DNA of 60,355 nt from Archaeoglobaceae archaeon (lineage in GTDB: Archaea; Halobacteriota; Archaeoglobi; Archaeoglobales; Archaeoglobaceae). The DNA lies in assembly GCA_025058735.1 (NCBI GenBank), contig JANXDX010000027.1, forward strand, positions 1 through 60,355. The letters run 5' to 3'. A program made the position numbers and the translations under genes. Each line of letters begins with the position of its first letter. Within the stretch, counting starts at the first letter, position 1. Shown here piece after piece: positions 1-60,355 of the stretch. Under the pieces are notes generated by a model that searched no databases, was not told the DNA's origin, and was given only the letters and a program-made list of their open reading frames with translations.

Positions 1-894
1 AACTAGCATCTTCGCAGCTTCGATCAAGGTAAACATGTCTGCAAGCTTGAAAGCTATTGCCTGATGCTCGATAAGAGATTTTCCAAAGGCTTTCCTTTGC
101 TTAGCATAATCCAAAGCTCTCTCATAAGCTCCAATTGCTATTCCTAAGTGTAGAGCAGCAATCTTTACTCTACTTTCATTGAAAAATTGCATCAACTGAT
201 AAAATCCTTTATTCAGTTCACCTATTAAATTTTCTTTTGGAACTCTAACGTTTTTCAACAAAACTTCGCAAGTATCGTGACAGTTCATTCCCATTTTTTC
301 TATCTTTTTTGCCTGATATCCTTCTCTTTTTGTCTCAACTAAAAAAGCACTTATCCCTCTATGCGGTGGATCAACTTCAGAAGTCTTTGCAAGAACTACT
401 ATCCAATCTGCAACACTTCCATTTGTTATAAAAGTTTTTGTACCATTTATTACCCAGTGATCTTTTTCCAAAGACGCTCTACATCTCATAGCAGTTACAT
501 CTGTTCCACAGTCCGGCTCTGTTATTGCTATTCCAGATGGAGCTATACCTTTAACAACTACTGGGATGTAATTTTCTTTTTGTTCCTCACTTCCAAAACG
601 CATGAGCATGGGTATTCCGAGAACTGCTAGATCTATGCAGGAACCTATACTACTGTCAGCTCTGCAGAACTCTATACTGATCAAAGCTTCAGCTAGAGAA
701 TCCATCCCTGCTCCTCCATATTCTTCTGGAACACTAGCTCCAATGAAACCTAATTTAGCAGCTTTTCTAAATATATCCCACGGATACTCTTTTTTCTCAT
801 CGTACTCTTTTCCGTATGGCATTATTTCCTTTTCTGCAAATTCTCTAACAGCACTTTGAATCATCTTGTGTTCTTCATCAAGCTCAAAATTCAT
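1..894 (-). CDS. acyl-CoA dehydrogenase, partial (3' end outside the window)
   Basis: This FAD enzyme would oxidise an acyl-CoA to the 2-enoyl-CoA and pass electrons to an electron-transfer flavoprotein. The frame stays open for 298 codons to the window edge. It reads as the family from its first residues (MNFELDEEHKMIQ) through the substrate/FAD region (ITEPDCGTD, then WVINGTKTFITNG). The C-terminal part that normally carries the catalytic glutamate lies beyond the window. The ATG at 892-894 overlaps the DUF35 stop codon by 4 bp, so this is the last visible gene of the methylmalonyl-CoA operon. Its acyl chain preference cannot be read from the sequence. Confidence 0.93.
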   Translation of the reverse strand, partial: MNFELDEEHKMIQSAVREFAEKEIMPYGKEYDEKKEYPWDIFRKAAKLGFIGASVPEEYGGAGMDSLAEALISIEFCRADSSIGSCIDLAVLGIPMLMRFGSEEQKENYIPVVVKGIAPSGIAITEPDCGTDVTAMRCRASLEKDHWVINGTKTFITNGSVADWIVVLAKTSEVDPPHRGISAFLVETKREGYQAKKIEKMGMNCHDTCEVLLKNVRVPKENLIGELNKGFYQLMQFFNESRVKIAALHLGIAIGAYERALDYAKQRKAFGKSLIEHQAIAFKLADMFTLIEAAKMLV

Positions 895-1304
895 ACAGGT
901 CTCTCCAATTTAAACATTGGAACTACTCTTTTTTCCTTATCAGGATAGAAAGGCTCGTTTGGAAACTCTTTACCGTACACTCTAACTTCCATGTCTATCA
1001 AATGTTGTCCAAGCTTTTCAGCTTTTTCTGGATCTATCTCAAGTCTTCCCATTATGCAAGGTCCCTCCTCAAGTTCAACCATTGCTACAACGTAGGGAAC
1101 TTCTTTCTCATATCCAGCTGGGGCAACGTAGGTAGTTGTAAAACTCAAAATTCTTCCCTTTCCACTCAATTCAACTTTTACTAAATTTCTGCTACCACAG
1201 TTGTTACATGTAGCTTTTGGAGGGCATGTGTAACTTCCACAATCGTTACACTTCAAACCGATCAACTTTCCTTCAAGTAAAGCATTGAAAAAGTCTTTAA
1301 ACAT
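891..1304 (-). CDS. DUF35 OB-fold / zinc-ribbon acyl-CoA-binding protein
   Basis: A 137-residue protein with an N-terminal rubredoxin-like zinc ribbon (CNDCGSYTCPPKATCNNCGS, about residues 19-38) followed by an OB fold. Proteins of this family in archaea form complexes with thiolases and HMG-CoA synthase and channel acyl-CoA intermediates. The gene follows the thiolase gene directly: the ATG at 1304 is preceded by a GAGGTGA Shine-Dalgarno that contains the thiolase stop codon. This fits translational coupling and a thiolase-DUF35 complex. It has no catalytic motif of its own. Confidence 0.9.
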   Translation of the reverse strand: MFKDFFNALLEGKLIGLKCNDCGSYTCPPKATCNNCGSRNLVKVELSGKGRILSFTTTYVAPAGYEKEVPYVVAMVELEEGPCIMGRLEIDPEKAEKLGQHLIDMEVRVYGKEFPNEPFYPDKEKRVVPMFKLERPV

Positions 1305-1308
1305 TTTA

Positions 1309-2496
1309 TCACCTCTTGTGTATACTTAATATTATGTTAACCAACGTTGTAAAATCTCCTCCAAGTGTATCTGTCATAGCTGTTTCGACATTTTTCAGCT
1401 GATTGCAGTCAGCCTTTCCTCTAAGTTGCTTGACAACTGTATATACTTGAGAAACTCCAGTAGCTCCAACTGGATGACCTTTTCCTATGAGTCCACCGTC
1501 TGGATTTACCGGAAGTTCACCATCTAGAGAAGTGGCTCCATCGAGAGTAGCTTTCCAAGCTTCTCCATATTCAAAAAATCCCATAGCTTCCAGAGCAATT
1601 ATTTCAGCTATTGTAAAGCAGTCGTGCAGTTCAACAAAATCAACATCTTTAGGTGTAAGCTTAGCCTCTTTAAAAGCCATCTCTGCAGATCTCTTCCTTG
1701 ACAAGGCTTTTACCATTTCTTTTCCTTGTCTAAAAAGTGAACCTGCAGAAGCTTGTCCAGTTCCTAGGACATAGATAGGATCATCTATTACTTTCTCAGC
1801 TAAATCTGCAGAAGCAACTATCGCAGCAGCTCCACCATCTGTCATTGGACAGCAGTCGAGTAGAGTAATTGGTGAGCATATCATTCTAGAGTTCAAAACG
1901 TCTTCAACTTTTAAATTACCGTATTTTCCATAAAACTGTCCTTTTGGATTTGCGGCTCCATTTTTGTGATTTTTAATTGAAACGTAAGCCATAGCCTCTT
2001 TTAGCTTTTCCAGTGGAACCTCGTAAACTTTTGAATAAAGACGAGCTGCCAATGCAAAAACTCCTGGAAAAGTCAGGCCGGCGGTAATTTCATAAACTCC
2101 ATCTACTGCAGTAGCTAAAGCTCTAGTCCCTATCGCAGTTCCAGCGCTTAAAAGTCTTTCACTTCCACCTACAGCTACGCAATCGTAATGACCAGCAGCT
2201 ACAGCTTTAACAGCTTCTCTAAAAGCTACGCTGGATGACGCACAAGCTCCTTCAAATCTTATCGCCGGAATACCTTTCAATCCAACTTCGTCTGCCATGA
2301 AACCTGCAAGGTTTGCGGAGCCATCTGTCATCTCTCCAACGAAGTTTCCATAGTATATAGCTTCTATATCTTTCAATTCTATGTTTGAACTCTCAAATGC
2401 TTCAAAAAAAGCCTCTGCAAACAAATCTACTAGAGATCTGTTTGGATGTTTTCCAAACTTACTCATTCCTACTCCCAGAACTGCTACCTTTCTCAT
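1309..2496 (-). CDS. thiolase-family acyltransferase (archaeal / SCP-x type)
   Basis: Predicted to make or cleave a 3-ketoacyl-CoA such as acetoacetyl-CoA or a C5 homologue. The nucleophilic cysteine is in the GACASSS motif and the catalytic histidine in GKGHPVGATG. As in other archaeal and SCP-x-like thiolases, the second cysteine of bacterial thiolases is absent from the C-terminal GG motif (TLGGDFTT). The start is placed at ATG 2496 because a strong GGAGGTG at 2501-2507 precedes it; a longer reading to 2526 would run into the adenosyltransferase gene. DUF35 and acyl-CoA dehydrogenase genes follow in the same operon. Confidence 0.9.
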   Translation of the reverse strand: MRKVAVLGVGMSKFGKHPNRSLVDLFAEAFFEAFESSNIELKDIEAIYYGNFVGEMTDGSANLAGFMADEVGLKGIPAIRFEGACASSSVAFREAVKAVAAGHYDCVAVGGSERLLSAGTAIGTRALATAVDGVYEITAGLTFPGVFALAARLYSKVYEVPLEKLKEAMAYVSIKNHKNGAANPKGQFYGKYGNLKVEDVLNSRMICSPITLLDCCPMTDGGAAAIVASADLAEKVIDDPIYVLGTGQASAGSLFRQGKEMVKALSRKRSAEMAFKEAKLTPKDVDFVELHDCFTIAEIIALEAMGFFEYGEAWKATLDGATSLDGELPVNPDGGLIGKGHPVGATGVSQVYTVVKQLRGKADCNQLKNVETAMTDTLGGDFTTLVNIILSIHKR

Positions 2497-2497
2497 A

Positions 2498-2974
2498 CTA
2501 CACCTCCTCAAACTCCTCTCCTTCAAACAAAATAAGCAGGTAAAGTAGATAACCTAACTTGTTCAACCAGTCGACCAAATTTTTGTTTACGAAACCTTCA
2601 AAGTGAGCATCAACTACAACTCTCTCAGCTCTCCTAACTATCGTTCTTGCAACACTCAAAAAAGCTGTAACATCATCTTTTTCCAGTATCAAAAATTTTT
2701 TTGGAATTTCGACAGACTTTTCAAGCTTTGAAATTTGCTCATCTAGAAATTTCAAATTCTCATCGTCAAATCCATCATACCCAGCGACGTGTGCACAGGC
2801 TTTCGAAAAAGACTTTTGAACGATTCTTAAAATCTCTTTTGTCTCATTTTTTTTTGAGAAAACTCTAGCTAAACCTATGAATGCGTTTGCCTCATCTAGA
2901 GTTCCTAAGGCGTGAGCAACTTTACTACTTTTAGCAACTTTTTTACTGGTCCAAGTAAAAGAGCTATCTTTCAT
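2498..2974 (-). CDS. ATP:cob(I)alamin adenosyltransferase, PduO type
   Basis: Makes adenosylcobalamin, the cofactor of the adjacent methylmalonyl-CoA mutase. The 158-residue protein shows the PduO-type pattern: an N-terminal basic/Ser segment, [16 protein letters not shown] near residue 23, and the ATP/corrin-binding helix [13 protein letters not shown] near residue 108. The C-terminal [12 protein letters not shown] matches the usual N-x-LSDxLF segment only loosely. It is somewhat short for the family, so PduO membership rests on these motifs plus operon context. The ATG at 2974 overlaps the end of meaB by 11 bp. Confidence 0.8.
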
Positions 2975-3995
2975 AGCAGAGCTTGGAAATAATTTCTTCT
3001 GCTACAGTGTAAGGATCTTTTTTGTTTTCAACTATCTCTTTCAAAATTTCCGTGTAGTTGAACTTCTTCTTTATCAAGTTTTTGATCTCTCCGAGTATAA
3101 TTTCTTCAAGTTCAATTTTTGCTCTGCTACTTCTTCTCTTTAAAAGTCCACCGCTCTTTCTCTGATACTCGTAATGCTTTTCTATTGAATCTGCAAGTTC
3201 GGAAATTCCAACTCCTCTGTCAGCTATTGTTGTATGTATCGGTGGAACCCAGTGGTTTGAAACTTTAAATATCTCACCGCTTAAAACTCTAGCTTCATCT
3301 GCGTGTGTCAAAGTGCTCAAAGTCTGTACAACTTCTTCGCTCATCATAACCATCGATCTCAACCAGCGTACGGTCTTCTCAACACCTTCAAGGTCGGCTT
3401 TGTTCACAACGAATATATCTGCTATCTCTAGAATTCCAGCTTTGCTAAGCTGTATATCGTCTCCAACTTCTGGCATCAGAATAACAACCACTGTGTCTGC
3501 CACTTTTACTATATCAACTTCTCCCTGCCCAGCTCCAACTGTTTCAACAAAAATTATGTCGAATCCATAAGCATCTAAAATTTTTACAACATCTCCAGTT
3601 TTAGCTGCTAACCCTCCAGCTCTTCCCCTTGAACTCATGCTTCTAAAGAATACCCCAGGATCTACCCAGAGTTGTTTGTTTGCATCAAATCCTTCCATCC
3701 TTAGCCTATCTCCAAGTAAAGCTCCTCCCGTAAAAGGAGATCCAGGATCAACTGCTACTATTCCAACCATCTTTCCTCTTTTTCTAAACTCCTCGGTAAG
3801 TTTACTCATTATTGTACTTTTTCCAACCCCTGGAAATCCAGTTAAACCTATCACATGTGCTCTTCCAGTTCTGCTGTGTATAGCTTTCAGTATCTCTTTA
3901 CTTCCAGGAAGCTCGTTTTCAACGTAAGTTATAGCTCTAGCTAGAGCTCTTCTATTTTTAGAAAAAATTCCATTGACAATTTCGTCAACGTTCAT
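2964..3995 (-). CDS. meaB: MeaB/ArgK-type G3E GTPase, chaperone of methylmalonyl-CoA mutase
   Basis: A P-loop GTPase that gates adenosylcobalamin loading and protects methylmalonyl-CoA mutase from inactivation. Its 343 residues include Walker [10 protein letters not shown] at about residues 53-61, the [13 protein letters not shown] segment typical of the family, the [13 protein letters not shown] switch and the NKADL guanine-recognition motif. The ATG at 3995 overlaps the end of the B12-binding subunit gene by 11 bp. Order and function agree: mutase subunits, chaperone, then cofactor-making adenosyltransferase. Confidence 0.94.
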
Positions 3996-4413
3996 TTATA
4001 CTACCTTTTTTCTTTTTTAAATTTTCCCTTATATATTCGATTATTGTACTTATCGGTGTTCCAGGAATAAATATCTCATCAACTCCAAGCTCTTTCAGCT
4101 TAGGTATGTCATCGTTTGGAATTATCCCTCCAACCAATATCAACATCTCTTCAGGTTTTCCACCGTACTCTTTTATGTACTGTATTGTTTTAGGTACCAA
4201 GGTCATGTGCGCACCGCTGTGCAAACTTATCCCTACGACGTCGGCATCTTCATCAACTGCAGCTCTTGCAACTTCTTGAGGAGTCCTGTGAAGACCTGTA
4301 TATATTACTTCAAAACCTGCATCTCTTAGAAACCTTGCAAGAACTTTTACACCTCTGTCATGACCATCCAAGCCTACCTTAGCTAAAACAACTCTTATTT
4401 TCTTCTCTTCCAT
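3985..4413 (-). CDS. methylmalonyl-CoA mutase, B12-binding (C-terminal) subunit
   Basis: A stand-alone cobalamin-binding domain of 142 residues. It carries the lower-ligand motif D-x-H-x-x-G as DGHDRG (D16, H18, G21), followed by the expected SLHSG loop and a GG(I)IP loop. In archaea the mutase is commonly split into this subunit and a separate TIM-barrel subunit, as here. The gene begins 10 bp after the large-subunit stop codon and overlaps meaB. Confidence 0.95.
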
Positions 4414-4423
4414 ACTTTACACC

Positions 4424-6121
4424 TTAAACTATTATCGGTTTTCTGTAAGTTCCATGAACTTTCTTTAAAGTACCTATTATCTCTCCAACTGTAGCGTAAT
4501 TTTTAACTGCTTCAAACACTGCAGGCATGATGTTTTCGTTGTTTTCTGCAGCGCTTTTTATCCAATCTAGAGCTTCTTTTACAGAGGAGTTATCTCTTTC
4601 AGCTTTTATCTTTCTCAATCTCTCAATTTGTCTTCTTTGAACTTCTGGATCAACTTTTAGAATCGGTATCTTCAACTCTTCCTCTATTGTAAACTTGTTG
4701 ACTCCAACTATAAACCTCTTCCCCTCCTCAACTTCTCTCTGATACTTTGCAGCTGCATTTGAAATCTCTTTTACAAAGAAGCCGTTTTCAATTCCCTTAA
4801 GAACACCTCTTAGCATGCTTCCTCCACCCATCTTCTTGATTTGTTCGATGTACTTCCATGCAAGTTCTTCCATCTTGTTTGTCAACCATTCTACGTACCA
4901 GCTTCCGCCTAGAGGATCTACAACACTTGTAACTCCACTTTCATATGCTATTATCTGCTGAGTCCTCAAAGCTACTCTAACAGCCTCCTCACTTGGTAAA
5001 GCCCAAGCTTCATCGAAGCTGTTTGTATGCAAGCTCTGACAACCTCCAAGAACTGCTGCTAGAGCTTGAATAGTAGTCCTTATTATGTTGTTCAAAGGTT
5101 GCTGGGCAGTTAAAGAACAACCTGCAGTTTGAACGTGGAACTTCATCCACCAAGATCTTGGATTCTTAGCTCCATATATGTCACGCATAATCTTTGCCCA
5201 CATTCTTCTTGCTGCTCTGAACTTTGCAACTTCTTCGAAGAAATCGTTGTGAGAGTTGAAGAAGAAACTGAGTTGTGGAGCAAGTTTATCTATATCTATC
5301 CCCCTCTCAATAGCAGCTTCAACGTAAGCCATCCCGTCTGCGATCGTAAAAGCTAACTCTTGAACTGCTGTAGAGCCAGCTTCTCTTATATGGTAACCTG
5401 AAATGCTTATCAGGTTGAACTTTGGAACATTCTCAACTCCCCATTCAAATATATCGACTATAATTTTAACTGAAGGTTCTGGGGGTAGAACTAAAGTGTT
5501 TTGAGCGTGAAATTCTTTAAGCATATCGTTCTGAATTGTACCTCTTATCTCTTCTCTAGGAACTCCTTGCATATCTGCTATAGCTGTGTACATGGCAAGT
5601 ATTATTCCAGCTGGTGGATTTATCGTGAAAGAAGTTGAGATCTTATCTAGAGGAATGCCGTCAAACAGGATCTCAAAATCTTTTAAGGTATCAACTGCAA
5701 CTCCAACTTTTCCAACTTCTCCGTCTGCAAGTGGGTCGTCGCTGTCCAAACCCATCAAAGTTGGAAAGTCGAAAGCTGTACTCAATCCAGTCTCTCCTTC
5801 CCTTAAAAGCATCTTCCATCTTTTATTTGTATCTTCTGCAGTTCCAAATCCTGAGAACATCCTCATCGTCCAAAGTCTTCCTCTGTACATGTTTGGATAG
5901 ACTCCTCTAGTAAATGGAAACTCTCCTGGATATCCTATATCTCTTAGAAAATCTGTGTGAGCAACATCGCTTGGATCGTAGATAGCTTTCAATTCAATTC
6001 CGGACAGAGACTCAAACCCTTCATCTTTAGCCTTCGTCTTTTTGAGCCAATCTTTATAACATTTTTCTTCCCATTCTCTTCTTTTGGCTTCTATTTCTAA
6101 CATTTCATCTTTTTCCATCAT
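4424..6121 (-). CDS. methylmalonyl-CoA mutase, large TIM-barrel subunit
   Basis: Interconverts (R)-methylmalonyl-CoA and succinyl-CoA with adenosylcobalamin. The 565-residue chain contains family signatures: YPNMYRGRLWTMRMFSGFG, TAFDFPTLMG, the SISGYHIREAGS stretch near the active site, and HNDFFEEVAKFRAARRMWA. It ends before the B12 domain, which is encoded by the next gene. ATG codons at 6121 and 6118 and a TTG at 6124 are all possible starts. A TATA-like box at 6141-6150 would start transcription close to 6119-6121, so the mRNA is probably leaderless. No epimerase gene is visible in this operon. Confidence 0.95.
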   Translation of the reverse strand: MMEKDEMLEIEAKRREWEEKCYKDWLKKTKAKDEGFESLSGIELKAIYDPSDVAHTDFLRDIGYPGEFPFTRGVYPNMYRGRLWTMRMFSGFGTAEDTNKRWKMLLREGETGLSTAFDFPTLMGLDSDDPLADGEVGKVGVAVDTLKDFEILFDGIPLDKISTSFTINPPAGIILAMYTAIADMQGVPREEIRGTIQNDMLKEFHAQNTLVLPPEPSVKIIVDIFEWGVENVPKFNLISISGYHIREAGSTAVQELAFTIADGMAYVEAAIERGIDIDKLAPQLSFFFNSHNDFFEEVAKFRAARRMWAKIMRDIYGAKNPRSWWMKFHVQTAGCSLTAQQPLNNIIRTTIQALAAVLGGCQSLHTNSFDEAWALPSEEAVRVALRTQQIIAYESGVTSVVDPLGGSWYVEWLTNKMEELAWKYIEQIKKMGGGSMLRGVLKGIENGFFVKEISNAAAKYQREVEEGKRFIVGVNKFTIEEELKIPILKVDPEVQRRQIERLRKIKAERDNSSVKEALDWIKSAAENNENIMPAVFEAVKNYATVGEIIGTLKKVHGTYRKPIIV

Positions 6122-6140
6122 CAAGAAATTCGATCTTAAG

Positions 6141-6150
6141 TATTAAAAAA
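6141..6150 (-). promoter_or_regulatory. TATA-like box of the methylmalonyl-CoA operon
   Basis: The minus strand reads TTTTTTAATA here. Its centre is about 25 bp before the ATG codons of the mutase large subunit, the normal archaeal TATA-to-start distance for a leaderless transcript. No activator or operator repeat was recognised beside it. Confidence 0.5.
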
Positions 6151-6539
6151 TTTGTCGATTTTTCCCTCAACGACATGTAACTTCAATAAAAGTGACATTC
6201 TAGTGAATTATTTCTTTGATACAACTTACCGCTGAACAGAACTTAAAAGTGCTGGAGTGCATAAAAATGAAAAGTTTAGCTATTGACTTTTAGAAAAATT
6301 GCTGGCTAAATTTTTTAATTATATAGTTCTAGGCTCTAATCTCAGGTACTACTTTTAAAATAAAAGGGCGAATCCCTACGAAATTTTAGAACTCATAAAC
6401 TAACAAAGAGCTCAAAACATCCTTAGCTTTGGATCAAACTACTATGCTTTTTTATCTATGTGATAGTATAATAAGTCTAAATTTCCCTTCCCTTTCTCAG
6501 CCCTTTCAGTATATTACTTTCGCATTTCTCAAGTTACAA

Positions 6540-6611
6540 ACTAGTGGTGAAAGTTGTTGAGACCGGGCGATCTTTCAGTTCGGAGCTGAAAAATACTCAA
6601 CGACCATAGTT
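6540..6611 (+). ncRNA. candidate structured small RNA
   Basis: A GC-richer island inside the AT-rich stretch folds as a nested rod. GTTGTTGAG (6553-6561) pairs with CTCAACGAC (6596-6604), with one G-T pair. Inside it TTTCAG (6573-6578) pairs perfectly with CTGAAA (6586-6591) around a 7-base loop. Outside it ACTA-g-TGGT (6540-6548) can pair with ACCATAGT (6603-6610), competing with the end of the middle stem. A TATA-like sequence at 6509-6517 sits about 26 bp before 6540, and a T-rich tract follows. No H/ACA or C/D box set could be assigned with confidence. Strand is inferred from the TATA position. Confidence 0.45.
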
Positions 6612-7386
6612 CATCGTTTCTTTCCATTATTGTCTTCATATTCTCTATTTTATTCAACGGCAAAACACTGCACACTTTACTTTTCTACAGTGTTGCTTCA
6701 GGTTATATGAGTAGTCGTCTTTTCATTTTTTAAGTTTTTACAAGTAGAGTACCGATATTAAATTCAAAAGCTTACTCCTCTATGATGCTGTAATGTTTTT
6801 TGAAAAACTTAATCTCTTCCAATTTTTTAATAATTGTAAAAAGTTAAAAAGCTTTCAACCGTTTCTCTACTTTAAATTCCTTAAAGAAGTACTGATACTA
6901 GCTATTTCTTATTCGAAAGGAAAGATGTAGCTTCTCAACCTATCAAAGCTTGAGCTGTTGAATTTTTATTTGGTAGCTAAGCTTTCTATCTCACACTTCA
7001 CATTTAAAAGTCATTGAAAATTTCGAGCTTTTTTGGTAGCCTTGAAAACTCAGAATAACTTTCCTTCAAACAAAAAACCGACTCTTTTCCTAAAAGTTCT
7101 ATTAAAGCTTTTTATGTCTTGAAATTCTCTTACCTTAAATCTATTTTTCAAAATATTAATGATTTTTAAAATCTATTCTCTTATCGATTAATTAAGCTCT
7201 TTAACCTCTTCATAAACTCAAATCTGCTAAAATTATTAGATCTTACTCTTTTATTTTGGAAATTGAAAATTAATTTTTTCTATCTACTTTTCAATTCTAA
7301 CGTTCCACTGAATAACGTAAATCGTTCCATTTTCTTTTTCATCTTCCTCTGTTGTATAAAATTGGACAAATCAATTTTTAATTAGA

Positions 7387-7469
7387 TGCGGGGGGAGGGA
7401 TTCGAACCCTCGAACCCCTACGGGACTGGACCCTCAATCCAGCGCCTTTGTCCACTCGGCAACCCCCGC
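7387..7469 (-). tRNA. tRNA-Leu (anticodon GAG)
   Basis: Read on the minus strand this 83-base gene has a 7-bp acceptor stem (GCGGGGG with CCCCCGC), an anticodon stem CTGGA/TCCAG around loop TTGAGGG, a long variable arm with a CCC-GTA-GGG hairpin and a T-arm loop TTCGAAT. The long variable arm and the GAG anticodon identify a type II leucine tRNA. The discriminator base is A. Confidence 0.96.
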
Positions 7470-7584
7470 TTGATCGATAGTTCTGAAGCGCAATATTTGT
7501 TTTTTGGTAACCCCTTATTTAAAATTTTAAATAATGTTATTTTTAAACCATCTCGCAGGATTTATCTTTAGTGCAACTTCTCTT

Positions 7585-8181
7585 ATGAAGCTCAGATCTA
7601 GAGGTTGCAACGTCTACTTATTAGAGAGCGAAAAACACGCATACTTGATCGACACTGGAACTGATGCAGAAGTTGTTGTTAAGCAGATAGGTGAACTCGA
7701 TGGTATAGTAATCACTCATGCTCACTTCGATCACTTTGCCGCTGCTTATAAAATTCAGAGACACTTTGGATGTCCAGTTTATATTCATCCAGAAGATGAA
7801 CCTTTTATTTTGGGCGAAAAGGAGTTCATTTACAGTGGTTTTTTAGGTTTCATAGCTAAAACTTTTGAAAAACTCTTCAAATTTAGACCGCCGGAAAATG
7901 TTAAAAATGTTTTTGAGTTGAAAGATCTTGAAATCGTACATAGCCCAGGCCATACTCCTGGAAGTATATGTATTTTGAAAGATGAAAAACTTTTTTGCGG
8001 AGATCTTTTGCGAGGAAACGATAAACTAAAACTTTCCCTCAAGAATTTTTGTTACAACTATGAAGAATACTTGAGATCTGTAAAAATGATTATAAATTAT
8101 AATTTTAAAATTATTTTACCAGGTCATGGAAAAATTACTAAAAGAGCTAAATTGGAGGAGTTGTTGGAAAAGATACCTTGA
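7585..8181 (+). CDS. metallo-beta-lactamase-fold hydrolase
   Basis: A 198-residue zinc hydrolase of the glyoxalase II-like branch. The metal ligands are visible as THAHFDH, then HSPGHTPGS, GDLL and LPGHGK near the C terminus. The start is placed at ATG 7585 because MKLRSRGCNVYLLES begins the first beta strand of the fold; the upstream codons resemble non-coding AT-rich sequence. TATA-like sequence lies near 7519-7538. The substrate cannot be deduced; a thioesterase or hydroxyacylglutathione-like reaction is possible. It converges with the pilin-like cluster. Confidence 0.88.
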   Translation: MKLRSRGCNVYLLESEKHAYLIDTGTDAEVVVKQIGELDGIVITHAHFDHFAAAYKIQRHFGCPVYIHPEDEPFILGEKEFIYSGFLGFIAKTFEKLFKFRPPENVKNVFELKDLEIVHSPGHTPGSICILKDEKLFCGDLLRGNDKLKLSLKNFCYNYEEYLRSVKMIINYNFKIILPGHGKITKRAKLEELLEKIP

Positions 8182-8183
8182 CA

Positions 8184-8945
8184 TCATACCGTAACTTTGT
8201 ACTTTACATCGACATCTAGTACTATCAAAACTAGTTTGTCAAAAGGTATCTCTGCTCTAACCACCTCTCCAGGTTCTGGCCTTTTTTTTGGAACAACTGA
8301 GGCTTCAAGTATGTTTAGATATTCCCACCATCTATCTGAGAACTGTGAGTTTTCTATTTCTAAAATTAGAGTTCCAGGTTCTTCAACAAGTACTGATCCG
8401 TTGACTTTTGAACTAAAGATCAGCTTCACAGCACCTAAACCACTTACAGATAAGTTTCCATGTATTCTGTAAATGATTACTGTTAAAACTTTGTGATAAC
8501 TTCCCGGAACACCTTGTACTTCTACTTTCTGAATGAATATTCTTGGATCAACTGTTGTTCTTTTGTATCTAAAGTAGTTTTCGTAGACTGCACCATTTTC
8601 TATGGAAACTGTAAAATCACCGTATTCAAAGATCAAAGATCCTATGAAATCCTCCAAAAAAACGTGATCGTCGATCTTGATCATTACCTTAGGTTCTGGA
8701 GATAGATAAAGTTTTCCACCTTGGATCTCTAGCTGTATAGTTTGCAGAGGGGCACCACCGTAGGCTGAAAGGAAAAATATGTTCTGTATCCTCTTGAAAC
8801 TCTCTCTAAGCCCTTCTATTTTGTTTTTATCTGAGACATCTTTTATCGTCATAGAAACTTGGACTAGAGCGTAAGTTATCGAGACCATGACAATTCCTAA
8901 GATGAACATGTAACTTGTTACTTCTGAGACAGCTTTGCTGTTCAT
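8184..8945 (-). CDS. pilin-like surface protein (SEV type N terminus)
   Basis: A 253-residue protein that begins MNSKAVSEVTSYMFILGIVMV. A short basic segment is followed by a hydrophobic helix and a long beta-rich exported domain. The K-A-V-S-E-V start resembles class III signal peptides of archaeal type IV pilin-like proteins and of haloarchaeal families in similar clusters. The ATG at 8945 overlaps the stop of the preceding gene (ATGA). It is the last gene of the six-gene cassette. The biological structure formed is unknown. Confidence 0.75.
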   Translation of the reverse strand: MNSKAVSEVTSYMFILGIVMVSITYALVQVSMTIKDVSDKNKIEGLRESFKRIQNIFFLSAYGGAPLQTIQLEIQGGKLYLSPEPKVMIKIDDHVFLEDFIGSLIFEYGDFTVSIENGAVYENYFRYKRTTVDPRIFIQKVEVQGVPGSYHKVLTVIIYRIHGNLSVSGLGAVKLIFSSKVNGSVLVEEPGTLILEIENSQFSDRWWEYLNILEASVVPKKRPEPGEVVRAEIPFDKLVLIVLDVDVKYKVTV

Positions 8946-9613
8946 AGAACTTGAACCTCGTAGATCGTGAACTCCAATCTACTAACGGTAAACGTAACCT
9001 CTTTTCCAGATACTGTGACGTTTGAAATTCCGATGTCGTTGAGCAAATTTTTCCATATGTTTGGATTGGAGGAGATTATCTTCATTGTACAGTTGCTTAA
9101 ATAACCTCTTTCAACGTTGTTGAGTTTAAAGTTAAGTGTAACGTGACCTTTTCCACCTATTGCCTGTGCTCCAGAAAACTTTACGATTGGCAAAGTTAAA
9201 ACATCTTTTTCTCTGTCGTAGTATATGCTAGGATAGTGCAGAAGTTTTGAATAAGAGATCCTCCTTTCAATTATTGCTCCGTTCTCATAAAGTATTTCCC
9301 ATCCATTTCCAAAAACTTTTATAGAAGAGACTCTGAGAGATCTGTTGTTCAAAATAAAAATGGGCTCGTTTTCAAAGTTAAAAGACAAACCTGAAATTCT
9401 TAAAGTGTAGGTGCTGTTGTACTGAAGGCCGCTTCCAACGTTTTCTATTTTTTCGTTGATCTCCAAAAGATCAAAGTAAGCCTTTCTATACTTTATAGCT
9501 TCTTCGCTGTCGCTGATTATAGGATAGGACATTATGTAAAGTATTCCTGCAACTGAAACAATGAGTAAAATTACAGTTAAAGCTCCAACTACTTCAGAAA
9601 CGCCTTTGCTCAT
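8942..9613 (-). CDS. pilin-like surface protein
   Basis: A 223-residue protein starting MSKGVSEVVGALTVILLIVSV: basic N terminus, G-V-S-E-V, then a transmembrane helix, as in archaeal pilin-like proteins with class III signal peptides. The remainder is an exported domain with several N-x-S/T glycosylation sequons. Its ATG overlaps the stop codon of the VWA gene by 4 bp, and its own stop overlaps the next start. It probably belongs to the same fibre or envelope complex as its neighbours. Confidence 0.75.
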   Translation of the reverse strand: MSKGVSEVVGALTVILLIVSVAGILYIMSYPIISDSEEAIKYRKAYFDLLEINEKIENVGSGLQYNSTYTLRISGLSFNFENEPIFILNNRSLRVSSIKVFGNGWEILYENGAIIERRISYSKLLHYPSIYYDREKDVLTLPIVKFSGAQAIGGKGHVTLNFKLNNVERGYLSNCTMKIISSNPNIWKNLLNDIGISNVTVSGKEVTFTVSRLEFTIYEVQVL

Positions 9614-11907
9614 CTAATCATCACCTTAGCACTCCCCGGATAACCGTACCTTACACTCACAACTTCCAGCGGAACTACAACTAAGTTTCTACTTACATCG
9701 TTGTAGGTGACATTACTTACTTTTGGAACGTTGAGAATGTAAGTTCCAACTTGTTCAAAACTTATCGGAATTACGATCTCAACAGAATCTCCGATCCTCA
9801 TCTCTGAACATCTAAACTGAACTTGAGTTCTGTTCTCTTGATCTTTCGTTATATTCACTCTGTCGTTACAAACTGGAGCTCCTGACGTTTTAACTTCGAC
9901 CTTTCCAGCGATCTGAACATAACTAGGAAGTACGTCTGTGATTAAAACGTTGGTAGCTACTATATCGAAGTAACTTTTAATTGTTCTGAAAGCATTTTGA
10001 AGTTGTTCATGGTTTCTTGCTTCGAAAAAGCATTTTGTCGTTTCGTTGATGTAACTTGCTATGTTTCTAAGCAGAGTTGCATTGTATTCACCATCTCTAC
10101 CAAATCCAATTGTACATATCCTTACCTCCTGCCCACCGATCTTGCTCCTTTTTATCTCATTTGCAAGCTGTTCGATCTGTACGTAACAATTCTCTCTACA
10201 CCAGTTACCGTATCTGCAGAACCCGATCCCATCAACACTGAACCACCAATTTTCCAATGGACAATCCCAGTCTGGATCGTTGTCGTAGTATCTGCAGTAG
10301 TAACTGCAACTTGAAGAATTCAAATGTGCCTCTACAGTTGGCCAACCATCTGTCATAAGAATTATCAAAGGGACTGTGCCAGCTGTTATAGTTGTGTTTT
10401 CGTGGAGCGTTTGATTAGCTTTCCAAAGTGCATGATATATGTTTGTAGCCCCATCTGCTTTCATTTTTTTAACTTCTTCTATAACAGTCCTTTTGTTGGT
10501 AGTTAGATTTTTTAAATACTGAGTGGAGTTTACAGGTTTTACGATAGCTACATCATCGTACTCTACAAGCCCTGCGAAGTCTCCATCCTTAAGAGCTTTT
10601 AGATAGCTAATAGCTGAAAGTTTTAAAGAATCGATCTTGGCTAAATATACTAGAACTTCGAATTGTGCACTTTTGTTTTTTCCTTTAACTTCTATTTCTA
10701 AATTTCCAGGAGTCAAGTTTGTGACATAGCAGATTTTTCTGTCGGAAGTACATATGCAGTTTTGTGGACAATTCTTGTTACCAATTCTAGATACTTCAAA
10801 ACCACTGTACTGACTTGGGATCTCAGCTACGATGAAAGAGTAGATCGGAAGATCTGTGGAAAGAGTTAAGTTTACTCTTCCAACTTTATTGTTGTCTGTG
10901 AATCCTAAAAATCTTTGAATCATCGTAGACAACTCCAAGATCTTAGATGGATTGTTATTAGGTACTAGTCTCAGATCACCCATACTTCCTGACGAGTCTA
11001 AGGATAGGACTGTTGTTAGGTTCACTGTTTTTTCACCAGATACTCCGTAGCTGTCTAAACGTATGTGCAAAGAAGTGATCTGTCCAACTTCGACTTGCGA
11101 AGAAGCTGCAAATTTATCGATAGTTATGTTTCCGTAACCTTCACTTTCTGGTTTTGCAATTAAGATTATCTTTTTCGTTGTACTGTTTAAATTCTCTCCT
11201 TCACAGTACGTTTTTACTTCTAAAGTGATGTTGCACAGAGAAAAATTTGCAGAACTGTTGTACTTACAATTCTGCTCAAACTCTGCTTTCCAAGTAGTAA
11301 TAGGAACTTGTAAACTCGTAGTAATTCTACTGTCGTACCAGCTTGTATTTGTTCCATTCCACCAAATTATCCTCCATTCAAAGCTTTCAGCTGAGCCTGG
11401 TGATGAGCTAGAGACATCTATTTCAACAGTTTCTGGAACAATTATCGAAGTTTTGTTCAGGTCTAAAACTGCAGTTGGATATATACAAGAAATTTTTTGA
11501 TAAACTAGTTCATGGTGTTCCTTCAAACTGTGAGTTAATCCAGCAAGATCTAAGACACCAACTTCTGAAAGTGAACCTAAGCTCAAATGCTTAGAGAACC
11601 TTCCATCCTCTGATACTATTCTGATCTTCTCATCTTCTAAAACGACTGTGTATTTTACGTTACCTATTTTTTGTGGCATAAAAACTCTCGCACTTAGGTT
11701 TCCATTCTTCGGATAAACTGCTAGCATGTCAACAATTTGAGATGAGATCTGAGCAGAAACGTCTGAAAATTGATTTTCAACTACTCTTGCAATTTGAGAT
11801 TGTTCAAGAACAGAATTCAAGCTGAGGCTAAGAACTGCAACGAATACCGTTAAGATCGACGCAATTATTATATACTCTAAAATTATAGAAAAACCATTAT
11901 TTTTCAT
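9610..11907 (-). CDS. large exported von Willebrand factor A protein with pilin-like N terminus
   Basis: A 765-residue protein. A single hydrophobic helix (about residues 6-33) anchors it. An Ig/PKD-like region follows at about 150-255, then a VWA domain opening with the MIDAS motif DSSGS (about 304-308) and continuing with an LMTDG motif. The VWA domain carries a cysteine-rich insertion of about 45 residues, from SSSCSYYC to WCRENC. A C-terminal beta domain follows. Many N-x-S/T sequons suggest a glycosylated cell-surface protein. ATG 11907 is chosen because it makes an ATGA overlap with the previous gene and has a GGAGG site. It may be the adhesin or tip subunit of the cassette. Confidence 0.85.
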   Translation of the reverse strand: MKNNGFSIILEYIIIASILTVFVAVLSLSLNSVLEQSQIARVVENQFSDVSAQISSQIVDMLAVYPKNGNLSARVFMPQKIGNVKYTVVLEDEKIRIVSEDGRFSKHLSLGSLSEVGVLDLAGLTHSLKEHHELVYQKISCIYPTAVLDLNKTSIIVPETVEIDVSSSSPGSAESFEWRIIWWNGTNTSWYDSRITTSLQVPITTWKAEFEQNCKYNSSANFSLCNITLEVKTYCEGENLNSTTKKIILIAKPESEGYGNITIDKFAASSQVEVGQITSLHIRLDSYGVSGEKTVNLTTVLSLDSSGSMGDLRLVPNNNPSKILELSTMIQRFLGFTDNNKVGRVNLTLSTDLPIYSFIVAEIPSQYSGFEVSRIGNKNCPQNCICTSDRKICYVTNLTPGNLEIEVKGKNKSAQFEVLVYLAKIDSLKLSAISYLKALKDGDFAGLVEYDDVAIVKPVNSTQYLKNLTTNKRTVIEEVKKMKADGATNIYHALWKANQTLHENTTITAGTVPLIILMTDGWPTVEAHLNSSSCSYYCRYYDNDPDWDCPLENWWFSVDGIGFCRYGNWCRENCYVQIEQLANEIKRSKIGGQEVRICTIGFGRDGEYNATLLRNIASYINETTKCFFEARNHEQLQNAFRTIKSYFDIVATNVLITDVLPSYVQIAGKVEVKTSGAPVCNDRVNITKDQENRTQVQFRCSEMRIGDSVEIVIPISFEQVGTYILNVPKVSNVTYNDVSRNLVVVPLEVVSVRYGYPGSAKVMIR

Positions 11908-12314
11908 ACGCAACTTCCTCCTTTACAACAGTACAAATGATCGTAGTATTTAACATCCCCAGAAACGTAAACGATTCTTACATGATAGCATTCAACGCGA
12001 CCAAACTCGTCAGAAACAGCTTGATAAACTATGACATCTGCATATACACCCTTTTGTGAATAAAGGATTTTTATTTGCTTTGAAACGATATTTGCTTTAT
12101 TGTAGAACTCATCAATTGTCTTTCCACAGAACTGCATTATTTCTTTTTCAGCAACAATTTTTAAATTCCTAATTTCATCTTTTGGAAAGATCATTAAAGC
12201 TCTTGAACTTTCAAAACCAGCTAAAAGATTTTGTGCATGGAGAACAGAAACAGATGCTAGTATTACTGTGATAACTAGAGTGAAAAGTATGAGTATTTGA
12301 CCTCTACAATTCAT
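11904..12314 (-). CDS. small pilin-like protein (RGQ type N terminus)
   Basis: A 136-residue protein beginning MNCRGQILILFTLVITVILAS, one long hydrophobic helix after a short R-G-Q segment. The same N-terminal layout is seen in uncharacterised haloarchaeal pilin-like families. The C terminus has a cysteine cluster (YCCKGGSC). The start at 12314 gives an ATGA overlap with the preceding gene; the ATG at 12323 would be three codons longer. It shares an operon with four other small proteins of similar design. Confidence 0.72.
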   Translation of the reverse strand: MNCRGQILILFTLVITVILASVSVLHAQNLLAGFESSRALMIFPKDEIRNLKIVAEKEIMQFCGKTIDEFYNKANIVSKQIKILYSQKGVYADVIVYQAVSDEFGRVECYHVRIVYVSGDVKYYDHLYCCKGGSCV

Positions 12315-12799
12315 GGCCGCCATAGAGTCAACCTCACCTCGAAAACAGCTGGATCTTCAGCATCGGAGAAAAATCTTGGAAGATCACTTTTTGGCATGAC
12401 AATGTACCTAAATCCAACAACTGCCTCTGGAGTTGGATTGTTTTGTATCAGAACAGAGCATCTGATCTTTTCCCTCTCGACCCAGCAGATCTCTAGTTTG
12501 TAGTTTGCTGGAAAAACAAGTTTATCTAATGTTTTTATAAATTCTTTGTTTGGTTTAAGGTCTTGGTCGAGGGTTGAGATCAAACCCTGCAAACTGTCGT
12601 TCAAATAACTGTTTGCTACTTTAGTAGAGTTGTCAAGGACTTTTAAAGCATCTTGAGCAAGTAATCTAAGTTGAGCATCGGTTAGCTCGCTCCAAGTTGG
12701 AGAGACGACTAGAGATGTTTGGAAAAATGTGTACATTACTAGTAGCAGAATGATTGCAGCTGTAATTCCTTCTAGAGTAAAAGTTTGAGCTTTATCCAT
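12311..12799 (-). CDS. small pilin-like protein (AQTFTLEG N terminus)
   Basis: A 162-residue protein starting MDKAQTFTLEGITAAIILLLV. The A-Q-(A/T)-F-T-L-E sequence followed by a hydrophobic helix recalls an uncharacterised haloarchaeal family that lies in comparable clusters. ATG 12799 is preferred over GTG 12808 because a GGTGG Shine-Dalgarno lies 5 bases before it. The mature domain is about 125 residues with no recognised motif. Confidence 0.72.
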   Translation of the reverse strand: MDKAQTFTLEGITAAIILLLVMYTFFQTSLVVSPTWSELTDAQLRLLAQDALKVLDNSTKVANSYLNDSLQGLISTLDQDLKPNKEFIKTLDKLVFPANYKLEICWVEREKIRCSVLIQNNPTPEAVVGFRYIVMPKSDLPRFFSDAEDPAVFEVRLTLWRP

Positions 12800-12801
12800 T
12801 T

Positions 12802-13809
12802 TTACCACCCGTAAACTACTAGTTTAACAACCGCTTTTCCAGCTATGTATTCCGCCATAAATTTGTCTTTTATGTTCACTTCAGCCTCTAAATTTTTATA
12901 AGAAAAAGTCACATGGATTAAGTCTCCCTCTTTTATCCCTATTTTTTCCAACTCTCTATTTACAAAATCCAAAAAATCTTCCAACTTCCCAACTTCAATA
13001 CTTTTGCTTGTACCGTTTTGTATTTTATTATCCTTGTATATCCGTACTTCGACGACGTCGTTAAATCTAGGTGGACAATTCGAATATTTGTTGATGCAGA
13101 AGTTGATCGAAGATGCCCCCTTCAAGTTTTCAGTAACTTTTACTGTAAAATCTGTGAAAGGATATGTAAAATTGAGTTTGCACTCTACTGTCTGTTCTCC
13201 TCCTTGAGATATTACTTCGCAGATTTGCGTAGGATAAGCTCGTCCTTGCTTAGGTTGTTGAAGTATTAAAACTCCAGTCAGGCCAGGTGTTGGATCAAGC
13301 CATACGAACCTTTCAAATCTAAAAACGTTACCCGATGAAGGAAGAGGATCTCCAACGTCGAGTAGAGGTGTACCGAAGTATCGAATTAAAGCTCTATCGT
13401 AGGGTTTAGATTGCAAACTTTCGAGTGAAATGCGGAAACGGACGTTGCTGACATCTAAGCCAAGGGCTTTTTTGCATTTTTCTATGCATTGATTACAGGT
13501 TTTACTGAAATTTTTAACCTTCTCAAAGGAGAGATGATCTGGCTGGCCTTTTGAAAGCCCAGGAACAAATACATAATCTTTACTACATACTTGGTGTTTT
13601 TCCCAATCAGTTCCATTACTTTCAACATTTTTCCAGTAACCTTTTGTTTCTGCTAAGACAACTGTTACTTTGTAAGTTTCATGTGCTAGAGTTATTTCGT
13701 TGCGAACGTCTGCGAAAACTTCTGGTAGAAAGTTGGCTACGAAGATGAAGACGATCAGAAATATCGATAAACCTACAAGCAAGTCTAAACTGAGTTTCCC
13801 TTCTTCCAT
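12802..13809 (-). CDS. pilin-like surface protein, first gene of the cassette
   Basis: A 335-residue protein beginning MEEGKLSLDLLVGLSIFLIVFIF. A short charged leader and a hydrophobic helix (about 9-26) precede an exported domain with four clustered cysteines (KTCNQCIEKC plus a downstream NFCIN). The start at 13809 is preferred to 13935 because upstream codons are low-complexity and the TATA box at 13832-13840 would lie inside them. As first gene it likely carries the promoter for all six genes down to 8184. Confidence 0.75.
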   Translation of the reverse strand: MEEGKLSLDLLVGLSIFLIVFIFVANFLPEVFADVRNEITLAHETYKVTVVLAETKGYWKNVESNGTDWEKHQVCSKDYVFVPGLSKGQPDHLSFEKVKNFSKTCNQCIEKCKKALGLDVSNVRFRISLESLQSKPYDRALIRYFGTPLLDVGDPLPSSGNVFRFERFVWLDPTPGLTGVLILQQPKQGRAYPTQICEVISQGGEQTVECKLNFTYPFTDFTVKVTENLKGASSINFCINKYSNCPPRFNDVVEVRIYKDNKIQNGTSKSIEVGKLEDFLDFVNRELEKIGIKEGDLIHVTFSYKNLEAEVNIKDKFMAEYIAGKAVVKLVVYGW

Positions 13810-13831
13810 TATTATTATACTTACACTTATA

Positions 13832-13840
13832 CAATATAAG
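13832..13840 (-). promoter_or_regulatory. TATA box of the pilin-like/VWA cassette
   Basis: The minus strand reads CTTATATTG, centred about 27 bp before ATG 13809, which suggests a nearly leaderless transcript. The divergent thioredoxin gene starts at 13883, so the two promoters share about 70 bp. Confidence 0.55.
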
Positions 13841-13882
13841 CGTTTCGTCTGATACAAAAAATAAAAACAGTAAACTTTCTCT

Positions 13883-14266
13883 ATGGACGAACTTGAAAAT
13901 ATTAGAATGAAGAAGATCAAAGAACTTACAGACAAGTTGAGTGAGAAAAAGTCAGATACAACTCATAAGTTAGATTTTGATGAAATTTTGAAAAAGTATG
14001 AGAACGTTGTAGTAGACTTTTGGGCTCCATGGTGCCCATCTTGCAGAATGCTTTTACCTGTAATAGATGAGCTTGCAAAGGAGTACGAAAAAAAGGTCGT
14101 CTTTGTTAAGGTTAATACAGATCAAAATCCAAAGATCGCTACTAGGTTTTCAATTTTTGCTGTACCTACTTTAATTTTCTTCAAAAATTCTAAGCTCGTC
14201 GATAGAATCGTTGGAACTTTACCGAAGTCTGAAATTAAGAAGTGGATCGAGAAAAACATCAAATGA
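13883..14266 (+). CDS. thioredoxin-family protein with CPSC active site
   Basis: A 127-residue cytoplasmic redox protein. The thioredoxin fold is clear: VVVDFWAPWCPSCRMLLPV holds the redox pair, and FAVPTLIFFKN contains the cis-proline loop. The active site is C-P-S-C instead of the classical C-G-P-C, which should change its redox potential. About 30 charged residues precede the fold, a longer N terminus than usual. It is divergent from the surface-protein cassette and overlaps the convergent AAA gene by 8 bp. Confidence 0.92.
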   Translation: MDELENIRMKKIKELTDKLSEKKSDTTHKLDFDEILKKYENVVVDFWAPWCPSCRMLLPVIDELAKEYEKKVVFVKVNTDQNPKIATRFSIFAVPTLIFFKNSKLVDRIVGTLPKSEIKKWIEKNIK

Positions 14267-15320
14267 ACATGTTTTTTGGTGGCAGTTTTAGAGGTTTTTT
14301 AACTTTTTCAACAGCACTCGTAAGATCTTCGGTCTCTAACAAATCTTTCCCCTCTGCTATTGCTTTATGAAGAGCAACTTTTATAACTTTTTCTACAAGA
14401 TCTCTACCGCTGAATCCTTCTGTACTTGCAGCTACAAGTTCTAGCTTTGCTGAAACTTTTATCGGAAAATCTTTTAAATTTCTTTTCAGTATTTCAAGTC
14501 TTTCTTCATAGTTTGGAAGCTTGAATTCGATCTCTTCCTCAAACCTGCTTCTTATTGAAAGATCTATCAACTCAACTCTGTTCGTAGCTGCAATCGTGCA
14601 TATTCCTGAATTGCTTTGAATTCCGTCCAACTCTGTAAGTAAGGCGTTCACGATCTCGGAAACATCTCCCCTCAGTTCTTGATAACTTCTATCTAGAGCT
14701 ATAGCATCAAACTCGTCTAAAAAAACTATGCATGGAGCTAAAGTTCTTGCCCTGTCGTAGAGTTCATGTATCTTTCTAGCCCCATCTCCAACGTATTCTC
14801 CTATCAGCTTAGTTGATTTGACAGAAAGAAAAGGCCTTCCTGCTTCTTTAGCTAAAGCTTTTGCCATCATGGTCTTTCCAGTTCCAGGTGGACCGTAGAA
14901 TAGGACGTTTCTAGGTGCCCACTTTCCAAACTTCTCCGGATTCTTCAGGAATTCCAAGATCACTCTAACCTTCTTCTTAGCCTCCTCTTGTCCAACAACG
15001 TTTTCAAGTTTGATATCTCTTACAATTTCCGTATCTATTATTCTTGACTCGCTTTCTACTAAGATGATAGTTGAATCTGTTACGTATCCAGCAGAAGGCT
15101 CAAGTTCAACAACTTCAAAAGCAAAATCTGGAAACATCCTTGCATCAAAAAGCAATTTTCCCTTTTTTAAAAATTCACCTTTCCACTGCTCTTTTGCATA
15201 GACGTCGAATACTTTAGCGTTGTCGACCTTCGGATACTCATGGTAGCTAGCTTTTAAAGGATAGCCAAGGGGTCTAAGTATAACGTACCTTAGTTCGTTT
15301 CCTTCCTTGCTTTTGCTCAT
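14259..15320 (-). CDS. AAA+ ATPase, single-ring, AMA-like
   Basis: A 353-residue hexameric-type ATPase. An N-terminal beta-rich domain of about 100 residues precedes one AAA module with Walker A GPPGTGKT, Walker B IVFLDEFDAI, the sensor region AATNRVEL and arginine finger RSRFEEE. The single-module layout and small N-domain resemble AMA, a protein-unfolding AAA group known from Archaeoglobus and methanogens. PAN-like or other single-ring families are alternatives, but no coiled coil of the PAN type is seen. ATP-dependent protein remodelling is the likely role. Confidence 0.85.
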   Translation of the reverse strand: MSKSKEGNELRYVILRPLGYPLKASYHEYPKVDNAKVFDVYAKEQWKGEFLKKGKLLFDARMFPDFAFEVVELEPSAGYVTDSTIILVESESRIIDTEIVRDIKLENVVGQEEAKKKVRVILEFLKNPEKFGKWAPRNVLFYGPPGTGKTMMAKALAKEAGRPFLSVKSTKLIGEYVGDGARKIHELYDRARTLAPCIVFLDEFDAIALDRSYQELRGDVSEIVNALLTELDGIQSNSGICTIAATNRVELIDLSIRSRFEEEIEFKLPNYEERLEILKRNLKDFPIKVSAKLELVAASTEGFSGRDLVEKVIKVALHKAIAEGKDLLETEDLTSAVEKVKKPLKLPPKNMFI

Positions 15321-15369
15321 CTCTTCAATAGTTTACACTAACTTATTAAAAATCCTTTCTACTAAAGCT

Positions 15370-15939
15370 ATGAAGCAACTTATATACTGCGACACCTGCA
15401 AAGAAGAAACTCTACACGTACTTGTAAAAGGTAACCTCTACCGTTGCACAATCTGCAATACGTTTTCAAGTTACGATGAAAAGGTTTACGAGGTTAGAGC
15501 AGTTATAAGTAGTGGCCCAAGATCTCTTAGAGGTAAAGTTAAACTCAAGCTTGGGGAGTTAGTGGAAAAGGAAAACGAACTGATCGTTGAAACTGAAGAA
15601 GGTCACAAGGTGGGAAAAGTTACTTCCATAGAATTGAGAGATGGGAGTAGAAGTGATGTAGCTTCTGCAGAAAATATATCAACTCTGTGGCTTAAAGATG
15701 TAGGAGAAGTTGAAGTTAAATTTAGCTTGCACAGAGGAAGAGTTACAAGATCTTTCAAGATGCTCGTAGGCGGAGAGACGGAATTTGAAGTTGGAGAAGT
15801 TTTAAATATTGAAAATGATAAATTTATAGTTCACAGGGTAAAGCTGATCAATGGAGAGGTCTTGAGGAAGGGTAGAGTTAAAGCTAAAGATGTTAAAAGA
15901 GTTTATGCAAAAGCCTATAAGGTTAAGGGACTTCGTTAG
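15370..15939 (+). CDS. archaeal zinc-ribbon protein (HVO_0476-like family)
   Basis: A 189-residue protein with an N-terminal zinc ribbon (YCDTCKEETLH... then RCTICNTF) followed by two beta-rich segments. This layout matches a conserved uncharacterised archaeal family. ATG 15370 is chosen because the ribbon starts six residues later. It overlaps the next gene by 35 bp, which suggests coupled expression. RNA or DNA binding is possible but not shown. Confidence 0.75.
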   Translation: MKQLIYCDTCKEETLHVLVKGNLYRCTICNTFSSYDEKVYEVRAVISSGPRSLRGKVKLKLGELVEKENELIVETEEGHKVGKVTSIELRDGSRSDVASAENISTLWLKDVGEVEVKFSLHRGRVTRSFKMLVGGETEFEVGEVLNIENDKFIVHRVKLINGEVLRKGRVKAKDVKRVYAKAYKVKGLR

Positions 15940-16861
15940 AGTTAAAGATCTTTACTTCTCGGTTATCGGATACAAGAACCATGAAAAAGTTAAATGCTTC
16001 CTTAGATATGCACCTGGAGATGGAGATAGAATTAAAGATGGAAAAAAGTTCAAAAAACTTAGCAATGAGGAAGTTAAAGGTTTTAAAGAATTCTATGATG
16101 GTAAAATATTTAGAATTCCAATAGAAAAGATAGATGAAGTTTTTAAACCAGAAGAAAAGCTGAGGGAAGTTATGGACGATGAATTAAAAAAAGTCTTCAG
16201 CTTTTTTGAAAAGACGGTTCCTGAAGATAAAATGGGTGTAACAGGTTCGAGGTTGATAGGGCTCAGGGGTAAGGATTCTGACATAGATTTCATCGTCTAT
16301 GGAAAATACTGGTTTCTTGCTAGAGAAAAAATAAGGAAAGGAATAGAACTTGGAAAAATAAGTGAGCCAGATGAAGAAACTTGGAATTTTATTTATAAAA
16401 AAAGGAAAGTTCCTTTACCTTACGACATCTTCGTTCTGCACGAAAAAAGAAAAAATCATAGAGCTTTCATAGGCAGTACTTACTTCGATCTGCTTTACGT
16501 CAGAGATTACGATGAGTTGAGTAGAGATATACCAGAAGATCCTGGAACAAAGATCGGTTTTAGAGAAGTTTTAGCTGAAGTTTTAGATAGTTCTTTTGCT
16601 TTCGATTATCCTTCTTATTATCTTTTAAAAAGTAGTGATATAAAAGCTGTCCTTTCCTTTACTCACAGCTACGCTGGACAAGCTTTTTCTGGGGAAAAAA
16701 TTTATGCTAGAGGTGTTGTAGAAATTATAGATGGAGAGAAGTACTTAGTTGTTGGAACTAGCAGGGAAACTCAGGAGGAGTTCATCGTTTCTGTCGATCT
16801 TCTTGAAAAGTTCAACCTCTACGATGAGTTTTTGAAGTGGCTAAGAGAGCGGCACCCTTAG
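15905..16861 (+). CDS. predicted nucleotidyltransferase (Pol beta fold)
   Basis: A 318-residue archaeal protein. The signature of minimal Pol beta-type nucleotidyltransferases is at about residues 112-130: GSRLIG, then DSDIDFIVYG, giving the G-S and the D-x-D metal pair. Flanking domains are archaea-specific and have no known function. ATG 15905 is preferred over 15890, although both overlap the zinc-ribbon gene. Its substrate (a tRNA, protein or small molecule) is unknown. The 3' end overlaps the convergent ROK kinase gene by 50 bp. Confidence 0.78.
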   Translation: MQKPIRLRDFVRVKDLYFSVIGYKNHEKVKCFLRYAPGDGDRIKDGKKFKKLSNEEVKGFKEFYDGKIFRIPIEKIDEVFKPEEKLREVMDDELKKVFSFFEKTVPEDKMGVTGSRLIGLRGKDSDIDFIVYGKYWFLAREKIRKGIELGKISEPDEETWNFIYKKRKVPLPYDIFVLHEKRKNHRAFIGSTYFDLLYVRDYDELSRDIPEDPGTKIGFREVLAEVLDSSFAFDYPSYYLLKSSDIKAVLSFTHSYAGQAFSGEKIYARGVVEIIDGEKYLVVGTSRETQEEFIVSVDLLEKFNLYDEFLKWLRERHP

Positions 16862-17561
16862 CTACTGCAAGATCATCTTGAATGCAAACTACCTTGAACT
16901 CAAACTCTTCTGCAGTGAACTTTTTAACTTCCTCTTCGATCAACTTTTCGTTCAACCTCCCCCCAACTCTTCCACCTATTACGACAAATTCCGGATCTAG
17001 AAGCATAACAGAGAAGGCTATAGCTTTGCAGAAATATTTAAAGCCAAGTGTTTTGTAAATTTTACCGCTTTTCAACAGAAACCTCGTATCTATATATTTT
17101 CCACCAAAAATTGCTTCGAGATGGCCTACTTTACCACAGCTACAAACCCTTCTATGAAAAGCAAACGTATGACCTATTTCTCCTGCTAATCCACTTCCTC
17201 TGTATATTTTTCCATCTATCACTATTCCAGTTCCAATCCCAGTTCCAACCGTTATAGCTAAAAGGTTTTTAGCATTCAAAATTTTTGAAGAGTAGAAAGC
17301 AAAACAGTTTGCATCGTTTTCTATAAAATACTTTTCAAAATCTAGTTCTGGAACAATTTTTAAGTTTGGAGCTTTTACAATTTTGTTACCTTTTATCCAA
17401 GCAGCAATTCCTATGCCAACTGCATCAGCTTTTCTCGTAACCTCCTCTATAAATTCCTTAGTTATTTTTTTGGATTCGATCGTTGATACGTGCTTAAATT
17501 CTGAACCGTCGTAAGCAACTACATCTGTATAAGTTCCACCTATGTCCACTCCAACTATCAC
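16812..17561 (-). CDS. ROK-family sugar kinase
   Basis: A 249-residue ATP-dependent hexokinase-like protein. Visible motifs are the phosphate loop [11 protein letters not shown], the ENDANCFA catalytic-base region (D in NDAN), GTGIGTGIV and GEIGHTF. The zinc motif reads [11 protein letters not shown], with the last cysteine of the usual C-x-C-G-x-x-G-C-x-E replaced by histidine. It starts with GTG. The family phosphorylates glucose, N-acetylmannosamine or similar sugars; the exact substrate is not evident. At 249 residues it is short for ROK proteins. Confidence 0.85.
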
Positions 17562-17607
17562 ACTTTTTGTGCGAAAAATAGTTATTTCTCCTTTACTGTC
17601 TATTACT

Positions 17608-18204
17608 ATGAGAAAGTTGACTTTGGAAGAGGGGAAGATAGCAGTTAAACTGGCAAGAGAATCAATAGAACATTATTTGGAAACTAAAAACATCAAATAC
17701 AAAAGATTGGAGGGCGTCTTTGCAGAAAAAAGAGGTGTTTTTACAACTTTGTTGAAAAAAGGTGAGCTGAGAGGTTGTATAGGTTTTCCCTACCCTACAA
17801 AAAGGTTAGATGAAGCTATAGTTGAATCTGCAATAGCTGCAGCGGTAGATGATCCAAGGTTCGAACCTGTGAAGCTGAGCGAGATGGATGACATAGAAGT
17901 TGAAGTTACAGTTTTAACTCCACCAGAAAAAATTGCAGCAAAACCAAAAGACATTCCGAAGTTCATCGAAATAGGAAGACATGGACTGATGGTTAAACTT
18001 GGACCGTTTTCTGGCCTTTTACTTCCACAAGTAGCAGTTGAGTTTGGATTTGATGAAATAGAATTTTTAAGTGAAACCTGTATGAAAGCTGGCCTACCAC
18101 CTGACTGCTGGCTGACTGGAGCTGAAGTTTATAGATTCGAAGGGCAGATATTTAAAGAAGATCTGCCAAGGGGGGAAATTTCTGAAGTAAAATTGAAATT
18201 TTAA
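17608..18204 (+). CDS. AMMECR1-domain protein
   Basis: A 198-residue protein of the AMMECR1 family, conserved in archaea and eukaryotes. The diagnostic [10 protein letters not shown] motif is near residue 55, and PDCW follows later in the chain. ATG 17608 is preferred to 17542 because the conserved domain begins directly there and the longer form would overlap the divergent ROK gene. The molecular function of the family is unresolved. Confidence 0.9.
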
Positions 18205-18346
18205 ATTCTGCGCATTTTTTCTACTGTTTAACTTCTTTTAAAACATTCCAAAAGTCGAAACCTTTCTCTAGCAATTTAACTTTTTTCAATTTTATCAAGA
18301 TGTCAGTTTTTTTCTCAGTTAGGGGGACTGTGCATAAAACAAAAGT

Positions 18347-18355
18347 ATTAAATAG
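18347..18355 (+). promoter_or_regulatory. TATA box of the phaE-phaC-phaJ operon
   Basis: TATTAAATA is centred about 26 bp before GTG 18378 and 36 bp before ATG 18387. The preceding 140 bp after the AMMECR1 gene hold no gene. Confidence 0.5.
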
Positions 18356-18386
18356 TGAAAAAACTAAATAAAAATTAGTGATTAAT

Positions 18387-19319
18387 ATGGTAACAACCGA
18401 CGTATCTTTACCTGAGAGGGAATTACTTGAACTCTTTAAAGAGGCTCCGAAAGAGTCCTTTGAACTACTGTTGAGAAATCTGAGGATTAGGGATTATCTT
18501 CAAAACCTTTACTACAAACATTCCTTAGGATTAAAGCTATTCTACGATGAGAACTTTGACAGAATATTCGATGAATTCTTCAAATTCTTCTTTAGACCGC
18601 TGGAGTTGGCTGTTTATGGTATTAGAAGTCTTCGATTTCTCTTCTACTCATTCGACGTTGAATTTTTAGAAACTCAGAACGAAGTATCCAGAGCTCTAAA
18701 CGACTTCATAATTTCCTGGTTTGAACATTTGAAGTTGACTTCAGAGATCTTTCTAGGTAGAACTGTTACAGGTCCATCAGATTTATTGAGATATTTTATT
18801 AAAATGTATAAAGAAAGATTTGAAAGGATTCCCAGAGTAGATCTATCACCGGACTATCCTTTTATATTTCCAAAGTCAGTTTTTGAAAAAATTGAAAAAA
18901 GTACTGAGCACTGGCAAAAGTTTTCAGATGATTTTTTGAAGTACAAAGGAACAATAAAAGAAACTTATGTAAAAGCTGCTGAAAAGTTTATAGAAGTTGC
19001 AAACAGCAAAACTTTTGGAAGCTATCAGGAATTTTCGAACACATTCTCTGAAATAGAAGCTAAAGCTTTTGATGAACTGCTGAAATCTAAGGAGTACTTA
19101 GATCTGCAAAAAAATATGCTAGAAAATTTAATGGATTATATATATTATTATAGAAGCTTTCTGGAGGAGTTGCTGATCTCTAACCCTGTGAACCCATTTG
19201 CAACAATTTCGATGATCGATGAAGCTTTCAAAAGAATAACAGATTTGAAGAGAAGAGTTTCTGAACTTGAAAAAAAAGTTTTAGAGTTGGAGGGAAAGTA
19301 TGCTGGTAGAAAAGATTAA
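18387..19319 (+). CDS. phaE: PhaE-like subunit of class III PHA synthase
   Basis: A 310-residue, mostly helical protein without catalytic motifs. It ends in a heptad-rich coiled coil (about residues 275-305: ITDLKRRVSELEKKVLELE), the usual C-terminal feature of PhaE. It directly precedes and overlaps by 20 bp the catalytic subunit gene, the standard class III order. The start may be ATG 18387 or a GTG at 18378; the TATA box at 18347-18355 would put the transcript start at about 18377, so both are possible. PhaE stabilises and activates PhaC on the granule. Confidence 0.85.
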   Translation: MVTTDVSLPERELLELFKEAPKESFELLLRNLRIRDYLQNLYYKHSLGLKLFYDENFDRIFDEFFKFFFRPLELAVYGIRSLRFLFYSFDVEFLETQNEVSRALNDFIISWFEHLKLTSEIFLGRTVTGPSDLLRYFIKMYKERFERIPRVDLSPDYPFIFPKSVFEKIEKSTEHWQKFSDDFLKYKGTIKETYVKAAEKFIEVANSKTFGSYQEFSNTFSEIEAKAFDELLKSKEYLDLQKNMLENLMDYIYYYRSFLEELLISNPVNPFATISMIDEAFKRITDLKRRVSELEKKVLELEGKYAGRKD

Positions 19320-20274
19320 AGATCTAAAACCAGGATTTTGTGAAAAGGAAGTTGTGCTAGAAGACTGGCTTTTCAAACTTCACAGATTTAAAGCTGAAGT
19401 TAAACAAAAAACACCTATTTTGATCTCTTATGCTTTCATAAATCGTCCCTACATTTTAGATCTGCACAGAGAAGTCAGTGCTATCAAGTATTTAGTTGAG
19501 GCTGGATTTGATGTTTGGCTGATCGATTGGGGATATCCGAAGATAGCTGATAGACATCTGAGCATAGAAGATTACGTAGATTTCATAGATAGATGCGTCG
19601 AGGTTGTAAGGAGATCACCGAACGAAAAGATTACACTTTGGGGATACTGCTTGGGAACAACTTTAGCAGTCATTTATGCATCTCTTTACCCAGAAAAGAT
19701 AAGGAACCTTATAATACAAACACCTCCTGTGAATTTTGACACAGATAACACTTTAGCTCTTTGGGCAAAAAACATAGATCCTTTGAAAGTTTCTAGAGCT
19801 TTACTAAACGCAACTGGAGATTTTTTGAACATAGCTTTTCTTTTGATCGATCCAGTTAGACTAGTCATAGGGAAGTACCAGTCTTTGATAGATAACTTGA
19901 ACGATGAAAAGAGTGTTAAAGACTTCTTTTACATGGATCACTGGATCTTCGATTCTCCGTCGGTTCCTGGAAAAGTTTTTGAGGAATATATAATTCGATG
20001 GTACCATAGGAACGAAATTATGAAGGGAGAATTTACAGTTAAAGGAAAAAAAGTTGATATAAAAAACATAACAATGCCCCTTCTAGTTTTAGTTGCAAGC
20101 AAAGATCACATAACTCCTCCAGAAAGCGCAATACCTTTCTTTGAAGCAGTCCCGTCGAAAGACAAGAAAATTTTGATGTCAGAGAAAGGGCACATAGGGT
20201 TGACTGTCAGCAGATCTTCCCACACAAAGATATGGCCGGAGGTGGTTAAGTGGTTGATAGAGAGGTCGAACTGA
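19300..20274 (+). CDS. phaC: class III-like poly(3-hydroxyalkanoate) synthase, catalytic subunit 1
   Basis: Polymerises (R)-3-hydroxyacyl-CoA into PHA at the granule surface. The 324-residue alpha/beta hydrolase carries the lipase-like box G-Y-C-L-G with nucleophile Cys117, general-base partner Asp269 (ASKDHITPP) and His298 (EKGHIG). The Cys in place of Ser is specific to PHA synthases, and the length fits class III PhaC. The gene overlaps phaE by 20 bp and phaJ by 25 bp. A second synthase is encoded on the opposite strand. Confidence 0.95.
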   Translation: MLVEKIKDLKPGFCEKEVVLEDWLFKLHRFKAEVKQKTPILISYAFINRPYILDLHREVSAIKYLVEAGFDVWLIDWGYPKIADRHLSIEDYVDFIDRCVEVVRRSPNEKITLWGYCLGTTLAVIYASLYPEKIRNLIIQTPPVNFDTDNTLALWAKNIDPLKVSRALLNATGDFLNIAFLLIDPVRLVIGKYQSLIDNLNDEKSVKDFFYMDHWIFDSPSVPGKVFEEYIIRWYHRNEIMKGEFTVKGKKVDIKNITMPLLVLVASKDHITPPESAIPFFEAVPSKDKKILMSEKGHIGLTVSRSSHTKIWPEVVKWLIERSN

Positions 20275-20702
20275 TCTATTCAAAGCTCGGAGGAGAATTG
20301 AAAGATTTCAAGAAGTTTGAAGGAGAAGTTGACGTAGGTTACAGGATAGTTTACGAGAAAAAAATAGAAGATGTAGATGTAAAATTTTTTGGACTAGTTT
20401 CAGGTGATCTGAATCCAGTACACTTTGATGATAGTTTTGCCTCAAAAACAAGGTTTGGAGGTAGAGTTGTTCATGGAATGCTAACTACTAGCTTAGTTTC
20501 TGCTGCAGTAGCTAGAATACCTGGAACAATAGTCTTATTGGAGAACTTTTTCAAATACACTTCTCCAGTTAGGCCAGGAGATCTAGTTAAAGTGGAAGGG
20601 GTTGTCGTTGAAAAAGATAGAAACAGGTTCAAAATCGACGTTAAATGTCTTGTAAAAGATAAAGTAGTTGCAGAAGGCTACGTGAAAATATTGATATGGT
20701 AG
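20250..20702 (+). CDS. phaJ: MaoC-type (R)-specific enoyl-CoA hydratase
   Basis: Hydrates trans-2-enoyl-CoA to (R)-3-hydroxyacyl-CoA, the substrate of PhaC, so it can drain beta-oxidation intermediates into PHA. The 150-residue hot-dog protein shows the hydratase 2 motif SGDLNPVHFDDSFA with catalytic Asp53 and His58, then the conserved GGRVVHGML. The start is a GTG at 20250 inside the phaC 3' end. Placement behind phaEC strongly supports a PhaJ role. Confidence 0.9.
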   Translation: MVDREVELIYSKLGGELKDFKKFEGEVDVGYRIVYEKKIEDVDVKFFGLVSGDLNPVHFDDSFASKTRFGGRVVHGMLTTSLVSAAVARIPGTIVLLENFFKYTSPVRPGDLVKVEGVVVEKDRNRFKIDVKCLVKDKVVAEGYVKILIW

Positions 20703-20734
20703 AAAAATAAAAAATAAATTTTTTATTATTTTAT
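20703..20734. terminator. A/T tract between convergent PHA operons
   Basis: The gap between the two convergent PHA operons consists almost only of A and T, with T-runs on both strands (for example ATTTTTTATTATTTTATTT near 20716-20734). Oligo-T tracts terminate archaeal transcription, so this short segment may serve both operons. Confidence 0.4.
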
Positions 20735-21835
20735 TTATATAGGTCTTTCAATTTTCTTTCCACTTCTCTCTGAAAGCCACTTTACTACTTCATCCCACAT
20801 CTTCACAGCTCTAGCTGAAACTACCAAGCCTACATGACCTACGTCTGCTTCAAAGATAGCTTTATCTTTGCTTGAAATACAGTTTAGGAATCCAAGGGTA
20901 TTCTTTGGTGGAGCTAAGTGATCTCTTTTACCAATTATAACTGCTGTTGGCAAATCTATCCTTTTAGGATCTACTCTTTTTCCATTTATGAAAAGTTTTC
21001 CTTCACATAAAGCGTTTTCCTGATAGAGTTTCTTTACGTAATCTATGTAAGCGTAAGGTGCAACGTTTACTCCGTCGTGGATCCAGCGCTCCATTCTAAA
21101 GAACAGATCTAGGAAACCTTCTTTATCAGCGTTTAGAAACATGCTTACGTACTTCGTTAGGTAGTTTTCTAGAGGTCTAAGAGTTTTGTATCTTTCAGCT
21201 AAAAACCAAGCAGGAACGTAGCCAAATGGAGCAACGAACTCCTCTGGATCGAAGAAACGTTTATCACTCAAATTTACAAGTCCTCCAACTTCTTTGTCGA
21301 AGTAGAGAGTTGCAGCTAGTAGAAGGAGATTTTTAACGTTTTGTAGGTAGAGTGAGGAGTAGATTGCGGCCAATCCACCTCCCATGCAGTAACCTAGGAT
21401 AGATACTTTACTGACTTTGGCATAACTTTTTATGTACTCGATGAACTCGTGCATAAAATCGTCTACGTAATCATCTAAGCTAAACTGATCAGCAACTGTA
21501 GCATCTCCCCATTTTATCAAATAAACATCAAAACCTGCTTGCAAGAATTTTCTAATAACACTTCTTTCTGGATAAAGATCTAAAATGTAAGGTTTATTTA
21601 TTAGAGCGTAGACTATTAAAAGAGGAGTTTCGTACTGCTTTTCAGTCATTGGAATGTAGCGGTAAAGTTTAACTCCATCATCGCTGTAAATTTCAATTCT
21701 TTGCGTTTGTCCAACCTTAACGTCTGGAATGAGGTAAGGTGTATCCTCATCCCATGGAAGAAACTCCCTCCCTAAAAACCATTCTGCAAGCTTTAAAGAT
21801 CTTCTAACGTTCCTTAAACCTTCCAAAAATATCAT
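20735..21835 (-). CDS. phaC: class III-like PHA synthase, catalytic subunit 2
   Basis: A second synthase of 366 residues, clearly diverged from the first. Box G-Y-C-M-G has nucleophile Cys150; Asp305 (GKRDHLAPP) and His334 (VGHVGL) complete the triad. About 40 extra N-terminal residues (to PDVKVGQTQ) distinguish it. Its ATG overlaps the stop of the PhaE-like gene (ATGA). It is convergent with the first cluster across a 32-bp A/T tract. Two synthases may differ in chain-length preference or expression timing. Confidence 0.94.
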   Translation of the reverse strand: MIFLEGLRNVRRSLKLAEWFLGREFLPWDEDTPYLIPDVKVGQTQRIEIYSDDGVKLYRYIPMTEKQYETPLLIVYALINKPYILDLYPERSVIRKFLQAGFDVYLIKWGDATVADQFSLDDYVDDFMHEFIEYIKSYAKVSKVSILGYCMGGGLAAIYSSLYLQNVKNLLLLAATLYFDKEVGGLVNLSDKRFFDPEEFVAPFGYVPAWFLAERYKTLRPLENYLTKYVSMFLNADKEGFLDLFFRMERWIHDGVNVAPYAYIDYVKKLYQENALCEGKLFINGKRVDPKRIDLPTAVIIGKRDHLAPPKNTLGFLNCISSKDKAIFEADVGHVGLVVSARAVKMWDEVVKWLSERSGKKIERPI

Positions 21836-22344
21836 TTACTACCACCACTTTTCAACTCCTCTTTAAGTTTAGCTATCTCTTGCAAAACTTTTCTACTTTC
21901 TCTCTTTATATCTCCCTTTAGATCTACGTAAGCTTCAGACAGAGCTACTACATCTTTTCTACTTACAAGTCCTAAACTGTGAAGAACTGCACTGTTCATA
22001 TTCTGGATGAGTGAGAGGTAGTTCATGTAAGCTCTATTTATGGCATTTACAGTTGCTGCATAAAGAGGTGTGTTCACCATTTCAGCAACTCTATCTTCCA
22101 AGTTTGACAAGTATTCTAAGTAAGTGTCAAGAAAACCGTCTAGGTCCGCGATCATGAGCTTTTGCCATATCTTTATAGAGTATTCGTAGTTCAAAGTTAG
22201 TATTTTGAAGTAACCATTCGTAATTTGTGCGATCGATTGCTTTATCTCATCATCTGTGATCTCTCCTAAATACGTCTTTGGATCCATAAATTTTCTTACG
22301 AAATCATTAAAAGCTTTGAACGTTTTTTCAAATTCTTCGAGCAT
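21832..22344 (-). CDS. short PhaE-like partner of PHA synthase 2
   Basis: A 170-residue helical protein with a C-terminal coiled coil (about residues 138-165). It has no enzymatic motif. Position immediately before and overlapping phaC2 by 4 bp matches the PhaE-PhaC arrangement. It is only about half the length of the PhaE at 18387 and keeps mainly the helical part, so similarity is of layout rather than clear sequence. A phasin-like function is the main alternative. Confidence 0.65.
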   Translation of the reverse strand: MLEEFEKTFKAFNDFVRKFMDPKTYLGEITDDEIKQSIAQITNGYFKILTLNYEYSIKIWQKLMIADLDGFLDTYLEYLSNLEDRVAEMVNTPLYAATVNAINRAYMNYLSLIQNMNSAVLHSLGLVSRKDVVALSEAYVDLKGDIKRESRKVLQEIAKLKEELKSGGSK

Positions 22345-22376
22345 AATGTTTTTCTTCTTTGTAGCTAATAAACTTT

Positions 22377-22937
22377 GTGGAATATGTAAGATGGGCGAAG
22401 ATGTTTCAACTTTGGTATAGAAATCTGGTTCAAAAAATCTCTTCCTTTGTTAAACCGAAAAAGATCGTTGACATAGGCTGCGGTCCAGGAATACTGATGG
22501 AGGAATTGATGAAATACTTTCCAGAAGCTTTAATAGTTGGAATAGATAGAGACGTTGAGATGTGCAAAATGTCCAAAGCTATACTTTGCGATGCAAGATC
22601 TCTTCCGTTCAGAGATGCTACGTTTGATCTAGCAATATTTTGCTATTCCTTACATGAAATCGGACTTTTAGCGCTTTACGAAGCTAGAAGAGTTCTTAAA
22701 GACGATGGAATTTTGGTTGTTAGAGATGTAAGATCTGAGATGACAAAAATTGCTAGAGACTTTCTTCTTTTCCAGCTTTCACTGAACGTTGGAGTAAATT
22801 ACGCGGAGAAAGTGAGAAGCTACTTAGAAGTTTTTCCAAATTCTACTTTCATTCGAAAATTTGTTGAAGAAAACTTTGAAGTTCTGCACTTCTCTTCAAC
22901 ACCCTTCGATTTCGATTTGATAGCGAGAAAGTTGTAA
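22377..22937 (+). CDS. class I SAM-dependent methyltransferase
   Basis: A 186-residue protein with the SAM-binding motif VDIGCGPGILMEEL, the acidic loop GIDRDVEM and the LCDARSLPF motif, followed by CYSLHEIG, typical of UbiE/small-molecule methyltransferases. The GTG start at 22377 is only 32 bp from the divergent PhaE-like gene, so promoters overlap. It lies inside the PHA locus, between synthase 2 and the phasin genes, but no PHA role is known for such enzymes. The substrate is unknown. Confidence 0.82.
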   Translation: MEYVRWAKMFQLWYRNLVQKISSFVKPKKIVDIGCGPGILMEELMKYFPEALIVGIDRDVEMCKMSKAILCDARSLPFRDATFDLAIFCYSLHEIGLLALYEARRVLKDDGILVVRDVRSEMTKIARDFLLFQLSLNVGVNYAEKVRSYLEVFPNSTFIRKFVEENFEVLHFSSTPFDFDLIARKL

Positions 22938-22966
22938 AATTTCAAAAAATAAAAAATATAGAAAAT

Positions 22967-23278
22967 TTACTTCTTCGGTGTTACAGTCTTTTCAGTCAAT
23001 TCGGTGAACCTTGAAATTATTTCATCTTGCTGTTTTTCAAAGCTTTCGAGCAACTTCTTGAAGTTCTCAAAAACCTTCGCTTGAGATTCCATGTAGATGC
23101 TTACAGTCTTCTTTACACTTTCGTAAGTTTCAGTCGGTACAAAGCTTTTGATGTAATACTCGTACAGAACTACGTAGCTGTCCATTGCAACTTTCATCAT
23201 GTCTAAACTCGTCTTTGCCACGGCAAAACCCATCTTGTAGAACCCCTTAAAAGCCTCTACAAAGTCCTTAAACTCCAT
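22967..23278 (-). CDS. phaP: phasin-like PHA granule protein
   Basis: A 103-residue, all-helical amphipathic protein with no catalytic motif, resembling archaeal PhaP in size and helix pattern. The start is fixed at ATG 23278 by a GGAGGTG site at 23285-23291; the GTG nine bases upstream lies within that site and cannot be used with it. It follows the PhaR-like gene with one base between stop and start, the phaR-phaP order known in haloarchaea. Phasins coat the granule and limit its size. Confidence 0.72.
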   Translation of the reverse strand: MEFKDFVEAFKGFYKMGFAVAKTSLDMMKVAMDSYVVLYEYYIKSFVPTETYESVKKTVSIYMESQAKVFENFKKLLESFEKQQDEIISRFTELTEKTVTPKK

Positions 23279-23279
23279 A

Positions 23280-23552
23280 CTATTCACCTCCCTCCTTTAT
23301 AACTATAACTTTAACTATATCTCCATCCTGCAAATTTAAAACAACTCTATCTGTTTCTGGAATTGAAATCCTTCCACCACTCTGTACTTTTGCTCTGAAC
23401 ACTGCGATGTTGTTGTTCATAATGTTGTATTTAACCAAATTCTTTAAAGTACTGTTCAAGGTTTCTATTAAGTTTGCCTGATATTTGAACAGGTTTTCCC
23501 AGAACCTCTGTACTTCTCTGAAGTATTCCTGCACGATGGTATTTAGTACCAT
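23280..23552 (-). CDS. phaR: PhaR-like regulator: granule-binding helix plus AbrB/SpoVT domain
   Basis: A protein of up to 90 residues. About 40 N-terminal residues form amphipathic helices resembling the phasin next door. The rest (AKVQSGGRISIP, then LQDGDIVKVIVI) is an AbrB/SpoVT swapped-hairpin DNA-binding domain. In haloarchaea PhaR is an AbrB-type protein that binds PHA granules and represses phaRP. ATG 23552 is possible, but TATATATA at 23557-23564 would start transcription near 23534, where an in-frame GTG stands. An inverted repeat covers this start region. The function is inferred from domain order and context. Confidence 0.75.
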   Translation of the reverse strand: MVLNTIVQEYFREVQRFWENLFKYQANLIETLNSTLKNLVKYNIMNNNIAVFRAKVQSGGRISIPETDRVVLNLQDGDIVKVIVIKEGGE

Positions 23553-23553
23553 G
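23537..23553. promoter_or_regulatory. candidate PhaR operator (6-bp inverted repeat)
   Basis: ATGGTA-TTTAG-TACCAT is a perfect 6-bp inverted repeat with a 5-bp spacer. It lies directly downstream of the TATA-like TATATATA (23557-23564, minus strand) and overlaps the predicted transcription start of the phaR-like gene. A repressor bound here would block initiation, which fits autoregulation by an AbrB-type PhaR. The binding itself is inference. Confidence 0.5.
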
Positions 23554-23593
23554 GATATATATAGTTTTTGGTCTTATACGGTTTTTAAAGTCA

Positions 23594-24610
23594 TCAACTG
23601 AAAACTCTAAAATCAACCACTACGTGACTTACTCCAGGAGAATAGCTCTTTACTTTTTTAAAAACTAAAATTTCAAATTTTTTATTCATCTTTGTACAAA
23701 CTTTTCTGATCCTTTCAATTGGTCTAAAGAAAGCTGCCTCTGCAACAGCTTCATGGTAATGTATAATTCCTTCTTTGTTTAGAGCTCTTACTGCTATAGG
23801 CAAAAAATCTTGACAATATATGTGACCCATCACAACTCTATCTGCAACACCTTCTGGAGTTAAGTACATTGAGTCACCTAAGATCGGTACAACTTTTTTC
23901 ACAGAGTTCAACCTTATGTTCTCTAAGAGGTAGCGATAGGATTCAAAGTTCAACTCGATCGCATATATTTTCTCAGCTTTCGAATGAACAGCTATGGGTA
24001 TTGAAAAATACCCTATACCTGCAAACATGTCTACAACTATTTCGTCATCACTCACCTGTCTTGCGATCCTCATCCTCTCAGCTTTATTTCCTGCACTAAA
24101 CATAACTTTTGTCACGTCTAGTTTGAAAAGACAACCGTTCTCTCTATGAATCGTTTCACTTCCACTTCCTGCTATCAATTCAAGCTTCGGTCTTCTTAAC
24201 ATACTTTCCTTTCCTCTGTCAAGCCACACTGCTTTACAGTTTTTATGTATTTCAAGTAAAGCCCTCCCTATTTCTTTTTTTAAGCTTTCAAGCTCTTCTG
24301 GAATTTTTACTAGTATTATATCTCCAACTATCTTGTAACTTCTAATCTTTTCGACCTTTTCTGGACAAATTTCGACTAAATAGTCTCTAATTTTCTTTTT
24401 TCTTGCAAAAATTGGCTCTTTTTGTTCAACAATTTCAAATTCTTTAAGAATATTCTCTGAACCGTCTAAGATCGGAATTTCAACATACTTTCCACTTGAT
24501 ATTATTAATCTATTTTTATCTTTTATTCCTAACTTCTCAACTAGCTTTCTAACTTCTTCAGCTCTCTCTCTAGGTACTTTAACTGCTTTCAAAAGAATAA
24601 AACCTCCCAT
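23594..24610 (-). CDS. taw2: Taw2/Trm5-family wyosine biosynthesis enzyme
   Basis: Predicted to transfer the aminocarboxypropyl group of SAM to 4-demethylwyosine in tRNA-Phe. The Taw2 signature KVMFSAGNKAERMR is followed by the SAM motif VVDMFAGIGYFSIP. ADRVVMG and IIHYHEAV also favour Taw2 over the methyltransferase Trm5. The start may be ATG 24610 (338 residues), overlapping the NMD3 gene by 32 bp, or a TTG at 24592 that has GGAGG at a good distance. It is co-transcribed with the NMD3 homologue. Confidence 0.82.
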   Translation of the reverse strand: MGGFILLKAVKVPRERAEEVRKLVEKLGIKDKNRLIISSGKYVEIPILDGSENILKEFEIVEQKEPIFARKKKIRDYLVEICPEKVEKIRSYKIVGDIILVKIPEELESLKKEIGRALLEIHKNCKAVWLDRGKESMLRRPKLELIAGSGSETIHRENGCLFKLDVTKVMFSAGNKAERMRIARQVSDDEIVVDMFAGIGYFSIPIAVHSKAEKIYAIELNFESYRYLLENIRLNSVKKVVPILGDSMYLTPEGVADRVVMGHIYCQDFLPIAVRALNKEGIIHYHEAVAEAAFFRPIERIRKVCTKMNKKFEILVFKKVKSYSPGVSHVVVDFRVFS

Positions 24611-25511
24611 TGTATTCAAAAACGAAGACTTCTGATCCAATTTTAACGTTTACAGGTTTTGGAACTAGCAGGAGTCCAAAATCACTCATAACTTCAGCTA
24701 CGTTTTCATCAAAGTTTACGACGTATCCTTTTTTCATTTTGTCTTTTCTTGCTACAAGCTTAGCTTTACATATTTCTAGAGTTTTACCGCTCAAGATTTC
24801 AACACCTTTTCTAGCACTTTTTACAACTGCTAGCTTTCCTTCAACTTCTACAACGTCACCTGTTTTATAGGCTGGAAGTTTTACTAAGTAGGTAAATCTA
24901 TAAACATCTTTTCCATCGATCTTCGTGTGAAGTTTTTTAGTTTCTAGAACGTATCCTCCAAACTCTTCAGCTATTTGTTTTGAAATTCTCTTAGCAATCT
25001 CCTTACTTCCAAAATAGAAGTCTATCCCTTCTTTTCTAAACTCTTCTCTGAAAAAATTTTTTTCTCCCTTCAGCATAGAATTTATAATTTTTACAGCTCT
25101 CTCTACTTCACTCTCCTCAACTTTTCTCCCTTCAGCTCTCAGCTGTACTATAGCTTCGTAATATCCACCGCTCTCCCTACTGCACCTTGGACAGCAGATC
25201 TTTACAATTCTATAGTTGAAAGGTATAGATACTTTCAACTCTTCCCCAGCAAATCTTCCATGAATAGTTACAAGATTTTTCTGAACTTTCACTTCATCAA
25301 CTTCAAACTTTTCATCAACCAAAACTTTTAAAGAGCTTGATAAAGCGCTTTCCAAACTTAACTTTTTCCATCTTTCTTTAACCTTATACCTTCCACACCT
25401 ACTGCAAACTACTAATTCTAATTTATCGATTGAAGCTAACCTTAATCTTTCCGATGCACACTTAGCGCAAAGAAAATCTTCACTCTCTTTTCCACACACC
25501 GCACATCGCAC
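24579..25511 (-). CDS. NMD3-like ribosome maturation protein
   Basis: A 310-residue archaeal homologue of eukaryotic NMD3, the 60S subunit export/maturation factor. Two zinc ribbons open the protein (CAVCGKESEDFLCAKC, then CSRCGRY) and a further CCPRCSRESGGYYEAI follows at about residue 110. That last motif is diagnostic of the family. The start is GTG 25511. It shares a roughly 100-bp intergenic region with the divergent hsp20 gene. Confidence 0.9.
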   Translation of the reverse strand: MRCAVCGKESEDFLCAKCASERLRLASIDKLELVVCSRCGRYKVKERWKKLSLESALSSSLKVLVDEKFEVDEVKVQKNLVTIHGRFAGEELKVSIPFNYRIVKICCPRCSRESGGYYEAIVQLRAEGRKVEESEVERAVKIINSMLKGEKNFFREEFRKEGIDFYFGSKEIAKRISKQIAEEFGGYVLETKKLHTKIDGKDVYRFTYLVKLPAYKTGDVVEVEGKLAVVKSARKGVEILSGKTLEICKAKLVARKDKMKKGYVVNFDENVAEVMSDFGLLLVPKPVNVKIGSEVFVFEYNGRFYSFESS

Positions 25512-25550
25512 ATCTTACATAAACTTAAGATCAAAAAAACTTATCGAAAA

Positions 25551-25558
25551 ATTTATAT
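25551..25558 (+). promoter_or_regulatory. TATA box of hsp20
   Basis: ATTTATAT lies 12 bp before the heat-shock operator and about 26 bp before its right half (25580), the expected transcription start. ATG 25611 then has a leader with an AGAGAGGTGA ribosome-binding site. Confidence 0.65.
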
Positions 25559-25569
25559 ACGAGTTAATA

Positions 25570-25584
25570 CTAACCATAAGTTAG
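25570..25584. promoter_or_regulatory. HSR1-type heat-shock operator CTAAC-N5-GTTAG
   Basis: CTAAC at 25570-25574 and GTTAG at 25580-25584 form a perfect palindrome with a 5-bp spacer over the predicted start site of hsp20. This is the consensus described for the heat-shock regulator HSR1 of Archaeoglobus fulgidus, which controls an hsp20 operon. An extra GTTA half-site lies just upstream (25563-25566). The HSR1 gene itself is not in this window. Confidence 0.8.
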
Positions 25585-25610
25585 GGTAGAAAAGTTAGAG
25601 AGGTGAAAGT

Positions 25611-26030
25611 ATGATCTTTGACCCGTTCGAAGAATTGAGAAAGTTCCAAGATAGAATATCCAGAGTTTTTGAAGAATTTGAGAGAAGATTTCCCGAAATA
25701 AGAGTAACTTACAGAGGATTTCCGGTAGATGTAATAGAGGAAGAGGACAAAATAACTGTGATAGCTGATCTTCCAGGATTCAGCAAAGAAGACATAGAGG
25801 TCTATTTTGAAGATGGAGATCTAGTAATAAAAGCTGAAAGAAAACTTGAAGAGGAGAAGAAGGAGATCAGTTACATAAGAAAGGAAAGAAGCTACGGATC
25901 TTTTATTAGAAGATTGACTTTGCCATTTGAAGTTGATACAGCAAATGTTAAAGCAAAGTTCAACAACGGAATTCTAGAAGTAACAATTCCAAAGGCTGTA
26001 AAAGCAAAGAAAACAGTTAAGATTGAGTAA
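25611..26030 (+). CDS. hsp20: small heat-shock protein Hsp20 (alpha-crystallin family)
   Basis: An ATP-independent holdase of 139 residues. The alpha-crystallin domain starts near residue 38 (FPVDVIEEEDKITVIADLPGF), contains the conserved A-x-F-x-N-G-I-L-E-V-T-I-P segment, and is followed by a short basic tail. ATG 25611 has a clear GAGAGGTGA upstream. The promoter carries an HSR1-type palindrome, so heat induction is expected. A T-rich tract after the stop (26037-26056) may terminate transcription. Confidence 0.96.
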   Translation: MIFDPFEELRKFQDRISRVFEEFERRFPEIRVTYRGFPVDVIEEEDKITVIADLPGFSKEDIEVYFEDGDLVIKAERKLEEEKKEISYIRKERSYGSFIRRLTLPFEVDTANVKAKFNNGILEVTIPKAVKAKKTVKIE

Positions 26031-26142
26031 TTAACTTATTTTTTATTTTTATTTTAAATTCTTATTATAAGATTAACTTTGTTTTATTTAAAAATAGATT
26101 ATTGAAAATTTAAAAACAAATTTGATATGCTCTACATGTTTT

Positions 26143-26778
26143 ATGAAAAAACTTGTTGCAGCTTTAGATGTTTTAAGCTCGGAAAAAGCTGTAAAAATAG
26201 CAAAGGATATAGTAGATTACGTAGATGAATTCAAAGTAAACTATCCTTTAGTTCTATCCGCTGGAATAAAAGTAATAAAAGACTTATCCAAAATTAGACC
26301 GGTGATAGCTGATTTTAAGATAGCAGACGTCCCTCATTTAGCTTACATGATATCTAAAATAGCCTTTGAAAGCGGTGCTTTAGCTGTTATTGTTCACGGT
26401 TTTTCTGGGAGCGATTCTGTGAAAGCTACTTTGGATGTTGCAAGAGATTTTGATGGGAAGGTTTACGTTGTTACGGAGCTTAGTAGTAAAGGAGGTGAAG
26501 AATACATGACAAAATTCTCTGTAGATATAGCAAAAATGGCTAAAAAGTTAGGATGTCATGGAATAATAGCTCCAGCCACTAGAGTAGAGAAAGTTAAGAT
26601 TTTGAGAGAAGTTGTAGGAAAAATGGAAATTCTATGTCCGGGAGTAGGTTTTCAAGGTGGAAGTTTTGAAGTTTTAAAGTTTGCAGATGGGATAATAGTT
26701 GGAAGAAGTATATACGAGAGCGAAGATCCTAAAAAATCGGCAAGAGAAATTAGAGAGATTATAAATAAACGTACGTAG
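26143..26778 (+). CDS. pyrF: orotidine 5'-phosphate decarboxylase
   Basis: Converts OMP to UMP, the last step of de novo pyrimidine synthesis. The 211-residue protein begins MKKLVAALDV and has the catalytic D-x-K-x-x-D array (ADFKIADVPH), then CPGVGFQGG and the phosphate-binding end IIVGRSIYE. ATG 26143 matches the usual family start; seven upstream codons are unlikely. It overlaps the convergent serA by 20 bp. The archaeal uridylate kinase for the next step lies at 40347. Confidence 0.95.
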   Translation: MKKLVAALDVLSSEKAVKIAKDIVDYVDEFKVNYPLVLSAGIKVIKDLSKIRPVIADFKIADVPHLAYMISKIAFESGALAVIVHGFSGSDSVKATLDVARDFDGKVYVVTELSSKGGEEYMTKFSVDIAKMAKKLGCHGIIAPATRVEKVKILREVVGKMEILCPGVGFQGGSFEVLKFADGIIVGRSIYESEDPKKSAREIREIINKRT

Positions 26779-28339
26779 CGTCTATTATTCCATCTAATTT
26801 TACCATCTCTTTCAAAACTTCATTGCTTGGCGGATCATCTACTAGCAAAAGCATTAGCTGAACTCCTCCTGGTTTATCTCCGCATCTTCCAACGATCATC
26901 CCAGCTATGTTTATGTTGTTTCTACCGAACAAAGTTCCAACCCTACCTATTACTCCAGGCTTATCTTCGTGTAAAGATATTATGTAGTGACCTTTAGGAA
27001 CAAAGTTTACGTTGTAAACGTCTATCATCAAAACTCTGTACTCTTTTCCAAAACAAGTTCCAGCTACAAACATTTCTTTACTATCACTTTCTACAACTAC
27101 TTCAAGCAAACTTTCGTAGTGTTCAGCTTTATCAACTCTGCTCTCTTCCACAACTATTCCTCTACTGGAAGCTACAGACTTTGATGATATGAGGTTCAGT
27201 TTCCCTACATACCTTTCAAGAAGACCGACTAAAAAAGATCTTGTAATAAATTCTGTGTTCTTCAAAGCTAAGCTTCCCTTAGCTGTAACTTTAACTTTTC
27301 TTATAACACCTTCAAGCCTTGCCGAAACTATTTTCCCCATCTTCTCTGCTAAAATTATGTAGGGCATAAGTGTCTCAAATTCTGCTGGATCAAGTGAGGG
27401 GATGTTTACAGCGTTTTTTGCAGGGTAACCTTTTGCTACTCTAACGATGTCTTCAGCTACTATTAGTCCAACACTTTTCTGAGCTTCATAGGTTGAAGCT
27501 GCTATGTGTGGAGTAGTTACAACATTTTCTAGCTTAATTAAAGGATTGTCTTGATCTGGTGGCTCTTTTTCGTAGACGTCTAAAGCTGCAGCAAATACTT
27601 TTTTATTTTTTATAGCTTCGTACAAAGCTTTTTCGTCAACGATGCCCCCTCTAGCAGTGTTTATTATTATAACTCCATCTTTCATTTTTTCAAAAGCTTT
27701 TCTATCGATCATTCCAACTGTTTCCTTCGTCTTTGGAACGTGAACAGTAATTATGTCTGATCTTCTTAGTAAAGTATCAAGGTCTAAAAGTTCAACTCCA
27801 ATCTGTTTTCCTTTCTCTGGTGGAACGTATGGATCATAAGCTATAACGTTCATTTCTAAAGCCTTACATCTCTTTGCAACCTCAAAACCAACTCTTCCTA
27901 AACCTATTATTCCGACAGTTTTTCCTCTAAACTCAATTCCTAAGAATTTCTTCCTATCCCATTTTCCTTCTTTTACACTTCTATCAGCTTGAGGAATCTT
28001 TCTCGCTGCAGCAAACATTAAAGCTATAGTGTGTTCAGCAGTAGAAACCGTGTTTCCTTCTGGAGCATTTACTACTATTATACCAAGCTCAGTTGCTGTG
28101 TTGACATCGATGTTATCAACTCCAGCACCAGCTCTAGCTACAATTTTTAATTTACTTCCAGCTTTCAAAAGCTCTTTATCTACTAAAGTTTGACTTCTAA
28201 CTATCAAAGCTTCGTAATCTTTTATAATTTTTAAAAGTTCCTCTCTACTCAAATTTGGTTTAAAATCTACCTCTATTTTTTCTTTTTTCAAAAATTCTAT
28301 TGCTTCATCGCTTATATGTTCTGTGACTAAAACTTTCAT
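26759..28339 (-). CDS. serA: D-3-phosphoglycerate dehydrogenase
   Basis: First step of serine synthesis. The 526-residue, long-form enzyme has the NAD-binding motif GLGRVGFEVAKR, the catalytic Arg/Glu/His set (RAGAGVDN; DVYEKEPP; TPHIAASTYEAQ), an intervening ASB domain and a C-terminal ACT domain (YIISLHEDKPGVIGRVG) that usually senses serine. ATG 28339 (MKVLVTE) is the standard start; an upstream extension to 28417 is low-complexity. Confidence 0.96.
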   Translation of the reverse strand: MKVLVTEHISDEAIEFLKKEKIEVDFKPNLSREELLKIIKDYEALIVRSQTLVDKELLKAGSKLKIVARAGAGVDNIDVNTATELGIIVVNAPEGNTVSTAEHTIALMFAAARKIPQADRSVKEGKWDRKKFLGIEFRGKTVGIIGLGRVGFEVAKRCKALEMNVIAYDPYVPPEKGKQIGVELLDLDTLLRRSDIITVHVPKTKETVGMIDRKAFEKMKDGVIIINTARGGIVDEKALYEAIKNKKVFAAALDVYEKEPPDQDNPLIKLENVVTTPHIAASTYEAQKSVGLIVAEDIVRVAKGYPAKNAVNIPSLDPAEFETLMPYIILAEKMGKIVSARLEGVIRKVKVTAKGSLALKNTEFITRSFLVGLLERYVGKLNLISSKSVASSRGIVVEESRVDKAEHYESLLEVVVESDSKEMFVAGTCFGKEYRVLMIDVYNVNFVPKGHYIISLHEDKPGVIGRVGTLFGRNNINIAGMIVGRCGDKPGGVQLMLLLVDDPPSNEVLKEMVKLDGIIDATYVYL

Positions 28340-28519
28340 CTCCAAAACTCTAAAGTTTCGGGATAAAAAACTTACTTTTTTACTTTTAAAGTAAACTGAA
28401 CCAATTTTTAAAAACAATCAATCCAGATCGATCAAACTCGACAACGAAATTTCTATTTTATAATAAATTATTTAAATTTTTTACTTTAAAAGAATTGGAA
28501 ATAATTTATATGTAAAAAC

Positions 28520-29920
28520 TTGTCTAAACTTGTGGAAAGCGTAGTTGAACTCGTAGAAAAGTTAAAAAATAGAGAAGTGAAAGCTACAGAGTTAATAGAA
28601 ATTTGTTTAGAAAGAATAAAAGATTTAAATCCAAAAATCAATGCTTTTGTAACTTTAAATCCTAGAGCAATTGAAGAGGCTAAGGAAGTTAAAGATAAGC
28701 CACTAGCAGGATTACCTATAGCAGTAAAAGATAACACAAACACAAAAGGGTTAAGAACTACTTACGGTTCTAAGCTTTTTGAGAACTTCGTTCCTTTGGA
28801 AGATGCTGTAATAATTGAAAGATTAAAGAAAGCTGGAGCAGTTGTAATAGGAAAAACGAATTTACCAGAATTTGGACTTATAGCTTATACAGATAACTTG
28901 CTGTTTGGTGTGACAAGAAATCCTTGGAATTTGAACAAAACTGTTGGAGGATCAAGCGGTGGAAGTGCTGCAGCAGTTGCAGCTGGAATGGTACCTGCAG
29001 CAACAGGAAACGATGGAGGTGGTAGTATAAGAATTCCGGCCAGTTTTTGTTCACTTTATGGCTTAAAACCAACTTTTGGTAGAGTGCCGTTTTATCCATC
29101 TATACCAGTATTCAACGGAATGTTTTGCGAAGGATTTTTAACAAAATCTGTAGAGGATACAGCTTTTCTTTTAGATTTTGTCAAGGGAAGAGATGAAAGA
29201 GACCTTTATTCTTTGCCAGATGACGGTAAAAGCTACTTCAAAGAAATCGAGGAACCGATCGATAACGCAAAAATCGCCTTCTCTCCAGATCTAGGCTATG
29301 CTACAGTAGATCCTGAGGTAGAAGAGATCGTTAGAAAAGCTGCTTTTAAACTTGAAAAATTTGGAGAAGTTGAAGAAATCGATGTAAATGTTCCTTGCTT
29401 AGGAAATGAGTTAGTGATCAAGGTACTGATGGAGTTCACGTCTTTCATGTCGGATAGAATAGAAGAGTGGAAAAAAGTGGCTTATCCCTATTACTTAGCT
29501 TTTTTAAACTTAGTTGAAAATCTTACTTGTAGAGATTACATTAAAATTGAGGAGAGGAAAATTGAACTGTGGAAAAGTTTAAGGGAGATCTTTGAAAAGT
29601 ACGATTTTCTTATAACACCTACAACTGCTACAAAGCCTTTTGACATTGGCAAAATATCTCCTGAAGAAATAGCAGGAAAACCTGTAACTCCAATAGATTT
29701 GATACCTTTTACTTACCCTTTTAACTTTACAGGTCAACCTGCAGCTTCAATTCCTGCTGGATTCAGTGAAGACGGTCTTCCAATAGGAATGCAGATCGTT
29801 GGCAAGAAGTTCGATGATGTTGGAGTTTTAAGGTTGTCGAAAGCTTTTCAAGATTTAAATAAAAATATTATTTATAATAATAAAAAATTAAAAATAAAAG
29901 AAAAAGAGTCAAAGATTTAA
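28520..29920 (+). CDS. amidase signature family protein
   Basis: A 466-residue Ser-cisSer-Lys amidohydrolase. The triad is visible as lysine in LPIAVKDN, the glycine-serine stretch [10 protein letters not shown] and [13 protein letters not shown]. It looks like GatA, but no gatB or gatC is nearby, so a stand-alone amidase is as likely. The start is TTG 28520, or GTG 28532, which coincides with the start expected from TATA-like sequence at 28501-28510. Its end is AT-rich and lysine-rich. Next comes ndk, 21 bp downstream. Confidence 0.88.
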
Positions 29921-29941
29921 AGCGAAGATCGTCTTTCCTGC

Positions 29942-30391
29942 ATGGAACGAACGTTTGTAATGTTAAAGCCAGATGCTGTTCAGAGGGGATTGATTGGAGA
30001 AATAATAAGTAGGTTTGAGAAAAAAGGCTTGAAGATAATTGCGATGAAAATGCTAAAAATTGAAAGAGAACTTGCAGAAAAGCACTATTTTGAACACAGA
30101 GGGAAAGTTTTTTTTGATAATTTGATAAACTATATAACTTCTGCACCAGTTGTAGCTATGGTTTTGGAAGGAAAAAACGCTGTAAAAGTTGTTAGATCCA
30201 TAGTTGGAGCTACGAACCCGTCAGAAGCTTTACCTGGAACAATAAGAGGAGACTATGGAATGGACATCGGTAGAAACGTTATACATGCATCAGATTCAAA
30301 GGAATCTGCAGAAAGAGAAATTTCAATATTTTTTAAACCTAATGAGCTATGTGAATTTAAAAGAATAGATGAGAACTGGGTCTACGAATGA
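29942..30391 (+). CDS. ndk: nucleoside diphosphate kinase
   Basis: Transfers gamma-phosphates between nucleotides. All 149 residues align with the family layout: [10 protein letters not shown] start, [10 protein letters not shown], and the phosphohistidine in NVIHASDS. It begins 21 bp after the amidase and precedes infB by 45 bp, an order (ndk near infB) common in archaea. Confidence 0.97.
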
Positions 30392-30436
30392 AAAGGTTTA
30401 TCTATTCCTCTTCTTACTTTTTTGCTTGGTGGTCAA

Positions 30437-32197
30437 ATGCTAAGAACACCGATCATAGCAGTCCTCGGACATGTGGACCATGGAAAAACATCTTTACTTG
30501 ACAGGATCAGAAGAAGTAACGTAGCTGCAAAAGAAGCTGGTGGAATTACACAACACATAGGAGCTACGGAGGTTCCTATAAGTGCTATTAAAGAAATATG
30601 TAAAGATATTTGGAAAGCAAATGTGAAGATTCCAGGTTTACTTTTCATAGATACTCCTGGTCATAAAGTTTTTACAAATTTAAGAAAAAGAGGAGGAGCT
30701 TTGGCAGACCTTGCGATCTTGGTTGTAGATATTAATGAAGGTTTCATGCCTCAAACAGAAGAGGCTATATCTATTCTAAAAACGTTTAAAACTCCTTTTG
30801 TAGTAGCTGCAAATAAGATTGACAAGATTCCTGGATGGAAAAGCTTGAATGGAGAAACTTTCATGAAATCTTTTGCTCTACAAGATGATACAGTAAAACA
30901 GAAGTTAGATAGTAAAATATACGAACTGATAAGCGATCTTTACAAGTTTGGCTTCAACGCTGAAAGATTCGATAGAGTAAAAGATTTTACGAGAACTGTA
31001 GCTATAGCTCCTGTTTCTGCGTTGACTGGTGAGGGAATCCCGGAGCTTTTAATGATATTAGTAGGTCTTGCTCAGCGCTACTTGGAGAAAAATTTAAGAG
31101 TACAAGTTGAAGGAAAAGGTAAGGGAACGATTCTAGAAGTAAAAGAAGAAAAAGGGCTTGGAATAACTTGTGATGCAATACTTTACGATGGAACTTTAAA
31201 AATTGGAGATAAGATAGCTGTTGCAACGAAAGATGGAGCAATAATAACTACAGTAAAAGCAATCTTAAAGCCAGCACCTATGAAAGAGATCAGGGTTGAA
31301 AGTAGGTTTAAAAGTGTAGAAAAAATATCAGCTGCTGCTGGAATAAAGATAGTTGCTCCAAACTTAGAAAACGCTTTAGCTGGAAGTGAATTTGAAACTG
31401 TTGAAAATGAAAAAGATTTTGAAGAGTTCAAAAATAGAATAAGGAGAGAGTACGAATCTATTGCTATAAGAACTGATATTGATGGAATAGTTTTGAAAAC
31501 AGACACTCTAGGATCTCTTGAAGCATTAATAAATGAATTGAAAAGTTTGAACATACCAATAAGAAAAGCTGAAGTAGGAGATGTAGATAAGAGAGATGTA
31601 GTAGATGCTTCTGCAAACAGAGATGATCTCAACAAGGTAGTCTTAGCTTTTAACGTTAAAATTTTGCCAGAGGCAGAAGTTGAGGCGGAGAAGTATGGTG
31701 TAAAGATTTTCAAAGATGAAATAATATATTCTTTGATAGACAACTTCATGAAGTGGAGAGAAAATGAAAAAGTAAAAAAAGAAAAGCAGAAAATAGAGAC
31801 TTTAATAAAACCTGGAAAAGTACAACTTCTCAAAGAGTTCATTTTTAGAAGGAGTAAACCTGCCATAGTTGGAGTTAGAGTTCTTGCAGGTGAACTCAGG
31901 AGAGGTGTAGATCTGATAAAGTCAGATGGAACAAAAGTTGGTGCAGTTAGAACTATGCAGAAAGAAGGTAAAAACGTAGTCGTTGCATACGCTGGAGAAG
32001 AGGTTGCAATAGCTATTGAAGAGGTTACGATTGGTAGACAACTGAAGGGAGATGAGACTTTATATGTAGATGTACCAGAAAAACACTCAAAGATAATTGA
32101 AAGGGAACTTCTTGACTCTTTTGATGAAAAAACTAAAGAAACTTTTAAGGAATTTTTAAGTATAAAGCGAAGAGAAGACCAGTTTTGGGGTAGATGA
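30437..32197 (+). CDS. infB: translation initiation factor aIF5B (IF-2 family)
   Basis: GTPase that promotes subunit joining. The 586-residue protein has Walker A GHVDHGKTS, the DTPGH switch, NKIDK, then the beta-barrel and C-terminal domains typical of archaeal aIF5B, without intein. The start is placed at ATG 30437 because it is preceded by GGTGGT; a TTG at 30422 would add five residues and swallow that site. Confidence 0.96.
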   Translation: MLRTPIIAVLGHVDHGKTSLLDRIRRSNVAAKEAGGITQHIGATEVPISAIKEICKDIWKANVKIPGLLFIDTPGHKVFTNLRKRGGALADLAILVVDINEGFMPQTEEAISILKTFKTPFVVAANKIDKIPGWKSLNGETFMKSFALQDDTVKQKLDSKIYELISDLYKFGFNAERFDRVKDFTRTVAIAPVSALTGEGIPELLMILVGLAQRYLEKNLRVQVEGKGKGTILEVKEEKGLGITCDAILYDGTLKIGDKIAVATKDGAIITTVKAILKPAPMKEIRVESRFKSVEKISAAAGIKIVAPNLENALAGSEFETVENEKDFEEFKNRIRREYESIAIRTDIDGIVLKTDTLGSLEALINELKSLNIPIRKAEVGDVDKRDVVDASANRDDLNKVVLAFNVKILPEAEVEAEKYGVKIFKDEIIYSLIDNFMKWRENEKVKKEKQKIETLIKPGKVQLLKEFIFRRSKPAIVGVRVLAGELRRGVDLIKSDGTKVGAVRTMQKEGKNVVVAYAGEEVAIAIEEVTIGRQLKGDETLYVDVPEKHSKIIERELLDSFDEKTKETFKEFLSIKRREDQFWGR

Positions 32198-32270
32198 ATT
32201 TATTATCTACTATAGTTATATAAAAATTATTTAATTAATTATATCAATTTTTAGTTAAATTAATTAAGCT

Positions 32271-33521
32271 GTGAAACAAAGATCGAAGGTGAAATACACG
32301 ATACTCCTACTACTATTGATTTTTGAAGCTTCGGCGAACGTTGTACTTGTAAGTGTTGAAGGTGAAATTACAGAAGGAACTTACGTAACTTTGAAAGATG
32401 CAGAAGATTTTGCACTCAAAAATAATGCGATCCTTTTGGTAGAACTAAATACTCCAGGAGGTCTTTTTTCATCTACTCAGAAAATAGTAGAACTTTTTTT
32501 GAAAAGTAGGGTTCCAGTTGTAGTTTATGTTCCTAAAGGAGCTATATGTGCATCTGCTGGCACTATAATTCTTCTATCTTCAGATGTAGCTGCTTTAGCT
32601 AACGGAACCTCAATAGGTGCCTCCACACCGGTAAGTGCCGTAAGTGGTGCTGCGGAGGAGAAGGTTGTAAAATATATAGCTAGTTACGTGAAAAGTATAG
32701 CTGAAGAAAGAAAGAGAAATCCTGAAGTTGCAGAAAAATTTGTAACTGAAGCTTTAAGTTTAACCGCTGACGAAGCTTACAAGTTTGGAGTAGTAGATGT
32801 TCTAGCAGATAGTAGAGAAGAGTTGATGAAAAAGATAAACGGGAAAGAGTTTAGAGGGAAAAAGCTAGAGTTTAATGAAAAAAATACGATTGTTTTTGAA
32901 GAGCCTTTAAATGCAAAAGTGTTTCGTTTAATTTCAAATCCGCAAATTGCAGCGATACTTTTACTTCTAGGAATATACCTTTTACTTTTTGGTCTAACAT
33001 CTCCTGGATACATAGCTGAAACGATTGGAGCTATATGCTTAGTTTTAGCTTTAGCAGGTTTAGGAGTAATACAGAGTATAGATTACCTTGGAATTCTTTT
33101 AATTTTACTCGGTGTTGTGCTGCTAATAGCTGAACTCCTGACACCAACTTACGGTTTCCTTGGAGCAGCATCGGTAGTGTGCACAGTCTTGGGTTTACTT
33201 CTTTTAATAAAAGATCCAACTTTACCTGTAAAGTTTTATGAAGATTTTCAGAGGTTAGTTCTAGGTTTAGGATTTGGTTTTGGCAGCTTTATGACTTTTG
33301 CAATAATAAAAATTGCTCAGAGTAAAAGAAGGAGAAGTAAAGTTGGGGAGATGGTTGAAGAGAAAGGAGAAGTTATAGAGTTTTCTGGTGGAAAAGGATA
33401 TGCGAAGATTAGGGGAGAGATATGGAAGATCGTGAGTGATGACGATCTTAAGAAGGGAGATGAAGTTGAAGTAGTCGATAGAGATGGCTTGACTTTGAAG
33501 GTGAAAAAAGTTGTTAAGTGA
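32271..33521 (+). CDS. NfeD-type membrane serine protease
   Basis: A 416-residue membrane protein. A signal-like helix (about 8-24) is followed by a ClpP-like protease domain with the ELNTPGG strand and the nucleophile Ser in ICASAGT. Four hydrophobic helices come next (about 225-345) and a cytoplasmic NfeD OB domain ends the chain. In other organisms such proteases work with stomatin-like proteins, but no stomatin gene is adjacent here. It starts with GTG after TATA-like sequence near 32214-32225. Confidence 0.92.
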   Translation: MKQRSKVKYTILLLLLIFEASANVVLVSVEGEITEGTYVTLKDAEDFALKNNAILLVELNTPGGLFSSTQKIVELFLKSRVPVVVYVPKGAICASAGTIILLSSDVAALANGTSIGASTPVSAVSGAAEEKVVKYIASYVKSIAEERKRNPEVAEKFVTEALSLTADEAYKFGVVDVLADSREELMKKINGKEFRGKKLEFNEKNTIVFEEPLNAKVFRLISNPQIAAILLLLGIYLLLFGLTSPGYIAETIGAICLVLALAGLGVIQSIDYLGILLILLGVVLLIAELLTPTYGFLGAASVVCTVLGLLLLIKDPTLPVKFYEDFQRLVLGLGFGFGSFMTFAIIKIAQSKRRRSKVGEMVEEKGEVIEFSGGKGYAKIRGEIWKIVSDDDLKKGDEVEVVDRDGLTLKVKKVVK

Positions 33522-33777
33522 TGAGCTAATAAGTGAAACTTTGAAGATGTTAGAAAAAATAAAGAAAAAAAGTTTCGAAGGAGAGAAAAAGTTTGTTGAA
33601 AACATAAAAGCATATGTAAATGATAGTGAATATTTTCTAAAAAAAGGAGATCTAATTAAAGCTTTTGAATGCATTGTTTGGGCATGGGCCTGGCTTGAGA
33701 TAGGTTTAGAAATAGGAGTAGTTAGAGATGCAGCAGTTCATGGTGATAGACAAGGGGCTGCTGAAAAGAATAGCTAG
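33511..33777 (+). CDS. DUF357-family small protein
   Basis: An 88-residue helical protein matching the archaeal DUF357 family: [21 protein letters not shown] followed by WAWAWLEIG. It uses a TTG start overlapping the protease gene by 11 bp. Its end overlaps ksgA by 50 bp, so it is likely translated with it. The function is unknown. Confidence 0.8.
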
Positions 33778-34450
33778 ATATGCTGATCTAAAAAAAGAAG
33801 ATCTAGTATTAGAAGTTGGCTGTGGAACAGGAAATCTGACTAATGTTTTACTGAAAAATGCTGGAAAAGTAGTTGGAATAGAGAAAGATTTAAAACTTGC
33901 TGAGTTTCTTAAAAAAAGGTTTAAGAATGAGATAGAGAGTGGAAAGTTTGAACTTATTGTTGGAGATGCTTTGAAAGTTGAATTTCCAAGGTTCAACAAG
34001 TTCGTTTCAAACATTCCATACAAGATCTCTTCTCCATTGGTTTTCAAACTTCTTAAACACGATTTTGAACTTGCAGTCGTAATGTTTCAAAAGGAATTTG
34101 CAGATAGACTTGTTAGAGAAGATAACAGATTAGGTGTAATAACAAAAGCTTATTGTAAAGCTGAAATACTTGAAATAGTTGGGCCAGATTCTTTTAGACC
34201 AAAACCAAAAGTACACTCTGCTTTGGTTAAAATTGTTAAAGAAAAACAAGTTGAAGCAAACTTGGAAATATTTGATAAGCTTGTAACTTTTGCCTTCAGT
34301 ATGAAGAGGAAGAAGATGAGAAAGATATTGGAAGAATTTAAAAATAGGTTCAACATAGAAATAAGTGCGGATGATGTCGCAGAAAATAGACCTGAAGAAA
34401 TTGGAGCAAAAAAATTTGCAGAACTTAGTTTACGAGCCAGCAGAGGATAG
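33728..34450 (+). CDS. rsmA: 16S rRNA dimethyladenosine transferase KsgA/Dim1
   Basis: Dimethylates two adjacent adenines near the 3' end of 16S rRNA. The 240-residue protein has SAM motif [11 protein letters not shown], the GIEKD acidic loop and catalytic [10 protein letters not shown] (N-I-P-Y). The N terminus ([10 protein letters not shown]) is shortened relative to the usual Q-x-F-L-x-D segment but keeps it. It overlaps both neighbours, forming a tight ribosome/translation-factor modification cluster. Confidence 0.95.
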
Positions 34451-34970
34451 TGAGCTTTTACTTGATGCTGCTTTAAAAGAAATTAAAGAATTTGATGAAG
34501 TTATAGAAGTCGGTGCAGGTTCTGGTTTTGTAGCTGAAAAGATCGCTAAAAAGTGCAAGTACTTAATTACAACAGAGATAAATCCATTTGCAGCAGAAAT
34601 TTTGAGAAGTAAAGGTTTAGATGTAGTTGTAACTGATGTAGCTAAGGGAATAAAAAAGAAGTTCACTCTTGCATTGTTCAATCCACCATATCTTGAGTTG
34701 GAGAAGGAATTAAAGAGAGGAGACTTTTTAGACTTAGCAATAGATGGAGGAAAACATGGAATCAAAGTCATTTCAAAATTCTTGGATCAACTAAAGGATT
34801 TTTTGCACGAAGACGGTAGAGCTATATTTATATCATCATCTCAAAACGAGCCGTACGTTTTCGATTTAATAAAAGAAAAAGGCTACTCCTTCAGAGTGAT
34901 AGCTGAGAGGAATCTATTTTTTGAGAAAATCTATGCTATTCTGGTCTTTTCAAAAGCAAAAACTTTTTGA
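34416..34970 (+). CDS. HemK2/PrmC-type protein N5-glutamine methyltransferase
   Basis: Probable methylase of the GGQ glutamine of archaeal release factor aRF1. Motifs are [14 protein letters not shown] near the start, SAM motif [14 protein letters not shown], and the substrate motif NPPY. The start is uncertain: a GTG at 34365 gives 201 residues and an 86-bp overlap with ksgA, while a TTG at 34416 gives 184 residues and fits family members that begin just before VYEPAEDS. It overlaps the convergent DtxR gene by 35 bp. Confidence 0.85.
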
Positions 34971-35505
34971 TACTCTCTGAAACCTCAAGTTCTACATCTT
35001 TTACAACTATTTTACCATCTTTAACCTCCACTTTAGTACCAGGCATCATTATTTCTAAAAGTTCACTTGGAACTACGACTGCTATGTATTTACCATCTTT
35101 TACTTTTTTCAAACTCGAAACCTTAACTTCGCATTCTTCACAAACTTTACAGTTATTTGCTACGAGTATGCATAAACTTTTTGATGTCTCATCACTCAAA
35201 TGGTGCTCAAGTTCGCATGCAAGTTTTCTAGCTTTCTCATCGTCAACACCTAAGGCTTTAAAGAAGACATAGGCTAGCTCATGGTACTTTTTTATCTCCT
35301 TTGCAACTTTTTCTCCCTCTTTAGTTAGAACTGCTCCCTTGTATGGTTGATAGTGAATGTATCCTTTATCTTTAAGCTTTAAAAGCATTTCCGTAACACT
35401 TGCAGGCTTAACACTTAAACGCTTAGCTAGTTCAGAAGTTTTTGCAACTTTTTTCTCTTTTTGTATGTCGTAAATAGCTTCTAGATATTCTTCTACTCTT
35501 TCCAC
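34936..35505 (-). CDS. DtxR/MntR-family metal-dependent repressor
   Basis: A 189-residue transcription regulator. The N-terminal winged helix ([14 protein letters not shown] ... [13 protein letters not shown]) is followed by the metal-binding dimerisation helix (ELEHHLSD). A C-terminal FeoA/SH3-like domain closes the protein. The usual C-P-H-G-x-P-I-P loop is absent; instead there is a CKVCEEC cluster near residue 128. It starts with GTG. It probably senses Fe or Mn and could also regulate the symporter downstream, but this is not shown. Confidence 0.9.
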
Positions 35506-35576
35506 GAGAATAGTTATCTTCGAGTATTTCTCTCTTTTGTTTACTAAATTTATTAAATTTTTTATTTTATAAAAAT

Positions 35577-36923
35577 TTATCTTTTCTCAACAAGCGATGC
35601 TAAGATGTATACAGCTGAAGCTACTATAACAGTTACTACACTTCCCAAAACAAATTTTGGAAACAAGATCGCTATCGTAATCGAAGTTGTAAATCCGGCT
35701 ATCAGTGTTGAAATTCCAGATATTTTTCCACCTCTTTTCCAGTGGAAGAAACCTATTATAAGTGGTAGTTGGCAAAGTAGAATTGTTGAAGATAAAACAG
35801 AGAGTTCAACTATGTATTGAAACCTTTGAGAGGCGAAGAAAGCGACGAACATTGTAAGCAGAACTACACTCATTCTTCCGATCAAGAAACCTTTTTCAGA
35901 AACAAGATCTCTTGAAACCATGGAAGATAGAGAAAGTATTATTGAATTAGCTGTAGTTACTGCCGCCATCAAGATGCTTAAAGATACAAAGATCGACAGT
36001 AGTTGAGGTACTCTTGTCAGAAGTTCTGGAGTAACTTTATCTCTATCTGTAATCAGTGGAAAAGATCCTTCCACGGTTAAAATTTTTAGGGATAAACCTA
36101 AAACAACGACGAGCAGTGTGTAAAGAAAACCAAAAGTTCCAAAGTATATAACCATCCTCTTCAAAGATCTTTCATCTTTAACAATGAATAGTCTTTGAAA
36201 AACCTGCGGGTTTGTCAGAGCAAAGAAAAACCATGGAACTACTAAAGAAGCAAATCTTTCATAACTCCAGAATCTGTTTGGAACATAAAGCATTTCCCCA
36301 AGTTTTTCTACTTTTGAAAGATCGACTGTATTTAATACATAAAAAACGATCGTAAAAGCCGCAGTTAGCATTATCACTCCTTGAAAAGCATCTGTCAAAG
36401 CAACACCCCTCAAGCCACCTATGAATGCCCATGAAGCGATTAAAAATGCTGCAATTACTATTCCATAAAAGAACTCTATTCCAACTGTTTCAAGAAGTAA
36501 AGCCACGCCTATGAGCTGGGCTGAAGTGTAAGGGATCAGGGCGATCAAACATATTACCGAAGCTAACTTTGCAGTTTCAATTCCATACCTAAATTTTAAA
36601 AATTCCGCTGGAGATACAACTTTGTAATCTTTTGCAAACTTCCATATCTTTGGTCCGTAGTAAGATAAGAGAAAAAGTGTCCCAACTAAGTAGAGAAGTT
36701 CAAATCCTAAAGCTCCTACACCAGTTGCGTAAGTTAAACCTACCAATCCGACCATCATGAAAGCCGAATAAGTTGTTGCAGCGTAAGTTAAAGCAGAAAC
36801 TACACTTCCTAAACTTCTGTTAGCTATGAAAAATTCTTCCTGACTTCTGGCTCTTCTTGAATAGAAAGCTATAGCTGTACCTATTACTATGTATATTAGT
36901 AGAATTAAAGGTAGTTCAAACAA
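35577..36923 (-). CDS. sodium:solute symporter (SSS family)
   Basis: A 448-residue membrane protein with about 12-13 hydrophobic helices. It shows the SSS features SQEEFFIANRSLG and AATTYSAFMMVG near the N terminus and SWAFIGGLRGVALTDAFQG in the middle. The start is TTG 36923, read with a GAGGTG site inside the 3' end of a 49-residue upstream gene, so translation of the two is coupled. The transported solute (acetate, proline, pantothenate or other) cannot be told. Confidence 0.9.
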   Translation of the reverse strand: MFELPLILLIYIVIGTAIAFYSRRARSQEEFFIANRSLGSVVSALTYAATTYSAFMMVGLVGLTYATGVGALGFELLYLVGTLFLLSYYGPKIWKFAKDYKVVSPAEFLKFRYGIETAKLASVICLIALIPYTSAQLIGVALLLETVGIEFFYGIVIAAFLIASWAFIGGLRGVALTDAFQGVIMLTAAFTIVFYVLNTVDLSKVEKLGEMLYVPNRFWSYERFASLVVPWFFFALTNPQVFQRLFIVKDERSLKRMVIYFGTFGFLYTLLVVVLGLSLKILTVEGSFPLITDRDKVTPELLTRVPQLLSIFVSLSILMAAVTTANSIILSLSSMVSRDLVSEKGFLIGRMSVVLLTMFVAFFASQRFQYIVELSVLSSTILLCQLPLIIGFFHWKRGGKISGISTLIAGFTTSITIAILFPKFVLGSVVTVIVASAVYILASLVEKR

Positions 36924-37065
36924 ATTCCCACCTCTTTATTGCTATGTAGAAAAGATAAGCTAAACTGATTACATTCCAGTAAATAAATGTTAAAATATTT
37001 GGAATTTTTGGAAAAGCAAATGGTAAAAGCATAAGCAGAACGACCACTATTCCATCCAACCTCAT
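36916..37065 (-). CDS. 49-residue two-helix membrane protein, partner of the symporter
   Basis: An open frame from ATG 37065 to TGA 36916. It encodes two hydrophobic segments: about residues 6-18 (IVVVLLMLLPFAF) and 22-42 (around NILTFIYWNV). They are separated by a P-K-I-P turn and followed by the charged end KRWEF. It overlaps the symporter by 8 bp and contains its Shine-Dalgarno. Small two-helix proteins directly before SSS transporters are known in bacteria, so a subunit role is likely. A TATA-like run at 37089-37098 and an 18-bp palindrome at its start support a real gene. Confidence 0.72.
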   Translation of the reverse strand: MRLDGIVVVLLMLLPFAFPKIPNILTFIYWNVISLAYLFYIAIKRWEFV

Positions 37066-37081
37066 CGAACGATCGTTCGAT
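37064..37081. promoter_or_regulatory. 18-bp perfect palindrome over the symporter operon start
   Basis: ATCGAACGATCGTTCGAT equals its own reverse complement. It covers the first bases of the small-protein ATG (37063-37065) and the transcription start predicted from the TATA-like TTTTTTAAAT at 37089-37098 (minus strand). A dimeric repressor here would shut off the symporter operon. The regulator is unknown. Confidence 0.65.
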
Positions 37082-37157
37082 AATGGATTTAAAAAATTTT
37101 CGTTAAATTAAAACTATGTCTTTTATGAGGATCATTTGTTATGAACAGTTCTTTTAT

Positions 37158-37976
37158 TTATTTTAAGCCAAGCTCTTTCAAAACAGCCCTTCTCATAACT
37201 TCCACTGGAGCATCGACTTTTAACCATATTTCAAGAGCTTTTGCACCTTGGTAGATCAGCATCTCTACCCCGCTTACAACTTTGCAACCCCTCTCTTTTG
37301 CAAGTTTTATTAGAGGAGTCTCTGGTGGATTGTAGACTGTGTCGAAAACGATCAAATCTTTCTCAACTAGATCTCCTGGAATCGGTAACGAAGATTCGAA
37401 TCCGAGCATTCCTATTGGTGTTGCATTTATAATTATATCAACTCTACCTTTTACTTTGTTTATTTCATCGAACGGAATAAATATGCACTCACCAAAATTT
37501 CTCAGCATCTCCACAGTCTCTAAACCTCTTAAAACAGTTCTGTTCGTTACTACAACTTTTGCTCCCATCTTTAACATAGCTAGTGCAGAAGCTTTTCCAG
37601 CTCCTCCAGCACCAACAACTAGTGCTACTTTACCTTCAACATCTATGTTCTCTCTTCTAAAAGATTCCTCAACTCCAAAAACATCTGTGTTGTATCCGAT
37701 GGAATTTTTTAAATCTAAAACATTGACAGTATTTATCTTAGCCGCATCTCCAACAGTTTTTACAAGTTTAGCAACTTCTTCTTTGTATGGAATTGTCACG
37801 TTGAGACCTAGAAAACCTAAAGCTTTTGCACCTTCAATAGCTTTTACTAAATCGTTAGGCTTTACTTCAAAGGCCATGTATATTCCTTCAATTCCCAAAA
37901 ACTTAAGAGCAGCGTTGTGCATACTTGGAGATACAGAATGTTTCACAGGATATCCTATCAGTCCTAAGTATATCAT
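37158..37976 (-). CDS. aroE: shikimate dehydrogenase
   Basis: Reduces 3-dehydroshikimate to shikimate with NADPH. The 272-residue enzyme shows GYPVKHSVSPSMHNAA, the catalytic lysine in VTIPYKEEV, NTDVFGVE, the NADP loop VVGAGGAGKAS and TNRT, and NATPIGM. It is a single-gene unit; the 92-bp gap after it holds the symporter promoter. Confidence 0.96.
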   Translation of the reverse strand: MIYLGLIGYPVKHSVSPSMHNAALKFLGIEGIYMAFEVKPNDLVKAIEGAKALGFLGLNVTIPYKEEVAKLVKTVGDAAKINTVNVLDLKNSIGYNTDVFGVEESFRRENIDVEGKVALVVGAGGAGKASALAMLKMGAKVVVTNRTVLRGLETVEMLRNFGECIFIPFDEINKVKGRVDIIINATPIGMLGFESSLPIPGDLVEKDLIVFDTVYNPPETPLIKLAKERGCKVVSGVEMLIYQGAKALEIWLKVDAPVEVMRRAVLKELGLK

Positions 37977-38025
37977 CTAAGAGTTAGCAGCAAGATTTTT
38001 TAATCTTAGCTACAACATATTCTAA

Positions 38026-38098
38026 AGCCCCGTAGGGTAGTGGTCAATCCTGCGGGCCTTTGGAGCCCGCGACCGGGGTTCGAATCCCCGCGGGGCTA
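38026..38098 (+). tRNA. tRNA-Gln (anticodon UUG)
   Basis: A 73-base gene with acceptor stem AGCCCCG/CGGGGCT, anticodon stem CGGGC/GCCCG around loop CTTTGGA (anticodon TTG) and T-loop TTCGAAT. The discriminator is A. A TATA-like TTTTTAAT lies at 37996-38003, the usual distance upstream. Confidence 0.95.
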
Positions 38099-38135
38099 TA
38101 CGAAAAATTTATTTTCTCATTAAAACTTTGAAAAG

Positions 38136-38876
38136 ATGCTAGCAGAATCTCTAGCTCTACTCTCTTTTATCTTTATGCTACTCTATGTTCTAACTAAGAA
38201 AAGATCTCTAGCTACAGTTTCTTGGTTTACCTTGTCTTTAGCTTGCATCTCAAACATAACAGTTTTTTTAGCAGTTGAGGATTATTTCAATGCAGTAGTG
38301 TTCTTGATCGGCTCAATCATTTTTATTTTAATTCCTTTAAACGTAAAAAAAGATTATGTTTTGTTTCAGACTACGAGGTTTTCAGCTTTAGCTCTAGCGA
38401 CTTATCTACCTTTCGCCGTAACAAGCTTTGGCAACTCTTTGATAGAGATCACTACCTTCTTAACAGCTTTTTTTGGTAAAACCTTGGGATACGAAATGGT
38501 AGTTGTAGATCATGTGATAATTCTAAATGGCAAGTACATCGAAATAATTTTAGCCTGTACAGCGATAGAAAGCATAGCTCTGTTTACTGGAGCAACTTTG
38601 GGTGTTGAAGCTAAAGCTACTAAAAAATTGCTAGCTTTTGCAGTTTCAGTTCCAGTTATATATTTTCTAAACATTCTAAGAAACGTCTTTGTCATTGTAA
38701 GTTACGCATATTTGATCTTCGGAGAAGATAGCTTTTACATAGCTCACCACGTGATATCTAAAATTTTGGCAACTTTTGCACTTTTTTTGATAGCTTACAT
38801 AGTCTTTAAAATATTACCGGAACTTTTTGACCTCATATCATCTCTTCTAAGCGAAGTTTTCGGAGGGAAAAGATGA
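38136..38876 (+). CDS. artA: archaeosortase A-like transpeptidase
   Basis: An eight- to nine-helix membrane protein of 246 residues. The catalytic triad of the exosortase/archaeosortase superfamily is visible: Cys141 in LACTAIES, Arg182 in FLNILRNVF and His204 or His205 in AHHVISK. In haloarchaea ArtA cuts the C-terminal PGF signal of surface proteins and attaches lipid. It depends on PssA and PssD, whose homologues follow immediately here, overlapping by 4 bp. No PGF-CTERM substrate was recognised in the window. Confidence 0.88.
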   Translation: MLAESLALLSFIFMLLYVLTKKRSLATVSWFTLSLACISNITVFLAVEDYFNAVVFLIGSIIFILIPLNVKKDYVLFQTTRFSALALATYLPFAVTSFGNSLIEITTFLTAFFGKTLGYEMVVVDHVIILNGKYIEIILACTAIESIALFTGATLGVEAKATKKLLAFAVSVPVIYFLNILRNVFVIVSYAYLIFGEDSFYIAHHVISKILATFALFLIAYIVFKILPELFDLISSLLSEVFGGKR

Positions 38877-39448
38877 TAAGAAAAGAGGGTTTCATAAAAA
38901 TTTTGATCTTTTCTCTTCTCAGCATTCTATCGTTTTTTATCTCAGTGCAGATTTCAGTAATCTTTCTTTTTGTAACACTTTTCTTAGTTTACTTCTACAG
39001 AGATCCTGAGAGAGAAATTTGTGATGGCATCGTTTCTCCGGCAGATGGGAAGATTATTCATTTTTCCGAGAAGAGAATAGATATATTTATGAGGATCTTC
39101 GATTGTCACGTGAACAGAGCTCCTGTAAGTGGAGTTGTGAAGTCTGTGATGATAAAGAAGGGAGAAAAAGTTCCAGCTTTTGTTATAAAAAATAATGTTT
39201 ATAGAAATGAAATAATAATCGAGAATGAGTTTGGAGAATTTAAAATTGTTCAAGTTGCTGGGATTTTTGCAAGAAGAATTAGCTGTTTTGTAAAAGAAGG
39301 ACAGAAAGTTAAAAAAGGAGAAAAAATAGGTATAATTCATTTTGGATCGAGGGTTATTTTGGAAGTTCCGGAAAGTGTAAAGTTCGTTGTTGAAAAAGGA
39401 AGAAAAGTAAAAGCTGGTGAGACCGTTGCGCATATTCAAACTAGTTAG
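38873..39448 (+). CDS. asd: archaetidylserine decarboxylase (PSD family)
   Basis: Predicted to turn archaetidylserine into archaetidylethanolamine. The 191-residue protein has two N-terminal hydrophobic helices, YFYRDPER, SPADGKI, the DCHVNRAPV motif and a C-terminal H-F-G-S-R motif where the proenzyme would self-cleave at Gly-Ser to form the pyruvoyl group. It overlaps artA by 4 bp (ATGA) and the synthase gene by 32 bp. Confidence 0.92.
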   Translation: MIRKEGFIKILIFSLLSILSFFISVQISVIFLFVTLFLVYFYRDPEREICDGIVSPADGKIIHFSEKRIDIFMRIFDCHVNRAPVSGVVKSVMIKKGEKVPAFVIKNNVYRNEIIIENEFGEFKIVQVAGIFARRISCFVKEGQKVKKGEKIGIIHFGSRVILEVPESVKFVVEKGRKVKAGETVAHIQTS

Positions 39449-40058
39449 TATAGCTGACTCTTTAAGTATTTTAAATGCTTTACTAGGCCTCTCTGCAATA
39501 ACTTACATTTTTCTTTACTCTTTCGATTACAGAGCTTTTCAACTTTTAATATATGCAAGCATAATCGATGGAATCGATGGAACCTTAGCTAGAAAGACTG
39601 AAAAAAGTCCAATAGGAAAGGAACTAGATTCTTTAGCAGACTCGATCTCCTTCGGCTTATTACCGGCTTTAGCTTTGATAAGTTATGAAAAAACCCTTTT
39701 TCCATTTTCATCTCTTTTGCTAGCTTTTTCAATTTTGAGGCTTGCAAGGTTCAACATTGAAAGTTTCAAAGATTTTTATGGACTTCCTACAGTTCCAAAC
39801 GCTTTGTTTTTGTGCGGTTTGATTTTAATGGAGTTTAATGCTTACTTGATCGCAGCTGTATCGATCTTGACATCTCTTCTAATGATCTCCGACATAGTTT
39901 ATCCTAGAGTTGGAAAGTTTAGCTTGATAGCTGCAGTAATACTCCTTTTAGTTGCTTTCTTTGAAAAACTGTTACCAGTTCTAGTTCTTTCGATTGCAGC
40001 TTACATTTTATATCCTCCGGTTAGGTTGATCTATGGACGTTGTAAAAGCAGCGTTTGA
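39417..40058 (+). CDS. pssA: CDP-alcohol phosphatidyltransferase, probable archaetidylserine synthase
   Basis: A 213-residue membrane enzyme with the family motif D-G-x2-A-R-x8-G-x3-D-x3-D, seen as DGTLARKTEKSPIGKELDSLAD. It likely joins L-serine to CDP-archaeol, making the substrate of the decarboxylase before it. The GTG start at 39417 overlaps that gene by 32 bp; a TTG nine bases later is possible. It completes the ArtA-PssD-PssA unit known from haloarchaea. Confidence 0.9.
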   Translation: MRPLRIFKLVSIADSLSILNALLGLSAITYIFLYSFDYRAFQLLIYASIIDGIDGTLARKTEKSPIGKELDSLADSISFGLLPALALISYEKTLFPFSSLLLAFSILRLARFNIESFKDFYGLPTVPNALFLCGLILMEFNAYLIAAVSILTSLLMISDIVYPRVGKFSLIAAVILLLVAFFEKLLPVLVLSIAAYILYPPVRLIYGRCKSSV

Positions 40059-40350
40059 GGCTGGGATAAAACTTGGAGCAGCTTTTCATCAATTTATAGG
40101 TTCACCTGTTTCTGAAAAAAATTCAGAAGTTTTAGAAAAAGCTATTGAAAGTTGTATAAGGTTGCAACCATTTGTTTTGGATGCAAAGGTAAAGATAAAT
40201 GTCAAAAAAACATCAGCTTTTGGTTATACATCTTTATCCCCGGAAATGCTTGAGATCTTTGTAACTGTTAAGGTAGGAAATGCTATCGTTAAAGCAGCCT
40301 TAAAATGGGATGAAGAAAAGCAGTATCCATTGATGGAACTAGTTTTTTAA
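40033..40350 (+). CDS. mptD: archaeal dihydroneopterin aldolase MptD
   Basis: A 105-residue protein of the archaeal aldolase family that cleaves 7,8-dihydroneopterin in methanopterin synthesis. The N-terminal GIKLGAAFHQFIGSPV is the family signature, with the histidine in the active site. A C-terminal segment ends YPLMELVF. It overlaps the synthase gene by 26 bp and the convergent pyrH by 4 bp. Methanopterin use agrees with an Archaeoglobus- or methanogen-like host. Confidence 0.85.
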   Translation: MDVVKAAFEAGIKLGAAFHQFIGSPVSEKNSEVLEKAIESCIRLQPFVLDAKVKINVKKTSAFGYTSLSPEMLEIFVTVKVGNAIVKAALKWDEEKQYPLMELVF

Positions 40351-41006
40351 CTTTCTATCAAAGTTCCAATTTTTTCCCCTTCTATAACTTTTTTAATGTT
40401 CTCTGGATCTCCTAGAAATATTACCGTCTTTATTTTACTCCTTTCAATTATCTTTGCAGCTAATAGATCGATCACGACACTTGCTCCAGCTTTTGCAGTC
40501 GTCTTCGATACAATTTCTACCAGTTGCTGATGTGTCAACTTTTCAAATTTCTTTGCATTCTTTGAAACCTTAGGATCTTCTGAATAAACTCCATCGACTG
40601 AAGTTGCATTTAAAAATAGATCTGCTTTAACGTATTCTGCTAAAAGAGCTGCAGTAGCATCTGTAGTATGTCCAGGAAAAGTTCCACCCATGACGACTAT
40701 ATCGTAGATCTTTGAAAGTTCTTCAGCTTCTTCAAAACTTCTAGGAATTTTTTTGGGAGCATTCTTCAATGCTGAAGATAGAATAAGAGCGTTGATCCTT
40801 GTAATTTCTATTCCGATCGTATCGCAAACAACTTCGCTCGCACCCAAGGATCTTGCCATTGAAATAAGATCTCTTGCAACTTTCCCTCCACCAGTTACTA
40901 CAAAGATCTTGTGCATTTTGCTCAACTCTTCAAGAACATCGGCATACTTTTTTATTATATCAACTTTTTGAAGCAGGGAACCTCCGAGAGATATCACCGT
41001 TTTCAC
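40347..41006 (-). CDS. pyrH: uridylate kinase (archaeal type)
   Basis: Phosphorylates UMP to UDP. The 219-residue amino-acid-kinase fold protein begins MKTVISLGGSLL and continues with VVTGGGKVARD, GGTFPGHTTDATAA and NATSVDGVYSEDP. The archaeal form is shorter than the bacterial hexameric enzyme, as here. It starts with GTG. A 139-bp AT-rich promoter region separates it from the divergent YkgJ-type gene. Confidence 0.95.
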   Translation of the reverse strand: MKTVISLGGSLLQKVDIIKKYADVLEELSKMHKIFVVTGGGKVARDLISMARSLGASEVVCDTIGIEITRINALILSSALKNAPKKIPRSFEEAEELSKIYDIVVMGGTFPGHTTDATAALLAEYVKADLFLNATSVDGVYSEDPKVSKNAKKFEKLTHQQLVEIVSKTTAKAGASVVIDLLAAKIIERSKIKTVIFLGDPENIKKVIEGEKIGTLIES

Positions 41007-41145
41007 GAAGTTTTTTTGTTTCCTGTGTTTATTTCTTTTTCTACTCCAAGTTGAAAATATTATTATATTTTATTTTTAATAATATATTATCATTTTATAA
41101 ATAATTCTACCGAAAAAAATTTAAAACATTCTCTACACTTTTTCT

Positions 41146-41634
41146 GTGCAAGTGCCATGGAAAAAAGTAGCTTCATGGCATTGCACGGCTTGTGGAAGAT
41201 GTTGTTATGAGTACAAAATAAATTTGAGATTATACGAGTATCTTAAACTTAAAGCTACAGGTTTTGTAGAAGAAAAGTTTGGAAAATTTTATATAAAAAA
41301 AATTGATGGAAAATGTCCATTCCAAGTTCAAAACCTGTGCATCCTTCAAAAAAACAAACCTTTTGCATGCAAAATCTATCCATTTAGGATCTTCAGAAAG
41401 GGGAAAGAAGAGGCTCTTTTTGAATTCAATGGAGAAGAGTTCTACGTTTATGTAGATGTTTTCTGTAAAAACGTTCTATTAAAAAACGATCTAAAAGCTT
41501 CAAAGTTGATGATCCCTTTGGTTGAAGAGGCTGTAAAACTCTACGCTGGAGAAATTTCGACACCGAAAAACCTTACAGCAAATTTAGAATCTTTAAAGCT
41601 TCAACAACACCATCTCCGTCGGGTGAAGGTGTAA
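41146..41634 (+). CDS. YkgJ-type cysteine-cluster protein
   Basis: A 162-residue protein with the C-x2-C-x2-C-C cluster HCTACGRCCYEY at its N terminus, then CPFQVQNLCILQKNKPFACKIYPF, typical of the zinc/iron-chelating YkgJ family. It starts with GTG 41146. Its 3' end overlaps the convergent phosphatase gene by 62 bp, unusually long. The role of the family is not established. Confidence 0.85.
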   Translation: MQVPWKKVASWHCTACGRCCYEYKINLRLYEYLKLKATGFVEEKFGKFYIKKIDGKCPFQVQNLCILQKNKPFACKIYPFRIFRKGKEEALFEFNGEEFYVYVDVFCKNVLLKNDLKASKLMIPLVEEAVKLYAGEISTPKNLTANLESLKLQQHHLRRVKV

Positions 41635-42226
41635 CTACATCGGCCCTTTTTTTTAGTTCAATGTGAGCATTTGCTACAGCGATTTTTATTCCAGCAACTT
41701 CAAACATGTCTAGATCGTTCAAAGAATCCCCTATAACAGCAAAATCTTTTAGATCTATTCCAATTTTTCCAGCTATAAAGTGTAGAGCTTTTCCCTTTCC
41801 TACCATTTCATCGGATATGTGATAGGCAAAGCCAGAATCTAGTATCTTTACACCCATCCCCTGAATAAACTTCTTTGCAATTTCTGCATCGAAAGTCCTT
41901 TTTACACAAACTTCCGACTTCCTTAGATCGAAATCTAATAGATGTATTTCGAAGTGCTTCTTTAAAACTTCTAAAGCTTTTATACACTTCTGTTTATCTC
42001 CAAAAACTTCGTGTTCATCGTCGAATGAAACGACTCCACCATTTTCTGCTATAACAATGTTCAAACCTATCAGTTTTGCGGCAGTTCTTGCAAAGCATAA
42101 AGTGTTTCCAGTAGCTAAAACCACTGGTATTTTTAATTTTCTTAAAGCTTCTACAGCTTTGCAGTTGATCCTTCTCCTACTGTCTGTTAGAGTTCCATCT
42201 ATATCTACAGCCAAAGCTTTTATCAT
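41573..42226 (-). CDS. archaeal-type phosphoglycolate phosphatase (HAD)
   Basis: A 217-residue HAD hydrolase. Motif I is AVDIDGTLTD, motif II ATGN, and motif III/IV are in GKGKALHF and IGDSLNDLDMF. The cap type and length match the archaeal phosphoglycolate phosphatase family (TA0175-like). ATG 42226 is used rather than TTG 42229. It is divergent from the reductase gene, 40 bp away. Confidence 0.88.
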   Translation of the reverse strand: MIKALAVDIDGTLTDSRRRINCKAVEALRKLKIPVVLATGNTLCFARTAAKLIGLNIVIAENGGVVSFDDEHEVFGDKQKCIKALEVLKKHFEIHLLDFDLRKSEVCVKRTFDAEIAKKFIQGMGVKILDSGFAYHISDEMVGKGKALHFIAGKIGIDLKDFAVIGDSLNDLDMFEVAGIKIAVANAHIELKKRADVVTPSPDGDGVVEALKILNLL

Positions 42227-42266
42227 CAAAGAGAAAGTTTTAAAAGATTATTTCTATTTTTTCCTC

Positions 42267-43196
42267 GTGCAGGTACAGATATGCGGTGCAGGGATCTCTG
42301 GTAGTTACTTGTACATGCTGCTTAGAGATGAGCACAGAGTTAAAGTTAAAGAAGTGAGAGATACAGTCGACTGCGTCTGTGCTTGGGGTATCGCTTACAG
42401 ACAAGCTAAAGAACTTTACAGAGAAATAGGTCTCAATTTTGATGAGTACGTTCTTTCAAAACCGAAGTTTGCAATTGCAAACGGTATTAAATTTAAAAAT
42501 AAAAATATAGTAACTTTTGATAGAAAAAGTTTGCTTGAAGAGCTCTGGAAAGAAATAGAATTTGGACAGAATGATGCAGACATTTACATTGATGCAACAG
42601 GAACGGAAAGAGCACTTCTTCCAAAGATAAAAGAAGATAAAATATATTTGACTGTCCAATACCTCGAAGAACATGAGATTGAAGAGAACGTATATGCTTA
42701 TGCTAGAAAAACTGGCTATGCTTGGGCTTTTCCACTTGGCGATAATAGATGGCATCTGGGAGCCGGAGATATTAGCTATGAGAGGGCTGAAGAACTGATA
42801 AAAAAATTGAGAGAATTTTATGGTTTTAATGAAAAAAATGTTTTTTGCAGTTGCAGGGGAAAAGTTAGAATGCTTCCACCTTCGAAGTGCAAACCTTTTG
42901 TTTTTGAAAAAATCGTTGGAGTTGGGGAAGCTATAGGATGTGTAAGTGGTTTTGGGGAAGGGAATGCTCCATCTTTAGAATGTGCAAAAATTCTTTTTGA
43001 AAACTTCTACGACCGATCGGAATACGAAAAAGAAGTGCTCAGGAGATTCAAGTGGATAGAGATTGAACACAAACTTGTAGAATGCATGCAGAATGGAAAA
43101 AAGATCTCAGCCATGTTGAAAATTCCAAGAGTTGCGATGATAGAGAGGAAGAGAAGTGCATTTTCTTTGAACTTCTTCAAGTTAATAAAGATCTAA
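42267..43196 (+). CDS. geranylgeranyl reductase-family flavoprotein
   Basis: A 309-residue FAD oxidoreductase. The N terminus VQVQICGAGISGSYL is a dinucleotide-binding motif. WAFPLGDNRWHLGAGD and GVGEAIGCVSGFGEGNAPSLE are shared with reductases that saturate archaeal lipid isoprenoid chains. The start is GTG 42267; the longer frame from 42057 would overlap the divergent phosphatase antisense and spoil the motif position. Substrate assignment to lipids is probable, not certain. Confidence 0.85.
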   Translation: MQVQICGAGISGSYLYMLLRDEHRVKVKEVRDTVDCVCAWGIAYRQAKELYREIGLNFDEYVLSKPKFAIANGIKFKNKNIVTFDRKSLLEELWKEIEFGQNDADIYIDATGTERALLPKIKEDKIYLTVQYLEEHEIEENVYAYARKTGYAWAFPLGDNRWHLGAGDISYERAEELIKKLREFYGFNEKNVFCSCRGKVRMLPPSKCKPFVFEKIVGVGEAIGCVSGFGEGNAPSLECAKILFENFYDRSEYEKEVLRRFKWIEIEHKLVECMQNGKKISAMLKIPRVAMIERKRSAFSLNFFKLIKI

Positions 43197-43891
43197 GATA
43201 TGTCTCCGCAAGCGCAGAAAAGCTCTTTTAAAGCTCCAAGGACATCTTCAAATCCATCCCATTTATCTGAAACTGTTAGGATCCTGTACGGTATAGTCGT
43301 ATATTCGACAAAGAACTCTACTTTTTCCAAAAGTTCAGCTAAAACTCCCTCACTTTCTCTAATTCTTTTTCTAATTTCCTTTACATTTAACTTCACAAGG
43401 TCAGATTTTGTAAAAACTGTTAGTGAAGGAATTGATAGACGTAGAGAGACGATTACGTTTTGCATAACTGCTGCTATGAAATTTTCAGGTTCAATCGCTT
43501 GTGAAGAATCTATCAAAAAAAGAGAAACTGTAAATCTATCTGAAAGTATTCTAACAACATTTCTGCCACTTTCGGAATATATAAACAACTCCATCTGACC
43601 TGGGGTGTCGTAGAGAACAAAATCTGCATCAACTTTAAGTTTTTCAGCAAAATTCTCGATCAACTGCATAGATTTCATAAGAGCACCGTTTATTCCTAAA
43701 GAAAATTTTTTCATAATTTCTTCAGCTTTTACGAAATCTCTTACATCTTTTGAAGCTTTAAATATTGGTTCTGTAGCTGGATCTAAATTTATACAAGCTA
43801 CACTATAGCCTTTTTCAGACAAAAAACTAGAAAACTCTTTCACAAAAGTACTCTTACCACTTCCTGCAGGTCCGGTAACAAAGAGCTGCAT
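43193..43891 (-). CDS. GPN-loop-type GTPase with altered loop
   Basis: A 232-residue GTPase of the GPN family. Walker A is GPAGSGKST (7-15), switch II DTPGQMELF, and the guanine motif TKSDL. The family-defining Gly-Pro-Asn loop reads G-I-N at residues 66-68 (SLGINGALM), so the proline is lost while the asparagine that contacts phosphate in the dimer is kept. It overlaps the convergent reductase by 4 bp and is the last gene after two membrane-protein genes. The archaeal role is poorly known. Confidence 0.9.
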   Translation of the reverse strand: MQLFVTGPAGSGKSTFVKEFSSFLSEKGYSVACINLDPATEPIFKASKDVRDFVKAEEIMKKFSLGINGALMKSMQLIENFAEKLKVDADFVLYDTPGQMELFIYSESGRNVVRILSDRFTVSLFLIDSSQAIEPENFIAAVMQNVIVSLRLSIPSLTVFTKSDLVKLNVKEIRKRIRESEGVLAELLEKVEFFVEYTTIPYRILTVSDKWDGFEDVLGALKELFCACGDIS

Positions 43892-43892
43892 G

Positions 43893-44567
43893 TTATTTTC
43901 TGAACAGGGAAAATATCAACCCTGTGAAGACAGATATTGCCAGTATGAAAGACAACTGAAAGATCTTTGCATTTTCTTCAGCTCTTTTTTCATTTTCTAT
44001 AGCTTTTTCCAACTTTTTTTCAATCTCGTCCAATCTTTTACTCAACTCTTTTAGATCGTTTTCTTGCATTCTGATCTTATTCTCCGCTTCGTGGAGCATT
44101 GAAGCACAATTCCTTGTAGAATTTTCAAGAGTTCTAACTTTTTCTAGCAGATTTAGATTTTCAACGCTACACTTACTAAGTTTGTCGTAAAGATCTACGT
44201 TCATTTTGTTTAAAACTTCCGTTAGGCTCTTTAAATAGTTGTTTTCATTTTTTAAGGCTAGAATTTTTCTTTTAATACTTATGATCTCCTCGTTGATCTT
44301 TGAGAAGTCTTTCGATTCTCTCACAAATACTGAGTACTGTTCACTCAAGTTCCCACTTAAAACAAATATTCTCATCTCTCCGTAGCATTCGTAAGAAACA
44401 TATACGCTGTAATTTCCTTGCAAAAGATATTCTCTATTAGTCATCGTATGTTCAAAGAACATACAACTCGGTAAAACGACTTCTGCTGCAACTTGCAAAT
44501 TTATGTTGAAAGTTTCACCCTGTGAAACGGTAAAAGAAGATAAAACTAATATCAAAAGTACTATCAT
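43893..44567 (-). CDS. exported coiled-coil protein with C-terminal membrane anchor
   Basis: A 224-residue protein I do not recognise. It has a signal peptide (about 1-17), an external beta-rich domain with a few cysteines and sequons (20-85), a long coiled coil (about 90-200) and a final hydrophobic helix followed by RK. The layout resembles p24/emp24-like membrane proteins or a rod-like envelope spacer, but sequence similarity was not established. It overlaps its upstream neighbour by 4 bp and is 1 bp from the GTPase gene. Confidence 0.6.
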   Translation of the reverse strand: MIVLLILVLSSFTVSQGETFNINLQVAAEVVLPSCMFFEHTMTNREYLLQGNYSVYVSYECYGEMRIFVLSGNLSEQYSVFVRESKDFSKINEEIISIKRKILALKNENNYLKSLTEVLNKMNVDLYDKLSKCSVENLNLLEKVRTLENSTRNCASMLHEAENKIRMQENDLKELSKRLDEIEKKLEKAIENEKRAEENAKIFQLSFILAISVFTGLIFSLFRK

Positions 44568-44950
44568 GTGATCGCACCCTTAACAACTTTCCACATTTCT
44601 AAAAAGTTTTGAAAAGATAAAAACTTTGCTTTAACGTAAACCTTTGCGTTTGGAAAATTAGCTACGTATTTAACTTCTTCCCCATTTAACATTATAATTT
44701 CTTTGGATTTCAACTGCTCGATCGTCTTTAAAACTTCGTCAAACTCCTCACTCTTTACACCTTCAGATACTTTCAATCCTTTTAATTCTAAAAAAAATGT
44801 ATCAGCTAAAAATTTTTCTTTCAGAAATTTTGGAAGATCTTCGGCTTTTACTTTATACCTTTTTTGTCTAAATCCTTTTTTGATCGTGAAAAGTTCTCCG
44901 ATTGAAAAACCGACCACAACACCTACAATTGCCAGCAGTACTTCTATCAT
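44564..44950 (-). CDS. membrane-anchored protein of unknown function
   Basis: A 128-residue protein with one N-terminal hydrophobic helix (about 2-20) and a soluble basic domain without recognised motifs. It starts the operon that continues with the coiled-coil membrane protein and the GPN-like GTPase. AT-rich sequence upstream (44951-45050) probably holds its promoter. Confidence 0.6.
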   Translation of the reverse strand: MIEVLLAIVGVVVGFSIGELFTIKKGFRQKRYKVKAEDLPKFLKEKFLADTFFLELKGLKVSEGVKSEEFDEVLKTIEQLKSKEIIMLNGEEVKYVANFPNAKVYVKAKFLSFQNFLEMWKVVKGAIT

Positions 44951-45096
44951 ACTACAAGTTAAGTTTAAAAATATAATTTTTTTGTGAATTTGAAGTAAAG
45001 TTAAATATAATAATAATATAAATATTATAATATTAAATAAATTAGCAATTTAGAAGGTTAGAAAATTTAAAATATCTTGATGAAACTTTTACTAAA

Positions 45097-45169
45097 GCCG
45101 CCGTGGCTTAGCTGGAGGAGCGGGTGACTCGTAATCACCAGGTCGCGGGTTCAAATCCCGCCGGCGGCT
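45097..45169 (+). tRNA. tRNA-Thr (anticodon CGU)
   Basis: A 73-base gene with acceptor GCCGCCG/CGGCGGC, anticodon stem GGTGA/TCACC around loop CTCGTAA (anticodon CGT), T-arm GCGGG/CCCGC and discriminator T. TATA-like TTTAAAATA is at 45067-45075. A 222-bp gene-free AT-rich gap separates it from the opposing tRNA-Ser. Confidence 0.95.
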
Positions 45170-45391
45170 TATTTTTATTATTTAACTATTCATAGCTACT
45201 ATCCTTTAATATTCTTTTGTTAATTCTAATTAACGTTAATCAGCTGTTTCGTTGAAGCTAGTTAAGAATGAAAAGTTTGCATACATAGTTCCTTAGAAAT
45301 TTAGTCATTCCTGGCTTTCATTCAATCGCTTACTTGCTGAGGAGATGAACTTAATTCTTTTTTAATTTTTAGCTTAACCTTATCTGAAAAG

Positions 45392-45473
45392 CGCCGGGGG
45401 TGGGATTCGAACCCACGCGGGCAAAGCCCACACGCTCTCCAGGCGTGCGCCTTTACCACTCGGCGACCCCGGC
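45392..45473 (-). tRNA. tRNA-Ser (anticodon GGA)
   Basis: An 82-base gene on the minus strand. It has acceptor GCCGGGG/CCCCGGC, anticodon stem CACGC/GCGTG around loop CTGGAGA (anticodon GGA), a long variable arm (GGGC-TTT-GCCC) and T-loop TTCGAAT. The discriminator is G, as in serine tRNAs. Confidence 0.95.
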
Positions 45474-45547
45474 TCAGTAAAAGATAAACCTTTTTGCTTA
45501 ATAGTGTTGTGGTAAGATTATTTAAACAGTTACGAATCTTGATGTTG

Positions 45548-48178
45548 ATGAGTATAGATAGAGAATATTTAGACATTAAGTTCTTACCTGAGAATGGATT
45601 CGTTAGAAAGAGATGTCCGAAGTGTGGAAAATATTTCTGGACAGCCGATGAAAGTAGAGAAATCTGCGGAGATCCACCTTGTGGAAGTTACAGATTTATA
45701 GGAAATCCTGTTTTCAAAAAAAGTTTTGAAATAGATGAAATGAGAGAATTTTATTTGAACTTCTTCGAAAAAAGAGGACATGAGAGAATTGAACGCTATC
45801 CAGTCATAGCTAGGTGGAGAGAAGACATATATCTAACTATTGCTAGCATAGCTGATTTTCAACCATTTGTTACCTCTGGCATAGCCCCTCCTCCAGCAAA
45901 TCCTTTGACGATCTCTCAACCATGCATAAGGTTGGACGATCTAGATGACGTTGGAAGAAGCGGAAGACATCTGACACTTTTCGAAATGATGGCCCATCAT
46001 GCTTTCAATTATCCAGGAAAAGAAATATACTGGAAAGATGAGACAGTATCTTATTGTACAGAACTTTTAGGAGAACTAGGAGTAAGAAAGGAAGATATAG
46101 TTTACAAAGAAGAGCCTTGGGCTGGTGGAGGAAATGCAGGACCATGCTTAGAAGCTATAGTAGCTGGATTGGAGTTAGCTACTTTGGTTTTCATGAACTT
46201 GGTTGAAGATAAAAGTGGAGACATAGAGATAAAGGGATCGAGGTATAAAAAGATGGAGAACTACATAGTTGATACTGGCTATGGTCTGGAAAGATTTGTC
46301 TGGGCAAGTAAAGGAACTCCGACTATATATGATGCAATATTTTCAGATGTAATAGACATGATCTTAGAAAACAGTTACAACTTGTTGACAGATCCAAAAA
46401 CATCTAAAGAGATCGTTGCAGAAAAGTTTAAAACTGGAGTTGTTGATGAGAAACTTAATACAATTCTTAGTTTAATGGAGAAAGCTTATGCTTTAGCAGA
46501 TCATTCAAGGTGCATACTTTTCATGCTTGGAGATGGTTTAGTTCCAAGCAACTCCGGAGCAGGTTACTTAGCAAGGTTGATGATAAGAAGAAGTTTGAGG
46601 ATGATCGAGGAACTTGGCTTTAAGCTTGATCTATTTGATCTCGTTGAAAAACACTACAAAAACATGAAGTTTGAATTCGAAGTTCCCCTAGAAACTGTCA
46701 GAGAAATATTAGAACTTGAGAAGGTGAGGTACAAAAAGACGATGGAGAAAGGTATAAAGTTAGTTGAAAGGCTTGTAGAAAGAAAGAAAAAACTATCAAA
46801 AAATGATTTTGTAGATCTATACGATTCTCATGGAATTCCTGCCGAACTTGCAATAAAAATTGCTAAAGAAAAAGGTATAAACTTTGAAATTCCGTCAGAT
46901 TTTTATGCAGAGCTAGCTAAAAAACATTCGAAAGCGGAAAAGGAGGAAAAAGTCTTCAAGTTAAAGCTTGACAGATATCCGAAGACTAAGAAGTTGTTCT
47001 ATGAGGATCCAAAGATCTTTGAATTTGAAGCAGAAGTTTTAGGATTTGAAGACGGATACGTCGTACTTGACAGAACAGCTTTCTATCCAGAAAGCGGTGG
47101 GCAAGAAAGCGATTCAGGATATTTGAAAGTCGATGGAAAGTTGTACAGAGTTCAAAAGGTGATCGAAGTCGATGGAATAGTACTTCACAAAGTTGATGCT
47201 GATGTTAGAGGAAAAGTTTTGGGAGTAGTGGATTTGGAGAGAAGGTTAAGACACATGAGACATCACTCAGCAACTCATATACTTCTTTATACTCTGCAAA
47301 AAGTTTTAGGAAAACATGTTTGGCAAGCTGGAGCAAAAAAAGAGGAGAAAAAGGCAAGATTGGATGTAACTCATTTTAAGAGACCAAATGAGGATGAGAT
47401 AAGGAAGATCGAAGCTCTTGCAAACAAAGTAGTCCTTGAAAATAAACAGATCAGATGGTTCTGGATGGACAGAATAGAAGCTGAGAAAAAGTTTGGTTTT
47501 AGACTTTACCAAGGAGGAGTACCTCCTGGAAGGGAAATAAGGATAGTTCAAGTTGGGGAAGATGTACAAGCTTGTGGAGGAACCCATTGCAGTTCAACTG
47601 GAGAAATTGGAATGATAAAGGTTTTGAGGGTTGATGCAATTCAAGATGGAGTTATAAGGTTCGAATTCGCTGCAGGAGAATCTGCACTTGAAGCTTTCAA
47701 CGAAGTCGAAAAGACTTTGAAATCTTCAAGCGAAATACTGAGAGTTGATGCTTTTCAATTACCAAAGACAGTTGAAAAATTCTTTGAAGAATGGAAAGAA
47801 CAGAAAAAGGAAATAGAAAAGCTTCAAAATGAAGTTGCAGAATTAAAAGCTGAAATAATGTTGAAAGAGGCTGAAGAAATTAATTCTATGAAAGTCATAG
47901 CTAAAGTGTTGGATCTTTCGATAAAGGAAATGATAAAACTTGCAGAAAAGCTAGCATCGAAGGGAGCAGTAGGAATTTTGATGTCCGGTGGAGAAGGAAA
48001 AGCTTTGGCAGTAACTTTCAGCGGAACTGAATTGGATGCTAGAAAGATCTTTGACCAGCTCTGTAAAGTTGCGAAGGGAAGTGGAGGTGGAAAGAAGGAA
48101 CTTGTACAAGGAGCAGTCGAGAAGTTGTTGAGTGAAGAGGAGCTTTACAAGGTGGTGTACGATGCGATCTTCAGTTGA
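45548..48178 (+). CDS. alaS: alanyl-tRNA synthetase (archaeal type)
   Basis: Charges tRNA-Ala and edits Ser/Gly mischarging. The 876-residue protein has the archaeal N-terminal zinc segment (CPKCGKYFW ... CGDPPCGSY), the class II catalytic core, the editing site HHSATHILLYTL, the CGGTHCSSTGEIG zinc/editing motif and a C-terminal coiled region. ATG 45548 coincides with the start expected from TATA-like TTATTTAAA at 45518-45526; ATG 45542 is the alternative. Its last 17 bp overlap cofE. Confidence 0.97.
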   Translation: MSIDREYLDIKFLPENGFVRKRCPKCGKYFWTADESREICGDPPCGSYRFIGNPVFKKSFEIDEMREFYLNFFEKRGHERIERYPVIARWREDIYLTIASIADFQPFVTSGIAPPPANPLTISQPCIRLDDLDDVGRSGRHLTLFEMMAHHAFNYPGKEIYWKDETVSYCTELLGELGVRKEDIVYKEEPWAGGGNAGPCLEAIVAGLELATLVFMNLVEDKSGDIEIKGSRYKKMENYIVDTGYGLERFVWASKGTPTIYDAIFSDVIDMILENSYNLLTDPKTSKEIVAEKFKTGVVDEKLNTILSLMEKAYALADHSRCILFMLGDGLVPSNSGAGYLARLMIRRSLRMIEELGFKLDLFDLVEKHYKNMKFEFEVPLETVREILELEKVRYKKTMEKGIKLVERLVERKKKLSKNDFVDLYDSHGIPAELAIKIAKEKGINFEIPSDFYAELAKKHSKAEKEEKVFKLKLDRYPKTKKLFYEDPKIFEFEAEVLGFEDGYVVLDRTAFYPESGGQESDSGYLKVDGKLYRVQKVIEVDGIVLHKVDADVRGKVLGVVDLERRLRHMRHHSATHILLYTLQKVLGKHVWQAGAKKEEKKARLDVTHFKRPNEDEIRKIEALANKVVLENKQIRWFWMDRIEAEKKFGFRLYQGGVPPGREIRIVQVGEDVQACGGTHCSSTGEIGMIKVLRVDAIQDGVIRFEFAAGESALEAFNEVEKTLKSSSEILRVDAFQLPKTVEKFFEEWKEQKKEIEKLQNEVAELKAEIMLKEAEEINSMKVIAKVLDLSIKEMIKLAEKLASKGAVGILMSGGEGKALAVTFSGTELDARKIFDQLCKVAKGSGGGKKELVQGAVEKLLSEEELYKVVYDAIFS

Positions 48179-48920
48179 AGTAATTCCTGTAAAAGGTCTA
48201 CCTCTAATAAAGCCAGGAGATGATGTTGCGGAGATGATAGCTTCAAAAGTAAAGCTGGAAGATGGAGATGTGTTAGTTATATGTTCTACAGTAGTTTCAA
48301 AGTCTGAAGGAAGGATCGTTAAGCTCAACAAAGTTGTTCCGAGTGAAAAAGCTAAAGAAATTGCTGAAAAAATTGGAAAGCCTCCAGAGTTTGTACAAGT
48401 TGTTTTGGATTGCAGTGAAGAGGTCTTAATTAGTTATCCTTTTTTACTTGTAAAAGCTAAGTACGGTAATATATGTGTAAATGCAGGAGTTGATAGATCG
48501 AACGTTGAACAGGGCTGTGCTTTACTTATACCTGAAGATCCGGACAAAAGCGCTGAAAGGATAAGGAAAAGAATAAAAGAACTTTGCAATGTCAACGTTG
48601 GAGTTATAATTACAGACACAAATGGAAGATGTTTTAGGAGGGGAGTAGTTGGAGTTGCCATAGGTTGCAGTGGAGTTGAAGTTTTGAGGAGCTGGATAGG
48701 TAAGAAAGATCTCTACGGAAACATTTTAGAAGTAACTGTTGAATGCGTAGCAGACGAAATTGCAGCTTTTGCAAACCTTATAATGGGAGAAGCTGATGAT
48801 GCAATTCCAGCTGTAGTTTTTAGAGGATTGAAAGTTGATGGAAATGGAAAAGCTTCAGAGATCTATAGGAAAGAGGAGGAGGATGTAATTAGGAGATGTC
48901 TAAAAAGGTGCTCGTCGTAG
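48162..48920 (+). CDS. cofE: coenzyme F420-0:L-glutamate ligase
   Basis: Adds glutamates to F420-0 with GTP. The 252-residue protein shows VEVIPVKGLPLIKPGDD, VICSTVVSKSEGR, NAGVDRSNVEQG and TDTNGRCFRRGVVGVAIG, all CofE signatures. ATG 48162 has GGTGGTG upstream inside the alaS end. F420 is used by Archaeoglobi and methanogens. The ATP-grasp gene that follows overlaps it by 25 bp. Confidence 0.95.
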   Translation: MRSSVEVIPVKGLPLIKPGDDVAEMIASKVKLEDGDVLVICSTVVSKSEGRIVKLNKVVPSEKAKEIAEKIGKPPEFVQVVLDCSEEVLISYPFLLVKAKYGNICVNAGVDRSNVEQGCALLIPEDPDKSAERIRKRIKELCNVNVGVIITDTNGRCFRRGVVGVAIGCSGVEVLRSWIGKKDLYGNILEVTVECVADEIAAFANLIMGEADDAIPAVVFRGLKVDGNGKASEIYRKEEEDVIRRCLKRCSS

Positions 48921-49933
48921 GAAGTAACGTTAGAAACGTAGCATCATCTGCAAGAAGAGCTGGATATGAAGTTTTAGCAGTTGCAAGGTTTGTAGATTCA
49001 GATTTAAAAATATATTGCAAAGAAGTACATAGGTTTTCAAGTTTGAAAGAGGCTAAAGAAATCGCTGAAGAGTTAGCTGAGAGAGAAAATGCTAAAGTAA
49101 TCTTAACATCGAGTTGTGAAACTTTAAAAGTAAAAGCAGAACTTCTCTGCAACGATCCAAAGGTTTCTGAAAAAGTTTGCGATAAGTTGAATTTTTATAG
49201 AACACTTGAAAAAGCGGGAATTCCTTATCCAGAGCTTGGAGATTTTGGAGAAAATACGATAATGAAGCCTAGAATCGGTGGGGGAGGTGAAGAGGTTAGG
49301 CTGGGAAATGAAGATAGAAATGGTTTTATAAAACAAAGGTTTATAGATGGAATACCGTGCTCAGTTTCTTTGATCGTTGGCAGAGAAATTACACCAATAG
49401 CTGTGAACAAGATGATCGTTGGATGGAAAGAGTTGAATGCAAAAGGTTTCAGATACGCTGGAAACATAACGCCGTTAGATGTTAGTAATGAAGTTAGAAA
49501 GGAAATCGAGAAAATAGCAATAGAAACAGTCTCTCTTTTCGACCTTCTTGGTTCTGTTGGAGTAGATTTTATACTTGCGGAGAAACCATACGTACTTGAA
49601 ATAAATCCACGTTTTCAAGGTTCTTTAGATACTGTTGAATGGAGTTGTGATGTGAATCTTTTCAAGATGCATGTTATGGCTTTTGAAGGTAAAAAAGTTG
49701 AAAAGCCAAAGTTGAAAAGAGTTGCAATTAGAGCAATACTATTTTCTCCAGAAAGAGTAAAAGTTTTAGATGATCTATCTGGAAATCCTTTTTATGCAGA
49801 TATTCCAAATAGAGGAGATGTATACGAAAAAGACGATCCTCTTGTCTCTATTTTAGCTACCAAATTGGAAGAAGTGATAAGGCGTAAAGAAATTTTCATG
49901 AAATATTTATCTCCAATTAAACAAAATCTTTAA
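48896..49933 (+). CDS. ATP-grasp family carboxylate-amine ligase-like protein
   Basis: A 345-residue enzyme with an N-terminal Rossmann-like segment (MSKKVLVVGSNVRNVA), then an ATP-grasp core: IMKPRIGGGGEE, FIKQRFIDGI, and the metal-binding VDFILAEKPYVLEINPRFQGSL. The family joins a carboxylate to an amine or thiol through an acyl phosphate. The 25-bp overlap with cofE hints at a joint role, perhaps on a cofactor side chain, but the substrate is unknown. Confidence 0.82.
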   Translation: MSKKVLVVGSNVRNVASSARRAGYEVLAVARFVDSDLKIYCKEVHRFSSLKEAKEIAEELAERENAKVILTSSCETLKVKAELLCNDPKVSEKVCDKLNFYRTLEKAGIPYPELGDFGENTIMKPRIGGGGEEVRLGNEDRNGFIKQRFIDGIPCSVSLIVGREITPIAVNKMIVGWKELNAKGFRYAGNITPLDVSNEVRKEIEKIAIETVSLFDLLGSVGVDFILAEKPYVLEINPRFQGSLDTVEWSCDVNLFKMHVMAFEGKKVEKPKLKRVAIRAILFSPERVKVLDDLSGNPFYADIPNRGDVYEKDDPLVSILATKLEEVIRRKEIFMKYLSPIKQNL

Positions 49934-49958
49934 ATTTTCCAGGTATACACAACTATAA

Positions 49959-50029
49959 GCCAGGGTGGCAGAGGGGCTATGCGGGGGACTGCAGATCCCC
50001 TGACCCCGGTTCGAATCCGGGCCCTGGCT
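49959..50029 (+). tRNA. tRNA-Cys (anticodon GCA)
   Basis: A 71-base gene with acceptor GCCAGGG/CCCTGGC, anticodon stem GGGGA/TCCCC around loop CTGCAGA (anticodon GCA), T-arm CCCGG/CCGGG and discriminator T. TATA-like CTTTAAATT at 49928-49936 lies at the usual distance. Confidence 0.95.
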
Positions 50030-50057
50030 TAAATTTTCTAGACCTATAATTTATCTT

Positions 50058-50825
50058 ATGACAATACCAAGATCTCATCCCAGGTATCAATCTCTTGTTC
50101 AAAGGGAAAAGATAGTTGAAGGTATAAAGAATGGAATAGTAGCTCTTCAAGGCTTGATAGCCCATGGAAGAGGAGAGGCTTTTGATTACATTTTAGGTGA
50201 AAAATCTCATAGGTTTGCTTTGGAAGCTGAAAAGGCTGCAGTTGCAACTATGCTATTAGCTAAACATCCAGTTATATCTGTAAATGGAAATTCTGCTGTT
50301 CTAGCTGGAAAGGAGTTGTGTGAGTTGTCAAAGATCGTTAATGCGAAAGTTGAAGTAAACATTTTCCACTTTTCCTATGAAAGAATTCAGAAGATAAAAT
50401 CTTTTTTAGAAAAATTTGGATGCGAAGTTCTTGCAGCTTGTGATGCAGAGTTAGCAGGTCTTGAATCCAGTAGGAGGATCGTTGACAGTAGAGGAATTTT
50501 AATAGCAGACGTAGTATTAGTTCCGCTTGAAGATGGAGATAGATGTGAAATTTTGAAGAAGCATGGAAAAAAAGTGATCGCAATCGATCTGAATCCACTT
50601 TCAAGAACTGCAAGGATGGCGGACATTACGATAGTTGACAACATCGTCAGAGCAGTTCCAAACATGATCAACTTTGCTCGCGAGTTGAAAAACTTTGATA
50701 GATCAGAACTAGAGGAAATTGTTAGATCTTTTGATAATAGAAAAGTTCTGGCTGAGGCTGTCAAAGCTATAAAGGAGTACTTGGAAGAAGTTGCTTCAAA
50801 GTTTAAGATCGATCAAAAATTTTAA
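50058..50825 (+). CDS. 4-phosphopantoate--beta-alanine ligase (archaeal phosphopantothenate synthetase)
   Basis: Makes 4'-phosphopantothenate in the archaeal CoA pathway. The 255-residue protein matches the family from its start (IPRSHPRYQSLVQREKIVEG) through LIAHGRGEAFDYILGE and the C-terminal AIDLNPLSRTARMADITI. It is a single gene between tRNA-Cys and a gene-free stretch. Confidence 0.94.
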   Translation: MTIPRSHPRYQSLVQREKIVEGIKNGIVALQGLIAHGRGEAFDYILGEKSHRFALEAEKAAVATMLLAKHPVISVNGNSAVLAGKELCELSKIVNAKVEVNIFHFSYERIQKIKSFLEKFGCEVLAACDAELAGLESSRRIVDSRGILIADVVLVPLEDGDRCEILKKHGKKVIAIDLNPLSRTARMADITIVDNIVRAVPNMINFARELKNFDRSELEEIVRSFDNRKVLAEAVKAIKEYLEEVASKFKIDQKF

Positions 50826-51210
50826 AGTAAATATAAAAATATAATAATATGTGTTATGAATTGAGAGGGAAATGTGAAGTTTTTACAAGTAAGTTAGAGT
50901 ATGTTCGCTTGCAGAAGAAAATTTAAGATAAGATACGTAGCTAAGCCCGTCTTTCATGTTGAAGCTTTTTAGAGGTATAAACTGTAATGGTAGTAAGTTG
51001 TGAAATTTTAAGCTGTCGAACTAGTGTATAAAAAGTATGCAAGCTGGGAATGAAAGATTAGATTCAATTTTCGATAGTCAAGAACTTCCCATTGTTATTT
51101 ACAATCGATTTGAGACAAGAAAAAGATCAACGTGAAGTTTAAAAGAAAGGATCTGTTAACTAAAGAAATGTTTAAATAGTTAGCTTTATTTTTAATTTTT
51201 AGGTGGAAAA
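50826..51210. other. 385-bp gene-free stretch
   Basis: No open frame or stable hairpin was recognised on either strand. The right end holds the promoter of the metzincin gene: TTTAAATA at 51171-51178, about 26 bp before a probable start near 51200, then AGGTGG before ATG 51211. Confidence 0.5.
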
Positions 51211-51879
51211 ATGAAAAAATACTTCTTAGCTGGAATAACAGCTGTTCTTCTTCTGCTCTTGGTTTCGGCAATTTCGGAGGTAAAAGCATCTTCATCGGGA
51301 GGCACGATTGAACTTATAGGCAAAGAGTGGAATCATGATCCACTAAAAGTTTACATTAAAGCTCCTTCAGACCTTGTTCCTCACATCCTCACAGCCCTTA
51401 ACGATTGGTCTAAAGCTTTAGAATCTGCAAGCGGAAACACTGTTGATAATAGTGAAATAGGAGGCAGTGCAGACAATGTTTTCGATTTTGTAATTGTAAA
51501 CTCAAGTAAAGAAGCTGACATAATTGTAAGCGTGGAAAAAGGAGCAGCTGCAGGAATTCTTGGCATGGCTTTAATTCAAGATAAGGATAGGGACGGCTAT
51601 ATTGACAAAGTTAAGATAAAGGTAAAGGCTGGGCTAAGATTCGATCTTGCAGACTTCAGAAATGTTGTAAGACATGAGACAGGACACGCTTTAGGACTTG
51701 GACATGAAATTACTGAGAAAACTGACCTAATGGATCCAACGTACGATGTATCAGCAGTAGGTTACGATATCTACCCATCAACTCTAAACATAAACGCCTT
51801 ACTATCTATATATTCCAAAGATGGCTTTAGCTTGCCGAATTTGCCACCTAAAGAGATACCGCCAAGTTATTCTGAGTAG
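51211..51879 (+). CDS. secreted matrixin-like metalloprotease (metzincin)
   Basis: A 222-residue exported zinc protease. A signal peptide (about 1-26, ending V-K-A-S) is followed by a compact domain with the metzincin zinc site HETGHALGLGHE (His155, Glu156, His159, His165) and a Met-turn DLMDP with Met174. DKDRDGYID (124-132) looks like an EF-hand-type calcium loop. No propeptide with a cysteine switch or cell-wall anchor is seen, and no PGF-CTERM tail is present. Transcribed alone from its own promoter. Confidence 0.87.
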   Translation: MKKYFLAGITAVLLLLLVSAISEVKASSSGGTIELIGKEWNHDPLKVYIKAPSDLVPHILTALNDWSKALESASGNTVDNSEIGGSADNVFDFVIVNSSKEADIIVSVEKGAAAGILGMALIQDKDRDGYIDKVKIKVKAGLRFDLADFRNVVRHETGHALGLGHEITEKTDLMDPTYDVSAVGYDIYPSTLNINALLSIYSKDGFSLPNLPPKEIPPSYSE

Positions 51880-51929
51880 ACAAATTCTTTTTATTTTTTA
51901 TAAGATCATTAAGTCGAAGTTCTAAAAAT

Positions 51930-52421
51930 CTAGATCCACCATCTCGGATCTCTTTTTTCTATAAGTTTTTTGTAAATCTCTTCAGCTATCTTTGTTTCAA
52001 ACTTCAAATCTTCCGCAAAATCTAAGGCCAAATCATTCATTTTTGAATATTCTACAGCTTGAAAAGCGAGTTCTAGCTTATCAGCATCTCTCACGTATTT
52101 TTCGACATCACTGAAATCAAAGTCAAAAAGCCTTTGATCTTTCAAAACTCTTTCTTTATCAACTTCGACGTAACTCTTTGCAACCTCATGAAGATCCATC
52201 GTCCTAGCTTCGTGAAGATCGTGAAGTAAAGCAGCTGCACACGCTTTAAATGCTTTTTCTTTCTCACCATCTTCAATCGCTAAAAGCATAGCTATTACAG
52301 CTGTTCTAAAAGAATGTTCTGCAACACTCTCTGGTAACTTTAAACCTATCTTTAGCCATCCACTCCTTGGAACTGTCTTCAAAGTCCCAACTTCATGTAT
52401 GAACCTAACAACTCTTTCCAC
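51930..52421 (-). CDS. HD-domain hydrolase (YfbR/HDDC2-like)
   Basis: A 163-residue metal-dependent phosphohydrolase. The HD ligands are VAEHSFR, LLHDLHEA and a later aspartate in VRDADKLE. The layout agrees with 5'-deoxynucleotidases of the YfbR/HDDC2 group, so dNMP dephosphorylation is likely. It starts with GTG. It is divergent from the DUF99 gene, with only 32 bp between the starts. Confidence 0.87.
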   Translation of the reverse strand: MERVVRFIHEVGTLKTVPRSGWLKIGLKLPESVAEHSFRTAVIAMLLAIEDGEKEKAFKACAAALLHDLHEARTMDLHEVAKSYVEVDKERVLKDQRLFDFDFSDVEKYVRDADKLELAFQAVEYSKMNDLALDFAEDLKFETKIAEEIYKKLIEKRDPRWWI

Positions 52422-52453
52422 AAAAAAGAAAAAACCTGAGTATAAAAATATCT

Positions 52454-52999
52454 ATGAAACAGTGGCGGTTTGTGGGTTTTGATGATGGTTTCAAAAGTGA
52501 AAAAGCATGCGTAGTCGGTTGCGTTTTATGTGGAAAATATGTTGAAGGATTCATGTTTTCTGAAATAGAAGTTGATGGATTGGATGCAACTGAAAAAATA
52601 GTTAAAATGTTGAAAAGATCGAAATTCTTCAAGCAAATAAAGTGTATCTTTTTACCAGGTATAACCTTTGCAGGTTTCAACGTTGTAGATATAGAGCAGG
52701 TTTGGGAATCTACTGGATCGCCAGTCGTAGTGGTTATGAGGAGAGAACCAAGAAAAGAAGAATTCCTTTCTGCAGCTTCAAAATTGAAAGATGGAATTGA
52801 AAGGTTGAAGATAGTTGAAAAAGCTGGAGAAATTAAAAAAATAGAAGATCTTTTTGTTCAACTTGCAGGAATAGATTTAGTTGAAGCAAAAGAATTTTTA
52901 AAAGCTTGTACTTTTAAGGGAAAAATTCCAGAACCAGTAAGGATAGCACATCTAGTTGCTTCAGCAGTGATCCATGGTGAATCAAAAGGTAAAGTATAA
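52454..52999 (+). CDS. DUF99-family protein (endonuclease V-like fold)
   Basis: A 181-residue protein matching the archaeal DUF99 family: GFDDGFK near the start, CIFLPGITFAGFNVVDIE and PVVVVMRREP. The family is related to endonuclease V and has an RNase H-like fold; the conserved aspartates DDG and DIE could hold metal. The activity is unproven. Confidence 0.82.
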   Translation: MKQWRFVGFDDGFKSEKACVVGCVLCGKYVEGFMFSEIEVDGLDATEKIVKMLKRSKFFKQIKCIFLPGITFAGFNVVDIEQVWESTGSPVVVVMRREPRKEEFLSAASKLKDGIERLKIVEKAGEIKKIEDLFVQLAGIDLVEAKEFLKACTFKGKIPEPVRIAHLVASAVIHGESKGKV

Positions 53000-53127
53000 A
53001 AATATAATATAATAAAAATAATAATAAATTTTGGTTACTAATTAAGTTCTTGACAGATGAACTTCATTTTCTAAATTCTTCTGGACAGCTTATTTCATAC
53101 TGCTCAAATGGGAAAGGGTAATAAGCA

Positions 53128-54147
53128 TTGGAAAAACTTTTTAACGTGTTAAAGATAGATGGTAGTTTCGGTGAAGGAGGAGGGCAGATACTTAGAACTG
53201 CTATAGCTCTTTCGTGTTTAACTGGAAAAGCTACAGAGATTTACAACATAAGAGCTAACAGGCCGAATCCTGGGCTTGCTGCTCAACATTTAAAAGGGAT
53301 AGAAGTTGCAAAACTCGTGAGCGATGCGGAGGTAGAAGGATTAAAGATAGGTTCAAAAAGAGTAGTATTTAAGCCTAGAAGACTTAAAGGTGGAAACTTC
53401 AAAGTTGACATAGGGACTGCGGGAAGTGTAACTTTGATCTTACAGACCATTCTACTTCCATCTCTTTTTGCAGAAAAAGAAAGTACTTTTGAAATAATTG
53501 GAGGTACAGACGTCTCTTGGTCTCCACCTGTAGATTACTTTAGGTTTGTAACTTTGAAGGCTTTAAAAGAACTTGGAGCAAAAGTTGATCTAAGGTTAAT
53601 TAAAAGGGGTTACTATCCAAAGGGAGGAGGAAAAATATTTGTTAAAGTAGAACCTTCAAAGCTTAAAGGAAAAGAATTTGAACCGATAAAGGAAAGTATA
53701 AAAGGATTAAGCCATTGTCAAAACCTTCCAAGGAGTGTAGCAGAAAGACAAGCTGAAGCTGCTAAAAAATTTTTAGAAAACAAGAAATTGAACGCTGAAA
53801 TAGAAGTTGAAGTTTCAGAGGGATTATCTACTGGAAGCGGTATAACTGTTTGGAGTTCTTACAAAGGCGGTAGTTCTTTAGGTGAAAAAGGCAAAAGAGC
53901 TGAAACTGTTGGGGAAGAAGCTGCAAAAAATTTTCTTGAAGAATATCTAAGTGATTCCGTCTTTGACAGTTATTTAGCAGATCAAGTTATGACGTTCGCT
54001 GCAGTTGCAAGTGGTTCAACGAGCTATACGACTAGTAAAGTAACTCTACATCAGATAAGTAATGCGTTCGTAATAAACAAGTTCTTTGAAAATGCTGTTG
54101 AGATAGATGAGAAAAGAAAACTTATAGTTGTAAAAGGTTTAGCTTAG
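53128..54147 (+). CDS. rtcA: RNA 3'-terminal phosphate cyclase
   Basis: Converts RNA 3'-phosphate ends to 2',3'-cyclic phosphates using ATP. The 339-residue protein begins with IDGSFGEGGGQILRTA, has NIRANRPNPGLAAQHL, and carries the nucleophilic histidine in KVTLHQISN near the C terminus. The start is TTG 53128, or GTG 53146, which would sit nearer the first conserved residues. It overlaps the convergent HAD gene by 9 bp. Confidence 0.95.
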   Translation: MEKLFNVLKIDGSFGEGGGQILRTAIALSCLTGKATEIYNIRANRPNPGLAAQHLKGIEVAKLVSDAEVEGLKIGSKRVVFKPRRLKGGNFKVDIGTAGSVTLILQTILLPSLFAEKESTFEIIGGTDVSWSPPVDYFRFVTLKALKELGAKVDLRLIKRGYYPKGGGKIFVKVEPSKLKGKEFEPIKESIKGLSHCQNLPRSVAERQAEAAKKFLENKKLNAEIEVEVSEGLSTGSGITVWSSYKGGSSLGEKGKRAETVGEEAAKNFLEEYLSDSVFDSYLADQVMTFAAVASGSTSYTTSKVTLHQISNAFVINKFFENAVEIDEKRKLIVVKGLA

Positions 54148-55023
54148 CTCTCCAGCTTTACTTCTAATTTTTACTCTCATCTTCTTAGACTTTCTAAGAA
54201 CTTTCTCAAAGTCACATTTCTCTAGAAAGTAGATTTCACCTGGTATCTTTATATCTGCCAAAGATTCAACTTTTTTCGTTTCAATCAATTTTTTTATGAC
54301 TAGAGCTTCACTCAAAGCAGATTCGCTTATTATTGCTATATCTGCATGTTTTAAAGCGTATTCGTTTCCATTAAATGCTATAGCAACTCCACCAAGTTCT
54401 TTTGCAGCATCAAACATCTTGTAATCAGATATGCTATCTCCAACTGCAATTGGAAAATCTACATTAAATTCTTCACAGTAATTTCTCAATATTTTTGCTT
54501 TCTCTCCAGCTCCAACAACTTTTATTTTTTCAAGAACATCTAAAACTTCTTTCCTTGAAAAAATTTCTTCGATCTCTTCAAACCTTGAGCTAGCAATTCT
54601 GTCAACTTCTTTTAAGATCTCACTGTCAACTTCTAGATCGAAATCGACTTCTGTTCCATGTATTCTCTTAATTCCCAACATCTCTGCAGAAACTTTTAGG
54701 AAATGAACATAACTGGTTGACAGCACAACTGGCTCAAATTTTTTCAAAATTTCTATAGAATCTTTTGCATCTCTAACAAATTTGACAACTTTCTTAGCAA
54801 ATTCTAAGACAAAACTGTTCCTAACTTTTGCTGCGATTAGAAATGGAACTACTAGTTTTACAGTGTAACCAGCTTCGTATCCGGGTTTTTTGATCGTGTA
54901 AGCTAAGTGATCGTCGTACTCGCTTAGAACTCTGTAGAACCTATCGTTGTTGAAAACTGCCATGGTGAGTTCGTAGGCAAAATCGTTCAAAACCCAGCAA
55001 CCTTCCCAATCTGTGAAAAACAT
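54139..55023 (-). CDS. HAD-superfamily protein of archaeal type
   Basis: A 294-residue phosphatase-like protein. Motif I is FFTDWEGCW (nucleophile Asp5, with E-G instead of the usual D-x-x), motif II LSTSY, and motif IV VGDSISDYKMFDAAK. The region between motifs I and II is a large helical cap. It resembles an uncharacterised archaeal HAD family sometimes labelled as a hydrogenase-associated (EhaR-like) protein in methanogens, a label I would not rely on. The ATG at 55023 overlaps the asparagine synthetase-like gene by 37 bp. Confidence 0.75.
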   Translation of the reverse strand: MFFTDWEGCWVLNDFAYELTMAVFNNDRFYRVLSEYDDHLAYTIKKPGYEAGYTVKLVVPFLIAAKVRNSFVLEFAKKVVKFVRDAKDSIEILKKFEPVVLSTSYVHFLKVSAEMLGIKRIHGTEVDFDLEVDSEILKEVDRIASSRFEEIEEIFSRKEVLDVLEKIKVVGAGEKAKILRNYCEEFNVDFPIAVGDSISDYKMFDAAKELGGVAIAFNGNEYALKHADIAIISESALSEALVIKKLIETKKVESLADIKIPGEIYFLEKCDFEKVLRKSKKMRVKIRSKAGELS

Positions 55024-56111
55024 TCTCTCACCAACTTAGCTATTCCTGTAGAATATTGTATGGCTTTTTTCTCTCTCCAAACTAACTCTTTTGGAAGGTA
55101 ATTCTCTGCAAGTTTTCTCAAAGCAAACTTTCTAACAACTTTTCCGTCAACTTTTCTGACTTTAACGTTTGCGGGCATATTAACTGCAACTTCTATCACA
55201 TCCCAGTCGAGGTACGGAGTTATCAGCTTTATCTCATTTTCGTAGGAGATCTTTGAATCTCTCACTAAATTTTTCTCTCCAATTCTTTTTACATCGTTTA
55301 TTAAAGCTTTTTCTAACTCATCATCTTTCAAACTTTCATACTTTTTGTAACCTCCGAAGAGCTCATCGGCTCCTGAACCGAACAAGATTGAACTGTAGCC
55401 CAATAGTTTTGCTTTATACATAGTCAAGAATACTGGTACTGCTATAGATATCTGAAGGAAATCGCTCATCTCAACAACTCTCAATGCTTTCTCAGTTGCC
55501 CAGAATACATCATCTTTTGAAACTCTCCAAATTTCTAGATCTTTTCCAAGCATTCTTGCAGCTTCCTTAATTTTTTCTTCATCATCTTTTTTAGCAGTTA
55601 CGGCAATCAAAGGTAGATCGTAGAGAGCTGCGAGAAGAGATGAATCTAGTCCGCCAGAAAAGGCTATGCAAGAACTTCTTATTTTTATTTTAAGTAAAGA
55701 TCTTTCTATTTTTTCCAAAGCATCGTCGAACTGGATGTTTTCAACCTTGAACACGTCTTCAAATTCAAACTTCTTTCTTTCTATTAAATTTCCTTCATAA
55801 TCAAACTTCAAAACTTCTCCCGGTAAAACTTCGATCGCATCACCTACGTAACTTTTGAAAGATGAGAAGCACAAGTTTCTATAGTAGAGAGGCTTCCCTC
55901 CTAAAACATCTCTAGCTGCAAATACATGTGAAGCTTTAAAGGCTAAACAAGCAAAAAATCCTTTTGTTTCTTTTGGCACATCATCGTATATCCTAATTTT
56001 TAAATCTGAATCGAAAAAAACGTTTCCAGATTGTTTGGAAGGATACCTTGCACTAGCATAAATTCTTTTAACTTTTCCGCTTTCGAAATCTGGAAAAGCG
56101 TATATTGCCAT
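54987..56111 (-). CDS. asparagine synthetase-like protein lacking the glutaminase cysteine
   Basis: A 374-residue member of the AsnB family. The ATP-PPi synthetase domain is intact: AFSGGLDSSLLAAL at about 151, FGSGADELFGGYKKY and the following R/K motifs. The N-terminal domain is cut to about 115 residues and starts M-A-I-Y, so the Cys2 nucleophile that releases ammonia from glutamine is missing. It would use free ammonia or another amine, and may act on a different carboxylate. It shares an overlap with the HAD gene, suggesting a joint pathway. Confidence 0.83.
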   Translation of the reverse strand: MAIYAFPDFESGKVKRIYASARYPSKQSGNVFFDSDLKIRIYDDVPKETKGFFACLAFKASHVFAARDVLGGKPLYYRNLCFSSFKSYVGDAIEVLPGEVLKFDYEGNLIERKKFEFEDVFKVENIQFDDALEKIERSLLKIKIRSSCIAFSGGLDSSLLAALYDLPLIAVTAKKDDEEKIKEAARMLGKDLEIWRVSKDDVFWATEKALRVVEMSDFLQISIAVPVFLTMYKAKLLGYSSILFGSGADELFGGYKKYESLKDDELEKALINDVKRIGEKNLVRDSKISYENEIKLITPYLDWDVIEVAVNMPANVKVRKVDGKVVRKFALRKLAENYLPKELVWREKKAIQYSTGIAKLVRECFSQIGKVAGF

Positions 56112-56157
56112 AAACGTCGTAGCATCATTTATATATTTCTTTTACCCTTCTATCAAC

Positions 56158-57357
56158 ATGCCAAACATAAGCGTTGAAAAATTGATCCAAGTACCGATCG
56201 AAAAACAGAAAATAGAAATGGTCGAAAGGAAAGGTTTAGGTCATCCTGACAGCTTAGCAGATGGAATTGCTGAAGCTATGAGCAGAGCTTTGAGCAAAGA
56301 ATACATTAGAAGATTTGGTACAATACTGCACCACAATACAGATAAAACCCAAATTGCTGCAGGCAAATCGAATCCTAGGTTTGGTGGAGGAGAACTTGTT
56401 CAGCCGATATTTGTTTTATTAGTTGGAAGAGCTACTAAGAGTTTCGAAGGCGAAACTATACCGACAGATAGAATAGCTTTGAAGGCTGCAAAAGATTACG
56501 TCAGAAATGTAATGTCAAATCTCAATCCAGATGTTGATATGATATTCGATGTAAGGATCGGAGAAGGTAGTACAGATTTAAAAGATGTTTTCAGAAGAAA
56601 GAAAGGAGAAGTCCCGCTTGCAAACGATACATCAATTGGTATAGGCTACGCTCCCCTTTCTGAAACTGAAAAAGTAGTTTTGAATGTAGAAAAAAGGATC
56701 TACAATGAATTTAGAAAAAATGAGAAAGCTGTAGGAGAAGATGTTAAGGTTATGGGTTTAAGGGAAGGGAACAAGATAACTTTAACGATCGCAGCTGCTT
56801 TAGTTGATAGATACGTGAATAACTTGAAAGAGTACGATTCTATAAAAATAGATCTGGCAAGCTTTGCAAAAGAAGTTGCAAGGGAATACACTGGTAGAGA
56901 GGTTGAAGTTTTCGTAAACACTGCGGACAACTATGAAACTGGCTGCATATATTTAACTGTAACAGGTACTTCAGCTGAGCATGGAGACGATGGGAGCGTT
57001 GGAAGGGGAAATAGAGCTAACGGTCTCATAACTCCATGCAGGCCTATGAGCTTAGAAGCAAGCAGTGGAAAGAATCCTGTAAATCATGTTGGAAAAATAT
57101 ACAATGTTTTGGCCGAGATGATAGCTGGAAGGTGTTACGAGGAAGTAAGTGGAATTGAGGAAATCTACGTAAAAGTGTTGAGTCAAATAGGAAGGCCTAT
57201 AAACGATCCAAAAGTATTGAGTCTGAAGATACTACCAAAGAGCGGGGTTGATTTCGACTTAATATCTTTGAAAGCTAGAAAAATTGCTGAGGAAATGGTA
57301 GGAGAGATAACGAAGATTACAGATTTGATAATAGAAGGAAAAATCAGTACATTTTAA
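56158..57357 (+). CDS. mat: S-adenosylmethionine synthetase (archaeal type)
   Basis: Makes SAM from methionine and ATP. The 399-residue protein is the archaeal form, distinct from bacterial Met[21 protein letters not shown] near the start, [14 protein letters not shown], and [23 protein letters not shown]. It overlaps the convergent peptidase gene by 14 bp. Many SAM-dependent enzymes lie in this window. Confidence 0.97.
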
Positions 57358-58459
57358 AAAATTCAATTGTTCTTTTGTAAGCTTCAACAAAATTCAGAAG
57401 TTCGTTTAGATATACGAACTCATCATCTCCATGTATGTTTCCACCAGATGGGCCGTAGTAAAACGCAGGAACACCTTTTTTTCTTACATGCCTTGTGTCT
57501 CCAACACCTAAAGAAAAGAATGCTTTTGGTTTTAATCCAAACGATTCTATGACTTTTTTAATAAGATTTAGGAGTAAAACATCTCTTTTAAAATCAACAC
57601 CGTCGTAAAGAAAACCGTATGCTGGTAAAAATCCTTCTATTATATAATTATCACATTTTAATATTTTCAAAACCTCCTCCATAGAAACCCAAGGAGAAAA
57701 GCGAACATCAGCTTTTATTGAACAATTTGAAGCTACAACATTTCTCTTAACTCCTCCACTAATTATTGCTGGATTAAAAGCAGTTTGCCAACTCTTTAAA
57801 TAAAAATCAAACCCTATCTCTGAAAGCTTTTTTGAATACTCTTCAAAATCCCCCTTCAACTCTTTGAACTTTTCTACAGAATCTATCAAAAACTTCGAAG
57901 CTTTGTATATGGCCCCTTCTCTAGGATCTTTTAAAGCAGTATGACCGCTTTCTCCATAAAATTGGAGTTCTAAAGCTAGAACGTTTGCTTGTAAAACACC
58001 AACACTATCTAATCCAGTAGGTTCACCTATTATTACAGCATCAGCTTTTTCTTTTTCAAAAACAAAACCCAAACCATTTTTCCCTCCGATCTCTTCATCG
58101 CAAGTGAAAGCAAGTTTTAATCCGCAGTTTGTCTTAGCTTTAAGAGAAGCACACATCATAGCTGCAACACTGGCTTTAGCGTCGCAAGCACCCCTACCGT
58201 AAATTTTGCCGTTTACAATGACGGGATTCAAGTATATATCTTCAGACGGGACAGTGTCAAGGTGAGACGTTAGCATAAGCGTCGGCTCACCTTTTTCTAT
58301 TTCGACAACGATGCTCACCTTTTTATCTTCTTTTTCATAGAACCTAACTTTATACGATGAGAATACTTCAGCTATCTTTTCAGCTGCAACACAAGTAGAT
58401 CCGGGAGGGTTCCTGGTATCGATCTTGATCAACTGAGTCAGCAGATCTACTGCGTTCAT
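57344..58459 (-). CDS. M20-family peptidase/deacylase (ArgE/DapE-like)
   Basis: A 371-residue two-zinc amidohydrolase. Metal ligands and catalytic acids are seen in LTSHLDTVPS, GRGACDAKAS, CDEEIGGKNG, GEPTG and the C-terminal GNIHGDDEF. The dimerisation lid lies between. The start is ATG 58459 (MNAVDLLTQL), as the longer frame would overlap the divergent KaiC-like gene. Substrate could be acetylornithine, succinyl-diaminopimelate or a lysine-pathway compound; no amino acid biosynthesis gene is adjacent to decide. Confidence 0.88.
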   Translation of the reverse strand: MNAVDLLTQLIKIDTRNPPGSTCVAAEKIAEVFSSYKVRFYEKEDKKVSIVVEIEKGEPTLMLTSHLDTVPSEDIYLNPVIVNGKIYGRGACDAKASVAAMMCASLKAKTNCGLKLAFTCDEEIGGKNGLGFVFEKEKADAVIIGEPTGLDSVGVLQANVLALELQFYGESGHTALKDPREGAIYKASKFLIDSVEKFKELKGDFEEYSKKLSEIGFDFYLKSWQTAFNPAIISGGVKRNVVASNCSIKADVRFSPWVSMEEVLKILKCDNYIIEGFLPAYGFLYDGVDFKRDVLLLNLIKKVIESFGLKPKAFFSLGVGDTRHVRKKGVPAFYYGPSGGNIHGDDEFVYLNELLNFVEAYKRTIEFFKMY

Positions 58460-58499
58460 AGAAAAACTAGTTGCTTTTTTAAAATTTTTGTAACAAAGA

Positions 58500-58509
58500 T
58501 TTATATATA
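58500..58509 (+). promoter_or_regulatory. TATA box of the KaiC-like operon
   Basis: TTTATATATA is centred about 23-26 bp before GTG 58527, implying a leaderless mRNA. The divergent M20 gene begins 41 bp to the left. Confidence 0.55.
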
Positions 58510-58526
58510 TGGGAGATCCTTGATTT

Positions 58527-59315
58527 GTGGAAAGAGTTTCAACTGGTGTGTTCGGTCTGGATGAATTGATGTTCGGAGGTTTCATTAAAAATACGGTAAA
58601 CACTGTTCTTGGAACATCTGGATGTGGGAAAACTATTTTTTCCATACAGTTCTTAATGAAAGGTTTAGAGGTCGGAAGGAGATGCGTTTACATTTCCTTT
58701 GACCTAGAAGAGGAAGATTTCATTAAAAGTGCAAGATCCCTTGGTTGGAACTTGAAGAGTTTCATAGAAGAAGGATCGCTCTCAGTAAAGAGGTTAGATC
58801 CTCAGAGCACTTTGATGGGGGGAGAATTTGTAAGATTTATCAAAGGAGAAGATCTGCAGGTAGTTTTAGATTCTTTTTCTCCATTGATAGCAGAAATGGA
58901 TAGAGTTAGGAATGAAGTTGGCTGGTTTTTTAGGATGTTAAAGAATTCTGGAACTATTTTGATCACTTTAGAAGAACCTTTTTTGGGTTCAGCAGATGTA
59001 AATTTAAACATACCTATATTTTTATCTGACAGTGTTGTGTATTTGAAGTCAATAGGTTACAAAGAACCTTACAGCAGAACTCTGCGAATACTGAAGCATC
59101 GCATGTCTCCACATGCTGAAAGTGTTTTTCCATACTTGATCGTTGAAGGTGCGGGCTTAGTAGTTTATGAAAAACGCGGAGAAGGATTTGATGCAGATCT
59201 TTCAAACTTTCCGATCTCAGAAAATGGAAAAAATGCACTTAAGAATCTCTTTAAGGAAGGAGTGTTGACTAGAGAAGATTATGAAACGATAAGGAGAAGG
59301 CTATGGAAACGTTAA
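58527..59315 (+). CDS. KaiC-like RecA-fold ATPase, single domain
   Basis: A 262-residue protein of the archaeal KaiC/GvpD-like group. It begins VSTGVFGLDELMFGGF, has Walker A GTSGCGKT (29-36), the D-L-E-E-E segment after YISF and Walker B VVLDSFSPL. A C-terminal extension of about 40 residues ends in a predicted SHOCT-like pattern (LFKEGVLTREDYE). Such proteins often work in signalling. It heads an operon with two unrecognised genes, overlapping the next by 13 bp. Confidence 0.85.
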   Translation: MERVSTGVFGLDELMFGGFIKNTVNTVLGTSGCGKTIFSIQFLMKGLEVGRRCVYISFDLEEEDFIKSARSLGWNLKSFIEEGSLSVKRLDPQSTLMGGEFVRFIKGEDLQVVLDSFSPLIAEMDRVRNEVGWFFRMLKNSGTILITLEEPFLGSADVNLNIPIFLSDSVVYLKSIGYKEPYSRTLRILKHRMSPHAESVFPYLIVEGAGLVVYEKRGEGFDADLSNFPISENGKNALKNLFKEGVLTREDYETIRRRLWKR

Positions 59316-59659
59316 AAGAGATCCTTTCTCCTCTAATACTTGATGAATCGATCCCTCTGATAACTATTCACAGGATGGATGGAGTAGTAGTGTTTTCTGA
59401 AATAAAAAACAGAAAAATTCTGAATTTGTTAGATTTCTTGCAAAAACAAGTAGAAGTTATTCTAAACAGCTTAGAAGAATTTGAAGAATTAGAAATAAAA
59501 ATAAACAAAAATTATAGGTTGTTCGTTGCACCACTAACTAGAACTCTAGTTCTAAGCCTTTTAGTGCACGAAGAAAAATCTTCAATGTACAAAATCAGGA
59601 TAGATGTTCTAAACGTGAAGAAAAAATTCGAAGAACATGTCAGAGTTTATTTATACTAG
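59303..59659 (+). CDS. small protein of KaiC-like operon
   Basis: A 118-residue protein I cannot assign. Alternating beta strands and helices (SIPLITIHRMDGVVVFSE at about 16-33, LFVAPLTRTLVLSLLV near 73-88) are compatible with a roadblock/LC7-like fold, which regulates small NTPases, but this is a weak reading. It overlaps both neighbours (13 and 23 bp), so the three genes are translationally coupled. Confidence 0.6.
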   Translation: METLKEILSPLILDESIPLITIHRMDGVVVFSEIKNRKILNLLDFLQKQVEVILNSLEEFEELEIKINKNYRLFVAPLTRTLVLSLLVHEEKSSMYKIRIDVLNVKKKFEEHVRVYLY

Positions 59660-60355
59660 TCTTCCAGATAGATCTGCTGTAGAAGACTTGAAAAAGAAAG
59701 TCAAAAGAAAAGATTATGGATTAGCCATATTGTTTTTAACGAAAAGTCTTTTAAGATACGTTAAGGAACTTTCAAAACTCTTTGAAAAAACCGTTTGCGT
59801 TCAAGTAGAAGGATTTGCAGTGAAAGATGAAGTTTGGACTAGGGGAGGAATTCTATGGCTTATAGATGAGGAAGTTGAAGTTGAAAGATATTTTGGCGAT
59901 GCTGATAGTTTGATAGATAGGCTTAAAAGATCTAAAAGCTCCAGTTCTAGTTTACTCTTTGTTCCAGTAATTTACCTGAAAGGGAAGTTGTCTATTTTAA
60001 CCTCTTTGATTAAAGAAAGAAAAATTTATGAAAAATATAAAAAAGGAGATAGTTATGCTTTGATCGAAGCATCTAAACTTTTAAGAGAGAGGTTCGTCTA
60101 TCCGATAAACGATGTACTTAGAGTTTTCAGAGATAGAAATGAAAAAGTCCTCTCGATCAATCTTATGCCTTTAGAGATTGGATTCAACGAACCAAAAATT
60201 TTCATCGATGGAAGAGAAGTTGGAAGAAGTTTGGTTAGAGTAAAGATTAAAGCAGATCTGGAGTATTACGATACTTTTCCAGAGAGAGGAAAAAGTTTGG
60301 AGGAGAACGTTGAAATTTTAAGGAACGAGATAAATATTTCAGGAGCAGCTGAAGC
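59637..60355 (+). CDS. unrecognised protein, partial (3' end outside the window)
   Basis: The frame is open from ATG 59637 for 239 codons to the window edge. The N-terminal half (YGLAILFLTKSLLRYVKELSK, then VQVEGFAVKD and GGILWLID) has the strand-helix rhythm of FIST sensory domains, but this match is by eye only. A serine-rich patch (SKSSSSS) sits near residue 100. Its 23-bp overlap with the preceding gene places it in the KaiC-like operon. Confidence 0.65.
   Translation, partial: MSEFIYTSLPDRSAVEDLKKKVKRKDYGLAILFLTKSLLRYVKELSKLFEKTVCVQVEGFAVKDEVWTRGGILWLIDEEVEVERYFGDADSLIDRLKRSKSSSSSLLFVPVIYLKGKLSILTSLIKERKIYEKYKKGDSYALIEASKLLRERFVYPINDVLRVFRDRNEKVLSINLMPLEIGFNEPKIFIDGREVGRSLVRVKIKADLEYYDTFPERGKSLEENVEILRNEINISGAAE

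Follow-up and report, generated by a model that had tools for sequence, protein, structure and literature searches.

A predicted PHA locus of haloarchaeal plan with two anciently diverged synthase pairs in a thermophilic lineage of the Archaeoglobaceae

Positions 18387 to 23552 of the stretch of DNA analysed here (the window, 60,355 nucleotides long, which is contig 22 of a draft genome of 1.22 Mb with an estimated completeness of 99.84%) encode two PhaC-type proteins, two helical partners, an (R)-enoyl-CoA hydratase, a small helical protein and an AbrB-domain protein. Very probably, this set is a locus for PHA synthesis and granule formation of the haloarchaeal phaJ-R-P-E-C kind, carried by a thermophilic archaeon and enlarged by a second E-C pair. 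Judged from its sequences, it is a real PHA locus built on the haloarchaeal plan, and what sets it apart are two old synthase pairs and a supply of monomers that apparently does without PhaB. The first-pass annotation, made from the letters alone, had suspected an Archaeoglobi-like host, and the genome indeed belongs to the Archaeoglobaceae. The closest relatives that bear a name are MAGs of the Archaeoglobales and Archaeoglobaceae, one of which, WYZ-LMO2, is of the same genus and comes from the Obsidian Pool hot spring in Yellowstone (PMC7380581); to go by these relatives, the organism would itself inhabit a hot environment.

All the genes of the locus are present as open frames with overlapping neighbours, arranged in two facing arms. 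On the plus strand, phaE1 (18387-19319, 310 aa) overlaps phaC1 (19300-20274, 324 aa), which overlaps phaJ (20250-20702). The minus strand carries phaR (23280-23552, 90 aa) overlapping phaP (22967-23287, 106 aa), then the tentative phaE2 (21832-22344, 170 aa) overlapping phaC2 (20735-21835, 366 aa), and the C1-J arm and C2 lie tail to tail, their ends 32 bases apart. A SAM methyltransferase gene (22377-22937, plus strand; PF08241, E 1e-15), left unmentioned in the first-pass annotation, is found on the opposite strand between P and E2. The locus is bordered by unrelated genes, AMMECR1 to its left and TYW2/Trm5 to its right. The set had been described as standing in a different order from that of the haloarchaea, a view that must be given up: read along the minus strand it is R-P-E2-C2, the haloarchaeal order with one antisense methyltransferase inside. 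The order is phaJ1-phaR-phaP-phaE-phaC in Haloferax mediterranei (PMC4823750; PMC10948481), and R-P-E-C with J alongside in Haladaptatus. The likeness to these clusters extends from the gene set and the one-strand R-P-E-C order to homology in the sequences of R, C and J, whereas the window differs from them in its second pair, E1-C1, with J attached to it, in the antisense gene, in PhaC proteins that are shorter and lack the C-terminal extension, in a phasin candidate that is unrelated or unrecognisable in sequence and, at the level of the genome, in its thermophilic lineage and the lack of a PhaB-type reductase.

The synteny search that had been suggested at the outset recovers genes of the locus in 19 of 55 Archaeoglobaceae genomes, these being the genomes with PhaC, and both synthases in nine of the 19. 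In two relatives J-R-P stands ahead of E-C. The first, G019 (2,196,266 bp), which we take to be Ferroglobus placidus, has nearly the same set as the window, in the form J-R-P-(methyltransferase)-E2-C2 facing C1-E1, with J ahead of R; the second, G022 (1,770,093 bp), presumably Geoglobus ahangari, has J-R-P-E1-C1 and, unlike the window, C1 as its only synthase. The methyltransferase occupies the same place in G009 and G019, while it adjoins E2 in L051 and C1 in G018. Elsewhere in the genus, several members have the E1-C1, E2-C2 and R-P sets spread over separate contigs. As the cluster is found again in other Archaeoglobaceae, and each of the two synthases again across the genus, the locus is not a chance assembly.

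Both synthase candidates match TIGR01836 (PHA_synth_III_C) over nearly their full length, C1 with E 3e-97 and 325.8 bits, C2 with E 5e-90 and 302.0 bits; the two scores fall short of the curated NCBIfam cut-off of 365.3 bits, which is why we name the enzymes class III-type. Since the relatives nearest to C1, from another archaeal family (f9), and the haloarchaeal PhaCs nearest to C2 do pass this cut-off, we read the shortfall as divergence and not as exclusion. The catalytic residues noticed in the first reading, a nucleophilic Cys with its Asp and His partners, are intact (C117/D269/H298 in C1, C150/D305/H334 in C2), the nucleophile being placed in a lipase-like box; Cys and Asp are conserved in 51 of 51 aligned PhaCs, and His is near-invariant. 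The AlphaFold model of C2 (pLDDT 89.6) retrieves PHA synthases as all of its 15 best matches in the PDB, at E values at or below 3e-18, and lipases appear only from E 5e-14 on. In a tree restricted to 51 PhaCs, with no non-PHA hydrolase outgroup and where separation from hydrolases rests on the rankings of fold and profile, C1 and C2 are placed inside the archaeal PhaCs, apart from class I enzymes. Membership among the non-PHA alpha/beta hydrolases is rejected on the strength of this tree together with the fold ranking of C2, and the phylogeny called for by the first-pass annotation puts both proteins within the archaeal PhaCs.

The clade of C1, with 17 Archaeoglobaceae, joins the f9 synthases with support of 100/99 in that tree. 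The clade of C2, with 11 genomes, appears to join haloarchaeal PhaC (89/89, or 96/86 without three long-branch bacterial rows), a placement on a long branch that should be held loosely. The two proteins are about 37% identical, and a recent duplication of one synthase is ruled out, since the AU test rejects a tree with C1 and C2 constrained to a single clade (p = 0.00025). It is the separate clades and the rejection of a single one that make the pair an old one, bearing out the earlier view of two diverged enzymes. Each of the C genes adjoins a PhaE or PhaE-like partner, as in the bacterial class III PhaE/PhaC systems (e.g. the phaEC of a Sinorhizobium plasmid), which share with the window the two subunits, the Cys-Asp-His triad and the adjacency of their genes, but at an identity of about 33% and, in the bacterial locus looked at, without a PhaR of the AbrB type. 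C1 and C2 are thus described here as PHA synthases of the archaeal type, predicted to polymerise (R)-3-hydroxyacyl-CoA.

A helical PhaE-like gene had been seen ahead of each synthase gene, and the two cases differ in strength. For E1, a remote yet significant profile match argues for distant homology to PhaE: TIGR01834 is matched over the C-terminal half with E 1e-4, under its cut-off, while profile comparison gives 89.7% and E 1.8e-6 against haloarchaeal PhaE (reversed control E 0.06) and 95.7% and E 1e-8 against the PhaE of f23/f5. The predicted model of E1 is all helix, and searches of the PDB and by fold retrieved nothing for it at E <= 0.001. E2 may tentatively be taken as a PhaE homologue, the weak match of its profile with that of haloarchaeal PhaE (76%, E 2e-5) standing against a reversed control of 29% and E 6e-4. 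The best argument in its favour is its position, immediately ahead of C2 wherever C2 occurs, together with a conserved C-terminal motif, around R-K-D-V-x-A-L-S-E-A-Y-V-D-L-K-G-D, which aligns with the PhaE motif.

The AbrB-domain protein, with its amphipathic N-terminus, scores under cut-off against TIGR01439 (E 1e-4), and its comparison by hhalign with haloarchaeal PhaR (99.7%, E 5e-26, 38% identity over 78 columns) spans both the N-terminal part and the AbrB domain. With its gene upstream of phaP and overlapping it, this protein is clearly, by its alignment, a homologue of haloarchaeal PhaR, as had been proposed, and presumably a granule-bound repressor; the PhaR of H. mediterranei represses phaRP and is bifunctional, acting in the accumulation of PHA as well as in the formation of granules (PMC10948481). 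The small helical protein P, also read as phasin-like at first sight, matches no family above cut-off, and hhalign places it near the reversed controls with respect to haloarchaeal PhaP (probability 2%, E 0.02), so that homology to the latter is not detected. What stands is its position after R and its distribution: P is present in 16 of 19 Archaeoglobaceae genomes with PhaC and in none of the 36 without (Fisher p 3e-11 over 55 genomes, a value not corrected for kinship). Two of the three PhaC genomes devoid of P are incomplete, and the third has its PhaC gene at the edge of a contig. By position and co-occurrence, P is presumed to be a phasin, the positional analogue of PhaP.

The hydratase had been recognised as a MaoC protein with D53 and H58, which agrees with its match to PF01575 (E 2e-26) and its MaoC fold with a D-x4-H dyad. 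Its close homologues include AF1124 of Archaeoglobus fulgidus, of solved structure (E 2e-66; PDB 2b3m, 3k67), and the solved (R)-hydratases 5cpg, to which it was aligned, and 1iq6, and it is 38% identical to the J of Haladaptatus. PhaJ is widespread in relatives without PhaC, AF1124 itself coming from such a genome (probably G127), and this argues that it is not specific to PHA but common to other metabolism. Read through family searches with curated models in the draft genome, the metabolism comprises two acetyl-CoA C-acetyltransferases above cut-off, four 3-hydroxyacyl-CoA dehydrogenases (two of them fused to a crotonase domain), one separate crotonase and one acyl-CoA dehydrogenase. A methylmalonyl-CoA mutase set, also present in the window, links propionyl-CoA to central metabolism. 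For PhaB, this 99.84%-complete genome yields no match to PF13561 and none to PF00106 above cut-off, the best of the weak SDR matches lying within a shikimate dehydrogenase at 37158-37976; another, at C4:28951, may fall within an NAD synthase gene or next to it. The classical PHB pathway, PhaA-PhaB-PhaC, is therefore not recovered, its SDR-family acetoacetyl-CoA reductase being absent above cut-off, and PhaJ becomes the likely source of R-monomers and the likely gate to the polymer. In H. mediterranei PhaJ1 acts mainly in PHA mobilisation (PMC4823750); here, without PhaB, PhaJ may serve both directions.

The locus had been called complete, a word that has to be softened: C1, C2, J, R and, remotely, E1 are identified by homology, but the phasin is proposed from position and co-occurrence, PhaE2 is tentative, and neither PhaB nor a patatin-type depolymerase was found. 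We may nevertheless picture how it would work. Enoyl-CoA would arise from fatty acids or, by way of thiolase, (S)-3-hydroxyacyl-CoA dehydrogenase and crotonase, from acetyl-CoA, and PhaJ would hydrate it to (R)-3-hydroxyacyl-CoA. PhaE1C1 and PhaE2C2 would join these units into polymer at the active-site cysteine, PhaP, the small protein, would form the coat of the granule, and PhaR would repress its own phaRP operon until titrated by the granule. That polymer forms, that PhaP covers its granules, that PhaR regulates and that the monomers come through PhaJ are all inferred, and they must be weighed against a phasin candidate without sequence kinship to known phasins, the weak kinship of PhaE2, a PhaJ that is not PHA-specific and a depolymerase that searches for patatin and Abhydrolase_1 proteins did not identify.

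Among the ways to understand why two pairs were retained, the one that survives best, and is compatible with the locus as described, would have them serve different ranges of monomers, short-chain on the one hand and longer, branched or aromatic-derived 3-hydroxyacyl-CoA on the other. It is a tentative proposal, rather less likely than not: the low identity and different clades of the two synthases, and the unequal length of their E subunits (310 and 170 aa), speak for it, and the PhaCs of H. mediterranei yield different 3HV fractions (PMC2939530), but substrate range is not readable from sequence, and three of the four phaC genes of H. mediterranei are cryptic, so that extra copies need not mean division of labour. 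A more speculative scheme, which we regard as unlikely, is a thermophilic PHA cycle devoid of PhaB and patatin-type PhaZ, where all monomers would enter and leave through beta-oxidation via PhaJ, with the non-sister pairs either dividing building from mobilising or forming one mixed complex. In a related and likewise improbable view, one pair polymerises and the other mainly degrades, by hydrolysis or CoA thiolysis, replacing the missing depolymerase. The genome has no patatin (PhaZh1-type) gene and only two other Abhydrolase_1 proteins, both unspecific, and both synthases are old and separately conserved, as this view would have it; yet C1 and C2 keep the Cys nucleophile of synthases where the solved PhaZ has Ser (an S102A mutant is among the PDB matches), and a 249-aa hydrolase at C4:43030, in a search that covered patatin and Abhydrolase_1, could serve as PhaZ. 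That the proteins make no storage polymer, being instead alpha/beta hydrolases or acyltransferases that work with helical partners, is very improbable. In its favour, their scores lie under the curated cut-off, the locus is absent from most of the Archaeoglobaceae, and the open-licence literature yielded no account of polymer, granules or enzyme activity in Archaeoglobales, Ferroglobus or Geoglobus; against it stand the position of both inside the PhaC tree, the Cys triad, the PhaR homologue, the PhaE profile match and the restriction of P to genomes with PhaC.

The preferred reading, that of a PHA synthesis and granule locus, should be placed beside a large survey that found archaea of thermal springs and hydrothermal vents to have class III PhaC, Archaeoglobi not being named (PMC8312272), and in which the genes of this locus may as such have been counted already. 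The apparent absence of PhaB leads to the prediction that monomer supply depends on PhaJ and, as the lineage includes cultured hyperthermophiles, the claim of a polymer can be tested at once. If polymer is made, a lineage of hot springs and vents would join the haloarchaea, the ammonia oxidisers and Methanoperedens in PHA storage, and would offer heat-stable synthases and a phasin unlike those known. The J-R-P-E-C plan would then be common to Halobacteria and Archaeoglobi, which bears on the age of polyester storage in the archaea.

The linkage between the PHA genes and a gene for a SAM methyltransferase, found in the window at 22377-22937 on the forward strand, has been kept in five genomes. 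Comparison of the loci places this gene antisense, between the presumed phasin gene and that of the second PhaE-like protein, E2, in the window and in two of the relatives' genomes (G009 and G019), while it adjoins E2 at the relative's locus L051, and the gene of the first synthase, C1, in a further relative, G018.

In another archaeal family of the same phylum, f9, two PhaC-like genes are adjacent (L044:2446-4425, and also at loci L089 and L090), the second of each pair being strongly diverged according to alignment and tree. This arrangement is similar to the two-synthase arrangement of the window, yet its position in the tree points to a separate origin.

Another MaoC-type hydratase is encoded in the window's genome (contig 12, 77056-77412; L193:3961-4410), with RipB/Ich and PaaZ as its nearest models. 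On contig 4 of this genome (L188:10045-12682), an acetyl-CoA C-acetyltransferase gene immediately adjoins that of a protein of the HpaB family, to which 4-hydroxybutyryl-CoA dehydratase belongs, and this pair may constitute a second source of crotonyl-CoA. Finally, consecutive reverse-strand genes of the window (891-6124), encoding the large and small parts of methylmalonyl-CoA mutase, a MeaB-type GTPase, a PduO-type cobalamin adenosyltransferase and a thiolase-domain protein, could make up a propionyl-CoA route.
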